A DNA stretch of 64,000 nucleotides from an uncultured Clostridia bacterium (GTDB lineage Bacteria > Bacillota > Clostridia > Oscillospirales > Ruminococcaceae): contig CANQPL010000009.1 in the NCBI GenBank assembly GCA_947625735.1, positions 20,076 to 84,075 on the forward strand, written 5' to 3'. A program made the position numbers and the translations under genes. Shown here piece by piece: positions 1 through 64,000 of the stretch; the first letter of the stretch is position 1, and each line of letters opens with the position of its first letter. A model generated the notes under the pieces. That model did no database searches. It was not told the DNA's origin and was given only the letters and a program-made list of their open reading frames with translations.

Positions 1-1
1 A

Positions 2-595
2 AATCCTTTTGCACATCTTATGTACTGCGGTCTTTGCGGTCATGCAATGGTACGCAGACCATACCCCGACCGTGAAGCGGCAATGCTTTGCATATATACC
101 CAATGTCCTTGCAGATCCTCTGATATGAGTAAAACTGAGCAGCTTGTAATTTCAGCATTGCATGAGGGGTACAAAGAGTATATGGCTATGGCAGAAAATA
201 ACGTTAAGCTCCCGCCGTCAAATGAAAGTGAGCTTGAGCTGATTAGTTCTGAAATAAAGAAAGCGGAAAAACAGCAGTCCAAGCTGTATGACCTGCTTGA
301 ACAAGAAATATACACGCCCGAAGTATTTACCGAGAGGAATAAAATTATAAGTGAGAAGTTATCAGATCTGCGTTTCAGAGCCGAACAGCTTAAAAATAAA
401 AAAACGAGCAGCATCTCTCCGAGAGAAGCTGCGATGGCAATAAAAAATGTTATTGATAATTACTATAGCTGTACCTGTGCAGAGGAAAAAAATGATCTTC
501 TGAAAACTGTCTGCGAAAGCATAAGCTATGCTAAGCAGGAAGGCGGCAGATGGGCAGCATCTGATGCTGTATGTAAGATCACATATATTTTTTAA
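2..595 (+). CDS. Large serine recombinase, C-terminal part (5' end lies outside the window)
   Basis: Frame stays open to the window edge (NPFAHLMYCGLCGHAMVRR..., recombinase zinc-ribbon with CxxC), then a coiled-coil-like C-terminus; typical of the C-terminal half of large serine recombinases. Confidence 0.8.
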   Translation, partial: NPFAHLMYCGLCGHAMVRRPYPDREAAMLCIYTQCPCRSSDMSKTEQLVISALHEGYKEYMAMAENNVKLPPSNESELELISSEIKKAEKQQSKLYDLLEQEIYTPEVFTERNKIISEKLSDLRFRAEQLKNKKTSSISPREAAMAIKNVIDNYYSCTCAEEKNDLLKTVCESISYAKQEGGRWAASDAVCKITYIF

Positions 596-597
596 TA

Positions 598-816
598 TCA
601 TTGATATGATAAATGAGCAAGTTCTTCCGTACCGATATCCGTCATAATTCCCTGCACCTGAGGATAGGGAGCGGTATATCTCTGACAGAGATATCTCTGA
701 GAAGCGGCAAGCTCGCCGTCAGGACCTCCGAGCTGAGTAATTATCATCTTAGCAAGGGCGGGATTTTTGTTTTTTATTTTGACGGGGTATTCCAGCTTTT
801 TTTCATATAACCACAT
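598..816 (-). pseudogene. cotJC: Truncated spore coat protein CotJC (N-terminal ~70 aa only)
   Basis: MWLYEKKLEYPVKIKNKNPALAKMIITQLGGPDGELAASQRYLCQRYTAPYPQVQGIMTDIGTEELAH matches CotJC (Mn-catalase family) N-terminus; ORF stops right after EELAH at the recombinase gene boundary. Confidence 0.85.
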
Positions 817-818
817 GA

Positions 819-1073
819 TCAGTTAGCCTCCTTTTCCCACGGCGCAGGACCCTTTACCCACTCAAAGACATTATCGCAGTCGGAGTCGATAGGTGTCAGA
901 GGACCGTAAGCCGCAATATATGCATCGGCTGCCTGCTTTCTTAAAGCCTTGTATTTTCTGAAAGCGGAAAGACCGTTTTGACAGGTGGGGTGGGTATCAA
1001 GATAAAGCGTAAGCTCATAAAGATAAAAATCATACATCTGAATGGCACGCATGAGTCTTATTTTATTTTCCAT
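819..1073 (-). CDS. cotJB: Spore coat protein CotJB
   Basis: Size and motifs (YDFYLYELTLYLDTHP...; AYGPLTP) and position between cotJA and cotJC. Confidence 0.85.
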   Translation of the reverse strand: MENKIRLMRAIQMYDFYLYELTLYLDTHPTCQNGLSAFRKYKALRKQAADAYIAAYGPLTPIDSDCDNVFEWVKGPAPWEKEAN

Positions 1074-1278
1074 ATTTCAGGACGCCCTCCTTACCGTAGA
1101 ATGGCAGATCAAGAGAGGGAAAGATCGTCCCCTTTGCAAGGGCGATGTTTTCCGCATACGTTTCCTCCCACTGCTGGAATGGCACATATGCCATAGCGTA
1201 TGGCGTTTCTGACGGGAATTTTCCCTTAGGACTGTCAAGCCCCTCTGCGCTGCATTTGCCGTTTGCATTGCTGTACAT
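1063..1278 (-). CDS. cotJA: Spore coat associated protein CotJA
   Basis: Short ORF with AMAYVPFQQWEETYAENIALAKGTIFPSLDLPFYGK, typical CotJA; overlaps cotJB start. Confidence 0.85.
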   Translation of the reverse strand: MYSNANGKCSAEGLDSPKGKFPSETPYAMAYVPFQQWEETYAENIALAKGTIFPSLDLPFYGKEGVLKYGK

Positions 1279-1731
1279 CTGCTTACTCCTTTCGCTGTTC
1301 GTTTCGGAAGCGATGAAAGGCTTCCATTTTCATTATATGAAAGCCGTCTGAATATGACACGATACCGCAGAAAATTATGACGGTGAAAAAATTCCGATAA
1401 TGCAAAAAAATCGTAAAAATGCACATATTTCCCATGATAATTTCTATTGTTCCTCATGGAACATAATTTTTCGGAAAAATCTGCTCGGCACAGTTTCTGC
1501 CGTGAATATACACAGACAGAGAATTTATCATCTTGTCCTGTGATAAGTGCCCGCATACCGGCATATGTCATGAAATTTAAAGTCAGAATTCTTTCGGAAA
1601 ATAAAGCCTGAGGTCGGAAAATAACCTGTATTTTCAATGAAGAAAATCTAAAAATGCAAGTCCAAAGAAAAAATAATGCAAAAATTTACAAAATGTTCTA
1701 AAAAAACTAAATCTATCACTGAAAACAAATA

Positions 1732-1760
1732 TTGACATAAGAAGATTTAAGTGGTATGAT
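1732..1760 (+). promoter_or_regulatory. Sigma-A-type promoter upstream of the ATP-grasp operon
   Basis: TTGACA (1732-1737), 17 nt, TATGAT (1755-1760). Confidence 0.8.
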
Positions 1761-1791
1761 ATTTATATAATGAATATGCAAAAAATCAAGC

Positions 1792-1832
1792 AACGGCGCT
1801 TAAAGGTTTTGTGCTTTAAGTGCCGTTTTTTT
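1792..1832 (+). terminator. Intrinsic-terminator-like hairpin in the 5' leader (possible attenuator)
   Basis: AACGGCGCTTAAAG-gttttgtg-CTTTAAGTGCCGTT followed by a T run; lies between promoter and RBS of the ATP-grasp gene. Confidence 0.75.
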
Positions 1833-1863
1833 GCGCAGACTATTCCGGAGGGTGGTAATACAT

Positions 1864-3213
1864 ATGACGATAGCCGCTGCAGGAAGCAAAAGAAGCGAAC
1901 CCGTTGTGACGGTAGCCGATGCGGGGGAGATAAATGATCTTCTCCGAAGATACGGTGTGAAGTTCGGCATTTATAAAAACGGGCAGTTCAAGGAGCAGCT
2001 TTTTCCGTTTGACCCGATACCGAGGATCATCGGGGCAGAGGATTTTTCACGCATTGAAAGGGGACTTATCCAGCGTGTCCGTGCGCTCAACAAGTTCCTG
2101 TTTGACATCTATCACGAAAAGAATATAATTTCCGACGGCATTGTACCTGAGGATTTTGTCTACATATCAAGCGGGTACCTGCCCCAGTGCGAGGGCATCT
2201 CTCCGCCGAACGGGATCTACAGCCATATTTCGGGTATAGATCTGGTTCAGGGCAAGGACGGCGAATGGTATATCCTTGAGGATAATCTCAGGATACCCTC
2301 GGGTGCGTCCTATCCGCTTATTGCAAGAGAGCTGACACGTGCGGCTTCTCCCGGGGCATTTACGGGCAGCGATATTATAGACAACCGTGACTATGCCGCA
2401 CTTCTCAGAGAAACTATGGACTATGTAAACTGCGGCGGTATCAATGCTATCCTTACCCCGGGCAGGTACAATGCCGCATACTTTGAGCATTCATATCTTG
2501 CGGAGCTGACGGGTGCTGCGCTTGTTCAGAATGACGAGCTTTTTGTAGAGGATAACATTCTTTATCAGAAGACCTATTCGGGGGACAAAACAAAAATAGG
2601 CGCACTTTACAGACGTATCTCTGATGAATATCTTGATCCGCTGACCTTTGAACCCTCATCACTTATCGGCATACCGAATCTTATGGAGGCATATCGCTCG
2701 GGAAATGTGGCAGTTATAAACGCTCCGGGAAACGGCGCTGCGGACGATAAGGGCATATATTATTTTGTTCCGAAGATGATAAGCTATTATCTGAGCGAAG
2801 AGCCTGTGCTTAAAAATGCGCCTACCTATCTTCCTTATTATGAGCAGGACAGAGAATATGTTCTTGATAATTTATCACGGCTGGTAATAAAGGACGTAGC
2901 GGAGGCGGGAGGCTACGGAGTGGTATTCGGGCGAGATCTGGACGCATCTGCTCTGGCAGCTTTCAGGGATACTATTATAAAAGAGCCGAGACGCTTTATA
3001 GCTCAGGAGGTCATTGACTTTATGGATCTTCCCATTATCGAAAACGGTAATGAGGTCATGCGCAAGGCGGATCTGAGAGCATTTGTGCTTTCGGGAAAGA
3101 CAACACGGGTGTGGGCATCGGGGCTGACCCGATTTTCACGTGATCCCGATTCATTTGTAGTAAATTCATCTCAGGGAGGAGGCTTCAAGGATACATGGGT
3201 ACTATCTCGATAG
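1864..3213 (+). CDS. Circularly permuted ATP-grasp family protein (DUF404/DUF407 type)
   Basis: Long ORF; start chosen at ATG after GGAGGGTGGT; LEDNLRIPSGASYPLIARELTR and VIKDVAEAGGYGVVFG motifs; followed by alpha-E and transglutaminase genes as expected. Confidence 0.85.
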   Translation: MTIAAAGSKRSEPVVTVADAGEINDLLRRYGVKFGIYKNGQFKEQLFPFDPIPRIIGAEDFSRIERGLIQRVRALNKFLFDIYHEKNIISDGIVPEDFVYISSGYLPQCEGISPPNGIYSHISGIDLVQGKDGEWYILEDNLRIPSGASYPLIARELTRAASPGAFTGSDIIDNRDYAALLRETMDYVNCGGINAILTPGRYNAAYFEHSYLAELTGAALVQNDELFVEDNILYQKTYSGDKTKIGALYRRISDEYLDPLTFEPSSLIGIPNLMEAYRSGNVAVINAPGNGAADDKGIYYFVPKMISYYLSEEPVLKNAPTYLPYYEQDREYVLDNLSRLVIKDVAEAGGYGVVFGRDLDASALAAFRDTIIKEPRRFIAQEVIDFMDLPIIENGNEVMRKADLRAFVLSGKTTRVWASGLTRFSRDPDSFVVNSSQGGGFKDTWVLSR

Positions 3214-3914
3214 AACACGGCGACAGGCTTTTCTGGCTTGGCAGATACGCCGAAAGAGTTTTTACCACAATTAAATCCCTTGAAAGATTATACGATAAGC
3301 TGATAGACAAGGATCCTCAGCACTACATCAAATATCTGGAGTGCTTCGGTCTTACCGATACATTTGGCAGCGGGGAGAGTTTTCTTCACAGCTTTATATT
3401 TGATAAGGACAACTGCTGCTCGGTATCCTACAGTCTGGAACGGGCATATGATAACGGCATACTGCTCCGTGAGGAGATAACCTCTGAGGCGCTTGCCTAT
3501 ATCCAGCTTGCAATGGACAGTCTGGAAAAAGCGGATCTGTCCGAAAAAGGGCTTGTGGTGTCACTGCTGCCCGTAGAGGATATTCTTTACAGTTTCTGGG
3601 GCTGCATTTATGATGCTGTTTATGATGAGGAGATCAAAAATATCATACTCTGCGGAAAATCGGTAGAGCGTCTGGAGCTGTATGTGCGGCTCAGATACCG
3701 CAAGGAGCTTATTGACCGTGAATTTGTAAGACTTTGCAGAAATCTTTCCCATATCCCGAAAAATACGCCTTACCGCTACAATACGGCGCAGCTTTCGGTG
3801 CTTGTGGAGATAATACAGTCAAAGAAGGGTTGCAGAGGACGGGAGTCAGAGGTACTCACCGCACTGGGCAGACTTTTTGAGCCTGTAAAACAGACAGGGA
3901 GGGTCATACTGTGA
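3195..3914 (+). CDS. Alpha-E domain protein (DUF403)
   Basis: ISIEHGDRLFWLGRYAERVFTTIKSLERLYD; overlaps end of ATP-grasp ORF. Confidence 0.85.
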   Translation: MGTISIEHGDRLFWLGRYAERVFTTIKSLERLYDKLIDKDPQHYIKYLECFGLTDTFGSGESFLHSFIFDKDNCCSVSYSLERAYDNGILLREEITSEALAYIQLAMDSLEKADLSEKGLVVSLLPVEDILYSFWGCIYDAVYDEEIKNIILCGKSVERLELYVRLRYRKELIDREFVRLCRNLSHIPKNTPYRYNTAQLSVLVEIIQSKKGCRGRESEVLTALGRLFEPVKQTGRVIL

Positions 3915-4690
3915 AACGGCTGAAATTTTCCTTTTCAACAAAGCTGACATTTGATAATTATGTACACGATCACAGCTTTGCGCTGCGTTTTACGCCAATA
4001 GAAAGTCCCGCTCAGCACCTTTCGGCATTTGAAGCGGATATATCTCCCTTTGTATCGGTGAAGAATACCTCAGATGCTTTCGGTAATACCGTTACCTGCG
4101 GATTTATCCGCAAGGAACACCGTTTTCTGGATTTTGAGATAGCAGGGATCGCACAGGTGGACTGCACAGTGCCGAAAACGGACTTCATGCCCTGTTACCG
4201 TTATCAGACAGCATACACAAAGCCCGATGCAGCACTGAGAGAGTTTTACCGTTTTACGGCGGAGGACTGCACTTTCACAGACCCGTTTGAAAGAGGAATG
4301 TACTTTTCGGATAAGCTGAGCGGACATATGCGCTATGAAAAGGGCGTGACGAATACAAAGACAACTGCCGCAGAGAGCTTTGCATTAAAGGCGGGGGTAT
4401 GTCAGGATCATGCTCACATACTGCTGTCGCTTTTGAGAATGGATAACATTCCCTGCCGCTATGCAGCGGGACTTGCCTGCTGTGACGGCGAAACACACGG
4501 CTGGACAGAGCTGTGGGACGGCACACGCTGGAGGGGTATCGACCCTGCAAACAACTGTCCTGTTACAGATGATTATATCGTGCTGTCACAGGGCAGGGAT
4601 TTCAGTGACTGCGCCATTGACAGGGGAGTAATGTTCGGACAGTATACAAATCAGTTACAGCTTATCACATCAAGCGTAATGCAAATATGA
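3911..4690 (+). CDS. Transglutaminase-like cysteine protease family protein
   Basis: Catalytic-type motifs GVCQDHAH, THGWTELW, GIDPANN; GTG start overlapping upstream stop. Confidence 0.9.
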   Translation: MKRLKFSFSTKLTFDNYVHDHSFALRFTPIESPAQHLSAFEADISPFVSVKNTSDAFGNTVTCGFIRKEHRFLDFEIAGIAQVDCTVPKTDFMPCYRYQTAYTKPDAALREFYRFTAEDCTFTDPFERGMYFSDKLSGHMRYEKGVTNTKTTAAESFALKAGVCQDHAHILLSLLRMDNIPCRYAAGLACCDGETHGWTELWDGTRWRGIDPANNCPVTDDYIVLSQGRDFSDCAIDRGVMFGQYTNQLQLITSSVMQI

Positions 4691-4747
4691 AAATACTGCA
4701 CTGAGCGGGGACATACCCCGCCCGGGGCTTCAGGGAGGAAATATCGG

Positions 4748-5692
4748 GTGGTAAAAACAATAGCACAGGCTTCACTGGGAGTACACGAGAAGCTGATGAT
4801 ACGCAAGAACACCATAAGAAACGGCAGTTCAAAGCAGCGTCTTAGCATCGTGACGGGTATACACGGCGATGAGCTGGAGGGACAGTATCTCGCTTACCTT
4901 ATCGGAAGCCGTCTCAGGGAAAAAATAGAATATTTAAACGGCACTGTAGACATCTATCCTGCCATGAACCCGTTGGGGATAGATTCCATAACACGGGGAA
5001 TCCCCCTTTTTGACATTGACATGAACCGCATCTTTCCCGGCTCTGAGGAGGGAACTATGCCCGAGGCGCTGGCGGCATCGGTTATAAATGATCTTAAAGG
5101 CTCAGATATATGCATTGATGTTCATTCAAGCAATATTTTTTTAATGGAAATACCTCAGATCAGGATAAGCGTTCCTACAGCAGAAGTCCTTGTACCCTAT
5201 GCCAAAATGCTTAATGTAGATTTTATCTGGGTACACGAATCAGCCACGGTACTTGAATCCACACTTGCTCATACTCTCAATTCCATGGGAACGAAAACAC
5301 TTGTTGTGGAAATGGGTGTCGGTATGAGGATAACAAAGGAATACTGTTTTCAGGTATTTGACGGAGTGTTCAATCTTATGAAAAATATCGGAATGTGGAG
5401 CGGGGAAACTGTGCCTGTAAGAGAGCCTGTTATCTCCCTTAACCGCTCTGTCGGCTTTGTCAATTCAGATGCGGCGGGCATATTCGTGCCCTGTGCAAAA
5501 TTCGGGGATCATGTGGAAAAGGGTCAGCTCATAGGTCAGGTGCTTGATCCTCTCAACGGAAGTCCTGCTGCGGATATAAAGGCTGTTTGCAGCGGAATGA
5601 TATTTACATTAAGAGAGTATCCCGTTGTATACGGCGGCTCTCTGCTGGCAAGGATACTTATGTCTGAGAGTGAGGAAAAGTGCCATGAATAA
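4748..5692 (+). CDS. Succinylglutamate desuccinylase/aspartoacylase (M14) family protein
   Basis: GIHGDELEG (HxxE zinc site), CIDVHSS, TLVVEMGVG motifs. Confidence 0.85.
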   Translation: MVKTIAQASLGVHEKLMIRKNTIRNGSSKQRLSIVTGIHGDELEGQYLAYLIGSRLREKIEYLNGTVDIYPAMNPLGIDSITRGIPLFDIDMNRIFPGSEEGTMPEALAASVINDLKGSDICIDVHSSNIFLMEIPQIRISVPTAEVLVPYAKMLNVDFIWVHESATVLESTLAHTLNSMGTKTLVVEMGVGMRITKEYCFQVFDGVFNLMKNIGMWSGETVPVREPVISLNRSVGFVNSDAAGIFVPCAKFGDHVEKGQLIGQVLDPLNGSPAADIKAVCSGMIFTLREYPVVYGGSLLARILMSESEEKCHE

Positions 5693-6611
5693 GGAGATAA
5701 TATTTACACTTCGCTCTCCGTACAGAGAGAATATGGACGTTGTGGGATACCGTTTCGGCTCGGGAGAACGCTCTGCGGCAATTGTCGGCTCATTCAGGGG
5801 AAACGAGATACAGCAGATGTATGTCTGCTCACAGCTTGTAAAGATCCTCAGACGCCTTGAGGAAACAGGTCAGATCGTAAAGGGCAAGGAGATAATGGTT
5901 ATCCCCTGTGTGAACTATTATTCCATGAATATCGGCAAGCGTTTTTGGCCAATGGATAACACCGATATAAACAGAATGTTCCCGGGCTATGATATGGGGG
6001 AAACAACACAGCGTATTGCAGACGGCGTATTTGCACGTTTGCAGGGATATGAATACGGCATACAGCTTGCCAGCTTCTATCAGCCGGGCAATTTTCTGGG
6101 TCATGTGAAGATGATGGAAACAGGGTTTACAGACAAGGAGCTTATGAAAAAATTCGGGCTTCGCTACGGGATAGTCCGTGAGCCTCGTCCCTACGACACC
6201 ACCACTTTAAATTATAACTGGCAGATCTGGGAAACAAAGGCATTTTCGGTTTATTCGGGCAGCACGGACAGGATAGACGAAAATGCGGCACGTGAATCCA
6301 TTGATGCCATACTGAGGTTTTTAAACGGTACGGGTATAATCACAAGGAAGGTGCGCCCGGGATATCTTACAAGCATAATACCCGAAAGCAATGTGGCGCA
6401 GATACATACCGAAACGGCGGGCATTTTTGTGAGCATGACCGAAACGGGCAGGGAAGCGGCTGAAAATGACGTCATAGGGAAAATAGTCGATCCCTTTGAC
6501 GGTGAAACGCTTTCGCTTATACGTACACGATTTAGCGGGATAGTCTTTTTCGAGTACGACTCGCCGCTGATAAATGAGCATACCGTGGTTTTCAAGATAA
6601 TAAGAGAATAA
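5685..6611 (+). CDS. M14 deacylase-like paralog lacking zinc ligands
   Basis: Same fold landmarks (DINRMFPG, C-terminal barrel-like half) but RGNE in place of HGDE; ATG overlaps upstream stop. Confidence 0.8.
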   Translation: MNKEIIFTLRSPYRENMDVVGYRFGSGERSAAIVGSFRGNEIQQMYVCSQLVKILRRLEETGQIVKGKEIMVIPCVNYYSMNIGKRFWPMDNTDINRMFPGYDMGETTQRIADGVFARLQGYEYGIQLASFYQPGNFLGHVKMMETGFTDKELMKKFGLRYGIVREPRPYDTTTLNYNWQIWETKAFSVYSGSTDRIDENAARESIDAILRFLNGTGIITRKVRPGYLTSIIPESNVAQIHTETAGIFVSMTETGREAAENDVIGKIVDPFDGETLSLIRTRFSGIVFFEYDSPLINEHTVVFKIIRE

Positions 6612-6624
6612 AAGCAGATATTCG

Positions 6625-6656
6625 GAGCAGGATAAGAAGGTTATCCTGCTCTTTTT
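6625..6656 (+). terminator. Intrinsic terminator
   Basis: GAGCAGGATAA-gaagg-TTATCCTGCTC + TTTTT. Confidence 0.85.
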
Positions 6657-6796
6657 AAAAAATAACAAGAAATTTTATAATATATTCAAAATTAAAGCTG
6701 AAAAAAGAGGAAAATTATCTTGCATTTTCCGATAAATTATAGTATAATAAGATTGATTATAAAATATTTAAAGCAGCTTCTTTTTGAAAGGAAGGT

Positions 6797-7204
6797 ATGT
6801 TCATGGAAATGGAATGGAGCTATGTGGGTGCGGTAGTTATATCCGGACTTGTCATAGTTTTTACGGCTCTTCTGCTCCTGATACTTGCAGTATGGCTCAT
6901 GGGAGAGATATTTGCGGTTATCAAGGGCGAAAAGAAAAAGAAGATAAAGCCCGAGGACAGAGAAGCCCCTGCGCCTGTTGTCCGTGTGCCTGTTGTTACA
7001 GAGCCTGCCGTGCAGGCAATACCCGCCGTGACCGATACAGAGTCTGAGGACGAGATAGCGGCAGTTATTGCGGCGGCAGTGGCGGCAATGTCAGCAGAGA
7101 GCGGCAAGGCTATGAAGATAAAGAGTATCCGTCCCGCAAGAGGCAGAGTGCGCACAAATGCATGGGCGGGAGCGGCGGCAAGCGAAGCCACCCGCACATT
7201 TTAA
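6797..7204 (+). CDS. Oxaloacetate decarboxylase gamma-chain-like protein
   Basis: Single N-terminal TM, charged linker, A/V/P-rich middle, immediately upstream of the beta subunit. Confidence 0.7.
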   Translation: MFMEMEWSYVGAVVISGLVIVFTALLLLILAVWLMGEIFAVIKGEKKKKIKPEDREAPAPVVRVPVVTEPAVQAIPAVTDTESEDEIAAVIAAAVAAMSAESGKAMKIKSIRPARGRVRTNAWAGAAASEATRTF

Positions 7205-7226
7205 AGAAAGGGGAAGTGCTGTCTGA

Positions 7227-8426
7227 ATGTTTACTATCTTTCTTAATACCATATCCGATCTCATAGCGTCCTCGGGGCTTGCCTCAATGACAATAGAAAA
7301 TGCGGCTATGATACTTATTGCGTTTTTGTTTATGTGGCTTGCCATCAAGCATAAATTCGAGCCGCTGCTTCTGCTGCCTATCGCATTCGGAATGCTGCTG
7401 ACGAATCTTCCCAACACGGGAATGTATCACCCGGAGCTATGGAACATAAACTCCGGAGAGGAGATAAGCTACAGCGATGTTCTCCATGAAGGAGGACTTC
7501 TTGACCTTTTGTACATGGGAGTAAAGTTACAGATATATCCTGCGCTCATATTTCTCGGTATCGGCTGTATGACCGATTTTGCTCCCCTTATCGCAAACCC
7601 AAAGAGCTTTCTGCTCGGAGCGGCTGCACAGGCGGGAATATTTCTGACATTTATCGGAGCGGCTGCATTCGGCTTTAACGGCAATGAAGCGGGAGCTATC
7701 TCCATTATAGGCGGTGCGGACGGTCCTACGGCGATTTATGTATCGAGCCTGCTTTTAAACGGCGGAGGATACAAGGTAGAGGTAGGTACTATTGCACTGG
7801 CGGCATATACCTACATGGCGCTTGTACCTCTTATCCAGCCGCCCATTATGAGGGCGCTTACCACCAAAAAGGAGCGCCTTGTCAGAATGACCCAGTTAAG
7901 AGCGGTATCCAAGACGGAAAAGATCATATTCCCCATAGCGGTAACGGTCATAATCGCACTGCTTGTACCCTCGGCAGCACCTCTTGTAGGAATGCTTATG
8001 CTTGGAAATCTCTTTAAGGAAAGCGGCGTGGTAGACAGACTTTGCAAGACCGCACAGAATGAGCTTATGAATATTATAACCATTTTCCTCGGTATCTCCG
8101 TAGGTGCTACAACTGTAGCCGAGAAGATAATTTCCATAGATTTTCTTAAAGTCATCGTTCTCGGTGTAATTGCGTTCAGTGTAGGAACGGCGGCAGGCGT
8201 GCTTTTCGGAAAGCTCATGTATGTTGTGACGGGCGGCAAGGTAAATCCCCTTATCGGTTCTGCGGGAGTATCGGCAGTGCCTATGGCTGCAAGGCAGTCC
8301 CAGAAGGTGGGTGCGGAAGCCGATCCCACAAACTTCCTGCTCATGCACGCAATGGGACCCAATGTAGCGGGCGTTATCGGTTCGGCAGTAGCTGCGGGTG
8401 TGCTGCTCAGTATCATACCCCACTAA
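7227..8426 (+). CDS. Na+-pumping decarboxylase beta subunit (OadB/GcdB/MmdB family)
   Basis: SIIGGADGPTAIYVSS, FESGV..L, MHAMGPNVAGVIGSAVAAG motifs; multi-TM. Confidence 0.9.
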   Translation: MFTIFLNTISDLIASSGLASMTIENAAMILIAFLFMWLAIKHKFEPLLLLPIAFGMLLTNLPNTGMYHPELWNINSGEEISYSDVLHEGGLLDLLYMGVKLQIYPALIFLGIGCMTDFAPLIANPKSFLLGAAAQAGIFLTFIGAAAFGFNGNEAGAISIIGGADGPTAIYVSSLLLNGGGYKVEVGTIALAAYTYMALVPLIQPPIMRALTTKKERLVRMTQLRAVSKTEKIIFPIAVTVIIALLVPSAAPLVGMLMLGNLFKESGVVDRLCKTAQNELMNIITIFLGISVGATTVAEKIISIDFLKVIVLGVIAFSVGTAAGVLFGKLMYVVTGGKVNPLIGSAGVSAVPMAARQSQKVGAEADPTNFLLMHAMGPNVAGVIGSAVAAGVLLSIIPH

Positions 8427-8549
8427 AAATTATAACATTTTACGTTCATACTGTGTACAGGCGTGTACACAGATAAGGAGGCGGACAAGAGATTATAAAA
8501 GCGGATAATGCGTGAATTTTCGGAAATGTTAAGAAGGAGGAATTTTTAG

Positions 8550-9188
8550 ATGGATACCAAATATGATATGTATTCCCTTGCTGTAATGGCAGTAGTAATA
8601 TCATTTCTGGGATTTAATCTTGAAAACATCTGGCTGCTTATCACAAAAGGCTATGCCGATAACCGGAATATGCGTCTGCCGTTTCTGCTGGGCTACGGCG
8701 TAATAGTTACGGGAATGTATCTGTTTCTGGGACTACCTGCCGATTTTGCGGACAGAGTTGCCGCAATTTTTCCGGGATTGTCAAAGGTCAGAAGGTCAGC
8801 ATATTTTATTATGGTCTTTATTATCGTCAGCGTAGGGGAGATCGTCTTAGGTACATTTATGGAAAAAACCTGTCATATTGAATACTGGAACTATGAATGG
8901 ATACCCATGCACATCACCAAATACACATCTGTGCCGACAAGCATCGGCTTTGCCATAATAATTACTCTTTTTATGGAGTACTGCTTTGATCCTATCATGA
9001 CAATTATATGTCAGATCCCTTTTCTGAAGCGCAAATACTGGTCAACGCTGCTCATTTCACTGCTGACAGCGGACTGTCTGCACAGCTACCGTGAAATGCG
9101 TCAATCGAAAGGTTTCTACAAGCTGTGGCAGTTCAATATGGAAAGAAAAGAGCAAAACGAGCATCATCTGATGCTTATGAAAAAATAA
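8550..9188 (+). CDS. Multi-TM membrane protein, ABC_trans_CmpB-like family
   Basis: Several TM segments, FMEKTCHIEYWNYEW motif; RBS AAGGAGGAA. Confidence 0.5.
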   Translation: MDTKYDMYSLAVMAVVISFLGFNLENIWLLITKGYADNRNMRLPFLLGYGVIVTGMYLFLGLPADFADRVAAIFPGLSKVRRSAYFIMVFIIVSVGEIVLGTFMEKTCHIEYWNYEWIPMHITKYTSVPTSIGFAIIITLFMEYCFDPIMTIICQIPFLKRKYWSTLLISLLTADCLHSYREMRQSKGFYKLWQFNMERKEQNEHHLMLMKK

Positions 9189-9214
9189 TGAATATTCATC
9201 TTTTCAATATTTTA

Positions 9215-9248
9215 AGCAGACAGATAGCACGATCTGTCTGCTTTTTTT
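9215..9248 (+). terminator. Intrinsic terminator
   Basis: AGCAGACAGAT-agcacg-ATCTGTCTGCT + T run. Confidence 0.85.
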
Positions 9249-9276
9249 ATATCCTGTTTTTATTTAACGCAATTCC

Positions 9277-9708
9277 TTATTTTTTCCCTCCGTATTTTGA
9301 CCTCAGCGCAGAATTTAACCTGTCCGCCTCATGCTTTGAGGAAATAAAAATAACGGTAAAGGTAAACACATAAACAGCTCCCGTAGATATGACCATTGTC
9401 ATGATCCCCTTAATGTCAGAGCCTACCCAGCCGAAGAACCGTCCCAGAGCTGTCATGACTGCACAAAGGGTAATATAATGCAGGAGGATACGCAAATAAT
9501 ATCCCCTCCTCGTCCTTGATTCTCCGCAGAAGAATGCAGTCGTTACCAACGATGTAACAAGGGCGGCACAGGGCATCTGTATCAGCATTTTTGTGCTGAT
9601 ACTGTCAATATCCTCTATAAGCATGACCGCAATGAATACAAATACAATGCCCGTTGTAACAGATGTAAAAAGTTTTATCAGATCTGTAATAAATTTCATT
9701 TTACTCAC
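9277..9708 (-). CDS. DUF3021-like membrane protein
   Basis: Four-TM small protein overlapping the LytTR gene end, the usual LytTR-DUF3021 pairing. Confidence 0.75.
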   Translation of the reverse strand: MSKMKFITDLIKLFTSVTTGIVFVFIAVMLIEDIDSISTKMLIQMPCAALVTSLVTTAFFCGESRTRRGYYLRILLHYITLCAVMTALGRFFGWVGSDIKGIMTMVISTGAVYVFTFTVIFISSKHEADRLNSALRSKYGGKK

Positions 9709-10154
9709 CTCTCAGCGATTCCCAGCTTTTTCTTCAGTTCCGGCACATACTGTCTTGAAATAATAACTCTTTCCTTATTTTTAAGAACAGCTTCAAGCCT
9801 TGAACCGAGTATGGGTGAAATAAGCTCTATCCATGAAATATTTACAATGACCGATTTTGATATACGCTGAAAATCTGTGTATTCAAATCTTTTTTCAAGC
9901 TCGTACAGCTTTTCTTTCACCTCATAAACTTCCTTTTCGCAATATGCAAAGACCCTGTTATCCACCGATTCAAAATAACATATATCCTTTAAAGAGAGCA
10001 GCTTCATCACCTTGTCACTGTAACCCGCAATGCGTGTCACTCCTCTCTGACTGAGGGAACGAATGAGAGACATCAGCTCATCGTCAAGTTCTCTGCACCT
10101 GATGATTATCTCATCTTCTTCGCCGTCATCGGGTGTTTCCAATCTTATTTTCAT
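9705..10154 (-). CDS. LytTR DNA-binding domain protein
   Basis: KDICYFESVDNRVFAYCEKEVYEVKEKLYELEKRF...FQRISKSVIVNISWIELI. Confidence 0.9.
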   Translation of the reverse strand: MKIRLETPDDGEEDEIIIRCRELDDELMSLIRSLSQRGVTRIAGYSDKVMKLLSLKDICYFESVDNRVFAYCEKEVYEVKEKLYELEKRFEYTDFQRISKSVIVNISWIELISPILGSRLEAVLKNKERVIISRQYVPELKKKLGIAER

Positions 10155-10158
10155 AAGA

Positions 10159-11070
10159 CTACTTGTCCTTTCGTTTTATCATGGTTGTGAGTGCCGTTCC
10201 GAGGAGTGAGAAGAATATTCCCGCCGCTGTTACTATGATAACGCATTGTCCCGGCAAAACGCTGTTTCCGAAAGCTTCAAGGCTTATCCCCATAATATTT
10301 TTGTACCGCTCCGCCATTTCAATGGGCGCATCAGCAAAGGTAATATCCGCAGCAGTCCTTGTCATAACATCTCTGAACATTGCCGTAGAATAGATAACGG
10401 GAGTGCAGCTCAGAACATTTGCTACCCCCTGAGAAAGCTGTCCCACAGGGAGATAGATACCGCCCAGAAAGCCCACAAGCGTTCCGATTATCATACCAAG
10501 TCCGCTCCACGCTCCCTCGCTTTTTACAAGAATGGCAGCAGGATACATTACAGCGGAATAGGCAAAGGAATTTACAAGTATCATTCCGAAAAGCCTAATA
10601 TGCTCTGCAAGGGTAAAAGCCTGCATACCCTTTACACACAGATATATTTCCGATACTGCGGCTGTTATCAGGCAGATCATCACAGAGGAGATACAGGCTG
10701 CCAGAATATAGGAAAAGGAAATTACAAAGCGGCTGACAGGAGATGTGCAGATAGAATTTATCTTCCCGCTTGTTTTGTCCTTTATGATCGAGGAAAGGGT
10801 CGTAAGGGTGACCATAACGGCATTTATGGGAATTATCCCTCCGATCGTCCATGCAGTGCATAAAAGCTCTGCGTTTTTTTCATCATTGGAGGTATCATGT
10901 CCGGGCAGCACGGCAAGCAGCTCTGTAACAGCGTCAACATTCGTATCTCCCAGAAAAACGAACATCAGCATAATAATTATAAGCATGGAAAGCATTGACA
11001 TCAGCACTGCGCCCCGCTCACGGAAATACAGCAGCATATTTCTTTTTGTAAGGTAAAAAAGCTCCCACAT
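10159..11070 (-). CDS. ABC transporter permease (ABC-2 type)
   Basis: Six-TM topology, TSGKINSICTSPVSR; start with AGGAGG chosen at MWELFYLTKRNML. Confidence 0.85.
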   Translation of the reverse strand: MWELFYLTKRNMLLYFRERGAVLMSMLSMLIIIMLMFVFLGDTNVDAVTELLAVLPGHDTSNDEKNAELLCTAWTIGGIIPINAVMVTLTTLSSIIKDKTSGKINSICTSPVSRFVISFSYILAACISSVMICLITAAVSEIYLCVKGMQAFTLAEHIRLFGMILVNSFAYSAVMYPAAILVKSEGAWSGLGMIIGTLVGFLGGIYLPVGQLSQGVANVLSCTPVIYSTAMFRDVMTRTAADITFADAPIEMAERYKNIMGISLEAFGNSVLPGQCVIIVTAAGIFFSLLGTALTTMIKRKDK

Positions 11071-11071
11071 A

Positions 11072-11977
11072 TCAGTAATCCTCCTTTGTGATCTCCAGAA
11101 AAACATCGTCAAGTGTTCCGTGTATCACTTCAAAGCTGTCAAATCCTGCGTCAATGCTGTTAAGAATAGCAAGAGCCTCTTTTGCAGAACGGAGCTTTAT
11201 GCTGACGCCATAGCTTTCCTCCGTACAGTCCTTATCCCTAAATTTTTTCATTATCTCCGACTTCTGACTGCTGCCGCAGTAAATTTTCAGTCTGTCAAAG
11301 GCATACGCCGCTTTAAGCTCATGAGGGAGTCCGCAGGCGATAATATGTCCCTTGTTGAGAATAATAATTTTATCCGCTTTAGCCGCCTCCTCCATATAGT
11401 GAGTGGTAAGGAATACGGTAAGCTCTGTTTTCCTTTGCAGCTCCTCAATTGCTTCCCACACCTCACGGCGGGAGGCGGGATCAAGTCCCATTGTGGGTTC
11501 ATCAAGTATAAGTATTTCGGGGGTGTGGATAAGTGCCGCAGCTATCTCGCATTTCCTTTTCTGACCTCCCGAAAGGGTGCTGTACCGCTTATTCAGAATA
11601 TCCCGTGACAAAAATATTTCGCAGAGTTTTGAGAGATCCTTTTCGACAGAGCTTCTGTCCGCACCGTGTATTATACCCCGACAGATGAGATTTTCCTTTA
11701 CCGTCAGCGGGTCGTCAAGCACATTGTTCTGATAAACCACACCTATTTTTTCACGGATATGCCTGCCGTCCTTTTTTGTATCAAATCCGCAAATTTCTAT
11801 TTTTCCCGATGCAGGTTCAAGGAGCGTGGACATCATGTTGATAGTTGTTGATTTTCCTGCGCCGTTTACTCCGAGAAAACCGATAAACTGTCCCCGTTTT
11901 ACCGAAAAAGAAATATTATCCACAGCTTTAAAGCTGCCGTAGGTCTTAGTAACGTTTTCAAGATTTATTGCGTTCAT
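11072..11977 (-). CDS. ABC transporter ATP-binding protein
   Basis: Walker A GVNGAGKST, signature LSGGQKRKCEIA, Walker B EILILDEPTMGLDP. Confidence 0.95.
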   Translation of the reverse strand: MNAINLENVTKTYGSFKAVDNISFSVKRGQFIGFLGVNGAGKSTTINMMSTLLEPASGKIEICGFDTKKDGRHIREKIGVVYQNNVLDDPLTVKENLICRGIIHGADRSSVEKDLSKLCEIFLSRDILNKRYSTLSGGQKRKCEIAAALIHTPEILILDEPTMGLDPASRREVWEAIEELQRKTELTVFLTTHYMEEAAKADKIIILNKGHIIACGLPHELKAAYAFDRLKIYCGSSQKSEIMKKFRDKDCTEESYGVSIKLRSAKEALAILNSIDAGFDSFEVIHGTLDDVFLEITKEDY

Positions 11978-12299
11978 ATGTACCCCTCCTGTACATATCA
12001 TAACACATACAGTCTTTTAAAGTCAATAAAAGATCGGTAAGCTGCATATTTTAAGGGGTAATATGCATTAAATGCCGCTTTTACAGACAGAATAGTATCC
12101 GCTGTCAAAGCTATGGTGATCCCGCTGCAAATCGGCTTTATGAATTTTCTTTCGCTAAATTCCGTAAAACTGTTGACTTCCATGAAATAATCATGTATAA
12201 TAAATAACAGATTGTGAATGCATTTGAATTTCATTTCTGCAAGTCTGCCTGCGTGATCTGCACAGACAGCATAAACGATCGTTATCTGCATGAAAGGAA

Positions 12300-13682
12300 G
12301 TGTTTTGTTTGCAAGAAAATGGGGGACAAACCAAAAGAGAGGGGTTCAGGTCAAGGCTGGGTTTTCTTCTGGTAAGCGCAGGATGTGCCATAGGCATCGG
12401 CAATGTCTGGAAATTTCCGTATGTGGCAGGACAGAACGGAGGAGGACTTTTTGTACTTTTGTACCTTGTGTTCCTTGTTATTATGGGAGCGCCGATCCTG
12501 ACAATGGAGCTTGCGGTTGGCAGAGCCGGACGAAAGAGCGTTGTGGGCGGCTATAAGGCGCTGGAAAAGGAGGGTACAAAATGGCACCTGCACGGCTGGG
12601 TGTGTATGGCGGGCTGTTATCTGCTGATGATGTACTACTCCACTGTTTCGGGCTGGATGCTAAATTATGCAGTCAAATTCGCAATTGGCAGTTTTAACGG
12701 CGTTACGGACAGTGCGGGTGTCGGACAGGTGTTTGAGGAAATGCTGTCCTCTCCCGTCCAGATGCTGGGATTTATGGCTGTTACGGTTGTGGGCGGTATT
12801 CTGGTTTGCAGCATGGGACTGCAAAACGGTATCGAACGCATTACAAAAATCATGATGACAGGTCTGTTGGTGCTGATAATTCTTCTTGCCGTTCACAGCA
12901 TCACACTTCCCGGAGCGGGTGACGGACTGCGCTTCTATCTGCTCCCAAGTCCTGAAAGGGCAGCCGAAACGGGTATCCTGCGGGTGATAGCTGCTGCAAT
13001 GAACCAGAGCTTTTTTACTCTTTCCCTCGGTATCGGCGCTATGGAGATATTCGGCAGCTATATGAGCAGGGACAACACGCTGGGCGGAGAAGCTGTCCGA
13101 ATCTGCGGACTTGACACCTTTGTAGCGATAATGTCGGGACTTATCATCTTTCCCGCCTGCTTCTCCTACAACGTGCAGCCCGATGCAGGTCCCTCGCTTA
13201 TCTTTGTAACGCTGCCCAGCGTATTTATCCATATGCCGGGCGGGCGCATCTGGGGAACGCTGTTCTTTGTATTTATGACCTTTGCAAGCTTTTCTACCAT
13301 AATTGCGGTCTTTGAGAACCTGATCGCAGGGGCAATGGATAATTTCGGTTGGAGCAGGAAAAAATCGTCCCTGATAAATTTTGCCGTACTCCTTATAGCA
13401 AGTATTCCCTGTGCGCTGGGCTATAATCTCTGGTCAGGGGTAAAGCTCATCGGCGGCAGAGATATCCTTGATTCGGAGGATTTTATCGTCAGCAACATTC
13501 TTCTCCCGCTGGGTTCTCTCGTTTTTCTGTTCTTCTGCGTCACAAAGTGGGGCTGGGGCTTTAAAAATTATCTTGATGAAGCCAACACGGGTGACGGTAT
13601 AAAACTGCCTGCGTGGCTTGGCGGCTATTTCAAGTTTGTACTTCCCGTTTTGATCCTTGCAGTATTTGTCCTCGGATTATAA
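12300..13682 (+). CDS. Neurotransmitter:sodium symporter (NSS/SNF) family transporter
   Basis: GCAIGIGNVWKFPYVAGQNGGGLFVLLYL signature; ~12 TM; GTG start. Confidence 0.9.
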   Translation: MFCLQENGGQTKREGFRSRLGFLLVSAGCAIGIGNVWKFPYVAGQNGGGLFVLLYLVFLVIMGAPILTMELAVGRAGRKSVVGGYKALEKEGTKWHLHGWVCMAGCYLLMMYYSTVSGWMLNYAVKFAIGSFNGVTDSAGVGQVFEEMLSSPVQMLGFMAVTVVGGILVCSMGLQNGIERITKIMMTGLLVLIILLAVHSITLPGAGDGLRFYLLPSPERAAETGILRVIAAAMNQSFFTLSLGIGAMEIFGSYMSRDNTLGGEAVRICGLDTFVAIMSGLIIFPACFSYNVQPDAGPSLIFVTLPSVFIHMPGGRIWGTLFFVFMTFASFSTIIAVFENLIAGAMDNFGWSRKKSSLINFAVLLIASIPCALGYNLWSGVKLIGGRDILDSEDFIVSNILLPLGSLVFLFFCVTKWGWGFKNYLDEANTGDGIKLPAWLGGYFKFVLPVLILAVFVLGL

Positions 13683-13718
13683 AGCCGTCACGTAAAAACA
13701 TCGGTACACAAAAACACA

Positions 13719-13768
13719 AAACGCCCTGCTTTCGGAAACAATTACCGAAAGCAGGGCGTTTTTTTTAT
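13719..13768. terminator. Bidirectional intrinsic terminator between convergent genes
   Basis: AAACGCCCTGCTTTCGG-aaacaatta-CCGAAAGCAGGGCGTTTTTTTT. Confidence 0.9.
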
Positions 13769-13790
13769 CATCAGACGACTTTTATCCGAT

Positions 13791-15245
13791 TCATTCCCGC
13801 CGCAGTATCTCGTTCATCGCTGCCAGCACTGCGGATATCTCAAGGGGTTTTGAAATATGTGCATTCATACCCGCCTGACGGCTCTTTTCCTCGTCATCTG
13901 CAAAAGCGTTGGCTGTCATTGCAAAAATGGGTACGGTTGCCGCATCGGGACGATCCATTGCACGTATTTTTTCGGTTGCTTCAAAGCCGTTCATATTCGG
14001 CATCATGATATCCATAAGGATAAGGTCATAATAGCCTGTTTCGCTTGCCTCAAACATTGCGACAGCCTGCTGTCCGTCCTCTGCTTCATCTATCTTAGCG
14101 CCCGTTACCGACCCTAAAAGCTCAGTGGCGATCTCACGGTTAAGCTCGTTATCCTCAGCAAGCAGAATATGTCTGCCCCTGAAATCGTAGCTCTTGCTTT
14201 CCCCGCTGCCGCTGTCTGCGGGACTGTCCGATCTCCATTCTATCATGCGGGAATTATCTGTAACTGTAAAGGGCAGCTCTGCCACAAATTCCGTACCCTT
14301 GCCGTATTCGCTGTTTACGGTAACACTTCCGCCCATAAGCTCGGAAAAATTGCGGACTATAGACAGTCCCAGACCTGTACCGCCGAATTTATGGGTGATC
14401 TCGGCGTTTTCCTGTTCAAATGCTTCAAATATCTTTTCAAGGTTTTCTTCCCTTATTCCCATGCCCGTATCCCTGACCGAAAAGCGCAGCAGAACCCTGT
14501 TCTCCTCATGCCGCAGCTCGCTTATGTCAAGTGTGACACTGCCGCCCTCGGGCGTGAATTTGAAAGCATTGGAGAGAAGATTTGACAGTATCTGATTAAG
14601 ACGCAGAGAATCACCGCCGATAAATTCGTCAATGTTACCCGACAGCGTAATGCCGAAGTTTATCCTTTTCTCCTCTGCCTGCACACTGTAGATATTCTCG
14701 ATATTTTCCAGAAAGTGCCGCAGATCGAAAAGCTCATTTTTAAGCTGTATTTTACCGCTCTCGATCTTTGACATATCCAGCACATCATTTATAAGGGACA
14801 TCAGGTGCTTTGATGAAAGGGACACCTTTTTCAGACAGTCGTCCACCTTAACAGGGTCACCGACATTCTGACGGGCGATCTCAGTCATACCGATGATACC
14901 GTTCATCGGTGTGCGGATCTCGTGGCTCATGCGGCTTAAAAACTCGCTTTTTGCAAGGCTTGCCTGCTCGGCAGTCCTCTGTGCCTTTTCAGCCGATTCT
15001 CTTGCAGCTTCAAGCTGCTTTGAGTGCGCCCGCAGATTCATCATGTAAACAAAGAAAATAGCCAGTATCAGCAGCATTACAGTCGCCATCATGACAATAG
15101 CGTTCCTGTTAAGACGGAGACTCAGGTTTTCGGTCATTTCGTCCACGACTTCATAGGGCACCTCCATGAGCATATACCACTGAGTTCCCTCTATGGGAGC
15201 ATAGTACATACACATATGTGCGCCCGAAGCCTTGAATATCGCCAT
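13791..15245 (-). CDS. Hybrid histidine kinase, kinase + receiver part (continues the ORF at 15284-16009 across a frameshift)
   Basis: [19 protein letters not shown]-box, HATPase motifs (GGTGLGLSI), C-terminal REC ([17 protein letters not shown]). Confidence 0.9.
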
Positions 15246-15283
15246 GCCCGAGTGACCGTTCTCAAAATCCTGTTCGATCTGAT

Positions 15284-16009
15284 CTACAGAGAAGCCCCGT
15301 CAAATACCGCATATTCTCTGAATTTGGAGATGATATTGCTTCCTCTCGGCAGATCGGAAAAAAAGGTATTATAGACGATAAAGCTGCCGTCCTTTGCTAC
15401 GATGCTTGCATTTGTCTGACCGTCCGCACTGCGCAGAAACAGGTGTTTTCCGATGGAATCCGATGTGAACCCCGCAATAATGGCAATAATATCCGTGTCG
15501 CCAAATCGTATTGGCGTGATCTGAGTACCCAGCACGATCATATTGTTTTCAAGGAAGGTCTCATTATATGAAATCAGCTGATCCTCTCCGTCAAGCAGAC
15601 GGGCAAGAAAGCTGAGCTTAGAGGCTGCGGGGCGCTTGCCGTCCGTGCTGTAATAGAAGCCGTTTTCATCGACAAATGCCATAAACTCAAAGTCATTGTT
15701 CTGCTCCGCATCGCTGATGAACCGTTCAAGCGTCTCTTCACTTTCCAGATCCTCCCCGTTGACACTTTCCGCTACTGCTTTTAGTCCGCTGAACCGCAGA
15801 GAAAGTCCCGATTTGAAGTTTGCCTGAGTAAGATTGGTCATTTCCCGCAGATAAAGGGTGTTCATATTTCCCGTAAATTCCGATGTGATGACCTGCGCCG
15901 CAGTGATAAGCCAGCTTACCAGCAGACATACAAGCAGGATCGCAGGTATCAGTATGATGTAAAAACGCCGATGTGAGATCCTTTTGTTATGATCCTCATT
16001 CATTTTCAC
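15284..16009 (-). CDS. CACHE-like extracellular sensor portion of the same hybrid histidine kinase (frame disrupted)
   Basis: N-terminal TM + periplasmic-type dCACHE-like region; reading continues in another frame as [25 protein letters not shown]. Confidence 0.75.
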   Translation of the reverse strand: MKMNEDHNKRISHRRFYIILIPAILLVCLLVSWLITAAQVITSEFTGNMNTLYLREMTNLTQANFKSGLSLRFSGLKAVAESVNGEDLESEETLERFISDAEQNNDFEFMAFVDENGFYYSTDGKRPAASKLSFLARLLDGEDQLISYNETFLENNMIVLGTQITPIRFGDTDIIAIIAGFTSDSIGKHLFLRSADGQTNASIVAKDGSFIVYNTFFSDLPRGSNIISKFREYAVFDGASL

Positions 16010-17921
16010 TCACCGATACGATCCTTCCTTCTACCTGTGAACCTATCTCTTCATTGTTGTGGTTCAGGAAATATTCCTCCAACGCATCGCAGAAGGTATT
16101 TCCTGTTTCACGGACAAGCCTTACATTTTCGTCCTTGGGGACATCGCTGCTGTAGACGTTGAGCATGGTAAAGCCGTCGCCGTTGTTGTCAAAATATCCG
16201 CTGCTGCCCGCCATATAATCCGTTACCGCAAGAGTGTATACTGCGTTTTCGTCCAGTGGCGAACCGTCAGGAAGTGTCACAGATGCAAGCTGTGCGGGTG
16301 TATCAGCTGTGGGCGGCGTGAAGGAGTAGTGCAGCCCCGAAACATTAAGGAATCTGCCGCCCGGTATTTCGATATCCCGCAGCATGGCGGATAAACCGTT
16401 AGAAAGCATACTTTCTATGACGTCCGCAGTGACCTCAAGGATAACCACCTGATTTTCATATGGGCAGACATAATCCAGATCGTAGCTGTAAATATCGCCC
16501 TCATACAGACTGCCCCGTATAGAGCCGCCGTTTACTGCGGCAAAATCCGCACCTGTCATTTCCCTGACCGCATCGGCAATGAGATTTCCGATCTCAGTTT
16601 CTCCCAGACGAACATTATAGTTTTCCACGATCATATCGTGGTCTATAGTACCGATGGGGGCAGCGGTGCGGCTGCTGTCGTCCTGCATATATTCGTCTAT
16701 TTCCGAAAACGCCGTATCCATGTCTTTCTGACCGCACAGCACAGCATTGCAGCGGTTTCCGAAGTAGCGCATGAAATCATTGGGGATAGAAATGTTGTAG
16801 CTGAACCCGTTTTCAATACAGCTCCTTATCCCGTCAGGAATTATATCCGAAGCGTGAGTATAGTCCACAAGATAGGAATAGGCAGCGCCCTTGTCCTTCA
16901 TAAATGCGTCCTGTCCCTCGGGTGTAGACAGCAGTGAAAGTATTTTCCGACAGGCATCGAGCCGTCCCTCATTGCCCTCTTCGGTAAGCGCCTTATTGAT
17001 ACCGAGAAATGCGGTAGGAGCGGAAACCGTCCATGCATCATTTCCCTCATTGCTGAGCATGGGCAGCATATCAAATTCGTAGCTGCTGTTTTTGCGGATA
17101 CTGTCAAGCATTGTAACACTGTCAAATGCTATCAGCATTTTTCCGCTGCTCATTTTTTCCTGAATGGGTGCGGAGTTGGAGGTAGATGTAAAGGGCAGCG
17201 GATCCATATACGATCTTTCGATGAGTGACAGCGGAAGATCCAGACAAGATTCAAGGGAGCCTTTAAAGGACGCTGTGCCGTTTTTCATGCTGTCAAGCCA
17301 TTTAATGCCGTCTGAAAGTCCGAAAAAGTCGGGTATCCTTGTTGCAATGGCAAATGTGGCTGTGGTTGCAGGCGTACCGTTCACGGCAAAGACAGAGCCG
17401 TTCTCATCTGTCCCGATATGCTCCTGTGCAGCCTGTTCGAGCACTCCGAGCAGCTCGTCCTGTGTGGTGGGGACGGCAAGTCCGTTTTCACGCATGAGCG
17501 TCACATTATAGATATATCCGTAATACTGCGCAGGCAGAGGGATAAAAAGGTTTTTTCCCTCCTGTGAGGTCTTTTGCATAATTCCCGACTGATACGCCGA
17601 TATGTATTCGTCTGCACTCAGGTCCGCAAGGTAGTTGAGTACATCGCCCGTAGCGAGAGTTGATGCCACAATATCGGTGCCGTGACCGTTGCGCAGCCGC
17701 CGTTCTGCTTCGCCGTCAATTGTACCCCCCGCATTTATTTCGATCTGAAGGTCAATGTGGGGATAATTTGTTTCCACCAGTTTTTCCAGAGTAGGAAGAT
17801 CATCGGTGTACATCATTGTAACAACGATCTGTTCATCTTCCGGTGCTTCGGCAGTCTGTGAAGCGCAGCCGCCGAGACAGCAAAGTGCAAGTGTCAGGCA
17901 GATGCCCCTTTTTATTTTCAT
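15996..17921 (-). CDS. Lipoprotein: extracellular solute-binding domain fused to 5'-nucleotidase C-terminal domain
   Basis: Lipobox LGGC; SBP family 1-like body to ~residue 440; then DHDMIVENYNVRLGETEIGNLIADAVREMTGADFAAVNGGSIRGSLYEGDI...YMAGSSGYFDNNGDGF. Confidence 0.85.
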   Translation of the reverse strand: MKIKRGICLTLALCCLGGCASQTAEAPEDEQIVVTMMYTDDLPTLEKLVETNYPHIDLQIEINAGGTIDGEAERRLRNGHGTDIVASTLATGDVLNYLADLSADEYISAYQSGIMQKTSQEGKNLFIPLPAQYYGYIYNVTLMRENGLAVPTTQDELLGVLEQAAQEHIGTDENGSVFAVNGTPATTATFAIATRIPDFFGLSDGIKWLDSMKNGTASFKGSLESCLDLPLSLIERSYMDPLPFTSTSNSAPIQEKMSSGKMLIAFDSVTMLDSIRKNSSYEFDMLPMLSNEGNDAWTVSAPTAFLGINKALTEEGNEGRLDACRKILSLLSTPEGQDAFMKDKGAAYSYLVDYTHASDIIPDGIRSCIENGFSYNISIPNDFMRYFGNRCNAVLCGQKDMDTAFSEIDEYMQDDSSRTAAPIGTIDHDMIVENYNVRLGETEIGNLIADAVREMTGADFAAVNGGSIRGSLYEGDIYSYDLDYVCPYENQVVILEVTADVIESMLSNGLSAMLRDIEIPGGRFLNVSGLHYSFTPPTADTPAQLASVTLPDGSPLDENAVYTLAVTDYMAGSSGYFDNNGDGFTMLNVYSSDVPKDENVRLVRETGNTFCDALEEYFLNHNNEEIGSQVEGRIVSVSENE

Positions 17922-18288
17922 CTTATCACCATTTTTCTTTCTCCTATAGCATGGCGGCAGGCTGCTTTAACAGCATTTACCGCAATTATATTTTACAATA
18001 TTTATTCCGCTTTGTCAATACCCGACAGCGCAAATGCTGCGGTATTATTGCGAATTATAAACAAGCCGCTCCGTTACAAATAATTCTATAAGGATAATGC
18101 ATACATCTGAATTATTTATCGTAAAAGCTGCTCCCGAAAGAACGTATTTTATCATGTAAATTTTACATACTTTATCGGTTTGTTTTTCGATAATCGAATA
18201 TTGTTAATTTTTTAAACATAATAAGTTAATTTTAGGTATTTAATTTCAATGATTTTACACAATTTTACCGATTATTTTGGGAAACTTC

Positions 18289-18317
18289 TTGACTTTTTTG
18301 TATAAAGATGGTACAAT
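18289..18317 (+). promoter_or_regulatory. Sigma-A-type promoter upstream of GH31
   Basis: TTGACT, 17 nt, TACAAT. Confidence 0.7.
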
Positions 18318-18383
18318 GTTAATATGTGAAATGCAGATATGCAAATGCAAAACAACGCAAATTTTGATTACGGGAGGCTGCAT

Positions 18384-20405
18384 ATGAGATTTGAAAATGA
18401 CAACGGAGCATTGGTCTGCTATAACAACGGCGAAATGCTCAGGATCGAAGCATGGGGCAAGGATTCCCTCAGAGTAAGAAGCACAATGCTTGGAAAATTT
18501 ACCGGAAACGACTGGGCGCTGACGGAAACTCCGTCTGTGACAAAGGCGGAGGTCAGCACGGAAATGATCGACCATTGGGCAGGCAATGGGGATATCGACA
18601 AACGTGAGATCGCTGTTATCGTGAACGGCAGGATAAAAGCGGTAGTTAATTTTGTAGGCATTATTTCTTTCTACAAGGACGATAAGCTCGTCCTGCGTGA
18701 ATATTTCCGCAGCTATGACGGAACGATCTCACGGGGAAGCCGCTGCCTGAAGGTTATTAACAGGGAATGGAAGGGCATAATCGGCGGAACGGAATATTCG
18801 CTGAACGTAAAGTTTGACCCCACTCCCGGCGAAAAGATCTTCGGTATGGGGCAGTATCAGCATAACTGCCTTGACTTAAAAGGCTGCGTACTGGAGCTGG
18901 CGCAGCGCAACTCCCAGATCTCCGTACCCTTTGCGGTGTCCTCTCTCGGATACGGCTTTTTGTGGAACAATCCCGCAGTAGGACGAGTTACTTTCGGCAA
19001 TAACTACACCGAATGGATAGCAAACTCTACACGGGAGATGGACTACTACATCACCGTTGCCGATACGCCTGCAGCAATACTGGAAAACTACACCGCCGCA
19101 ACAGGCCGTGCAGATATGTTCCCGGAGGATCGTATGGGTCTGTGGCAGTGCAAGCTGAGATACAGAACTCAGGACGAGGTGCTGGAGGTTGCCCGCAAAT
19201 ACAAGGAGGAGGGCATAAAGATAGATCAGATCGTTATCGACTTCTTCCACTGGACTGTCCAGGGCGACTGGAAATTCGATAAGACCTACTGGCCCGATCC
19301 CAAAGCGATGGTGGACGAGCTTCACAGCATGGGTATCAAGGTAGTTGTGTCTGTATGGCCTTCTGTTGACAGAAGGAGCGAGAATTTCTGGCAGATGATG
19401 GAAAAGGGACTGCTGATACGTACGGAGCGGGGCGCCGCACAGACATACGATTATCAGGGCGACTGCGTGGAGATAGACGTATTCAATCCCGAAACACGCA
19501 AATATGTGTGGGACGTGTGCAGGAAAAATTATTACGATCTGGGCATTGATGCTTTCTGGCTTGACAACTCTGAGCCTGACTACGGCGTTTATGATTTTGA
19601 GAATTACAGATACATTGCAGGTCCTGCATTGGAGGTCAGCAATATGTACCCCCAGATGTACAGCCGCACATTCTACGATGAGATGAAAAAGGAGGGCAAG
19701 CCTGTAGTAAATCTGCTCAGGTGCGCATGGGCGGGCTCTCAGAAATACGGCAATGTGGTATGGTCGGGAGATGTTCCCTCCACCTTTGAGGCGTTCGAGG
19801 ATCAGCTCCGGTGCGGACTGAATATGGGTCTTGCAGGTATCCCATGGTGGACAACCGACATCGGCGGCTTCATGACCGACGACGTAAACGACCCCGACTT
19901 CCGTCAGCTGCTTATCCGCTGGTATCAGTTTGCAGTGTATTCCGCAGTGCTGCGTATGCACGGCGACAGAGGACCCTACAACATTCCTCCTCTTGACGAC
20001 CGTGATTGGGGCGGCGGATATCTGCACACCGGTCAGCCCAATGAGCTGTGGAGCTACGGCGAGGACAATTACAGGATCATGAAAAAATACTACGATATCC
20101 GCATTGATATGCACGATTACATCAAAAAGCTGTATGAGGAAGCGCACACCAACGGTTCTCCCCTGATACGCACCATGTTCTATGAATTTCCCGCTGATCC
20201 CATTTGCTGGGAGCTGAAGGATCAGTATATGTTCGGTGATAAGTATCTTGTAGCACCGATACTGCATCTTAACCAATTTGAAAGAGAGGTTTACCTCCCC
20301 GCAGGAAGCTGGAAGCTCACGTCCACGGGCGAAACGTTTTCGGGCGGTCAGACGGTAAAGGTAGCTGCTCCTATCGAATATATGCCTGTTTTTGAAAAGA
20401 ACTGA
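18384..20405 (+). CDS. Glycoside hydrolase family 31 (alpha-xylosidase/alpha-glucosidase-like)
   Basis: GLWQCKLRYRTQDEV, DIDAFWLDNSEPD catalytic-region motif, WSGDVPSTFEA; GGGAGG RBS before ATG 18384. Confidence 0.9.
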   Translation: MRFENDNGALVCYNNGEMLRIEAWGKDSLRVRSTMLGKFTGNDWALTETPSVTKAEVSTEMIDHWAGNGDIDKREIAVIVNGRIKAVVNFVGIISFYKDDKLVLREYFRSYDGTISRGSRCLKVINREWKGIIGGTEYSLNVKFDPTPGEKIFGMGQYQHNCLDLKGCVLELAQRNSQISVPFAVSSLGYGFLWNNPAVGRVTFGNNYTEWIANSTREMDYYITVADTPAAILENYTAATGRADMFPEDRMGLWQCKLRYRTQDEVLEVARKYKEEGIKIDQIVIDFFHWTVQGDWKFDKTYWPDPKAMVDELHSMGIKVVVSVWPSVDRRSENFWQMMEKGLLIRTERGAAQTYDYQGDCVEIDVFNPETRKYVWDVCRKNYYDLGIDAFWLDNSEPDYGVYDFENYRYIAGPALEVSNMYPQMYSRTFYDEMKKEGKPVVNLLRCAWAGSQKYGNVVWSGDVPSTFEAFEDQLRCGLNMGLAGIPWWTTDIGGFMTDDVNDPDFRQLLIRWYQFAVYSAVLRMHGDRGPYNIPPLDDRDWGGGYLHTGQPNELWSYGEDNYRIMKKYYDIRIDMHDYIKKLYEEAHTNGSPLIRTMFYEFPADPICWELKDQYMFGDKYLVAPILHLNQFEREVYLPAGSWKLTSTGETFSGGQTVKVAAPIEYMPVFEKN

Positions 20406-20425
20406 GCAGTGATTTCATAAAATCC

Positions 20426-20462
20426 GAGGCGTTACTTTTGCGAAAGTAACGCCTCCTTTTTG
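20426..20462 (+). terminator. Intrinsic terminator
   Basis: GAGGCGTTACTTT-tgcg-AAAGTAACGCCTC + TTTTT. Confidence 0.85.
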
Positions 20463-20683
20463 ACTATTGAGCATCTTAGATCCGCTGTTGATAATGTATT
20501 TGCTCAGTGAAACACACCCGATTTTCAGCTGCGCTATTTATGCTCTTGATTGTATAATTATTTTTGTAGTTTACTATAAAATGAAAATTGTCACAGTACC
20601 AATGGACTTGTGGTTATAGACAAAGTGAATGCCGATTTTTTTGTACAAGCCTACAGAAATAAATTTTGTGAGATCATCAGGAA

Positions 20684-22012
20684 TCAGGGACTTGCATACT
20701 CACAGCTTGCAATTTTCTGTTTATACATAAGTACCTGACAATAAAACATATTATCCTCTTCGTAAAACTTAACTACGCCGTCATACTTTTTCGCTATTGA
20801 CTGTATTGTCTTTACTCCATATCCGTGGATATCGCTGTTTTTTGTACTCTGCAAATTTTCGTTTACTTCTAAAACCGATTCTTTTATTGTATTTGAAATA
20901 ATAGTCAGAATTTTATCCTCATCAGCATTTACAGACACTTCGATAAAACCGTTATCACATTTTTCAGCAGCCGAAACAGCATTGTCAAGCATATTACCAA
21001 GAAGATTGCACAGATCTATATCATCAATTCCGCTGATATTGCTTGCTGCTGTACACAGCACTTTGATCCCCCGCTGTTTGGCAATGCTTAACTTTGAATT
21101 AAGTATCGCATTTACAAAATCGTTTCCTACATCAATTACCATATCAAAGCTTGACAGATTATCCGATATTTTATTTGCGTACCTTTGCGCTTCATCATAC
21201 TTTCCTTCGCTGTGCAGCATTGAAATTACTGCAAGATTTTGTTTCATATCATGTCTTATTCTTCGTATTTCCTCGTACTGTTCCTTTATATTTTCAGCAT
21301 AATGCGTCCTGAACTCCTCCTGCTGCCGCTGTATACGTAATTTTTCCGTTTCATCATTTGATCGGCTGAGGGCGTATGTCATATTAAAGCATACTATGTT
21401 CAGAATTATTATCCCTGACTCTGCTGCCAGAATTAATTTTGCATAATAATATTCCAACTCCACATTAACAGTCACAATGTGGATACACGCTGTAGAAATA
21501 AATGATATAAACAATATTGAAAGTATAAGCCTCCATTCATTAGCCTTCAGCTCTACAATTGAGTATTTTAAAATTATGTCATATATAAAATATAATAACA
21601 CCTGAACAAAAACAATAGTTAAAACTCTTATAGTATTTTTCCCCTCATAAATTGAGTAGAAGCTGCTTTTGAATAATGATGAAGCAATGCTTGTAACAAC
21701 AGCGCTTGTACATATCAATACAACATTTGTCAGAAAAGCAGCAAATACTTTTTTTAATACTGTACCTTTCAAAAATATAAATGAGTATATCAGATAAATG
21801 CTTATATATATGACGCCCAATATACCTTCATAAAATGTTATGCTGTTTAATAATGTCATAGCAATAAAATCCAATGCAACTCCGATCAGATATATAAGCT
21901 TTCCTTTTGTATTTTTAAAGTCATGGTGCAGAAAGGCACATAAAAAATGAATAACTACACATGATTCAAACAAATTGCTCCCTGTTTCAAATACATTCCA
22001 TAGCAGCTCCAT
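20684..22012 (-). CDS. GHKL-type sensor histidine kinase (AgrC-like)
   Basis: N-terminal multi-TM region, RRIRHDMKQNLAVISML H-box, LCNLLGNMLDNAVSAAE N-box. Confidence 0.85.
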   Translation of the reverse strand: MELLWNVFETGSNLFESCVVIHFLCAFLHHDFKNTKGKLIYLIGVALDFIAMTLLNSITFYEGILGVIYISIYLIYSFIFLKGTVLKKVFAAFLTNVVLICTSAVVTSIASSLFKSSFYSIYEGKNTIRVLTIVFVQVLLYFIYDIILKYSIVELKANEWRLILSILFISFISTACIHIVTVNVELEYYYAKLILAAESGIIILNIVCFNMTYALSRSNDETEKLRIQRQQEEFRTHYAENIKEQYEEIRRIRHDMKQNLAVISMLHSEGKYDEAQRYANKISDNLSSFDMVIDVGNDFVNAILNSKLSIAKQRGIKVLCTAASNISGIDDIDLCNLLGNMLDNAVSAAEKCDNGFIEVSVNADEDKILTIISNTIKESVLEVNENLQSTKNSDIHGYGVKTIQSIAKKYDGVVKFYEEDNMFYCQVLMYKQKIASCEYASP

Positions 22013-22023
22013 TAAAATATCCC

Positions 22024-22752
22024 CTAACTGTAATCCCTCAGATATTTTGTGTAAATTTCATCAAATTCTTTTTTATACGCCTTGCTTATGCTGATTTCCC
22101 TGCCGTCGCACATAATGACCCTGTTATTGGGGTAATCTACTCTCTGAATATTCGCCATATTAACAATATTGCGGTTGTGGATACGAACAAAAAAATCCGC
22201 CGATAAATTTTTCATTGCCGAATCCATTGTCCCCCTTACGCATAACTTGTCAGCGCCTATTATGCTGTAATACAGATAATTTGCCTTGCTTTGTACAGAA
22301 ATGATCTTCACAGGCTCTACGTATTTCTTTTCACCATAGGGCATCTCTATACATATGGGTGTATGTGCGGAAAGATGAGAGATCAGCAGCTTTATTACAT
22401 GCTGCAGCTTCGGATACAAAAGCTCCATTGAAGCCTTTGGAACAAAATAGAATGGTCTGAAATCAAAGCTGTCGTAAACAAGACTGCTTTCGGTAGTAAC
22501 AAAAATAATATGTGTTCCGGGGGATACTGCTTTTATTTCTTTTGCAATTTCAAATCCTCCGGAATCCGGCAGCAATATATCAAGAAATACCACATCAAAC
22601 GGAGACTTTTTGTGATGCTCCAGAAAAACCCTTCCGCTCAGATAGTCAGAGATATTATATTTAATATTATACTCAGACAGGCATCGCTTCACCATTTCCG
22701 ATAAAATACTCAGGAAAGCTTTATTGTCGTCACACAAGGCTATATTTATCAT
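22024..22752 (-). CDS. LytTR-family response regulator (AgrA-like)
   Basis: N-terminal REC (IALCDDNKAFL...VVFLDILLPDSGGFEIA) and C-terminal LytTR domain. Confidence 0.9.
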   Translation of the reverse strand: MINIALCDDNKAFLSILSEMVKRCLSEYNIKYNISDYLSGRVFLEHHKKSPFDVVFLDILLPDSGGFEIAKEIKAVSPGTHIIFVTTESSLVYDSFDFRPFYFVPKASMELLYPKLQHVIKLLISHLSAHTPICIEMPYGEKKYVEPVKIISVQSKANYLYYSIIGADKLCVRGTMDSAMKNLSADFFVRIHNRNIVNMANIQRVDYPNNRVIMCDGREISISKAYKKEFDEIYTKYLRDYS

Positions 22753-23140
22753 AACAAAGCTCCTTTACAAAAGTATCGTAAATCTATATTTTTATGCAGA
22801 AATACAGATGAGGATATACAACTAAGATGTTTTTAAAAAATTTTAAGTGTATTTTATGATGTAAGCTCTTATCAGAAGCATAGTCGGAGGTGATACGGCT
22901 TTTGAGCTGCCGCATAAATGTCGTTATCTCAGATTTACTGTTAATGTTTCTATGTAAAATTATATACGGTATCGTTATCTGATTGCTATGTACCTTGTTT
23001 ATATTTTACAACAATTTTATTGAAAAGTCAATGCTTTTTAGAAATCAGAAGTCATTGACAGTATGCAAATTTGCAGATATGCATATCTATCTTCTGATTT
23101 TTAACTTGTTGAAATTTCACGGCAATGCCATAATAAAAAT

Positions 23141-23169
23141 TTGACTTTTGCAAAAAATTATTATATAAT
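23141..23169 (+). promoter_or_regulatory. Sigma-A-type promoter upstream of the macro-domain gene
   Basis: TTGACT, 17 nt, TATAAT. Confidence 0.75.
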
Positions 23170-23242
23170 AGTGATAGTCAGATACATACGAAAGAGAAAT
23201 GTGTGCGATTCATAACAATACCACTCTGAGGAGAGATATACT

Positions 23243-23776
23243 ATGCCGTTTGAGATCGTTCGTCAGGACATTACAAAAATGAAGGTCGATGCTATCGTAA
23301 ACGCAGCAAACCCACGTCTTTTAATGGGCGGAGGTGTTTGCGGAGCTATTTTCCGTGCCGCAGGCGAGCGGGAATTACAGGCAGCCTGCAATAAGATTTC
23401 TCCCATAAAAACAGGCGGTGCGGCAATAACACCGGGTTTTAAACTGTATGCAAAGTATGTGATCCATGCGGCAGGTCCTGTTTACGATCCCGTAAATAAA
23501 GCTCTGTGTGAAAAGCAGCTCCGTTCTGCTTACATAGAGTCTATGAAGCTTGCTGTGGAAAACAAATGCGAAAGTATAGCTTTTCCTCTTATTTCAAGCG
23601 GAATATACGGTTATCCGAAAGCAGAGGCATTAGAAGTCGCAGCAGCTGCCATTACCGATTTTATTTCGGAAAACGATCTGCGGGTATATCTTGTCGTTTT
23701 TGATAAGACTGCATTTGAGGTAAGTAAACAGCTTATGGGTGATCATATTGGCTCAGATATGATCCGCAGAAATTAA
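23243..23776 (+). CDS. Macro domain (ADP-ribose-binding/hydrolase) protein
   Basis: DAIVNAANPRLLMGGGVCGAIFRAAG, VIHAAGPVY, FPLISSGIYGYPKAEA. Confidence 0.9.
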   Translation: MPFEIVRQDITKMKVDAIVNAANPRLLMGGGVCGAIFRAAGERELQAACNKISPIKTGGAAITPGFKLYAKYVIHAAGPVYDPVNKALCEKQLRSAYIESMKLAVENKCESIAFPLISSGIYGYPKAEALEVAAAAITDFISENDLRVYLVVFDKTAFEVSKQLMGDHIGSDMIRRN

Positions 23777-23882
23777 CAGAGAATAAAGGCACTCTGATTT
23801 CATTGCCTGAACCGTTTTTGATGCAGAAGGACGATTTTTTCGGGAAGTGGTGTCCTATGCTCGTTTATATTCTGACAAAGGA

Positions 23883-23930
23883 AAAAGCGCATTGATAATC
23901 TGCCGGTAAACAGTAAGTCAATGCGCTTTT
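23883..23930 (+). terminator. Hairpin/terminator-like inverted repeat
   Basis: AAAAGCGCATTGA ... TCAATGCGCTTTT, 13-bp perfect stem. Confidence 0.6.
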
Positions 23931-24118
23931 GGAGTGTTATAATATTATCACAACCTTGAACAAGTTTATTATATCACAGCTCCCTTTTCTTGTCAATTTG
24001 CAAATTGAACAAATTTTAACTGACAGGTGTTTTTTCACCGGAAAGGGCAAAAAAGATGCAAAATAATTCAGACTCTGTCTTTACAAGCTCTGCGCACGTC
24101 TTTGCGGCTATCGTCGTT

Positions 24119-24168
24119 AAGGCAGCACCGCACAAAGAACGCCTGACGGCTTTGTGCGGTGCTGCCTT
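24119..24168. repeat. Perfect 19-bp inverted repeat
   Basis: AAGGCAGCACCGCACAAAG-aacgcctgacgg-CTTTGTGCGGTGCTGCCTT. Confidence 0.9.
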
Positions 24169-24239
24169 TATGTTATGCTGCGTTACGGAAATACTCATAG
24201 CCGGTCCGCTCTAAAAAGTGCATTTTTCCAATTCGGGGG

Positions 24240-24268
24240 TTGACTGATGTCAAAAAATATAGTATAAT
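24240..24268 (+). promoter_or_regulatory. Sigma-A-type promoter
   Basis: TTGACT, 17 nt, TATAAT. Confidence 0.75.
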
Positions 24269-24331
24269 CAAGATATCGGGGGGTAATTAAAATGATACGT
24301 ATCACAAGGGAAATGATGGAAAAATGTCTGA

Positions 24332-25204
24332 ATGATTATCGGAATGCTGCAGCCTTTTTTCCTGCCTACTGCCGCCGTTATAGCCATATTGATAATACTT
24401 GCGATTTTTACGGCATTCCCGGATCTTTGGTTTTTTATGCTGCTCATCTGCGCCGCCATATTCGGCTCAATATTTATCGTACACAGCAGTCTTAGTAAAA
24501 AAATCGCTTCTCCGGAGGGGAGAAGCAGGATTACTAAGAAGGCTTTTCAAGGTATACGGTACGATTATATTTCAGATGCGGCAGTAAACAAGCTGTTTGC
24601 TTTGATGAGCCAAACAGAGAGCTTTGCCGAACAGACAATGGTAAAGCTGGCTCTCTGCAATGTCTATGAACTGAGGGGAGAATATGACAATGCAATTGCC
24701 ATGCTCCGCTCTATAAACAAGGGCGCACTGACAATGTACCCTTATGTGGCACTGAACTATTTTGATGTGGTTACGGATATTTATGCAGTCATAGGCGATC
24801 CGGGGAGCGTTATAGCGGCGGCAAACGATGCCGAGCCGTTTATCAATGAATATGCGGGAAAGAATTATCCATGCTGCATTCTTGCTCTCTCCATTCTTAT
24901 ACGAGCAGAAAGGGCAAACGCCGATCTTACGGGCGGGGGATATGGGTACGCTCTGGAAATGCAGCTTATGAAAAATGATTACATGAATCGTGCGGGCAGC
25001 GATCAGGGAACGCCCTTGTCTGTTATTGCACGGGGTGAGACTTTCTACGAAACGGCGGAGCTGTTTTTCCTGAATAACGATTACCACAGCGCCGCACAGT
25101 ATCTGGATATGGGAGGACCGCTTCTTGCAGGCAGCAGTACAGAGCTTGCAAGGGCAAACGCATTATCACAAAAAATAAAAATAGGACTTGACATGATGCG
25201 CTGA
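24332..25204 (+). CDS. Membrane-anchored TPR-like hypothetical protein (true start possibly 24292 with a frameshift)
   Basis: Two N-terminal TM segments then helical repeats; better RBS lies upstream of ATG 24292 in another frame. Confidence 0.65.
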   Translation: MIIGMLQPFFLPTAAVIAILIILAIFTAFPDLWFFMLLICAAIFGSIFIVHSSLSKKIASPEGRSRITKKAFQGIRYDYISDAAVNKLFALMSQTESFAEQTMVKLALCNVYELRGEYDNAIAMLRSINKGALTMYPYVALNYFDVVTDIYAVIGDPGSVIAAANDAEPFINEYAGKNYPCCILALSILIRAERANADLTGGGYGYALEMQLMKNDYMNRAGSDQGTPLSVIARGETFYETAELFFLNNDYHSAAQYLDMGGPLLAGSSTELARANALSQKIKIGLDMMR

Positions 25205-25309
25205 ATTATATCAGGCTTGTCGGGTATTTTATGACCGCAGCTTTTGCGTCAGATACCGGACGTAATTTTTTGAAGTAAAAAAAATAAAAAATGAAAGGCG
25301 GTATTAAAT

Positions 25310-26656
25310 ATGCCAAATCCTTATTTACCGATGTGGGAGTATATTCCCGACGGAGAGCCGAGGGTTTTCAGAAACCGAGTTTATGTTTACGGTTCTCACG
25401 ATAATGCAGGCTCGGACAAATTCTGCGACTATGTACTCAAATGCTGGAGCGCACCTCTTGACGATCTGAGCAAATGGGTGTGTCACGGAGATATTTTCCG
25501 TACAAAAGCGTCATTCGACCGTCCCGCCGATACCGACTGGACAAACGATGCAAATTACCTGTACGCTCCTGATGTTGTTGAAAAGGACGGAAAATATTAT
25601 CTTTACGCCTATATAATCAATTCCGTAGGGTGTGTTGCCGTAAGCGACAGACCCGAGGGACCTTTCAGACTTCTGTCAAAATATAAGTACACAATACCCG
25701 ATGAGATATGCTGCAACGGCTGGTTCATAGACCCGGGCGTGCTTGTGGACGATGACGGACGCACATATATTTACTGCGGATTTCAGCGTTCCTTTATGGC
25801 AGAGATTAACAGCGAAAATATGTATGAGATAATTGACGGAACGTGCATAGAACACATTATCCCCATTGAGCAAAAGGACAGTTTTAACGAGGACGACAGT
25901 CTTTTCTTTGAAGCCTGTTCGCCGAGAAAGGTGGGGGACATTTACTATCTTATATATTCCCCGAAACGGGGCAGCCGTCTTGCATATGCCACTTCCGACA
26001 AACCTACAGGACCTTTTACATATCGGGGTTATATAATAGATAACGGGGTTGATTATCCCGGCGGCAACGATCACGGTTCAATTGCCTGCATAAACGGTCA
26101 GTGGTATATTTTTTATCACCGCATGACAAACGGCACTATCATGTCACGCAGGGGCTGTGTGGAAAAAATAGAGATCCTCCCTGACGGAACTATTCCCACA
26201 GTGGAAATGACCTCTCTCGGATTTGAGGATTCCCTTGATCCGTATAAGATCACTGCGGCGGAAATTGCCTGTGTTCTGAAAGGCGGGGCATTCATCACCG
26301 AGAAAAACGTTTTTGACAGAGTGATAACCGAGATAAGGGACGGGTGTGTTATCGGATACAAATACTTCGATTTCGGCGAGGATTACGGCAGCAAAACAAT
26401 GGAATTTTCTGCTGATACGGTGGGAATGGGCTGTGACTGTCATATGCACATTTTTATTGACGGTGAGGACGGAGAAGAGATAGGCGTATGCGATATAGGC
26501 AGGAACGGCGGGATCGTGAACGCACGGGTGAAAAGTGTTACCGGCAGACATTCGGTATTCTTTAAAATATCTACCGATTATGTCCATGACTGGGCAGGAG
26601 ATCCGTTCAGAAACAGATGCCTTTTTGAGATGAGATCCTTTGTATTTATGAAGTGA
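25310..26656 (+). CDS. Glycoside hydrolase family 43
   Basis: RVYVYGSHD, LYAPDVVEKDGKYYLY, GWFIDPGVLVDDDGRTYIY, FFEACSPRKVGDIYYLIYS, GGNDHGSIACINGQWYIFYHR. Confidence 0.9.
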   Translation: MPNPYLPMWEYIPDGEPRVFRNRVYVYGSHDNAGSDKFCDYVLKCWSAPLDDLSKWVCHGDIFRTKASFDRPADTDWTNDANYLYAPDVVEKDGKYYLYAYIINSVGCVAVSDRPEGPFRLLSKYKYTIPDEICCNGWFIDPGVLVDDDGRTYIYCGFQRSFMAEINSENMYEIIDGTCIEHIIPIEQKDSFNEDDSLFFEACSPRKVGDIYYLIYSPKRGSRLAYATSDKPTGPFTYRGYIIDNGVDYPGGNDHGSIACINGQWYIFYHRMTNGTIMSRRGCVEKIEILPDGTIPTVEMTSLGFEDSLDPYKITAAEIACVLKGGAFITEKNVFDRVITEIRDGCVIGYKYFDFGEDYGSKTMEFSADTVGMGCDCHMHIFIDGEDGEEIGVCDIGRNGGIVNARVKSVTGRHSVFFKISTDYVHDWAGDPFRNRCLFEMRSFVFMK

Positions 26657-26727
26657 GAATTGGTTAGATTGTTTGCGGGCATCGTAAACGATCCCTCCCA
26701 AAATTAAACGTGAGGGAATATGGGGGA

Positions 26728-26756
26728 TTGACTATTACCAAAAAATGTGATATAAT
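26728..26756 (+). promoter_or_regulatory. Sigma-A-type promoter
   Basis: TTGACT, 17 nt, TATAAT. Confidence 0.75.
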
Positions 26757-26813
26757 AGTTACTGATAATTTCGGGAGCAGCCCAAAATTGTTCCCTTAAA
26801 CCGGAGGTAAAAA

Positions 26814-28100
26814 ATGAAAGAGATCAAAAAAACTGCGGGCATTGAAACAAAGTGCCTTCATGCGGGATATACTCCCAAAAACGGAGAGCCGAGGGTAATG
26901 CCTATCGTTCAGAGTACCACATATGTATATGATTCCACAAACGAGGTGGCAGACGTGTTTGACGACCCCACTCTCGGTCTTATCTATTCCCGCTTTGCAA
27001 ATCCCACTACAGACGCTGTGGAAAAGAAGATCGCCGCTCTGGAGGGGGCTGCTGCGGCAATGTGTACTTCCAGCGGACAGGCGGCGTCACTTTTGTCCGT
27101 ACTCAACATATGCGAGGCGGGGGACAGCTTTATCGCTTCTTCTTCGATTTACGGAGGTACTATAAACCTGTTCGGATTTACTCTTAAAAAAATGGGTATC
27201 GAATGTATCTGGGTAGACGTCAATGCTTCTGAGGAGGAGCTTAACGCCGCTTTCAAGGAGAACACCAAGTGTGTTTTCGGCGAGACTATAGCAAATCCCG
27301 CCCTTACCGTCCTTGATATAGAAAAGTGGGCAAGGGTTGCTCATGCACATAATGTTCCTCTGATAGTTGACAATACCTTTGCAACACCCGTTCTCTGCCG
27401 TCCTATAGAGTGGGGAGCGGATATCGTTGTTCATTCCACCTCTAAGTATATGGACGGTCATGCCGTTCAGTGCGGCGGCGTCATAGCTGACAGCGGTAAA
27501 TTCAACTGGGAAAACGGGAAATTTCCCTGCCTTTCCGAGCCTGACGAAAGCTATCACGGCGTTGTCTATACAAAGCAGTATCCTGACGCTCCTTATCTTA
27601 CAAAGGCAAGAATGCAGCTGATGAGGGATTTCGGCTGCTATCCTGCTGCTCATTCCTCATTCCTTTTGAATCTCGGACTTGAAACTCTTGCGGTGAGAAT
27701 GCCTGTTTACTGTGAAAATGCCCTTAAAGTCGCAGCTTTACTGAAAAGCAGCGACAAGGTGGAAAGCGTTTCCTATCCGGGCATGGAGGGCGACAGATAT
27801 CACGAGCTTGCAAAAAAATACCTGCCACTCGGGAGCAGCGGAGTAATATCCTTTTCAATTAAGGGCGGACGCGCTCAGGCGGTAAGGTTTATGGATAATC
27901 TGGAGCTTGCATCAAACGAAGTACACGTTGCAGATATACGCACCTGCGTGCTTCACCCCGCCTCCGCAACTCACCGACAGCTCAGTGATGAACAGCTTGT
28001 TGCTGCGGGTATAGACGGCGGTCTTATAAGATTTTCCGTAGGTCTTGAAAATATTGACGATATCCTTGCCGATATAAAGCAGGCGTTTGACAGAATATAA
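26814..28100 (+). CDS. O-acetylhomoserine (thiol)-lyase / Cys-Met metabolism PLP enzyme
   Basis: YSRFANPTTDAVEKKIAALEG, VVHSTSKYMDGHAVQCGGVI (PLP lysine), full-length family match. Confidence 0.9.
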   Translation: MKEIKKTAGIETKCLHAGYTPKNGEPRVMPIVQSTTYVYDSTNEVADVFDDPTLGLIYSRFANPTTDAVEKKIAALEGAAAAMCTSSGQAASLLSVLNICEAGDSFIASSSIYGGTINLFGFTLKKMGIECIWVDVNASEEELNAAFKENTKCVFGETIANPALTVLDIEKWARVAHAHNVPLIVDNTFATPVLCRPIEWGADIVVHSTSKYMDGHAVQCGGVIADSGKFNWENGKFPCLSEPDESYHGVVYTKQYPDAPYLTKARMQLMRDFGCYPAAHSSFLLNLGLETLAVRMPVYCENALKVAALLKSSDKVESVSYPGMEGDRYHELAKKYLPLGSSGVISFSIKGGRAQAVRFMDNLELASNEVHVADIRTCVLHPASATHRQLSDEQLVAAGIDGGLIRFSVGLENIDDILADIKQAFDRI

Positions 28101-29014
28101 TGGATGCGGATAAAATTCTGGAAAACTGCACTCTCTGTCCCCGTAAATGCCATGCCGACCGCCGCAGAGGAGAGGGCTTCTGCGGCGGCGGATATCTTCC
28201 GAAGGCTGCAAAGGCATATCTGCATATGTGGGAAGAGCCTTGTATATCGGGAACGAACGGTTCGGGGACGGTGTTTTTTTCGGGCTGCTCATTAAGGTGC
28301 TGTTATTGTCAGAATTACCCGTTATCATGGGAAAATTTCGGCGCACAGATAACAACGGAGCGGCTGGGGGAAATATTCCTTGAGCTTGAGCGTCAGGGGG
28401 CGCACAATATTAATCTGGTAAGTGCCGCCCATTATGTTCCGCAGATAATAAATGCCCTTGACATATGCGGAAAAAGACTTCATATTCCCGTGGTTTATAA
28501 CAGCGGCGGTTATGAAAATACAGAAACTATCGAAATGCTTGACGGGTATGTGAACATCTTTCTGCCCGACATTAAATATTATGACAATGCTCTTTCGGAA
28601 AAATATTCCTCCGCTCCCAATTATTTTTCTGCGGCATCAAAGGCTGTGGGAAAGATGATAGAGATCGCAGGAAAGCCGCAGTTTGATGAAAACGGGATAA
28701 TGCAGAGCGGCGTTATTATCCGTCATATGGCGCTGCCCTCTCATAGGAGGGATTCTGAGGAGATACTTAGGCGTATACAGGATATGTACCCCCCGGGCAG
28801 CTTTCTGTTAAGTCTTATGAGCCAGTATACGCCAATGCACAAAAGCGGTGAGCATAAGGAAATTTCCCGCCGCATATCCACATATGAATACGAAAAAATA
28901 ACCGATCTTGCTGTAAAGCTGGGGTTTGAAGGCTTTATGCAGGAACGGTCGTCTGCAAAGGAAGAATACACTCCCGATTTTGACCTGTCGGGAATAATAC
29001 GGGAGCTGTCCTGA
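28100..29014 (+). CDS. Radical SAM protein (PflX/PflA-activase-like)
   Basis: GCSLRCCYCQNYPLSW (CxxxCxxC) plus N-terminal CTLCPRKCHADRRRGEGFCG; ATG overlaps upstream TAA. Confidence 0.85.
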   Translation: MDADKILENCTLCPRKCHADRRRGEGFCGGGYLPKAAKAYLHMWEEPCISGTNGSGTVFFSGCSLRCCYCQNYPLSWENFGAQITTERLGEIFLELERQGAHNINLVSAAHYVPQIINALDICGKRLHIPVVYNSGGYENTETIEMLDGYVNIFLPDIKYYDNALSEKYSSAPNYFSAASKAVGKMIEIAGKPQFDENGIMQSGVIIRHMALPSHRRDSEEILRRIQDMYPPGSFLLSLMSQYTPMHKSGEHKEISRRISTYEYEKITDLAVKLGFEGFMQERSSAKEEYTPDFDLSGIIRELS

Positions 29015-29059
29015 TAGGAAATTTGTGGGGATATCTACGAGATGAAAACGGAGGAAACA

Positions 29060-31234
29060 ATGGAAATCAGCAGTATACTTTCAAAGGAATTTAATGTAAA
29101 ACAGGAATACATCGAAAATATAATCGGTTTTCTTGACAGCGGCTGCACCGTTCCCTTTATCGCCCGCTACCGCAAGGAGCAGCACGGGTCACTGGACGAT
29201 CAGACAATAAGGCTTATATCCGAAAGGCTTTCATATCTCAGGAATCTGGATAAACGCCGTGAGGAGATAACAAATTCCATTGCGGGTCAGGGTAAAATGA
29301 CCGAGGAGCTTGCAGCGGCAATTGCAAATGCATCTGCTCTTGTTGAGCTGGAGGATATATACCGTCCATTTAAGCAGAAGCGCCGCACAAGAGCCACCAT
29401 AGCAAAGGAAAAGGGTTTAGAGCCTTTAGCGGAGCTTATACTTGCGCAGGATAAAAAGACCTCACCTTTAAAGGAAGCAGAAAAATTTATAAACGCCGAG
29501 AATGAGATCTCATCTGCGGAGGAGGCTGTTGCGGGCGCTTGTGACATTATCGCCGAGATGATATCGGAGGACGCCGCTCTGCGGAAAAACCTGCGTACAC
29601 TTTTCCATGCAAAGGGCATTGTAAACGCATCGGGCAGTGAGGAAACAGACACAGAGGGTACTTACCGCAACTATTATGATTTTTCTGAGCCTTTGAAAAA
29701 AATTGCGGGACACAGAGTGCTTGCCATTGACAGGGGAGAGCGTGAGGAAAAGCTGAAAGTTTCGGTAACACTGCCCGATAACAGTGCAGAAAACCTTATT
29801 ATAAATGCCTACAAAAAAAATGACAGTGAATGCGGGACACTGGTGGAAAATACCTGCCTTGACAGCTATAAGCGCCTTATCTATCCCTCTGTGGAACGGG
29901 AGATACGCTCTGAGCTTACGGAAAATGCCTGTGAAGCAGCGATAAAGGTATTTGCTTCAAATCTGCGTCAGCTGCTTATGCAGCCGCCTGTAAAAAATAC
30001 GGTAACACTGGGCGTTGATCCCGGCTACAGAACGGGCTGCAAGCTGGCAGTGGTTGACGGAACGGGCAAGGTGCTGGATACTGGCGTTGCTTACATTACT
30101 ACAGGTGAAAAGATGAAAGTCGAACAGGGCAGGAAAAAGATAGCCGAGCTTATTAATAAGTACAAGGTAACTGCTGTAGCCATAGGCAACGGCACTGCCT
30201 CCCGTGAATCCGAGCAGATAGTTTCGGGCATAATAAAGGACAGTCCGCAAAAGGCGGCATATATGGTGGTATCAGAGGCGGGAGCGTCTGTCTACTCAGC
30301 GTCAAAGCTGGCAGCGGAGGAATTTCCCGATTATGATGTATCACTGAGAAGTGCGGTATCCATTGCAAGACGCTTGCAGGATCCGTTGGCTGAGCTTGTG
30401 AAGATAGACCCGAAAGCCATAGGCGTGGGACAGTATCAGCACGATATGCCCAAAGCCCGTCTGGGAGAAGCCCTTGGTGGCGTGGTGGAGGACTGTGTAA
30501 ATTCCGTGGGAGTTGACCTTAATACAGCCTCACCCTCTCTGATGATGTATGTATCGGGGATCAATTCCGCCGTGGCAAAAAATATTGTTGCGTACCGTGA
30601 GGAAAACGGCGCATTTACCGACAGAAAACAGCTTATGAAGGTGCCGAAGCTGGGGGCAAAGGCATTTGAGCAGTGTGCGGGATTTTTGCGTGTAAGCGGC
30701 GGCAGCAATCCTCTTGATAATACATCTGTTCACCCCGAAAGCTACAAGGCGGCAGAGGAGCTTCTGAAGCTGTGCGGCTTTACGGCTGCGGATATAGGCA
30801 GCGAAAGGATAAAGGATATTGAAAGCATAGCCGTGAAAACGGGTCTTTCCCGCATTTCGGAGATGTCGGGGGTAGGCGTTCCCACTGTAAAGGATATAAT
30901 AAAGGAACTCAAAAAGCCGGGGCGTGACCCGAGAGATGAGCTGCCCCCTCCTCTTATGAGAAGCGGCGATGTTATGGAGCTCAAAGACTTAAAACCCGGA
31001 ATGGAGCTTATGGGTACGGTGAGAAATATAACCGATTTCGGCTGCTTTGTGGACTGCGGTGTTCACGAGGACGGACTTGTACACATTTCACAGATCTGCG
31101 ACAGATTTATTAAACACCCTCTGGAGGCTGTAAAGGTGGGCGATGTGGTAAAGGTATGGGTACTTGATGTGGATACAAAGCGGGGGAGAATTTCACTTAC
31201 AATGAAGCAGAAAAATGCACCGAAAACCGAATAG
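29060..31234 (+). CDS. tex: Tex-family RNA-binding transcription accessory protein
   Basis: ARYRKEQHGSLDD, TLGVDPGYRTGCKLAVVDGTGKVLDT, QYQHDMPKARLGEALGGVVEDCVN, C-terminal S1 domain. Confidence 0.95.
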   Translation: MEISSILSKEFNVKQEYIENIIGFLDSGCTVPFIARYRKEQHGSLDDQTIRLISERLSYLRNLDKRREEITNSIAGQGKMTEELAAAIANASALVELEDIYRPFKQKRRTRATIAKEKGLEPLAELILAQDKKTSPLKEAEKFINAENEISSAEEAVAGACDIIAEMISEDAALRKNLRTLFHAKGIVNASGSEETDTEGTYRNYYDFSEPLKKIAGHRVLAIDRGEREEKLKVSVTLPDNSAENLIINAYKKNDSECGTLVENTCLDSYKRLIYPSVEREIRSELTENACEAAIKVFASNLRQLLMQPPVKNTVTLGVDPGYRTGCKLAVVDGTGKVLDTGVAYITTGEKMKVEQGRKKIAELINKYKVTAVAIGNGTASRESEQIVSGIIKDSPQKAAYMVVSEAGASVYSASKLAAEEFPDYDVSLRSAVSIARRLQDPLAELVKIDPKAIGVGQYQHDMPKARLGEALGGVVEDCVNSVGVDLNTASPSLMMYVSGINSAVAKNIVAYREENGAFTDRKQLMKVPKLGAKAFEQCAGFLRVSGGSNPLDNTSVHPESYKAAEELLKLCGFTAADIGSERIKDIESIAVKTGLSRISEMSGVGVPTVKDIIKELKKPGRDPRDELPPPLMRSGDVMELKDLKPGMELMGTVRNITDFGCFVDCGVHEDGLVHISQICDRFIKHPLEAVKVGDVVKVWVLDVDTKRGRISLTMKQKNAPKTE

Positions 31235-31236
31235 AA

Positions 31237-31272
31237 AAAACGGAGCTGCGATTTTTTTGCAGCTCCGTTTTT
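31237..31272. terminator. Bidirectional intrinsic terminator
   Basis: AAAACGGAGCTGC-gattttttt-GCAGCTCCGTTTT. Confidence 0.85.
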
Positions 31273-31278
31273 GGTCGA

Positions 31279-32175
31279 TTACGCTTCATTATATGCCCTG
31301 TCAAGCAGTGGCTTTGCTTTTTCAAAATCATTGACATTTCGTATTGTCACCTGTAGATCTCCCGTTCCGAAATGACCCACATTCCGCATATCACGTGTAA
31401 AATTTTTTTCCTGTGTCACCGATTTGGGGTCAAGTTTCAGATACAGTATGATTTTTTTATCATAAATTTCCACACAGACCATATTCCGTACCTTTTTGTA
31501 GGCAAGATATAATTTTAACTGATTGGAAACGATATCGTCACCCAATGATTCTATGTAGTTACACACTGCATGATAAAGATTTTTCATTTCCGGAGAAGCT
31601 GCCGCAAGTTTTTCCGTGTGTGTTTTTTGTGTACTTATATTTGTTTCGGTATCATCGGAAACGCTGCCTGAAACAGGCTTGCTTACAGGTGTATTCAAGT
31701 GTTCAAAAAGGATAAGGTCATCATCATATTTTTTATAGCTTACCAGCTTGATATTACGCTGCATCTGATTTACGGCATGAACATCGTATTTGGTAAATTC
31801 GTGAGCAATACATATCACACAGGGAACCGACCAGTCAATTTTCTCCGCTTCGGTCATACCAAATTTTTCGATAACAAGCAGTTTAAAATCCGCCTTATGA
31901 TCTAACAGCCAATCGAGATAAAAAAGCCCCTGATTTATTACATTTTCATTCTGGCTTCGTTTGTACTCAAAAATTACGGGGCTGTTATTTTCATCTATTC
32001 CTATACTGTCCATTCGACCATTGGTGATCTGATACTCGCTTTTTAAAAAGCGTACACCGAAAAATGTTTCCATATTTCTCTCGATCAAATTCTGAAGATC
32101 CTTTTCAAGTACCACTTCGGAAGATGTACGCTCTTTTATGGTTTCACCAACAGAAAACAATTTTATATCAGACAT
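31279..32175 (-). CDS. Predicted nuclease-like (NucS/PD-(D/E)XK-like) protein with DUF5655-like C-terminus
   Basis: GRMDSIGIDENNSPVIFEYKRSQNENVINQ (D...ExK); C-terminal YIESLGDDIVSNQLKLYLAYKKVRNMV; RBS before ATG 32175. Confidence 0.65.
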   Translation of the reverse strand: MSDIKLFSVGETIKERTSSEVVLEKDLQNLIERNMETFFGVRFLKSEYQITNGRMDSIGIDENNSPVIFEYKRSQNENVINQGLFYLDWLLDHKADFKLLVIEKFGMTEAEKIDWSVPCVICIAHEFTKYDVHAVNQMQRNIKLVSYKKYDDDLILFEHLNTPVSKPVSGSVSDDTETNISTQKTHTEKLAAASPEMKNLYHAVCNYIESLGDDIVSNQLKLYLAYKKVRNMVCVEIYDKKIILYLKLDPKSVTQEKNFTRDMRNVGHFGTGDLQVTIRNVNDFEKAKPLLDRAYNEA

Positions 32176-32327
32176 TTTAAAACACCTCAATAGTTTCCGA
32201 GCATTATATTTCTTTTTTATTATACTATTATACCACATACTTCCTATACTGTCAAGAAAATGTTTTTTTCAAACTTAAATTTTAACTATGAGAAAAATTG
32301 CCTGCTCATGAAATTTAAAAAATACTC

Positions 32328-32356
32328 TTGCAATATAACATCAGATATGCTATAAT
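32328..32356 (+). promoter_or_regulatory. Sigma-A-type promoter
   Basis: TTGCAA, 17 nt, TATAAT. Confidence 0.6.
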
Positions 32357-32392
32357 AATAAAAGTGAAATTTTTCCATGAAAGGTGATATGC

Positions 32393-33586
32393 ATGAATTA
32401 CGTTTTTTCCGATAAAATTTCAGGTCTGAAGCCCTCCGCAATAAGGGAGATACTAAAGGCGACTGCCGACCCCGATATTATTCCCTTTGCGGCAGGGAAT
32501 CCCGCTCCCGATGCATTTCCCGTTGATGAGATACGCAGGATAACGGCGGATATACTTGCCGAAGATCCCATAGCCGCCCTCCAGTACAGCGTTACCGAGG
32601 GCTACACCCCTCTGCGTGATGCCGTAAAAAAGAGACTTTCCTCTCAGCACTCCTTTAAAGAGGGAGCGGATGACCTTATCATCACTTCGGGCGGTCAGCA
32701 GGCGGCAGAGCTTTCCTGCAAGGTATTTATAAATGAGGGCGACACCCTGCTCTGCGAATCCCCCAGCTTTGTGGGCTGTCTTAACTCTTTCAAGTCATAT
32801 AACGCAAAACTGGCAGGTGTGGAGATGGACGATGAGGGAATAAGCGCACAGGCTCTTGAAAATGCCTGCAAGTCCAATAAAAATGTAAAGCTGCTCTATG
32901 TTATACCCAATTTCCAAAATCCTTCGGGCAGATGTATGTCTATGAAACGCAGAAAAGAAGTATACGATCTTGCCCGCAGATACAACTTTGTCATTTTAGA
33001 GGACAATCCCTACGGAGAGCTGCGCTTTTCGGGAGAGGATATACCCTCCATAAAGTCCCTTGATACCGAGGGCAGGGTAATCTACTCGGGCAGCTTTTCA
33101 AAGGTCATAGCTCCCGGAATGAGAGTGGGCTTTGTTTCTGCCGCACCCGAGATCATCTCAAAGATAGTGGTCTGCAAGCAGGTGTCGGACGTTCACTCAA
33201 ATATTCTTGCACAGATGATATGCCACAGGATACTGACCGAATGTGATTTTGAGGCTCATATAGCAAGGCTCAGGGATATTTACCGCAGAAAATACGGCAT
33301 TATGGCAGCGGGGATAAAGGAGCATTTTTCAAGCAGGATAAAGGTAACTGAACCCGAGGGCGGGCTGTTTGTATGGGGCGAGCTTCCCGAGGGCAGCGAT
33401 ATGACGGCGTTTGTGCAGACAGCTCTTGAAAGAAAGGTAGCTGTTGTGCCGGGCAGCGCATTCCTCCCCGATGATACCATGCCTACAAACGGTTTCAGAA
33501 TGAATTTCTCCACCCCCACCGATGAACGCCTGAAAGAGGGCTGCGAGATCCTCGGAAAGCTCACAAAAGAGCTGTACGGCGAATAA
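32393..33586 (+). CDS. PLP-dependent aminotransferase (class I/II, 2-aminoadipate aminotransferase-like)
   Basis: ALQYSVTEGYTPLRDAVKKRL, YVIPNFQNPSGRCMS, YSGSFSKVIAPGMRVGFV. Confidence 0.9.
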   Translation: MNYVFSDKISGLKPSAIREILKATADPDIIPFAAGNPAPDAFPVDEIRRITADILAEDPIAALQYSVTEGYTPLRDAVKKRLSSQHSFKEGADDLIITSGGQQAAELSCKVFINEGDTLLCESPSFVGCLNSFKSYNAKLAGVEMDDEGISAQALENACKSNKNVKLLYVIPNFQNPSGRCMSMKRRKEVYDLARRYNFVILEDNPYGELRFSGEDIPSIKSLDTEGRVIYSGSFSKVIAPGMRVGFVSAAPEIISKIVVCKQVSDVHSNILAQMICHRILTECDFEAHIARLRDIYRRKYGIMAAGIKEHFSSRIKVTEPEGGLFVWGELPEGSDMTAFVQTALERKVAVVPGSAFLPDDTMPTNGFRMNFSTPTDERLKEGCEILGKLTKELYGE

Positions 33587-33606
33587 TTTACGAAAGGACG
33601 AATCAA

Positions 33607-34617
33607 ATGTCAGATACAAATTCTACCGAAAAGAAGATCATACTCAGCGGGATACAGCCCACCGGTACTTTTACTCTTGGAAATTATATCGGGGCGATCC
33701 GCAACTGGGGGAAACTTCAGGACGAGTATCGCTGCATCTACTGCATTGCCGATCTCCACGCAATAACCGTAAAACAGGAGCCTGCAAAGCTGCGTCAGCA
33801 TACTGTTGAAGCCTATGCCCTGCTTATGGCGTGCGGCATAGACCCGAAAAAATCTGTTGCTTTTATCCAGAGTCACAACAGCTGCCATGCGGAAATGAAC
33901 TGGATACTTTCCTGCTCCACTCAGTTCGGAGAGCTTTCAAGAATGACACAGTTCAAGGCAAAGTCCGAAAAGCACCCTGATGATATAAATGCAGGACTGT
34001 TTACCTATCCTGTGCTTATGGCGGGAGATATCCTGCTTTATCAGGCGGATCTTGTCCCCATAGGAGAGGATCAGCGGCAGCATCTGGAGCTTGCAAGGAA
34101 TGTAGCTCAGCGGTTCAATCAGAAATACGGTGAGCTTTTCAAGATCCCCGAAGCCTATATTCCCGAGGTGGGCGCACGTGTAAAGAGCTTGCAGGATCCC
34201 ACCAAAAAGATGTCCAAATCCGATGAAAACGCCAATGCCTGCATATTTATCCTTGATGATAAGGATACTATTGTAAGGAAGTTCAAAAAAGCGGTCACTG
34301 ATTCGGAAAGCTGCGTTCGCTTCGGCGAGGGCAAGGACGGCATCAATAATCTTATGGCGATCTACTCCTCGGTTACGGGAAAAAGCTATGATGATATTGA
34401 AAGAGAATTTGACGGCAGGGGCTACGGCGATTTCAAACTCGCTGTGGGAGAGGCTGTGGCAGATCATCTGGAGCCTGTACGCACGGAGTTTGCCCGTCTT
34501 ATGAATGATAAGGCATATATCAGGGAGTGCTACACCGCAGGTGCGGAAGCTGCGGAGCGTATAGCACGCAGAACAATGACCAAGGCTTACCGCAAGGTGG
34601 GTTTTGTTGACGCATGA
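33607..34617 (+). CDS. trpS: Tryptophan--tRNA ligase
   Basis: SGIQPTGTFTLGNYIGAIRNW, CIADLHAIT, KMSKSDENANACI. Confidence 0.95.
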   Translation: MSDTNSTEKKIILSGIQPTGTFTLGNYIGAIRNWGKLQDEYRCIYCIADLHAITVKQEPAKLRQHTVEAYALLMACGIDPKKSVAFIQSHNSCHAEMNWILSCSTQFGELSRMTQFKAKSEKHPDDINAGLFTYPVLMAGDILLYQADLVPIGEDQRQHLELARNVAQRFNQKYGELFKIPEAYIPEVGARVKSLQDPTKKMSKSDENANACIFILDDKDTIVRKFKKAVTDSESCVRFGEGKDGINNLMAIYSSVTGKSYDDIEREFDGRGYGDFKLAVGEAVADHLEPVRTEFARLMNDKAYIRECYTAGAEAAERIARRTMTKAYRKVGFVDA

Positions 34618-34736
34618 CAAAAATACGGCTCCGATGAAATGTCGGAGCCGCTTATAATATGCTGCATGGTCGGCGCAATGCCGTCTTACCGCTTACATCT
34701 TCTTTATGGGAACACTTCCCACTGTATGAGCCGCTT

Positions 34737-35045
34737 TTATATCAGAAGATAGATAAGAGCGGCAAGCAGGGGCATATTTGCATTGTTTTTCCTTAGGATC
34801 ACCAGAAGCAGCAGAAGAAGTATCTTTTCTTCATCAAGTCCCATATTCCCGAGAAGGTCAAAGCCGCCTGCCGCAGACGGAGAGGGGGAGTGGGGCTCTC
34901 TGCCGTTCTGAATCTGTCGGGAAACGGGGGGAGCGCTCATATTCCCGGACTGTGACGGCATACGGTCAGTCCCGTTTCTGGGGTAGGGAATGCTGCCGTA
35001 CCGCACATTGCTGCGGGGAGAACGCTGATTATTTGTCTGTGTCAT
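34737..35045 (-). CDS. Small hypothetical protein with hydrophobic C-terminus
   Basis: LGNMGLDEEKILLLLLLVILRKNNANMPLLAALIYLLI; tandem with next ORF. Confidence 0.55.
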   Translation of the reverse strand: MTQTNNQRSPRSNVRYGSIPYPRNGTDRMPSQSGNMSAPPVSRQIQNGREPHSPSPSAAGGFDLLGNMGLDEEKILLLLLLVILRKNNANMPLLAALIYLLI

Positions 35046-35063
35046 TGCAGTCACCGCCGTTTT

Positions 35064-35441
35064 TTAAAGAAGCTTTCCTATTTCGCCCAGCATTCCGCTG
35101 TCTTTCAGGGAGTTTATCACTGCAAGGAGCTTCATGAGCTTTACGGCTTTATCTATCCGCTCCTGTTTCGGCTCGGACAGATGAGGTCTCAGGGCGAGAA
35201 GCAGCTGTCTGTTGCTGTCGTTTCCGTCTGCGGCGGATACAGCCTGCATGAGCTTCATCACCGAGCCTATATCTGCTCCGCCGCTCTGCCCCGGGTCAGA
35301 GGCAGAGGTGTCCGACGGGTCTTTTGAGTCGTCGCTCCCCACGCCCTCAGCTTTCAGCATCTGCGCAAGCTCTTTTAGCTGCTGCATACTTTCGGGATCG
35401 GAGAGCACGGAGTTTAGCGCCTTGCCCAGATCTTCGTCCAA
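35064..35441 (-). CDS. Small hypothetical protein
   Basis: Open frame, helical; tandem arrangement with flanking small genes. Confidence 0.55.
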   Translation of the reverse strand: MDEDLGKALNSVLSDPESMQQLKELAQMLKAEGVGSDDSKDPSDTSASDPGQSGGADIGSVMKLMQAVSAADGNDSNRQLLLALRPHLSEPKQERIDKAVKLMKLLAVINSLKDSGMLGEIGKLL

Positions 35442-35693
35442 CCTTCCTCGCCTCCTTATAAATTGAAAATGCTTTGTGCCGATCTGCTGCCTTTTTCGGA
35501 CAGAGTTCGGGAGCAGGAAAATTTATGCCTTGCCGCTGTCTTAAAAGTAAGACCATGGAAATCAATCTTTGCAAAATTGATTTTGGGTAAAGCAAGAAGC
35601 AAGAATAAATTGTCCGCAAAGCGGAAGAGGTAAAAATTGTCGAAAGCATTTTCTTATCTTGCCTCTTGCTTTTTGCCTCTTATTGCCTTGCCG

Positions 35694-35722
35694 CTGAGAA
35701 AATCAAAAATTGATTTTCTCAG
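35694..35722. repeat. Perfect 12-bp inverted repeat in intergenic repeat-rich region
   Basis: CTGAGAAAATCA-aaaat-TGATTTTCTCAG. Confidence 0.8.
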
Positions 35723-35734
35723 AGTAAGACAGCG

Positions 35735-35986
35735 TTACCTTTCGCCCGACAGCTTTTTGTATAGTGCCTGAGCCTGCGGGGCGCTCATGAATTTTTCCAG
35801 CAGTTTGGGATTTGAAAGCACCTGATTGAATTTTTTCGCCTCATCGGGCTTCATGTTTTTCAGCGCATTGTCAAATTTTCCCTGTTCAAGCTCCTTTCTG
35901 AGCTTTTCGGGTGGAATGCCCAGCTTTCCGCTCACAGTTCTGAGCAGTGCGTCAAGGTTCTGAGGGTTTGTGCTGCGAATATCCAT
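35735..35986 (-). CDS. Small hypothetical protein
   Basis: RBS GGAGGATCACA before ATG 35986; MDIRSTNPQNLDALLRTVSGKLGIPPEKLRKELEQGKF. Confidence 0.6.
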   Translation of the reverse strand: MDIRSTNPQNLDALLRTVSGKLGIPPEKLRKELEQGKFDNALKNMKPDEAKKFNQVLSNPKLLEKFMSAPQAQALYKKLSGER

Positions 35987-36212
35987 TGTGATCCTCCGAT
36001 CTGCCATAGGGCTTCTCAAAATAATAGCCGCTGTGAACGTGTTTTTAGCGGTCAGTATATTTTATGCAGGCGGGTGCTTTTTTGTGAGCGGTGACGGCTT
36101 TAAAAAATGTAAAAAATTTTATAAAATTAATAAAGTATGCTTTATTTTCCTTTGAAGATATGTTATAATGTATTTAAATATTGATGATCATGCTTGATCG
36201 GGAGGTGTTTAT

Positions 36213-36692
36213 GTGCGGATAATTGCAATGGCGGACTCACACGGGAATTTAGACGCTTTGAAGAAAATATTTGAGCAGACCTCTCAAAGCGGGAATATTT
36301 TTGTACATCTGGGTGACGGGCTGAAAGAGCTTGAAACCATTAAAAAAGAGTATACCGCCCTTAACATTCGTGAGGTAGCGGGCAACTGTGATTACAGAAG
36401 CACTGCAAAGGCTTACGATTTCATCTTTGCGGGCGGAGCAAAGATACTTATTACACACGGTCATAAATACGGCGTCAGCTACGGAATGGAGGAGCTTACC
36501 ACTCTTGCACGGGTAAACGGCTGCAATGTTGCGCTTTTCGGTCATACTCACTGCCGATGCAGTGTTTATGAAAACGGGATCTATTTTCTTAATCCGGGCA
36601 GCTGCGCAAGTCCGAGAGATTTCTCAAAGCCGTCCTACGGGTATGTGGATATCACTCCTCAGGGGATACTTACCAATATAGTTGATATTTAA
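36213..36692 (+). CDS. YfcE/MJ0936-type metallophosphoesterase
   Basis: MADSHGN, HLGDG, VAGNCDY, ITHGHKYGV, LFGHTHC motifs. Confidence 0.9.
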   Translation: MRIIAMADSHGNLDALKKIFEQTSQSGNIFVHLGDGLKELETIKKEYTALNIREVAGNCDYRSTAKAYDFIFAGGAKILITHGHKYGVSYGMEELTTLARVNGCNVALFGHTHCRCSVYENGIYFLNPGSCASPRDFSKPSYGYVDITPQGILTNIVDI

Positions 36693-36706
36693 GCGGTGTT
36701 TATATT

Positions 36707-37969
36707 ATGAAAGCAAGGTTTATTTTTGTTGCTGTTATTATGTCGTTGTCAATGCTTGCTGCCTGTACTAAAAATGAGGAGCCGGTCACGGACAATGAAG
36801 ATGCCCGGACTGCTGTGCAGACAGAGGAAACGGTAAAGGAACCCGAAACAGAGGAGGAATTTCACGCAGCTATGACAGAGCGATCTCTTTACAGCCTCGG
36901 CAATACCGAAAGGCTCAAAAAGGTAATTGAAAAATGCCGCTCGGGTGAAACGGTCACTGCCGCATATATCGGCGGCTCTATCACCGAGGGGCTTACTGCG
37001 GGAAGTGAAAGGTGCTACGCAAGACTTTCCTCACAGTATCTGGCGGAGCATTTCGGCACGGGGGACAATGTGATCTGTGTAAACAAGGGACTTAGCGGCA
37101 CTCCCTCAAATCTGGGAGTTCTGCGCCTTGAACGTGATGTGCTTTCACAGTCTCCCGATATAGTTTTTGTGGAATTTGCCGTAAATGACGGTCAGGACAA
37201 AATAGCTAAGGAATCATACGAATCCCTTGTAAGGACTGCTCTTGAAAGCGAAAGCAAGCCTGCGGTAGTGCTTTTATTTAACGTGATAAAGTCGGGATAT
37301 ACGGCTCAGGCTCACATGAAGGAGATAGGGGAACATTATGACATTCCCATGATCTCCGCTGCGGACGCTCTTACTCCCGAATTTGAGGAGGGCAGACTTA
37401 AATGGGAGGATTATTCCGATGATGAGTCTCACCCCAACGTGTGGGGTCATGAGCTGCTGTGCGAATTTATCGGGAATCTGTTTACAAAAGCAGATGAAGC
37501 AAAAGAGGGAGAGCAGTATTCCGTTCCCGCAGGTTCGAGGTTCGGTTCTCCCTATGAAAATGCAAAGCTCATCACTCCCGAAGCTCCCGAGGCTGAGGGG
37601 ATAAGCCTTTCAGATACGGGAGCGTTTGTGCCGAAAGACGGCGGAGCGGCAGGATTTCCCACATCATGGAAATATGACGGAGAGGGTACTGACCCTTTGA
37701 AATTTACCGTAAATGCCAATGCAGTTTTTGTTATCTATAAAAGGAACAACAGCAGCAGCTTCGGTTCTGTTGATGTTTATCTTAACGGAGAAAAACTCAA
37801 AACCGTTGACACGAATCAGTCTGACGGCTGGGGAGAGGCTTTTTCGGAGCAGATCATCAAATATCAGGGAGTAAAGGAGCTTGAAATAGAGCTGCGCCCC
37901 ACTGAGGAAAGCAAGGGTAAGCAGATAGATATTCTCGGAATTGCCTACTCACAGAATGTTACCTTTTGA
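36707..37969 (+). CDS. SGNH/GDSL hydrolase family lipoprotein
   Basis: Lipobox LAAC; YIGGSITEG, FVEFAVND, DDESHPNVWGH motifs. Confidence 0.85.
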   Translation: MKARFIFVAVIMSLSMLAACTKNEEPVTDNEDARTAVQTEETVKEPETEEEFHAAMTERSLYSLGNTERLKKVIEKCRSGETVTAAYIGGSITEGLTAGSERCYARLSSQYLAEHFGTGDNVICVNKGLSGTPSNLGVLRLERDVLSQSPDIVFVEFAVNDGQDKIAKESYESLVRTALESESKPAVVLLFNVIKSGYTAQAHMKEIGEHYDIPMISAADALTPEFEEGRLKWEDYSDDESHPNVWGHELLCEFIGNLFTKADEAKEGEQYSVPAGSRFGSPYENAKLITPEAPEAEGISLSDTGAFVPKDGGAAGFPTSWKYDGEGTDPLKFTVNANAVFVIYKRNNSSSFGSVDVYLNGEKLKTVDTNQSDGWGEAFSEQIIKYQGVKELEIELRPTEESKGKQIDILGIAYSQNVTF

Positions 37970-37983
37970 CGGGAGTGATTTGA

Positions 37984-38463
37984 ATGGATATGGATAAGCT
38001 GAGCGAAAGGGCAAAAGCGCTTATATATTCCTGCGGCTACGGCAGACAGCGCTTTATGTCGGAGGATTCCGTGGAGGAGTGCTTTAACTTCTACGAGGAG
38101 GAGGGCTATACTGTAACGGATACGCTCAGGGAGATCATAAACGGATTTTATATGATGTCCATAGGCAAGCTGGGACAGTTTGAAAACGGCGTTTTCATAG
38201 TAAAGGAAAATGCCGATATCGTAAATAAAATGGTGGTCTATCCCGAAAATATCTACGATGCCGCACCGCTTTTCGGGCAGCTTTCAAAGGCTGTGGGGGA
38301 TACGGTCGTACCGCTGGGGCTTTTAAATGAGGATTATCTTGCAATCGGAAACAGCGGCAGGATATACATTATCGGTGATGATGTTTTCATCGGAGGGGAA
38401 TCGTGGGAGGAGTTCCTTAACAATTTTGCGGATAATTTTCCCGCAAAAAAAATATGTGAATGA
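37984..38463 (+). CDS. SUKH-3-like immunity-family protein
   Basis: FGQLSKAVGDTVVPLGLLNEDYLAIGNSGRIYIIGDDVFIGGESWEEFLNNF pattern of the SUKH-3 fold. Confidence 0.5.
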   Translation: MDMDKLSERAKALIYSCGYGRQRFMSEDSVEECFNFYEEEGYTVTDTLREIINGFYMMSIGKLGQFENGVFIVKENADIVNKMVVYPENIYDAAPLFGQLSKAVGDTVVPLGLLNEDYLAIGNSGRIYIIGDDVFIGGESWEEFLNNFADNFPAKKICE

Positions 38464-38466
38464 TCT

Positions 38467-38541
38467 ACAGCATAGGGACTGCGTTTTGCGGGGAGCTTTC
38501 GGGCTTTGCCGTGCATTTTGGCAGATATGTCCCTATGCTGT
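38467..38541 (+). repeat. 13-bp inverted repeat enclosing a 49-nt insert, followed by a T-rich tract
   Basis: ACAGCATAGGGAC ... GTCCCTATGCTGT-TTTTGTTTT. Confidence 0.75.
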
Positions 38542-38619
38542 TTTTGTTTTGCTCAAAAAACGGGGACAATTTTTGTGTAATTTTCACTACATTTTTTTGT
38601 GCAAATTTCATGCATTTTA

Positions 38620-38648
38620 TTGACATTGTCAAAATATTATGATATAAT
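38620..38648 (+). promoter_or_regulatory. Sigma-A-type promoter for the MNT/HEPN set
   Basis: TTGACA, 17 nt, TATAAT. Confidence 0.8.
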
Positions 38649-38679
38649 ATATTTAGTAATAATAGTTATGAGGGAGTGA

Positions 38680-39003
38680 GTGCCTATGGCGGAAGCGGAT
38701 AGCGAGCTTATATCGGGTATTGTGTCAAGGGCAGCAGAGCTGTGCGATCCGTTCATGATCTTTCTTGTCTCGAAAAAAAACAATACAAAGGGAGAGCTTA
38801 CGGGTTTTAAGCTGTGCATAGTTATCCCTGACGGAATTGACCCGTCTCTTACAGAGAGAAAGCTGCTTCTCGGCATTGACTGCCCCGTACCCTGCGATTT
38901 TATCGTGTATAATCTGGAGGATTGGGACGAACACTGCGTTGACGACTGCTCCTTCGCCTACAGAGTTGAGAACGGCGGTGAAAAGCTGTATGTCAAGAGG
39001 TAG
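38680..39003 (+). CDS. Degenerate minimal nucleotidyltransferase (MNT)-like protein
   Basis: Size, context and partial fold pattern (IFLVSKKNN...GFKLCIVIPDG); overlaps downstream HEPN ORF. Confidence 0.55.
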   Translation: MPMAEADSELISGIVSRAAELCDPFMIFLVSKKNNTKGELTGFKLCIVIPDGIDPSLTERKLLLGIDCPVPCDFIVYNLEDWDEHCVDDCSFAYRVENGGEKLYVKR

Positions 39004-39466
39004 CAGAAAGACCGACAGCAAGCGGTATTACGACTGGATCTATCATGCGTGGCTTGACAGAATGGCGGCAGAACGGCTGAAAAACGAGCCTGTGCTTTTT
39101 TATACGGCGGCATTTCATTGTCAGCAGTGTATAGAAAAGGCTCTCAAAGGGTATCTGCTTTTCAAAAGCCGCAAGCTGCTTGACGGACATAACCTGACAT
39201 GGCTGTGCAAGCAGGCTGCCATGATGGACAGCGGCTTTATACAGTGGATCGACGAAAGCGCAGTTCTCAACAGGTATTACATCGAGACCAGGTATCCTGC
39301 CGATATACCGCTGGAGATCGACGCCCGGCAGATGGAGTCTCTGATGACAATGTGCGGGGATATGATGGACTTTATATGCTCCGTTACAAAGTTTGATTTT
39401 AAGAGCTACCATAAAAAGGGCAGGTCAAAGGGGCAGAGCGGTGCGGGAGGTGATATGTCTCAATGA
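38990..39466 (+). CDS. HEPN domain protein
   Basis: AAFHCQQCIEKALKGYLLFKSRKLLDGHNLTWLCKQA...RYYIETRYPADIP, typical HEPN (PF05168-like). Confidence 0.85.
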   Translation: MSRGSRKTDSKRYYDWIYHAWLDRMAAERLKNEPVLFYTAAFHCQQCIEKALKGYLLFKSRKLLDGHNLTWLCKQAAMMDSGFIQWIDESAVLNRYYIETRYPADIPLEIDARQMESLMTMCGDMMDFICSVTKFDFKSYHKKGRSKGQSGAGGDMSQ

Positions 39467-40293
39467 TAGATTTTCACACCCATGCATTCCCCGACAGCCT
39501 TGCAAAAAGGGCAGTCGCTTCTTTGCAGGAGGGTGTGCGCAGAGCTGATGAGGGCTTTGACGACACTGCCTTTGCGGACGGTACGGCGGCGGGACTTTGC
39601 GGACTTATGGAAAAAAGCGGGGTTGCTCTTTCGGTGCTGCTTCCTGTGGCGACAAGACCCGGACAGCCTGACAGTATCAACAGGTGGGCGGCGGAGCTTT
39701 CGGAGAAATACCCTCAGATCATTCCCTTCGGAGCGGTTTTTCCCGATGAAAACGCTTTTCGTGAGCTGGAGAACATTGCGGCAAGGGGCTTTAAGGGAAT
39801 AAAGCTCCACGGTGATTTTCAGGGGTTTTATGCAGACGAGCCGAGAATGACGGATATCTACCGCAGATGCGGAGAGCTTGGGCTTATTGTGGTACATCAT
39901 GCGGGCTTTGACTGTGTATCTCCTCATGATATCCATGTTACGCCCGAAAGAATGGCAAATGTGCTTGACAGGGTAAGCGGCGTTACATTTGTGCTTGCTC
40001 ATATGGGCGGTGTGCGCTGCGAGGACAGAGCCGCAGAGCTTCTTGACGGTGCGGAGGGGTTGTATGTGGATACATCCTATTCCGCAGGCAGGATCTCTCC
40101 TGAAAAGATGAGAATGTATATAGACTCATTCGGTGCTGACAGAGTACTTTTTGCATCGGACAGCCCGTGGAACGATCCGTCAGAGGTAGCTGCTCTTATC
40201 GGGGACACAGGGATAAGCGAGAGTGAAAAGGAACTTATTTTTCATTGCAATGCCGAAAGGCTTCTGGGAATTTCCCGAATGGTTACAAATTGA
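39463..40293 (+). CDS. Amidohydrolase (metal-dependent hydrolase) family protein
   Basis: MIDFHTHAFPD, GIKLHGDFQGF, VVHHAGFD, VLAHMGG, LFASDSPWNDP. Confidence 0.9.
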   Translation: MIDFHTHAFPDSLAKRAVASLQEGVRRADEGFDDTAFADGTAAGLCGLMEKSGVALSVLLPVATRPGQPDSINRWAAELSEKYPQIIPFGAVFPDENAFRELENIAARGFKGIKLHGDFQGFYADEPRMTDIYRRCGELGLIVVHHAGFDCVSPHDIHVTPERMANVLDRVSGVTFVLAHMGGVRCEDRAAELLDGAEGLYVDTSYSAGRISPEKMRMYIDSFGADRVLFASDSPWNDPSEVAALIGDTGISESEKELIFHCNAERLLGISRMVTN

Positions 40294-40542
40294 CATAAAA
40301 TGTTACAGAATACACAACCCTTTTCACAGGCTTTACACTTTTTTTAGGGCTTGTGTACAGCTAAAACAGTCTTATTTTGACTTTTTGTATAAAAACACAT
40401 AATAATTGGTTACAATTTGGTTAAATTAACATATTGCTAATTTTTAGTCAAAATGCTATAATAATATATATTCGGAATATCGGCTCAGAAAAGGTCGTTT
40501 TTTCGGAATGAAGTTATTGTATTTCGGAGGTGTCACAGCTTA

Positions 40543-41736
40543 ATGAAAACTTATATCTATACGGCTACCGACGTTCAGGGCAACACCGTCAAGAATCAGA
40601 AAATGAACGCCGAAGACGTAAACGACTTCCTCGAAAAGATCCACGAAAAAGGTCTTTTCTGCTCCAGCTACAGGGAAGCCAAAAGCGATGACGGAAAGAG
40701 CATGTACAAATTCTCCACAAAGGATATGTCCTATGACTGCCGTCAGATGTCAGCGATGCTTACCTCGGGTCTTACTCTGGTAAAGGCTCTGGAGATCATG
40801 CAGAGAGAGCAGACAAAAGAGGGTCCCAAGAAGATCTACCGTGAGCTTTACGAATCCGTGCAGAAGGGTACTTCCTTTTCCGATGCGGTCAAGGCGCAGG
40901 ACGGTGCATTCCCCAACTTCTTCATCTCCATGATCGAGGCTGGCGAGACGTCGGGTAACCTTGACGTTGTAATGCAGAAGCTCGAGAAACAGTTCGATAA
41001 CGATGCAAAGCTCAACGGCAAGATCAAAAGCTCGCTCACGTATCCTATTATACTGGGTATCCTCTGCGTTGCTATCGTAATTGGTATGTTCACATTCATC
41101 ATGCCTACATTCAAGGATCTGCTGTCAGAGGAGGACATGAAGGGTCTGACAGGTGCGCTTTTTGCATTTTCCGACTTCATCAAGGCTTACTGGTACATAC
41201 TCGTAGCGGTTGTTCTGTTGGTAGTTTTTGCCATTAGATATGCTCTTAAAGTCCCCGACATCAGATACAAGTTTGACCAGCTTATTACGAAAATGAAGCC
41301 TGTAGGTCCTCTGGTAGTAAAGATCTACACTGCACGCTTCGGTTCTACTCTTGCATCTCTTTATTCATCAGGTATTCCTATGGTTGAATGCCTTGCAAAA
41401 TCCTCCAATATCCTTAACAACAGCTACGTTTCCAAGAAGTTCGAGACGGTCATAGACGAGGTAAAGCAGGGCGAATCCCTGTCGGTGGCTATTCAGAGAA
41501 CAGGCATATTTGAGTCAATGTTCACTTCTATCATCTACGTAGGTGAAGAGGCGGGCGCACTTGATACCATTCTTACAAAATCCGCAGCTTTCTATCAGGA
41601 GGAAGCGGACGAAGCCGTAACAAGACTGGTAGGACTTATCGAGCCTGTCATGATCATCTTCATGGGTGTCTGCGTAGGTCTGGTTATCGCAGGTATCCTC
41701 CCCGCAATCTACAACTCCATGGGCAACATCGCATAA
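40543..41736 (+). CDS. pilC: Type IV pilus/T2SS inner-membrane platform protein PilC/GspF
   Basis: MSAMLTSGLTLVKALEIM, SMIEAGETSGNLD, TSIIYVGEEAGALD. Confidence 0.95.
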   Translation: MKTYIYTATDVQGNTVKNQKMNAEDVNDFLEKIHEKGLFCSSYREAKSDDGKSMYKFSTKDMSYDCRQMSAMLTSGLTLVKALEIMQREQTKEGPKKIYRELYESVQKGTSFSDAVKAQDGAFPNFFISMIEAGETSGNLDVVMQKLEKQFDNDAKLNGKIKSSLTYPIILGILCVAIVIGMFTFIMPTFKDLLSEEDMKGLTGALFAFSDFIKAYWYILVAVVLLVVFAIRYALKVPDIRYKFDQLITKMKPVGPLVVKIYTARFGSTLASLYSSGIPMVECLAKSSNILNNSYVSKKFETVIDEVKQGESLSVAIQRTGIFESMFTSIIYVGEEAGALDTILTKSAAFYQEEADEAVTRLVGLIEPVMIIFMGVCVGLVIAGILPAIYNSMGNIA

Positions 41737-41825
41737 ATTCCGAAAGGACACTATCGGCTGTACGGGAGGCAGCTCCCGTACATGACGAAAAAATAAATTA
41801 AAAAATAATTTGTGAGGTGACGAGA

Positions 41826-43391
41826 ATGCTTTCATTTGATATTACTGACAGACACGTCCGCATTGTACGCGGTACTGAATCAGGCGGCAGGATAAGGATC
41901 TCATCTGCGTCCTCCATCGACGTTCAGGAGGGTCTGATCGTAAATGGTCATATAAAAGATATTCCGAAAATGGCAACCATCATCAACGACGAGCTTAAGC
42001 AGAGACGTATGGACGATAAAGAGGCAGTTGTTACACTGTCGTCAAACCTTGTTATTTTCAGAGAGCTGCGTATCCCCAAGGCAAAGAGCAGTGCAGAGCT
42101 GCTCACAATGGTAACCAATCAGATGCAGCATACTATGGGTATTGCAGAGGAGTACTCAATTTCCTACTCTATCGCAGGTGAGGTAGAGGAGGAGGGCGTA
42201 CAGGCACTGAAGATTCTGGCTACTGCCTGCCCCTTTGAAGTGGTTGACTGCTTCAGAAAGGTATTCTCCATGCTTTCTATCTCCCTGAAATCCGTATCGG
42301 TATCCTGTAACGCTATAACGAGAATTATCCTCAGCGATAAGAAGATAGCGAACAAGATGCCAATGCTGGTAGTTCAGGTAGACCCCAACTTCGTAAGCCT
42401 TAACCTTTACGAGGACAATCAGCTTTCCTTCTCAAGATTTGCATCTATTGACCCTATCGACTATGATAATTCAGAGGACTATGTTTACGAGGCGGTAAAC
42501 GAGAATATTTACCGTATGCTCCAGTTCCATAAGTCCAGAAATCCCGAAAATCCCATTCAGAATGTTATTTTCTACGGTGATACGGGCGAATACATACGTC
42601 TTACCAACTATCTGGAGGGCATGGATATCTCCACAAGCCTTTTAGGTGTTCCGGGAAATATTTCGGGTTATGAGAATATCGAGTTCCAGGCTTATGCAAA
42701 TGCTATAGGTGCAATGTATCGAAGCGACAGAAAAACAGACCGTATAAATCTCCTTGAAACCGATTCCTCCGCAGGTAAAACCGAGGCAGGCTCCAGCTTC
42801 TTTATTCAGGTAGCAATTGCGGCAGGTCTTTCCGCAGCAGTTGTGGCAGCCGTTTACTTCGGCTTTAATAACCACATCAACAGCAATGATAAGGAAATTG
42901 CCGAGATAGATGAGTGGATGAATGCTCCCGAGCAGGTGCAGCTCAGTGAAGAAGTAGATGCGACCGAGGTAAAGATCGGCAAGGTTGAGCTTTATAAAAC
43001 CGATCTGGATAATGCCGCATACAACTTTGACACCAAGCCTGATTTTACAAAAGAGTTAGTTGAAACTCTGACTGCAACTCTTCAGGAAAATGACTGCGAC
43101 TGGAGAACGCTTACCATTGAATCCGGTCACGTTATGCTGGAATGCTTCACCGAAGAAAATACGAATCCAAACCTTGCAGTAGCAGCAATCTATGATCTTG
43201 ACAGATTTGATAATATTCTTTATACGGGCTTTCAGATTGAGGAAGCCGGCGTAGAAAATGAGATCACCGGCGCTGAATCCACTGTAGGCGGATATACATT
43301 TAATGTAGAATTCGAGCTTCGTCCGAATGAAGTAGAATGGGCAGAGGAAGAAGCACCGGAAGAAACTCCCGATGAAGCTGTAGAGGAATGA
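41826..43391 (+). CDS. PilM-PilN-like fusion (actin-like PilM domain followed by TM and PilN-like segment)
   Basis: PilM-type N-terminus (MLSFDITDRHVRIVRG) and FYGDTGEY; TM FFIQVAIAAGLSAAVVAAVYFGF at ~residue 325 then PilN-like tail; sits between pilC and pilO-like genes. Confidence 0.8.
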   Translation: MLSFDITDRHVRIVRGTESGGRIRISSASSIDVQEGLIVNGHIKDIPKMATIINDELKQRRMDDKEAVVTLSSNLVIFRELRIPKAKSSAELLTMVTNQMQHTMGIAEEYSISYSIAGEVEEEGVQALKILATACPFEVVDCFRKVFSMLSISLKSVSVSCNAITRIILSDKKIANKMPMLVVQVDPNFVSLNLYEDNQLSFSRFASIDPIDYDNSEDYVYEAVNENIYRMLQFHKSRNPENPIQNVIFYGDTGEYIRLTNYLEGMDISTSLLGVPGNISGYENIEFQAYANAIGAMYRSDRKTDRINLLETDSSAGKTEAGSSFFIQVAIAAGLSAAVVAAVYFGFNNHINSNDKEIAEIDEWMNAPEQVQLSEEVDATEVKIGKVELYKTDLDNAAYNFDTKPDFTKELVETLTATLQENDCDWRTLTIESGHVMLECFTEENTNPNLAVAAIYDLDRFDNILYTGFQIEEAGVENEITGAESTVGGYTFNVEFELRPNEVEWAEEEAPEETPDEAVEE

Positions 43392-43405
43392 GGTGAATCT
43401 GAATT

Positions 43406-44134
43406 ATGAATATGAAACTTTCACACAGAGACAAGATAATCTTTCTTGTTGTTACGGTTGTTGTTGTTATCGGACTTGGAATATGGTTTTTGCTAAAGCC
43501 GAGATACGAGGATATGAAAGCATCTGATGATCGTTTAGTTGCAAAGCAGGCTGAGAGAGATGAGCTTCAGGCGAAGATAGATACGCTTCCGGACCTGAAA
43601 AAGACTCTTGAAAACAAGGTAGACGAAGTTGTCGAGCGTCAGGAGGACTTTATCAGTGAGCGTGAGATACCCGAGACATATCAGATAAACACTTATCTTA
43701 TGGATCTTCTTGCACCGTCAGAGATTGAAATCACAGGCATGGATCATAACGTTCTTGAGGGTACAGAGCTTGAGGAATATACCTACAACAGACGTGCGCT
43801 GGGGTATGACATGAAGATGAACGGGGATATCGCAAATCAGCTCCCCGAAGATGTCTACAATGCATATAACAACAGCTACCCTGCACCTAATCCGTCGGTT
43901 ATCACGGCTGCAACAGTAGTTACGATAAGTTACAGAAGTGACCCTGAATGTGAGCAGCTTTTTGATGCAATTCAGCTTATCGCAGATTGTGACAAAAACA
44001 TTTACATGGAAACCTGCTCGGCAGACCTTACAGTCGAAGCATCAGATGAAGGTGTGGAGCCGTACGCAGAAGGCGAAATGGTTGTAACATTCTATGAGAT
44101 CTATCCTATGGATCCCGCAGACGTTGACAAGTAA
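43406..44134 (+). CDS. PilO-like type IV pilus assembly protein
   Basis: N-terminal TM, coiled-coil with LPDLKKTLENKV; position after pilM/N. Confidence 0.75.
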   Translation: MNMKLSHRDKIIFLVVTVVVVIGLGIWFLLKPRYEDMKASDDRLVAKQAERDELQAKIDTLPDLKKTLENKVDEVVERQEDFISEREIPETYQINTYLMDLLAPSEIEITGMDHNVLEGTELEEYTYNRRALGYDMKMNGDIANQLPEDVYNAYNNSYPAPNPSVITAATVVTISYRSDPECEQLFDAIQLIADCDKNIYMETCSADLTVEASDEGVEPYAEGEMVVTFYEIYPMDPADVDK

Positions 44135-44158
44135 TAAACACGTAAATATACAGGACTT

Positions 44159-44189
44159 ACCCGAAAAAATGCATTTTGTTTTTTCGGGT
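44159..44189 (+). terminator. Hairpin between pilO-like and pilX-like genes
   Basis: ACCCGAAAAAA-tgcattttg-TTTTTTCGGGT. Confidence 0.55.
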
Positions 44190-44240
44190 GGGCTTGTTTA
44201 AGCGAAAACTACAACTGAAATTTTACGAAAGGGTGGTAGT

Positions 44241-47200
44241 ATGACAAAGACAGATCGTAAGCCGCGCACTGCAAAAGGCGCCGTGCTTATCATGGTGCTT
44301 ACGGTTATGTTTGTCCTGATTTTCCTATTGGCGGGTACTGTTGCAGTAGTTTACTCTACCAACAATCGTGTACTACAGAAATTCGAGCAAAGCCAAGCAT
44401 ACTATACAGCGCGCTCGGTCATGGATACGTACATTGACACGCTTCTTCACGACAATAACAACGACTCCAGTGTTCCGTATTACTACATTGACGGCACAAC
44501 CTTATCCCACGTTCCCGCAAAGCAGGGTCGTGCGCTGGAGCTTGATCTTTATGATCTTGCCTGCGACCTTAATGCGGCAATACCCGGTGTACAGGCAGAG
44601 ATGCCAACTGCTTCAAGTATTACCGATGTTCCCGATTGGGTAGCCGAGTACATAATCTATCTGGCAACAGACGGAATGAGCATAGACGATTATATTGATG
44701 CAAATTCCATTACCGTACCCGCCACTCAGACCAAGGAAGCAGTAGCGCTTGTATATTTAAAGAATCATGTGTCGGGAACGGAATTTCAAAGTATAATTGA
44801 TCTTGCTGAGGACGACATCAACCCCAGTGATGATGCAGGTGTTAAATCATGGGATACTCCCACTACCTACACCGATCCTACACCTTACAGCAGCTTTGGC
44901 AATTTCTACGAGCAGTTCGAGGTAACAAATACCGATACGGTTGTTTACAACGTGCCAAAGGGAACAATGGCAAATTACGGTGAACAGGCGTCCGGCGACA
45001 GCTTCGGTACAGTTGTGTCAGATATAAACAACTTAAATACCGAGGACGCAAAAATTACCGTCAAGGTTCTTGAAAGAAAGTATCATATGGGTGAATACTC
45101 CGATAAGTACAACTTCAAGGCAAGATTTGACGGCGGTATCAGAGAAAAGGACTATATCAAGATCCAGATAAACTGCGAGATCAACTGGAACGGCGTTCCT
45201 ACAACGACCTCCGCAATTTACATGACCATTGAGCAGTCCAAGCCACCCTCCAGTAAGGCGATCACGTCCCTGAGTGACATCGCATCGGGAACATCTATCG
45301 CCGCATATGGCGGTGCCTCTTCATTGTTTAAGGGTACACTGAACTGGACAAATAACTCGGGTACATCTGAGGATATCTTCCTTCAGGGCAATTATAATTC
45401 AGGTTCTACAGACCCCATGGTTATACTCAATGAGAAAAACATATTTTTTGTACGCGGTTCAATGATGATAAATGACAATGTTTTTACTGATACCCATGTT
45501 GACAAAGGAGCTACCTATTATCTTGGTACTCTGCTCATGAAAAAGGGTCTTGGTTCAGCAGGACATGAAGTAAATGTTGTTACAAAAAAGCTGTTTGTCA
45601 ATGACTACAGCGATAATCCTATTCAAGGCAGAGTTTACTGCGAGGATTTCTGTATAAAATCTCCCAACGGAAACGGCAAGAATGTTGTAAAGGGCGATGT
45701 TTACTGCAATTACCTTGTACTTCCCAAGGACTATGTTGATACTTATTTTGATGAGGCAAACGGTAAGGTAACATTCTATGTAAACGTGAAGGATGACGGA
45801 AATAACGCCGCAGCGTCCACACAGATCATCACTGATGGTACCAAGCTTGATAATTTTGTTGTTGACGGCGTAAATCCCGGCAAAATATATGTTGCCAAGG
45901 GTATTAAGATTGTCGACGGCTATACAGATGTTATGGCTCCCGGCGCAAATTCGTGGGATCCTCCTGTAGATAAGCAGGGCAACTATGTCTTTGAGAGCGA
46001 CCATGACGGTGAGCTGAATATCGGCGGTTCAATGAAAAAGAATCCCGGAGATGCAGCATCTTATACGGTAGATATTGATTTCACCAATATGACAAAATAT
46101 GCTTCTCTTTCAAGTGAGCTAAAGCTCGACTATGAAGCTCAGGATATTGACGGAAACGGTAAATACGAAGCGTCTGAGCAGGATTTTTCCTATGATGCAA
46201 GCTCAGGTAAAAAGGTTCTGGGTCTTCCTGTACCTCTTATCGGTTCGGGTCAGTCATCTCTTACACTGGATACGCCCAAAAGCCTTTACTCCTCATATTT
46301 TGTACAAAGCGCAATAGGTACTGTATATCCGGGCAAACCCTTTGATATTTATGGTGACTTCAACGCTCAGAAAACAGATGCAGATGAGACCAATTATGAC
46401 CCGAGTAAGCTGCAAACTGAATTTGGAGATTTCTCTAATTCAAATGCTAATTTCCGTACATTTGTTGATGAGCATATAGACCAGCCAAGCAGCAGAAATA
46501 CAAACGTAAACCGTACTGCTCTTAATTATTCAGAACCGAAAGACATTTCTACGGCAGGAAGTGAGGTTCAGGCTGCATTAAGTCATATCAGCGGCAGTAT
46601 TGCGGGATATTATGATTCCGACTTCCTCATTCCCTCCAGCAATGACCTTTCCCTTATCGGCAAGGACGGAAACTGGTTCAACAGCTATAGAGATAAGGTA
46701 TATATTATTGACGCAACAGGTGGCTCTATAGATGTTCAGATGAGTAAGGGTACAGGCGGTGACTTCGGCGGAACATTTGTTGTAGTAGGCAATGGAGAAG
46801 TTAATTTCCTATTCCCCGATTCCGCAAATGATTATTCACTCGGAAACGAAAAGAAAATGCAGATCTATGACTATGATTTAGGCAATGCACCTTCTGACCT
46901 GTATCTTGGTTCAAACAGTCCCTCACCTACACCCGCGCCCAATATCTATTATATATGCAGCAATGGTTGTAAAAAGGTTGGGTTCGGACAGAATAACAGC
47001 GGTCAGGCATTCCAAGGCTATGTTTATGCGCCCTATACTACATTTGCACTTCTGGGCGGCAACAATGGTTTCAGCACAAAAATTCATGTAGACAGCAAGG
47101 ACACAGGTTCTCACAATATTTCTGTTATTGGTTCTGTATTCTGTAAGAACTGGGACAGTGCGCAGACCGTCGGCGTAGCATTTATTGATCCCGGCAACAC

Positions 47201-47264
47201 CTCCACAAATCCCGGTGAGCGTCTCTTCGGTTGGACGGACGTTCTTTACACGAGAGGAGCGTAA
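44241..47264 (+). CDS. Large PilX-like pilus-associated protein (1007 aa)
   Basis: PilX_N-like N-terminus (KGAVLIMVLTVMFVLIFLLAGTVAVVYSTNNRVLQKFEQSQAYYTARSVMDTY) plus long beta-rich extracellular region. Confidence 0.75.
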   Translation: MTKTDRKPRTAKGAVLIMVLTVMFVLIFLLAGTVAVVYSTNNRVLQKFEQSQAYYTARSVMDTYIDTLLHDNNNDSSVPYYYIDGTTLSHVPAKQGRALELDLYDLACDLNAAIPGVQAEMPTASSITDVPDWVAEYIIYLATDGMSIDDYIDANSITVPATQTKEAVALVYLKNHVSGTEFQSIIDLAEDDINPSDDAGVKSWDTPTTYTDPTPYSSFGNFYEQFEVTNTDTVVYNVPKGTMANYGEQASGDSFGTVVSDINNLNTEDAKITVKVLERKYHMGEYSDKYNFKARFDGGIREKDYIKIQINCEINWNGVPTTTSAIYMTIEQSKPPSSKAITSLSDIASGTSIAAYGGASSLFKGTLNWTNNSGTSEDIFLQGNYNSGSTDPMVILNEKNIFFVRGSMMINDNVFTDTHVDKGATYYLGTLLMKKGLGSAGHEVNVVTKKLFVNDYSDNPIQGRVYCEDFCIKSPNGNGKNVVKGDVYCNYLVLPKDYVDTYFDEANGKVTFYVNVKDDGNNAAASTQIITDGTKLDNFVVDGVNPGKIYVAKGIKIVDGYTDVMAPGANSWDPPVDKQGNYVFESDHDGELNIGGSMKKNPGDAASYTVDIDFTNMTKYASLSSELKLDYEAQDIDGNGKYEASEQDFSYDASSGKKVLGLPVPLIGSGQSSLTLDTPKSLYSSYFVQSAIGTVYPGKPFDIYGDFNAQKTDADETNYDPSKLQTEFGDFSNSNANFRTFVDEHIDQPSSRNTNVNRTALNYSEPKDISTAGSEVQAALSHISGSIAGYYDSDFLIPSSNDLSLIGKDGNWFNSYRDKVYIIDATGGSIDVQMSKGTGGDFGGTFVVVGNGEVNFLFPDSANDYSLGNEKKMQIYDYDLGNAPSDLYLGSNSPSPTPAPNIYYICSNGCKKVGFGQNNSGQAFQGYVYAPYTTFALLGGNNGFSTKIHVDSKDTGSHNISVIGSVFCKNWDSAQTVGVAFIDPGNTSTNPGERLFGWTDVLYTRGA

Positions 47265-47267
47265 CAC

Positions 47268-47657
47268 ATGAAAAAGATGAAAGGATTCACACTTATTGAG
47301 TGTATCGTAGCAATTGCAGTTCTCGGTGTATCCTCGGTGCTGCTTTGTCAGGGCTTTGCACAGCTTATGAAGGTCACCAATGAGAATAACACCATGTCAA
47401 TGAGCATTGCCGAGCAGATGAGCGATGCCGAGTCACAGCGTGACGGCAGTGCAACGATGCTTTCAACACCTGTAAACTCGGACACCTATAATTCTTCCGA
47501 GGGAAGAACATTCAAAATGGAAAAAGAGGGTTCTTCCACTGTGTACACTACAAACGTAGAGGTGTACTGCGTAAACCCCTATGAAACAAAGGGTACACAG
47601 AATGCCTCGTCCACAAAAGATGGAACGGATATCCGTTACATCTACTTCCACCGTTAA
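47268..47657 (+). CDS. Prepilin (PilV-like)
   Basis: KKMKGFTLIECIVAIAVLGVSSVLL prepilin N-methylation motif. Confidence 0.85.
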   Translation: MKKMKGFTLIECIVAIAVLGVSSVLLCQGFAQLMKVTNENNTMSMSIAEQMSDAESQRDGSATMLSTPVNSDTYNSSEGRTFKMEKEGSSTVYTTNVEVYCVNPYETKGTQNASSTKDGTDIRYIYFHR

Positions 47658-47674
47658 ACGAGAGGAGGACATAC

Positions 47675-49357
47675 ATGGTAAAGATCAAAGGCTTTACGCT
47701 TATAGAGCTGATAGTAGCTATAGCAGTATTCGGCATTATCATGTCAGGTGTTGTAAGAATATTTCAGCCTATCAGTGAAGCCTCCACTACGTCAAGGGTG
47801 CTGAACAATCAGCAGCGTGTCGAGGACAGCATAGTTACGTTTATCGGTGAAAACGTGAGATACGCTGAGGATCTTCTTATCGTTGAAGAGGGGGTAAGAA
47901 TTACCCCCGACGGTGGGTCGTCCATAACAGTCAGTGACCCTGAGTCGGCTATTGATGCATTTTTTGCATACTGCCCCACCAATACAAATGCAGGTATCAT
48001 TGATGGTACCAAAGACGAAAACCGTAAGAAGGTAAGTGTTATCTGCTTTGACAGCACCACCGCCTATAAATTCGGCGAAGCTAATAAAGACGTAAAGGGC
48101 AGGCTTATAAGCTCCACGGATAACTTCAATTATGATGCCTACGGCAATGTGACAAGTATCAAGCCAAGAACGGCAGACCTCAATTTCAACGAATCAAGCC
48201 TTAGCCAGAAAGGCGAGGCAAGCAAGCCTCAGTATCTGGTATTCGGCAATGACTACTACGGACCCGCAAATTACTACCTTAATATCTCCATAAACCCCGA
48301 TACCCGCACATTGGAGCTTGTATGCGACAGCGACTACTACTACAACAACTCCATGACAGGCAGGGTTTCGAGAACAAGCTCCAATGCCACAACAGGCACA
48401 TTTGAGCTGAGAAACATGGGTACAGGCAACTATATTTTCAAGTGCCTTGCAAAGGATACCGGCGTTGCGGGAATATCCATGGGCAGAGCGAATGATGACG
48501 AGGACGATGATACCGATGACGATGCAAAGAGAATAGACAACAAGGTATACTTTGTATTCCTCAAGGACGGCGAATCTCTGAAAAATGATTCCACAGGTGC
48601 GCAGGCTTCTGTAACAGTGAATACAGGCTCAGATGTTATTGAGAACAGAACAAGCGGCGTAACCGATTCCCGTTATGGTTCTCATGACAATTCCAGCAAC
48701 TTTGATTCCAAGAAGAATAACAGCAGCTCTAAGGGCGGTTCCGGCGGCAGCGGCGGCAGCTCAGGCGGTTCCGGCGGCAGCTCAGGCGGTTCCGGCGGCA
48801 GCGGTGGTTCCGGCGGCAGCGGTGGCTCAGGCGGTACTCAACAAGGCGGAGGCTCCGAAACAACACCGACAACTCCTACTGAAACTACACCCACTACTCC
48901 CACCGAGACAACTCCGACAACTCCTCCCGAGACACAGCCACAGGGCGGCGGTTCAAGCAGTAGCAGTGGCAGTGAAGATCGAAAAGGACCCAATAATGCC
49001 AAGACCCCACCTTCCAATGTAAATGCAAATTCACAAGTTGCTTCTGGTGCAGGTGGATGGGATGGGTCACAAGTTTGGTCTTGTGATGTAGATCCCAATA
49101 TTTGGACTGTAACTCAAAAAGATAATTTGCTGACATTTGAATCTGCCGAATATGGTACAGTGACATTTGAGATAGGATACTATCCTGCTCACATGGATTT
49201 CAAATCAGCCGATCAAAAAGCATCAGATAATTTTAGACTGGAATACTACTATGCTGACGGACTTGGTAACAATGCAAATGACGCAAGGAGTAGTGTACAA
49301 GGTTCCGGTACAAGTCATGATTTCTGGAATAAGTATGGTATTAAGTTTAATGGATAA
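47675..49357 (+). CDS. Prepilin (PilW-like) with Gly/Ser and Thr/Pro linker and C-terminal module
   Basis: KIKGFTLIELIVAIAVFGIIMSG; low-complexity linker at ~residues 350-440; unique C-terminal ~120 aa. Confidence 0.85.
   Translation: MVKIKGFTLIELIVAIAVFGIIMSGVVRIFQPISEASTTSRVLNNQQRVEDSIVTFIGENVRYAEDLLIVEEGVRITPDGGSSITVSDPESAIDAFFAYCPTNTNAGIIDGTKDENRKKVSVICFDSTTAYKFGEANKDVKGRLISSTDNFNYDAYGNVTSIKPRTADLNFNESSLSQKGEASKPQYLVFGNDYYGPANYYLNISINPDTRTLELVCDSDYYYNNSMTGRVSRTSSNATTGTFELRNMGTGNYIFKCLAKDTGVAGISMGRANDDEDDDTDDDAKRIDNKVYFVFLKDGESLKNDSTGAQASVTVNTGSDVIENRTSGVTDSRYGSHDNSSNFDSKKNNSSSKGGSGGSGGSSGGSGGSSGGSGGSGGSGGSGGSGGTQQGGGSETTPTTPTETTPTTPTETTPTTPPETQPQGGGSSSSSGSEDRKGPNNAKTPPSNVNANSQVASGAGGWDGSQVWSCDVDPNIWTVTQKDNLLTFESAEYGTVTFEIGYYPAHMDFKSADQKASDNFRLEYYYADGLGNNANDARSSVQGSGTSHDFWNKYGIKFNG
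48734..48834 (+). repeat. Imperfect tandem repeat encoding (GGS)n linker
   Basis: GGCGGTTCCGGCGGCAGC-type units repeated. Confidence 0.9.
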
Positions 49358-49364
49358 CTAAAAA

Positions 49365-49398
49365 TCCCGTGCCGTGAGCATTCACCCACGGCACGGGA
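49365..49398. terminator. Terminator hairpin between convergent pilW-like and pilD
   Basis: TCCCGTGCCGTG-agcattcacc-CACGGCACGGGA. Confidence 0.75.
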
Positions 49399-49413
49399 AA
49401 TTATTCTGAAACT

Positions 49414-50406
49414 TTAACCTCGTGAAATCATATTCACATACATATCAAGCAGTGCGCCGTTTGTAAATGCGCCCACCGCAAGACCTATTATCAGAAAAGG
49501 ACCGAAAGCAAAGGCATTTGAAGCGTTTTCATCGTTTCTGTTCTTAGCTTTAAGTATGACAGCATAGACCGCCCCCGTAAGTATCGCAACAATGCCCGCC
49601 GTAAGTGTAGCTTTAAGTCCCAGCATAAGACCTCCCGCAGCCATAAGCACCACATCGCCCATGCCGAACCCGAACACAGGACCCTCGGTGGCTATGCGGT
49701 TTTCAAGAAGCGAACGTCTTTTTTCAAGCTTTCTGTAATCACGGCTGCCCGTGTCAAGACCTTTCATTTCCTTTTTTATTCTTCTCAGCTCCCCATGATC
49801 CTCGCTTACAAAAGCAATGTAGAAAAGGGGAGTGATAACAAACCCCAGCACAAGCAGCACACCGCTTACGCTTATCATGCCTAAAAGTCCGTCTGTAAGA
49901 TCGGTTCCCGGCATTGTGATATCCGATGAGAACTGCGCAAAAATCCGTGTTGCAGCAGCCATTATAAATGTGTAGATAAGCACGGAAACGCACATCTCTT
50001 GATTGTCAATATCCTGAAAGCAAAGCACGATAAGCCCCGCAAAGAACAGACACAGCATTACAGGATAATATCCGTAATGCATAAAGTCAAATTTCAGAAA
50101 TACACCTAAAAACACAAACCCCGTCAGACTTTCCACAAGCATATAACGGGGAGAGATCTTCGCACCGCAGGCACGGCAGCGTCCTCTAAGTATCAGCCAG
50201 CTGAATACGGGAATAAGGTCATAACGCTTTATCTCTGTGCCGCAGGTCATGCAGTGAGAATTGTTAGTGATGAGTGATTCTCCTCTCGGAAGTCTGAGAA
50301 TGCAGACGTTTAAAAAGCTGCCTATGGTTATTCCGAACAGGAACACAAAGACATAGATCGTTACATTCATCATCGTTTCGAGAGTATTGATGTCAAGATT
50401 TGCCAT
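49414..50406 (-). CDS. pilD: Prepilin peptidase
   Basis: GSFLNVCILRLPRGESL, CMTCGTEIKRYDLIPVFSWLILRGRCRACGAKISPRYMLVE, GMGDV. Confidence 0.95.
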   Translation of the reverse strand: MANLDINTLETMMNVTIYVFVFLFGITIGSFLNVCILRLPRGESLITNNSHCMTCGTEIKRYDLIPVFSWLILRGRCRACGAKISPRYMLVESLTGFVFLGVFLKFDFMHYGYYPVMLCLFFAGLIVLCFQDIDNQEMCVSVLIYTFIMAAATRIFAQFSSDITMPGTDLTDGLLGMISVSGVLLVLGFVITPLFYIAFVSEDHGELRRIKKEMKGLDTGSRDYRKLEKRRSLLENRIATEGPVFGFGMGDVVLMAAGGLMLGLKATLTAGIVAILTGAVYAVILKAKNRNDENASNAFAFGPFLIIGLAVGAFTNGALLDMYVNMISRG

Positions 50407-50575
50407 TTTTACCGCTCTCCTTTGATTTTAGAAAATTAGTGTAATTATATATTAACACATTACATAGAATTTTGCAAGCCATTAAGCGGTTTTTGCCGCA
50501 AAAAATTTCCCCGTCTTTGCCGCAGAGAGACGGAGCAGTATATTAATACCTCTGCGGAGAAGGAGTTTAAACAAA

Positions 50576-52264
50576 ATGAAAAATATTCCTATCGGTCAGT
50601 ATATGGTCAACGAGGGGATCATTACCAACGAACAGCTTGAAAGCGTGCTCGAAGCAAAAAAGAATGACAACACCCCCGGAAAATTCTTCGGTGACTACGT
50701 AGTCGAGCTGGGCTACCTTACCGACGTGGAATTCAGTCAAGTACTGTCCCGCAAGAATAACATTCCCTTTGTGGATCTTGACGACCCCGAGACTCAGATC
50801 GATCTTGAAGCCGTTAAAAAGATACCCGAGGCTCTGGCGAAAAAGCATACTATCATTGCTATCAAGGTAACAGGTAAGAGACTGACCGTTGCCTCCTATG
50901 ACCCCGTAAACTTCTACATATTCGAGGATATCAAGGTCACTACGGGTATGGACGTTGTGCCTGTGCTTGCTACCAAAAACGCCATTACAAAGGCAATAGG
51001 ACGTATCTATTCAAATGCAAATGTTGACAGCGTTATCGACGCCGTTGAGGGTCAGTTTCAGGAAGCCGAGGTTGACGAGGCTACCAAGGAAATTATGGAC
51101 AGAGTCGACAATGCCCCCATTGTAAAGCTCTGTACTACAATTGTTGAAAATTCCTTCCGTGCAGACGCAACGGATATTCATATTGAGCCTTTCCAGACAT
51201 ACACAAGAATACGTATCCGTGTAAACGGCGACCTTATCGAGCTTATGAACGTTTCAAATGTGGTGCATAACTCCCTTATCACACGTATAAAGATCATCAG
51301 CGGCATGAACATCGCCGAAAAGAGAGTACCACAGGACGGTCGTTTTACTCAGGTCGTTGACGGCACTACCCTTGACGTCCGTGTATCAAATCTTCCGACC
51401 GTAAATGGCGAGAAGTGCGTTATACGTATCCTTGCCACAGGCGATGTGGGAGTCAGAAAGATAACCGACCTCGGTATGACTGACTATAATTACGACAGAT
51501 TCTCGAAGCTCATCAAGGTACCGCAGGGCGTTATGCTTGTAACGGGTCCTACAGGTTCAGGTAAAACTACCACCCTTTATGCAGCGCTGGGCGAGCTTGC
51601 AAAGCCGAATGTAAACGTAATTACCGTTGAGGACCCTGTCGAGAAAAATATCGAGGGTATTAACCAGTGTCAGGTTAATGCAAAAGCGGGCATGACCTTC
51701 GCCGCAGCCCTCCGTTCTATCCTCCGTCAGGACCCCGACATAGTAATGGTCGGTGAGATGCGTGACCAGGAAACAGCCGAGATCGCTATCCGTGCCGCTA
51801 TCACGGGACATATGGTGCTTTCCACACTGCATACAAACGATGCGGCATCAACTATAACCCGTCTTGTGGATATGGGCGTTGCCCCCTACATGGTTGCCAC
51901 ATCTCTTATCGGAATAGTTGCGCAGCGTCTTTGTAAGGTAGTCTGCAACGAGTGCAAGACCCCCCGCTACTCCACTCCCGAGGACAATGAGCTTCTGGGC
52001 ATTGACGAATCCGTCACCATTTACGATCCCTGCGGCTGTCCCAAGTGCAACAATACAGGCTACACAGGACGTACCGCTATCCATGAGATACTTTTGTGTA
52101 CTCCTGAAATGGCATCTCTTATCGCAGCGGACGGCAAGACAGACGCTATCTCCGCACTTTCAAGAGAGCAGGGCTGCAAGCTGCTTCGTGACAACGTTGC
52201 CGAGCTTGTGCAGATAGGCAGAACAACCATGGATGAGCTTATCAAGCTTACATTCGCCGTATAA
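50576..52264 (+). CDS. pilB: Type IV pilus extension ATPase PilB/GspE
   Basis: MshEN-like N-domain, GPTGSGKTTTLYAAL, Walker B, GCPKCNNTGYTGR. Confidence 0.95.
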   Translation: MKNIPIGQYMVNEGIITNEQLESVLEAKKNDNTPGKFFGDYVVELGYLTDVEFSQVLSRKNNIPFVDLDDPETQIDLEAVKKIPEALAKKHTIIAIKVTGKRLTVASYDPVNFYIFEDIKVTTGMDVVPVLATKNAITKAIGRIYSNANVDSVIDAVEGQFQEAEVDEATKEIMDRVDNAPIVKLCTTIVENSFRADATDIHIEPFQTYTRIRIRVNGDLIELMNVSNVVHNSLITRIKIISGMNIAEKRVPQDGRFTQVVDGTTLDVRVSNLPTVNGEKCVIRILATGDVGVRKITDLGMTDYNYDRFSKLIKVPQGVMLVTGPTGSGKTTTLYAALGELAKPNVNVITVEDPVEKNIEGINQCQVNAKAGMTFAAALRSILRQDPDIVMVGEMRDQETAEIAIRAAITGHMVLSTLHTNDAASTITRLVDMGVAPYMVATSLIGIVAQRLCKVVCNECKTPRYSTPEDNELLGIDESVTIYDPCGCPKCNNTGYTGRTAIHEILLCTPEMASLIAADGKTDAISALSREQGCKLLRDNVAELVQIGRTTMDELIKLTFAV

Positions 52265-52352
52265 GCGGACAGCTTTCAAGTATACATTTTTTTACCAATG
52301 CGTAAAAAATAAAAATAATATGCCGTGACAAAGCGGCAGAACGGAGGAAAAT

Positions 52353-53453
52353 ATGGATTTTGAAAAAAAATCAGCAGACAGAGTAGTGCTCAACATCGAC
52401 AAGATACTTGATGAAGCACGAGTGCTCGGCTGCTCTGACGTGCATTTCACCACAAAAATTTCACCTATCGTGCGTCTGCACGGCACTTTGCGCAAGCTCA
52501 GCTCCTATCCCGAAATGACCGATGGTGCGATTATGAAGCTTGTAGAGCAGATGACAAACGCAAGAAACCTTGAAAACATCAAGAACAGGATCGACACCGA
52601 CTTTTCCTATGTTACAAAAAGAGGCTACCGTCACCGTGTGAATGTGTATCATCAGAGAGGGGACACGGCTGTATCTATCCGACTTCTGAGAAATGATATC
52701 CCCACACTGGAGGATCTTGATCTGCCGCCTATTCTCGGCGAATTTGCAATGCGCCCCAGAGGACTTATACTTGTAACAGGTCCTACAGGTTCCGGTAAAT
52801 CAACAACTCTTGCGGGCATGATCGACTATATCAACTGCAACCGTTCCGCCCATGTCATCACAGTTGAGGACCCTATCGAGTATATCCATGAGCATAAAAG
52901 ATGTATGATAAATCAGCGTGAGGTCGGAGACGATGTTGAGTCCTTCGCACTTTCACTGCGTGCGGCTCTCCGTGAGGACCCGGACGTTATCCTCGTAGGA
53001 GAGATGCGTGACTACGAGACGATCACAGCAGCGGTTACCGCAGCCGAGACAGGACACCTTGTAATGAGTACACTTCATACCACATCTGCATCGGATACCA
53101 TTAACCGTATAATCGACGCATTCCCCGCACATCAGCAGAACCAGATCAGAACCCAGCTTGCAACGGTGCTTGTAGGCATCTGCGCCCAGACCCTTGTCCC
53201 CAAGGCGGACGGCAAGGGACGTGTTGCGGCTCTCGAGATACTCAACGCCACCGACTCCATTAAGGCTATGATCCGTGATAATAAGGTACACCTTATCCAG
53301 ACAGCCATTCAGACAGGACGTAAAGAAGGCATGGTCTGCCTCGATCAGGAGCTTGCCCGTCTTGTAAAGGAGGGCGTTATCACTGAGATGCACGCCCGTG
53401 AAAAGAGCCTTGATATTGCCGAGTTTGAGCGTTACCTGAGAGGTCTGGCGTAA
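52353..53453 (+). CDS. pilT: Type IV pilus retraction ATPase
   Basis: GCSDVHFT, GPTGSGKSTTLAGMIDYIN, AALREDPDVILVGEMRDYETI, AFPAHQQNQIRTQLATVL. Confidence 0.95.
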   Translation: MDFEKKSADRVVLNIDKILDEARVLGCSDVHFTTKISPIVRLHGTLRKLSSYPEMTDGAIMKLVEQMTNARNLENIKNRIDTDFSYVTKRGYRHRVNVYHQRGDTAVSIRLLRNDIPTLEDLDLPPILGEFAMRPRGLILVTGPTGSGKSTTLAGMIDYINCNRSAHVITVEDPIEYIHEHKRCMINQREVGDDVESFALSLRAALREDPDVILVGEMRDYETITAAVTAAETGHLVMSTLHTTSASDTINRIIDAFPAHQQNQIRTQLATVLVGICAQTLVPKADGKGRVAALEILNATDSIKAMIRDNKVHLIQTAIQTGRKEGMVCLDQELARLVKEGVITEMHAREKSLDIAEFERYLRGLA

Positions 53454-53818
53454 GCCCTGCGCAAAGTAACGGTCTGCTCCGGATAAGAGCATATGCCGGG
53501 CAGTGATCTGTCCGGCATATATGCAAAATGTAAAAAATGCAGCTTTTTAGCAGATGTGCAATTATTGCAGCTGCTCTGCACTAATAATTACACTAATTAT
53601 GAAAAAAATCACTTTTTTTTGGGACGTCATGATTTCAAAACACCATATTTCTTAATAACCGTACAAAAATCTAAAGGAAAAAGTTATAAAAATCAGTGAT
53701 TCCGGGTTTTTTGAAGCATATGTTTTGTGCAAGTTGTATAGGAACACTTTAAAATAAAACGTTTAAATGAAAAATGTTCCAAATTCACAAAATTAGAGAA
53801 AAAAATCTCAGAAAACTA

Positions 53819-53847
53819 TTGACAAATCAAAAAATATGAGCTATAAT
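53819..53847 (+). promoter_or_regulatory. Sigma-A-type promoter for pilin genes
   Basis: TTGACA, 17 nt, TATAAT. Confidence 0.85.
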
Positions 53848-53854
53848 GTAATTA

Positions 53855-53975
53855 CAGTCAAGGGAACAAAGAACAGAGCGAAGGCGGCAAGATCAGAAGG
53901 CGGTAACGTCAGAAACTTGCAAGGCTCAGGTACCCAAGGCTTAATGCATTGGCTGAATCTCTTATATAGGAGGGA
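53855..53975 (+). promoter_or_regulatory. Structured 5' leader candidate upstream of pilin genes
   Basis: ~125-nt G/A-rich UTR with possible nested pairs GAGC/GCTC and GCAAG/CTTGC, and a GAAGGCGG direct repeat, between promoter and RBS. Confidence 0.45.
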
Positions 53976-53980
53976 ATCCA

Positions 53981-54634
53981 ATGGACAAAGTTAAAAGACG
54001 GACGTTAAGGGCATTTACGCTGTTGGAGCTTATTGTTGTAGTAGCAATTATAGCAATTCTGATGGCAATAATTGTCCCCAATACTCAGTCTTATATGCGG
54101 ACGTCAAGGATTGAGGCTGCTAACGATCAAGCGCAGCAGATCTTTATGACAACACAGGATTATCTGGTAACAAAGCAGCTGCGAAATGAAAAGGTCGAAG
54201 GTATCTTCGGCGCAGCAGTAAGCGATGTTGTTTATGTAGGTGCAACGGTTCATGCAGGGCAGGCAATAACTGAAGCGGATATCTGGGCAACGAATGATTC
54301 CACAATGACAGCCAGTGAGGTTGTGGCTCTTAATCAGATCGTTTCCGGTCTTTCGGGAGATTTTCAAGGAGCATTTCTTATTCAGATTTATCCTGCGACC
54401 TACACAGTAAAAGCTGCTTTCTTCTGCGATCAGCCGTCACACAGCACGGGTGATTTTGACAGCGCCGCAGTTAAATATGTAGGTGATCCGACTAATCCCC
54501 ATTATTTCACTACTCCTTTCGGTTCTTATACTGTTAATGGTATTGACCGTGCGCAGGAGGGAATGATTATGCAGGGTACAACTCCCGAGGAAAGACAATA
54601 TGTCGGGCAGTACCCAATGCCAATCAATGATTAA
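53981..54634 (+). CDS. Prepilin / type IV pilin-like protein
   Basis: LRAFTLLELIVVVAIIAILMAIIVPNTQSY; RBS TAGGAGGGA. Confidence 0.9.
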   Translation: MDKVKRRTLRAFTLLELIVVVAIIAILMAIIVPNTQSYMRTSRIEAANDQAQQIFMTTQDYLVTKQLRNEKVEGIFGAAVSDVVYVGATVHAGQAITEADIWATNDSTMTASEVVALNQIVSGLSGDFQGAFLIQIYPATYTVKAAFFCDQPSHSTGDFDSAAVKYVGDPTNPHYFTTPFGSYTVNGIDRAQEGMIMQGTTPEERQYVGQYPMPIND

Positions 54635-54689
54635 TACAGCACAGGGCTGTGTTATAAAAAATTATAATTTTTTAAAGGAGGAATTTCTC

Positions 54690-55166
54690 ATGAGAAATTC
54701 AAAGATGAAGGGCTTTACCCTCGTAGAGCTCATCGTAGTTATCGCTATCATCGGCGTACTCGCAGCTATCCTCGTTCCTTCCATGGTTGGTTATGTAACA
54801 GATTCTCGTTACTCCACCGCTAACTCTAACGCTAAGCTTGCTTACACCAATGCAGCTACATGGTGCTCCAAGTGCGAAGTTAAGGGTTACTCTATTTCTG
54901 GCGCAACATTCAACAGCACTCTGGTTCCTTCCGCTGGTTCTGTTTCTTTCAATGGTACTGATACTGACCTCGGTGAGTGCCTGAGATCCCTTATGGGCGG
55001 CAACAATGGTGCTGGTATGGCTTATGTAGAGGTTAAGGATTCTGCTCCTAAGTTCTCTCAGTGGAGAAAGACTACTGCTGACAAAATTGTTGGTAACTAT
55101 CCTTCTGCTGCTGACAAGGACAATACTGCAACTTGGGGTCAAGAGTTAACTTCTTCTGCTACCTGA
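54690..55166 (+). CDS. Type IV pilin, probable major subunit
   Basis: MKGFTLVELIVVIAIIGVLAAILVPSMVGYV; AAAGGAGGAA RBS; distinct codon bias; strong terminator. Confidence 0.9.
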   Translation: MRNSKMKGFTLVELIVVIAIIGVLAAILVPSMVGYVTDSRYSTANSNAKLAYTNAATWCSKCEVKGYSISGATFNSTLVPSAGSVSFNGTDTDLGECLRSLMGGNNGAGMAYVEVKDSAPKFSQWRKTTADKIVGNYPSAADKDNTATWGQELTSSAT

Positions 55167-55213
55167 TTTTAGTTGGTTATCATTTAAACCAATACTTAAA
55201 CTAAAAAGAGAAG

Positions 55214-55240
55214 TCCTCCCCACGGGGAGGGCTTTTTTTT
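55214..55240 (+). terminator. Intrinsic terminator after major pilin
   Basis: CCTCCCC-acg-GGGAGGG... T8. Confidence 0.9.
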
Positions 55241-55345
55241 AGCATCTTTAATCCTGTGCGGATTGATACATACAATCGTTACGCACATTTGTCCGCATTT
55301 ACCTTAACTGCGGGTTTTAATTCGTGTATACCCTCAGAAATAAAA
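55240..55345 (-). pseudogene. Decayed uridine-kinase-like fragment
   Basis: Minus-strand translation EGIHELKPAVKVNADKCA*RLYVSIRTGLK resembles EGIHALNPIVTGNADKYAQRVYVSVRTRLK of the adjacent kinase. Confidence 0.8.
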
Positions 55346-55350
55346 AGAAA

Positions 55351-55376
55351 CCCTCCCACACAGGAGGGCTTTTTTC
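55351..55376 (+). terminator. Second, similar intrinsic terminator
   Basis: CCCTCC-cacaca-GGAGGG + T6. Confidence 0.8.
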
Positions 55377-55477
55377 ATTAAGAAAACAGTGGGAGACAAG
55401 CTTTTTTGGGCGTGTCTGTAAATATAAACTCTGCCGTATACAAAAAATATCTGCACAGGAGCGAATATCCGATACCC

Positions 55478-56428
55478 CTAATATTCAAATTCACTTCCCC
55501 CGATAAACTCTCTTATCAGTGAATCCGCAGGAACATAGCCGCTGTCAGCAGGGGAAAGCTCCCCTAAAAATTTAACTATTCCCGCATATTCGGGAAAAAC
55601 CTCCAGCTCGGAAATATCCTCCACAAGTGAAAGCTCCCTCTCGATAATAGGCTTGTAGACGGACGGCTCATAAGCCATAAAGGTGTCAATATCAATATCC
55701 GCAAGGTGTTTGAAAGGGTAGATAAACAGATCCTCCCCCCGTGAAACTCCCGCAAACATACTGAAGATTTCCTTGTATTCTCTTTTCCTGAAAAGCCTGT
55801 CACGACACAGCCTGCGCATAAGACGGATATGTCTCGGGTGCAGCAGACTTCCGTCCGGAGCCTTTAACCTTGTGCGTACGGACACATACACCCTCTGTGC
55901 ATATTTGTCCGCATTTCCCGTAACAATGGGGTTTAAGGCGTGTATCCCCTCGATAATGATTATTTCGTCCCTTTGTCTGCAAAAGGGAACGCTGCGTGGA
56001 CGTGACTGAGTGGGAAAATCAAAGACGGGCATCATAAATTCCTCTCCCGCCCCCAGCTTTTCCAGATGCTCACTAAAAAGGGGTATATCCAGCCTGTGTG
56101 GGGATTCAAGGTCAATGCTGCCCTTTTCGTCACGGGGGAGCGTGCCTTCATTTTCGGGGGTAACGGGCAGAAAATAGTTATCCATTGAAAGTATTTTCAC
56201 TCCATGCCCCAGCTCTTGTATACATTTGCCTATGCGCATGGCAGTGGTAGTTTTTCCCGACCCCGAGGGACCCGCAAGGAGTACCACGGGCTTTTTTGTT
56301 TCTGCTGTTATGCGTTCGGCAGCTTCTCTGATGTAAGCCTCGTAGTTTTCCTCCGCCGTTTCGATGAGAGCCGAGGGCGTATCGGATAGCATATTGTTAA
56401 TAGACTGTGTTCTTACAAATTTTTCCAT
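55478..56428 (-). CDS. Uridine kinase/phosphoribulokinase family nucleoside kinase
   Basis: VVLLAGPSGSGKTTTAMRIG, SMDNYFLP, IIIIEGIHALNP. Confidence 0.9.
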   Translation of the reverse strand: MEKFVRTQSINNMLSDTPSALIETAEENYEAYIREAAERITAETKKPVVLLAGPSGSGKTTTAMRIGKCIQELGHGVKILSMDNYFLPVTPENEGTLPRDEKGSIDLESPHRLDIPLFSEHLEKLGAGEEFMMPVFDFPTQSRPRSVPFCRQRDEIIIIEGIHALNPIVTGNADKYAQRVYVSVRTRLKAPDGSLLHPRHIRLMRRLCRDRLFRKREYKEIFSMFAGVSRGEDLFIYPFKHLADIDIDTFMAYEPSVYKPIIERELSLVEDISELEVFPEYAGIVKFLGELSPADSGYVPADSLIREFIGGSEFEY

Positions 56429-56573
56429 AAGATACCTGCCTTTAATACAGTACTGTGATAATTTTATTCTTATTATAGTATACAGAATTTTGCAGATATT
56501 GTCAATAATATGTCAAGAATTTCCGTGGAAATATATCTGTCACTTTAGCGGAAAAATATTAAAAATGCCGTTC

Positions 56574-56602
56574 TTGACAAATCCGTGACGGTGTGATATA
56601 AT
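56574..56602 (+). promoter_or_regulatory. Sigma-A-type promoter for DAHP synthase
   Basis: TTGACA, 17 nt, TATAAT. Confidence 0.8.
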
Positions 56603-56623
56603 TAACCATATCGGATAAAGGAG

Positions 56624-57664
56624 ATGTTTACTATGATGAATATGGATTTTATACGCAAGCTGCCTATTCCGCAGGAAATAAAGGCGCAGTTTCCCATTCC
56701 CGAAGAAGTCATGAAGCAAAAGGCAAAGCGTGACGCAGAGATAGCAGGCGTTTTTACGGGAGAAAATGACAAGTTCCTGCTAATAATCGGTCCCTGCTCC
56801 GCCGACAGAGAGGACAGCGTCATGGACTATCTTAACCGCCTTGCACGAGTGCAGGAGCGTGTTAAGGACAAAATTCTTATTGTGCCGAGGGTCTACACCA
56901 ACAAGCCCCGCACCACAGGTCAGGGCTACAAGGGCATGGTTCATCAGCCCGACCCCACCAAGGGCGAGGATATGTTAGAGGGACTTATCTCAATAAGAAA
57001 GCTCCACACAAAGGCACTTACCGAAACGGGAATGGGCTGTGCGGACGAGATGCTCTATCCCGAAAATCATAGGTATCTGTCGGATATACTGTCATACGTG
57101 GCAGTGGGGGCTCGTTCTGTGGAGGATCAGCAGCATCGTCTGACCGCCAGCGGTCTGACCGTTCCTGTAGGAATGAAAAACCCCACAAGCGGAGATTATT
57201 CCGTAATGCTCAACTCAATCATCGCCGCACAGTCTGAGCATACCTTTCTTTACCGCGGCTGGGAGGCACGCAGCAAGGGAAATCCCCTTACCCACGCAAT
57301 ACTCAGAGGTTATGTGGACAAGCACGGCAATACGCACCCCAACTATCATTATGAGGATCTTATCAGGCTTTATGAGATGTACTCCGCAAAGGAGCTTGCC
57401 AACATGGCAGTAATAATAGACGCAAACCATGCAAACTCGGGCAAGCAGTACATGGAGCAGATACGCATCTGTCACGAGGTGCTTCACTCCTGCCGCCACA
57501 ACAAGGATATAAAGAGCATAGTCAAAGGCTTCATGATCGAAAGCTACATTGAGGACGGCTGTCAGAAAGTAGGAGAGGGTGTCTACGGAAAATCAATTAC
57601 CGACCCGTGTCTCGGCTGGGAAAAATCCGAAAGACTTATTCTTGACATTGCCGAGGAGCTTTAA
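56624..57664 (+). CDS. 3-deoxy-7-phosphoheptulonate synthase (class I)
   Basis: IIGPCSADRED, RVYTNKPRTTGQGYKGMVHQPD, GARSVEDQQHR, DANHANSGKQ. Confidence 0.95.
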   Translation: MFTMMNMDFIRKLPIPQEIKAQFPIPEEVMKQKAKRDAEIAGVFTGENDKFLLIIGPCSADREDSVMDYLNRLARVQERVKDKILIVPRVYTNKPRTTGQGYKGMVHQPDPTKGEDMLEGLISIRKLHTKALTETGMGCADEMLYPENHRYLSDILSYVAVGARSVEDQQHRLTASGLTVPVGMKNPTSGDYSVMLNSIIAAQSEHTFLYRGWEARSKGNPLTHAILRGYVDKHGNTHPNYHYEDLIRLYEMYSAKELANMAVIIDANHANSGKQYMEQIRICHEVLHSCRHNKDIKSIVKGFMIESYIEDGCQKVGEGVYGKSITDPCLGWEKSERLILDIAEEL

Positions 57665-57697
57665 AAGGCGCTTAAACGGGCGGAGCGCGCCCGTTTT

Positions 57698-58750
57698 TTA
57701 TAATTTGGGAGCGCTGTTTTTTGCCTTATCCATAAAAAGTGAGATATCAAAGGAGGGGGAGCTGCCTGTGGGACTGCGCTGCTCCTGTCTGTCGTTTCGC
57801 ATAGGTGCGGAGGGTCTTGCCGTTTTATTTGCGGAGGGCTTTGTGCGTTCGGAGAAGCTCTTAGCCTCCTCGGGGCTTTTAACACCGTTTTCATGCCATT
57901 TTTTGAGTATGGAATTCATATACTGAAAGGAAATGCTGCCCTTATTGGTAAGAGTGATGTCATAGGCAAGCTCCACCGTTTTAAGCTCCATATCCCATGC
58001 CGACCAGTCGTTTATGTATCTTTGCACCGTAGGGGAGAGCGCATCGGGAAGATGCAGGCTCTGACCTACCGCACTGCGGAAGGTGCGGCGTTTTTCCATT
58101 TGCAGGATCTCATTTTCAGCCTGTTCATGGGTAGTTATGTTTTTGCTGTTCCAGTCAAGAGCGGTTTCCTCTATAAACTTCATATCCGAGCGCCCCGACG
58201 AGCAGCAGCAGCCTATCAGCATTATTATAATATCTGCGGACATTCCCAGATGATCGTAAAAGTAAAGTATCGTTCGCTGATCCGTAAAGGTCAGCACTCT
58301 TTTAAGACACCCCTCCGCCGCATGAAATAAAAATGCGACCTCCTCAGAGCCTTCAATTCTTTTTGCTATCTCAGCGGGCAGCAAAGCCTTTGACGCTGCC
58401 CTGACCGCTCTTTTTTTATCTGCGGGAGAGGGTTCGGGGGGAGGGGCAAGCACAGTGACTTTTTTCTCTGACGGCTCAGCGTGAGAAGTGATTTTTTCCG
58501 TATCCGGTGAGGACGTTTTTTCACAGGTATTTTCTTCTTTGATAAGGATACCCGTCTGCTGCCAGTAGGAAAGAGCGTCCTCTATATCCTCCGTGGTGAC
58601 GCCTATTCCGGCGGGATCTGCGGGCAGCTCCTTATTTTTGAGAATATACAGAAGTATTTTCAGCGACTTCCCCGAAGCGAGTTTCAGGTAATCGCACACC
58701 TCATCAGGAACCGCAAAAACGCCGTTGTTCCAGTTGATCCTATGATCCAT
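57698..58750 (-). CDS. DnaD domain protein
   Basis: N-terminal winged-helix-like region, DnaD motif IQRYINDWSAWDMELKTVELAYDITLTNKGSISFQYMNSILKKWHENGVKSPEEA. Confidence 0.85.
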   Translation of the reverse strand: MDHRINWNNGVFAVPDEVCDYLKLASGKSLKILLYILKNKELPADPAGIGVTTEDIEDALSYWQQTGILIKEENTCEKTSSPDTEKITSHAEPSEKKVTVLAPPPEPSPADKKRAVRAASKALLPAEIAKRIEGSEEVAFLFHAAEGCLKRVLTFTDQRTILYFYDHLGMSADIIIMLIGCCCSSGRSDMKFIEETALDWNSKNITTHEQAENEILQMEKRRTFRSAVGQSLHLPDALSPTVQRYINDWSAWDMELKTVELAYDITLTNKGSISFQYMNSILKKWHENGVKSPEEAKSFSERTKPSANKTARPSAPMRNDRQEQRSPTGSSPSFDISLFMDKAKNSAPKL

Positions 58751-58974
58751 AGCATTTGTTCTCCTTTAATTTTTGTCTGCATATTCATTATATCATTTTC
58801 GGGGAAAAAAAACTATATGAATTTTGCACGATTTTTTTCCTGTATTTTCTTCATTGAGAGCAGAGTGTATGCAAACAGGGAATAATTTTCTTAATTTACA
58901 ATAGTGACGAGTTACGACAGTACCATGTGGAAAATAATGGTAAAATGTAGAAAAAAGAAAGAAAGGAAAGGGAT

Positions 58975-59247
58975 ATGCTGTATTCGATAATGGGTGAGCG
59001 TATCAGAGATCTTCGTGTGGACAGAGATTTCACGCAGAAGGAGATCGCCGTGTATCTTAACTGTTCGCAGGTATGCTACTCGAACTATGAGACAGGCAAG
59101 CGTTCACTTCCTGTGGAATATATCGTAAAGCTTGCATTTTTTTACAATGTCAGCACCGATTATGTTTTCGGTCTGACTGATAACAAGGGCAGGTATTCAG
59201 ATGGGAAATTTCTACAGCTTCGTACGGATCAGCTTATGCAAAAATAA
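58975..59247 (+). CDS. Xre-family HTH regulator
   Basis: GERIRDLRVDRDFTQKEIAVYLNCSQVCYSNYETGKRSLPVEYIVKLAFFYNVSTDYVFGLTD. Confidence 0.95.
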   Translation: MLYSIMGERIRDLRVDRDFTQKEIAVYLNCSQVCYSNYETGKRSLPVEYIVKLAFFYNVSTDYVFGLTDNKGRYSDGKFLQLRTDQLMQK

Positions 59248-59304
59248 TACAAAGATAAGGGGTAGTTGAGGGGGCGCCGACCCTATGAAAAAGTCTGTAA
59301 AAAG

Positions 59305-59348
59305 TCAGCCGACTGTGGTATAACAAATATAACACAGTCGGCTGATTT
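59305..59348 (+). terminator. Intrinsic terminator
   Basis: TCAGCCGACTGTG ... CACAGTCGGCTGA + TTTT. Confidence 0.8.
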
Positions 59349-59374
59349 TAATTACAAGAAGAAAAAGAAAACGA

Positions 59375-59476
59375 ATGAGCGAGGGAAAAATGCTTGGATC
59401 GGAAATGGACGAGCATTCAGGGTACCGTGAATATGAACTATCACAGCTTATGAATTTACAGAAATTTTTCACATAG
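59375..59476 (+). pseudogene. Possible IS256/Mutator-type transposase remnant
   Basis: 33-aa frame MSEGKMLGSEMDEHSGYREYELSQL resembles the EAEM(D/E)EHLGYxKYExS segment of IS256 transposases. Confidence 0.5.
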
Positions 59477-59609
59477 TCAGATCGCCGGTTCAGGCGGTCT
59501 TTTCTTTTTGCATAAACGGGGCGGCAGGCGAATATATTGTGAAGAGGACAAATTGTCGGAGCAAAGCTCCGTCAGCATTATGCGGCAAAAGAATGAAAGG
59601 ATGGTTTAT

Positions 59610-61160
59610 ATGGATCTAAAGATCAACAGAGAAACTGTCAGATCCCTTGAAAGGATCTGCGACAGCACTCAGGAGCAGTCGGTGGAGCTTGATTATGTAC
59701 TTCCCGATTATTATCCCGAGATATTCAGGATCATCAGATGTACAGCCGAGCCGAGGATCACCTCCTGTGCTGTCAGCGGTGACAAAGCAGCCTATGAGCT
59801 GACAGTGTGTATAAAGGTGATCTACTGCTCGGAAAAGGGCTCACTACAGGCAGTGGATCAGAAGCTGAGCTACAGCAGAACAGTAAATTTAGAGGGCAGA
59901 TGCCTGTCTCCCACTGTGGATATCAGACCCTTTGCCGATCACATAAACTGCCGCGCGGTGAACCGCCGCAGGATAGATGTGAGAGGAGCGGTCACTATAC
60001 GCATATCCGCATTCGGAGAAAAGGAGACGCCTGTAGTAAGCGATGCATTCGGGTCAAGCATACAGCTTAAGAAAATGGTGCGTTCCTGTCCCTCGGACTA
60101 TATCCGTGTACAGAAAAGGGCGGCAGTTTCCGATGAATTTGAGCTTGGAGGAGCGCCTCCTATAGGAAATATCCTCCGTTCCTCGGCGGATATCATATCA
60201 TCGGGAAAAAAGATGATCGGGAGCAAGGCGGCAGCGAAAGGGGAGCTTAAAATCTCACTGCTTTATACTCCCTCGGGCGAGTCTGAGGAAAAGTCGGTAA
60301 ACTCAATGCAGTTTTCCATGCCCTTTTCCCAGCTTGTGGATATGGAGGGAATGGACGATACATACGACTGCCGTGTAGATACCGAAGTTATTTCCTGCGA
60401 TATTTCACCACGTTCGGAGGGTGACGGCGATGTAAAATCGGTGGAATGTGAGGTAATGCTGCTTATCACCTGTACGGCAGTAAAATGCTCAGTCTACGAG
60501 ATCGCTGCCGATGAGTATTCCACAGCCTTCGCCACTTCTCACACAGAAGCGCCCGTTAGGATAAGCGGAGAGCCGCTGACGGTGGACACTGTGACAGTGA
60601 TAAAGGGCGTATGCGAAAATAAGGACAGTCCCTTGTCTGTGATATATGATGCATGGTGTTCAGCTGAACGGCTCACCGCCGCAGCAAATGACGGAGCAGT
60701 ATCCGTAACGGGCAGCGTCAGGATATCGGTTCTGGGAAAAACGGAAAGCGGCGATCATGTTATCTGCGAAACTGATGTTTCTGTAGATGAGGCGATCCCT
60801 GTTGAAAATAAAAGGATCGGAACGGACGCAGACATCAGGATAGGTTTTTCGGTGCTTTCCTGCACCTATACCATTTCCTCTGATAATACAGCGGAGGTAA
60901 AAGCGGAGATAGGCATAAGAGGCACTGTTACCGACTGCGAAACGATAAACGCAATTACGGAAATTACAGTTGATGAGGATTCTCCGAGAGAGAAAAACGA
61001 GGAGTATGCACTGCGGCTTTATTTTGCACATAACGGAGAGGAGCTGTGGGATATCGCAAAGAGATACGGAGCGTCTATAGATCAGGTCATGGAGGAAAAT
61101 GAGCTTGAGGACACAGAAGCAGTCAAGGAAGGCAGAATGCTGCTTATCCCCATAAATTGA
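59610..61160 (+). CDS. sipL: DUF3794 (SPOCS) / LysM protein, SipL-like
   Basis: N-terminal DUF3794-type repeats, C-terminal LysM (LYFAHNGEELWDIAKRYGASIDQVMEENELED); directly upstream of spoIVA. Confidence 0.85.
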   Translation: MDLKINRETVRSLERICDSTQEQSVELDYVLPDYYPEIFRIIRCTAEPRITSCAVSGDKAAYELTVCIKVIYCSEKGSLQAVDQKLSYSRTVNLEGRCLSPTVDIRPFADHINCRAVNRRRIDVRGAVTIRISAFGEKETPVVSDAFGSSIQLKKMVRSCPSDYIRVQKRAAVSDEFELGGAPPIGNILRSSADIISSGKKMIGSKAAAKGELKISLLYTPSGESEEKSVNSMQFSMPFSQLVDMEGMDDTYDCRVDTEVISCDISPRSEGDGDVKSVECEVMLLITCTAVKCSVYEIAADEYSTAFATSHTEAPVRISGEPLTVDTVTVIKGVCENKDSPLSVIYDAWCSAERLTAAANDGAVSVTGSVRISVLGKTESGDHVICETDVSVDEAIPVENKRIGTDADIRIGFSVLSCTYTISSDNTAEVKAEIGIRGTVTDCETINAITEITVDEDSPREKNEEYALRLYFAHNGEELWDIAKRYGASIDQVMEENELEDTEAVKEGRMLLIPIN

Positions 61161-61183
61161 ATACTGAAAGGATAATTAGAAAT

Positions 61184-62662
61184 ATGGTAAAAAATGATAT
61201 TTACAGCGACATTGCCAGACGCACCGACGGCGATATCTATATCGGCGTAGTAGGACCTGTCCGCACGGGAAAATCTACCTTTATAAAGCGGTTCATGGAA
61301 AAGCTCGTCATTCCCAATATAGAAAGCGATTTCAGACGGGAGAGGGCAGTAGATGAGCTGCCCCAATCTGCTGCGGGAAAGACTATAATGACTACAGAGC
61401 CTAAGTTTATCCCCGAGGAGGCAGTGGAGATAGCCGTAGGGGAGAATGCCCGCTTTAATGTAAGGCTTATTGACTGTGTGGGATATATCGTGCCAAGTTC
61501 CATAGGATATATCGAGAACGAAGCGCCCCGCATGGTAATGACTCCATGGTTTTCCGAGGAAGTCCCTTTCAATATGGCGGCGGAGGTAGGTACAAGAAAG
61601 GTCATCACCGAACACAGCACTATCGGGCTTGTTATCACCACTGACGGCAGCATTTCCGATATTCCCAGAGCCGAGTATGAGGAATCAGAGCAGCGAGTCA
61701 TAGGGGAGCTTAAAGCCATAAACAAGCCCTTTGTGGTGCTTCTCAACTGTGTAGACCCGAAAAGCGGAAAGTCTGCGGAGCTTGCGCAGACGCTTGAAGC
61801 AAGGTATAATACGCCCGTAATACCTGTAAGCTGTCCCGATCTCAGCGGTGAGGATATCGACAATATTTTAAAGCAGGTGCTTTTTTCCTTTCCCATAAGG
61901 GAGATAAATATTTCCATGCCCCGTTGGATAACGGGTCTTTCCAAAGGACACTGGCTCAGAACGGAGATATTTGACGCAGTAAGAGCAGCAGCGGAGGACG
62001 TAAAAAGTGTAAGAGACGCACAGGGGGTTGTGGATAAGATACGTGAATGTGAGGATATAACCTATTCGGATATCCGTTCCATAGACCTCGGCAGGGGCAG
62101 TGCAGACATATCCGTTACACTGCGCAGTGAGCTTTTCTACAGAGTACTGGGGGAGACTACGGGCATAGAGATACACAGTGAGAGCGATCTGCTGCCGCTG
62201 CTCAAAAAACTCACCGACATAAAGAAATCATATGAGAAGATAGAAAATGCTTTAAAGGAGGTTGAGGCAACAGGCTACGGAATCGTTATGCCCACAACCG
62301 AGGAGCTTACTCTTGAAGAGCCGGAAATAGTCCGTCAGGGCGGGAAATACGGAGTACGGCTAAAGGCGTCCGCTCCCTCTATCCACATGATGAAAGCGGA
62401 TATAATAACAGAGGTAAGTCCCATTGTGGGGAGCGAGAAGCAGTCAGAGGAACTGGTAATGTATCTGCTCAAGGATTTTGAGGAGAATCCGGGAAAGATC
62501 TGGGAATCCAATATATTCGGAAAATCACTTCATGAGCTGGTAAACGAGGGACTTCATAACAAGCTGTACCGTATGCCGGTAGATGCCCGACTGAAGCTTC
62601 AGGAAACACTTGAACGCATAATAAACGAGGGCTGCGGCGGACTTATATGCTTTATTCTTTAA
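61184..62662 (+). CDS. spoIVA: Stage IV sporulation protein A
   Basis: DIYSDIARRTDGDIYIGVVGPVRTGKSTFIKRFME, TGKT-type P-loop, C-terminal GGLICFIL; full-length SpoIVA. Confidence 0.95.
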   Translation: MVKNDIYSDIARRTDGDIYIGVVGPVRTGKSTFIKRFMEKLVIPNIESDFRRERAVDELPQSAAGKTIMTTEPKFIPEEAVEIAVGENARFNVRLIDCVGYIVPSSIGYIENEAPRMVMTPWFSEEVPFNMAAEVGTRKVITEHSTIGLVITTDGSISDIPRAEYEESEQRVIGELKAINKPFVVLLNCVDPKSGKSAELAQTLEARYNTPVIPVSCPDLSGEDIDNILKQVLFSFPIREINISMPRWITGLSKGHWLRTEIFDAVRAAAEDVKSVRDAQGVVDKIRECEDITYSDIRSIDLGRGSADISVTLRSELFYRVLGETTGIEIHSESDLLPLLKKLTDIKKSYEKIENALKEVEATGYGIVMPTTEELTLEEPEIVRQGGKYGVRLKASAPSIHMMKADIITEVSPIVGSEKQSEELVMYLLKDFEENPGKIWESNIFGKSLHELVNEGLHNKLYRMPVDARLKLQETLERIINEGCGGLICFIL

Positions 62663-62747
62663 ACATGACAGCTTGATAATACAAGAAGGCGGTGAGTGAC
62701 CGCTGTCTGATCGCCTGTAAATTATGTGCAGATATTCTTAAACAGTG

Positions 62748-62816
62748 ACCCGATAACTTTTATTTGCTGCAATGGAGATCATGGTTCAACATTTAAGCAA
62801 ATGAGAGTTACCGGGT
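62748..62816. repeat. Imperfect 21-bp inverted repeat
   Basis: ACCCGATAACTTTTATTTGCT / AGCAAATGAGAGTTACCGGGT (17/21 paired). Confidence 0.7.
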
Positions 62817-62889
62817 TATTTGTTAAAAAATTTATACATCTATAAATACAGAGTTATAGACTGTCCGTTATCTTCGTGCTGTTATATGC

Positions 62890-63897
62890 TCATCTCTCAT
62901 TATCATCGGCGAAGGGAACAACATTTTTTACAGCCTGATCGGCAGTGATCTGTGTATCGCTGTTGTCCGTATCAATAAGGCGGTATCTGTCATTTCCCAT
63001 GCCAAGCTCTTTCATAAAGCTGAGCTGTCTGTGACCGTGACGTGTCTCTATACGCTCTGCCAGTGCATGGCGGTCTTTTTCCGAAAGCGCATAGACCAGA
63101 TCTATAGATGCCTGATCCGCAGCAAGGATATCAAGAGAAGCGCATATTCCGATATTAGGTGTGACAACGGGAGCGGCAGCCGTACCTTCACAGTCACAGG
63201 AAACCGACATATTACGCATCACGTTTATATAGCAGATGTTTTTCCCGAAATGATCGGCAACAGCCTTTGCAGATTCGGTCATTCTTTCCATAAATTCTTC
63301 TTTTTTGATATCCCACATATCGGAGGAGCCGGGAGTTGTATGGATCATTGCCTTTCCCACACGTCCGTCAGCGCAGCCTATACCGATATTTTTTACCGAT
63401 CCTCCGAATCCGCCCTGAGTGTGACCCTTGAAATGCGTAAGAACAACAAGAGAGTCATAATTCAGGATATTTTTTCCCATGCTCATTTCCGTAAACCACT
63501 TTCCGCCCTTTACAGGGAGCATGACCGTCCCGTTTTCATCAAGAATATCTACAGGACAGAAGTTCCAGCCGTTTATTTCCAGTGTTCTGCGGTGCTGATC
63601 GGTGGTATAGCGGTCGCCCTCGTAGTAGGTGTTTGTTTCAACGATCGCCGCATCGGGGAGGGCGTTTTCCATAAGCGCCCTGACCCATGAGCGGGGGATA
63701 ATATTCGGACCGTGAGCCTCGCCCGTATGGAGCTTTACGGCAATTTTACCTGTAATATTTTCGTTTACTCTTTCAAAGATCCTGCGAAGTCCGTCTGCCG
63801 ACAGATCTCTTGTGAAAAAGACATCGGAGCATTCTCCCGTGCGCTCTGAATAGGGGACATAATGCTCTCCGCCTGTACCGGGAATGATTTTTGACAT
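62890..63897 (-). CDS. DUF362 domain protein
   Basis: KIAVKLHTGE, VVLTHFKGHTQGGFGGSVKNIGIGCADGRVGKAMIHT, AADQASIDLVY; RBS AAGGAGGTATACATT before ATG 63897. Confidence 0.85.
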   Translation of the reverse strand: MSKIIPGTGGEHYVPYSERTGECSDVFFTRDLSADGLRRIFERVNENITGKIAVKLHTGEAHGPNIIPRSWVRALMENALPDAAIVETNTYYEGDRYTTDQHRRTLEINGWNFCPVDILDENGTVMLPVKGGKWFTEMSMGKNILNYDSLVVLTHFKGHTQGGFGGSVKNIGIGCADGRVGKAMIHTTPGSSDMWDIKKEEFMERMTESAKAVADHFGKNICYINVMRNMSVSCDCEGTAAAPVVTPNIGICASLDILAADQASIDLVYALSEKDRHALAERIETRHGHRQLSFMKELGMGNDRYRLIDTDNSDTQITADQAVKNVVPFADDNER

Positions 63898-64000
63898 AAT
63901 GTATACCTCCTTATTGCTTTTAAATATAGCCCCGAGCAAAACACCGAAAAACAAGTAATAACGCAGTTTTGCCGGGATAAAGTTTTCAAATTGTCACTAT

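Follow-up and report, generated by a model that had tools for sequence, protein, structure and literature searches.

Intervening elements have been described in the sporulation genes sigK, spsM, spoVFB, gerE, yabG and kamA (PMC5595907, PMC10747680, PMC4191935, PMC6957869), and excision at the time of sporulation has precedents in the release of SPbeta from spsM, of gin from gerE and of skin from sigK (PMC4191935, PMC5595907, PMC5025042). In the case of skin, a serine-recombinase element splits sigK and recombination between short repeats restores the gene, the elements of B. subtilis and C. difficile making use of different large serine recombinases (LSRs) and of different places in sigK, so that the presence of several sites in one gene is not without precedent (PMC6957869). 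SPbeta in spsM and phi3T in kamA of B. subtilis are LSR phages residing in sporulation genes (PMC4191935, PMC6957869), gin in gerE of B. cereus is an intervening element devoid of phage genes, having three serine recombinases and a 9-bp shared sequence (PMC5595907), and yin in yabG of C. botulinum, described as unique to one strain, and vfbin in spoVFB of B. weihenstephanensis are single elements in mother-cell genes (PMC10747680). The literature that was found describes such sporulation elements as isolated instances, with one per gene, whereas five integrase lineages target the 600 bp of cotJC in many families of Clostridia.

In B. subtilis cotJ is a mother-cell operon. The closest relatives of the present host that bear a name are uncultured Ruminococcus-, Oscillospiraceae- and Pseudoruminococcus-like bacteria, and its family is probably Acutalibacteraceae or one close to it. 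The stretch of DNA analysed here (the window, 64,000 nucleotides) corresponds to positions 20076-84075 of contig C9 in a draft genome of 108 contigs; the cotJ features at its left end, the other pieces of cotJC and the five attachment sites discussed below are collected in the table.

Table. Features of the split cotJ locus and attachment sites within cotJC (plain positions refer to the window, those preceded by C12 to another contig of the same genome; attachment sites are given as CotJC residues)
Feature	Position	Strand	Remarks
3' part of LSR1 (serine recombinase, element 1)	1..595	+	gene starts to the left of the window
5' piece of cotJC	598..816	-	PF05067, E 2.7e-21; complemented by the two pieces on C12
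Crossover repeat GAACTTGCTCAT (site B2, attachment site of element 1)	613..624	-	second copy at L007:1638-1649 (contig C12)
cotJB	819..1073	-	PF12652, E 7.7e-26
cotJA	1063..1278	-	PF11007, E 5.4e-18
Middle piece of cotJC	C12:1638-1853
C-terminal piece of cotJC	C12:12191-12388
Site A	G30-G31		core GGNGG
Site B1	G62		core GG(T)
Site B2	E65 (element 1)		core GAA
Site C	A134-A135-E136		core GCNGCNGA
Site D	F173-G174-E175		core TTYGGYGA; C-terminal tail separated in eight genomes

The initial annotation had placed on the minus strand intact cotJA and cotJB genes and a cotJC ending abruptly after about 70 amino acids, next to the stop codon of a large serine recombinase. The domain matches bear this out, the PF05067 match covering residues 1–69 only and the open reading frame stopping 2 nt from the LSR1 stop codon; the piece encodes residues 1 to about 68–69, followed by four codons of element DNA and a stop (...MTDIGTEELAH+LSYQ*). 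The right end of the element, which had been set at 598–612, is indeed beside cotJC, but the crossover lies slightly rightward, inside the 12-bp repeat. That the host sporulates is plausible, as had been surmised, since SpoIVA and full-length sigma-K/E-like factors are found in its genome.

The missing 3' part of cotJC had been predicted to lie at the distal end of the element, flanked by a short direct repeat near GCTCAT. Both the repeat, at the two ends of element 1, and the missing part are present, the latter, however, as two pieces on contig C12 (L007) and not as one, because a second element, sitting outside the window and hence beyond the view of the initial annotation, separates them. 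Indeed, a Mn-catalase search of the genome matched profile positions 1–70 in the window, 61–157 at C12:1623-1871 and 147–198 at C12:12188-12343, i.e., three complementary pieces. The 12 bp shared by the end of the N-terminal and the start of the middle piece (GAACTTGCTCAT) and the 9 bp shared by the end of the middle and the start of the C-terminal piece (GCAGCAGAG, C12:1845-1853 and 12191-12199) are direct repeats at which the three pieces can be fused, in frame, to a CotJC of 199 amino acids, which reads ...TDIGTEELAHVEMISAIVYQ...DLHEDMAAEQKARTTYDN... to ...YAFNPEFDVR and aligns without gaps with intact relatives. No second, intact cotJC was found by this search of the 108 contigs, no sign of decay is apparent in the pieces, and no excised (rejoined) junction was seen in this genome. 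A match on C13, considered as a possible second cotJC, was rejected, being a distant 169-aa rubrerythrin/ferritin-like protein. The C-terminal piece on C12 is adjoined by the gene of a sporulation-type sigma factor that resembles sigG in position and domains.

The anatomy is therefore skin-like, as originally proposed: LSR elements interrupt a sporulation gene within its coding sequence, beside cotJA and cotJB, each with its own recombinase about 20 bp from a junction, and the short end repeats restore the reading frame with the complementary distal piece. LSR1 (502 aa, C9:19162-20670) and LSR2, a different LSR, are both full length and carry the Resolvase, Recombinase and zinc-ribbon domains (PF00239, PF07508 and PF13408, the zinc-ribbon match in LSR1 being below its cut-off), the three-domain, ~500-aa organization of large serine integrases.

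Element 1 has the structural, packaging and lysis genes of a tailed-phage prophage: on the C9 side LSR1, beside the N-terminal piece, is followed by repressor-like, replication, terminase, SPP1-type portal and minor-capsid genes, and on the C12 side a holin and an amidase are found at the contig start, the ends having been read on the two contigs and the middle being absent from the assembly. It thus resembles SPbeta and phi3T, which differ in being one per gene and in residing in other genes and other hosts. Element 2 (10.3 kb) lies between the middle and C-terminal pieces, integrated at codon E136; its first gene is LSR2 and its cargo encodes an HD-domain protein, TraX, LytR-CpsA-Psr, Wzz, a ParA-like ATPase, a tyrosine integrase and a CarD-like protein; genes for capsid, portal, terminase and tail are missing from the eight main open reading frames that were scanned. 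In this respect, and in the 9 bp shared by its two ends, it is comparable to gin, from which it differs in its target and in having one LSR and one tyrosine integrase instead of three serine recombinases. The exopolysaccharide-type genes (Wzz, the ParA/CpsD-like ATPase, LytR-CpsA-Psr), the HD-domain protein and the second, tyrosine-type integrase at L007:3841-12015 are an unusual cargo for an intervening element.

Split cotJC genes recur among relatives. Within the genus, G007 has both of these sites filled, G001 and G009 only the first, and the gene is intact in G012 and G019. In a family sample of 398 genomes, 280 of which match the Pfam family and 80 of which were examined in detail, cotJC is split in at least 58, at five recurrent sites, a count that is a lower bound because a full-length paralogue can mask a split cotJC and because genes split at site D appear almost complete. 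The counts exclude full-length PF05067 paralogues that score ~100 bits against cotJC, and also G409 and G317, rejected as split genes since the overlaps seen there (110 and 119 bp) are between contigs. Directly adjoining cotJC fragments near site B with no element between them (G464:C16, G601:C23, G615:C24, G652:C33) were not counted either; they look like frameshifts or sequence errors, an imprecise-excision scar being another possibility.

Junctions and pieces were read in 66 genomes (four of which are the genome of the window or came from the search of the genus), where 68 of 68 junctions join in frame without a stop; the 62 rejoined genes, of which the family sample contributed 58, are all free of stop codons and the Mn-ligand residues are kept in nearly all. 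An in-frame join by itself is weak evidence, short repeats being common, and the analysis of the cores described below is the stronger one. In a class-wide sample the same breakpoints appear in many other families, and also in single-contig genomes such as G519 (sites A and B), G439 and G561 (B). The gene is split in the single-contig genome G354 as well. Two or three elements occur in one gene, with every piece intact, in G000, G007, G354 and G257; in the last, sites A, B1 and D are occupied, the three LSRs share one contig and the tail is on another, so that its cotJC is in four pieces, as it is in G536 of the class-wide sample, and the same three sites are all filled in G131. The elements are patchily distributed, close relatives differing in the sites that are filled. 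In G238 and G687 surplus cotJC fragments (five and four matches, respectively) perhaps represent two split copies or mixed strains, and in the single-contig genome G151 a distance of 675 kb separates two cotJC pieces of the same strand (L132 and L133, G151:C1:198620 and 873266), with an LSR at one of them, indicating either a very large rearrangement or a misassembly, the copy being beyond restoration by simple excision.

When the cores are read in a fixed reading register, the two ends of the elements are found to be identical mainly over short cores that are particular to each site. In a tree of 65 LSRs the sequences group according to site: A and C form one clade each (100/100), B forms two clades that correspond to B1 and B2, and D forms one (row G223_D_L079_1, located inside B1, had been wrongly labelled D on the basis of distance); wherever it is readable, the LSR beside a site belongs to the clade of that site. 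CotJC residues E35, E65, H68, E136 and H169 align with Glu35, Glu66, His69, Glu148 and His181, the Mn ligands of the L. plantarum Mn catalase of solved structure (1JKU). All five cores are within five codons of a Mn-ligand codon, the chance of this for five random sites being ~0.0005 in a post hoc test. DNA conservation accounts in part for the site choice, all five sites lying in the more conserved 29% of cotJC DNA, though not in its most conserved windows. Since elements at A to D separate ligands or local motifs, the unexcised fragments would not be expected to form a metal site.

Two pairs of species sharing an element allowed selection on the split gene to be estimated, and in both cotJC dN/dS is near 0.01 or lower. 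G096 and G253 have a common A element (LSR region 96% identical) and their cotJC genes show dS 0.20 and dN 0.002; G257 and G198 have a common B1 element, homologous at both ends (91% and 86%), and show dS 0.38 and dN 0 over 172 codons. For the LSRs dN/dS is 0.04–0.13, and the B1 LSR of G257 and G198 is more diverged (dS 0.59) than cotJC. Such strong purifying selection is hard to reconcile with a cotJC that is permanently off, although the signal could partly reflect loss and re-infection. The A site occupied in G257 is empty in G198, which offers a natural view of the uninterrupted junction.

As to mobility, LSR1 alone retrieved no viral relative, but with alignments of the clades as queries relatives of the cotJC LSRs were found on viral contigs, of which 45 retain part of cotJC. 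On viral contig L389 the two arms of the A element of G312 (95% and 80% identical) meet at a short core, without cotJC, so that the contig represents an attP; the core of L389 is inverted (CCGCC), in line with the occurrence of elements in either orientation. The same inversion with respect to the G312 arms is seen in the A-type phage attP cores of L389:3900-4060, L388, L390 and L459 and would flip the orientation of integration. The 43-kb viral contig IMGVR_UViG_2593339269_000002 (L304, L395) contains an A-type and a B2-type LSR together with cotJC pieces, two elements in one gene having been called a single virus. Dorea DO134P1, Terrisporobacter TVCOM_ph1 and Thermoanaerobacterium THSA-485A were considered as cultured cotJC phages and rejected, for they have B2-like LSRs but lack a recognizable cotJC core next to the integrase; the isolated phages with B2-like LSRs thus yielded no cultured phage of this kind.

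At the level of sequence, the split anatomy, the exact in-frame joins, the full-length LSRs, the correspondence of five sites with five clades, the purifying selection and the attP of a close relative suggest that the cotJC elements are probably intervening elements of the skin type, whose excision in the mother cell would restore a coat catalase. According to this model, two LSR elements, a tailed-phage prophage at E65 and the 10.3-kb element at E136, have integrated independently into cotJC, a spore-coat gene of the Mn-catalase family; upon sporulation a directionality factor, presumed to exist for each LSR and belonging to a class whose members are small and diverse, would switch it to excision, the flanking direct repeats would recombine in the mother cell and the two excisions would rebuild an uninterrupted cotJC downstream of cotJAB, the forespore genome retaining the elements. 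That excision occurs in this organism, at this time and in this cell, is expected by analogy with skin, SPbeta, gin and yin. It also seems reasonably likely, if somewhat less so, that across Clostridia cotJC is a composite gene with multiple interruptions, five LSR lineages having converged on the codons near its Mn ligands, with up to three elements and with two or three timed excisions all needed for one coat protein. The exact fit of the pieces and the same few cut sites beside metal-binding codons in dozens of related species suggest a restitching at spore formation. On the other hand, the restoration of cotJC may matter little, since mutants of cotJC-like genes of C. difficile had, as cited in PMC11222575, lower catalase activity and no clear coat defect.

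The main competitor of developmental excision is the view that ordinary temperate phages and integrative elements use the conserved cotJC codons as attB, lysogens being without CotJC until induction or loss and the gene being conserved as most lineages are usually element-free. The phage nature of element 1, the free-phage attP form of a related element and the patchiness of the elements, with filled sites varying between close relatives, all agree with this view, which we nevertheless regard as unlikely given that dN is zero or near zero over dS 0.2–0.4 in species with an element at the same site, that 62 split genes are without a stop and that two or three elements coexist in genes all pieces of which are intact; furthermore, phage structural genes are absent from the frames scanned in element 2, so that induction alone would not explain the upkeep of this element. 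The 62 stop-free rejoined genes likewise contradict the idea that the insertions destroyed cotJC, leaving the pieces as remnants of a decayed pseudogene: as it stands the gene cannot encode the full protein, but the exact repeats, the lack of frameshifts, the retention of the Mn ligands in nearly all cases and a dN/dS far below 1 render decay very improbable. A split gene may also be mimicked by chimeric contigs, and the genome in question is a draft in which the middle of element 1 is unassembled; the chance of such an artefact is practically negligible, the same sites being split in dozens of other genomes, including the single-contig ones, and the LSR adjacent to a site being always of the matching clade where readable.

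The cotJC elements differ from skin in that the target is a coat catalase and not a sigma factor, in that a single gene has five sites, each with an LSR clade of its own, and can contain as many as three elements, and in that excision is predicted; unlike yin, they recur across many families. Insertion at strongly conserved, catalytically essential codons followed by precise removal is also a property of inteins and mobile introns, which the cotJC elements resemble in this one respect, no membership being claimed, and from which they differ in that their removal would occur at the DNA level by site-specific recombination. A search of the open-access literature yielded no report of cotJC elements, so that "unreported" is provisional. 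The convergence of five lineages on one gene makes possible a comparative study of the evolution and control of developmental DNA excision; a rule whereby integrases aim at metal-ligand codons helps to explain target choice and predicts other targets, and the recombinases, together with the attachment sites that match them, offer a supply of orthogonal integrases whose sites are defined.

Two genomes bear on the state of the sites within a population. The contigs of G008 (L013, L139, L477) fork exactly at the site-D crossover, and in G014 (L142, L143, L484) filled and empty site D are both present, with one base difference between them; owing to this difference a mixture of strains is no less possible than different states of a single strain, and the forks only hint at coexisting excised and integrated states, or else at strain mixtures. 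In the same G014, a C-clade LSR (L142:13885-15714) is located ~70 bp downstream of the cotJC stop codon and faces cotJC, at a place where no element end is expected, perhaps as the result of an inversion or of a second attachment site.
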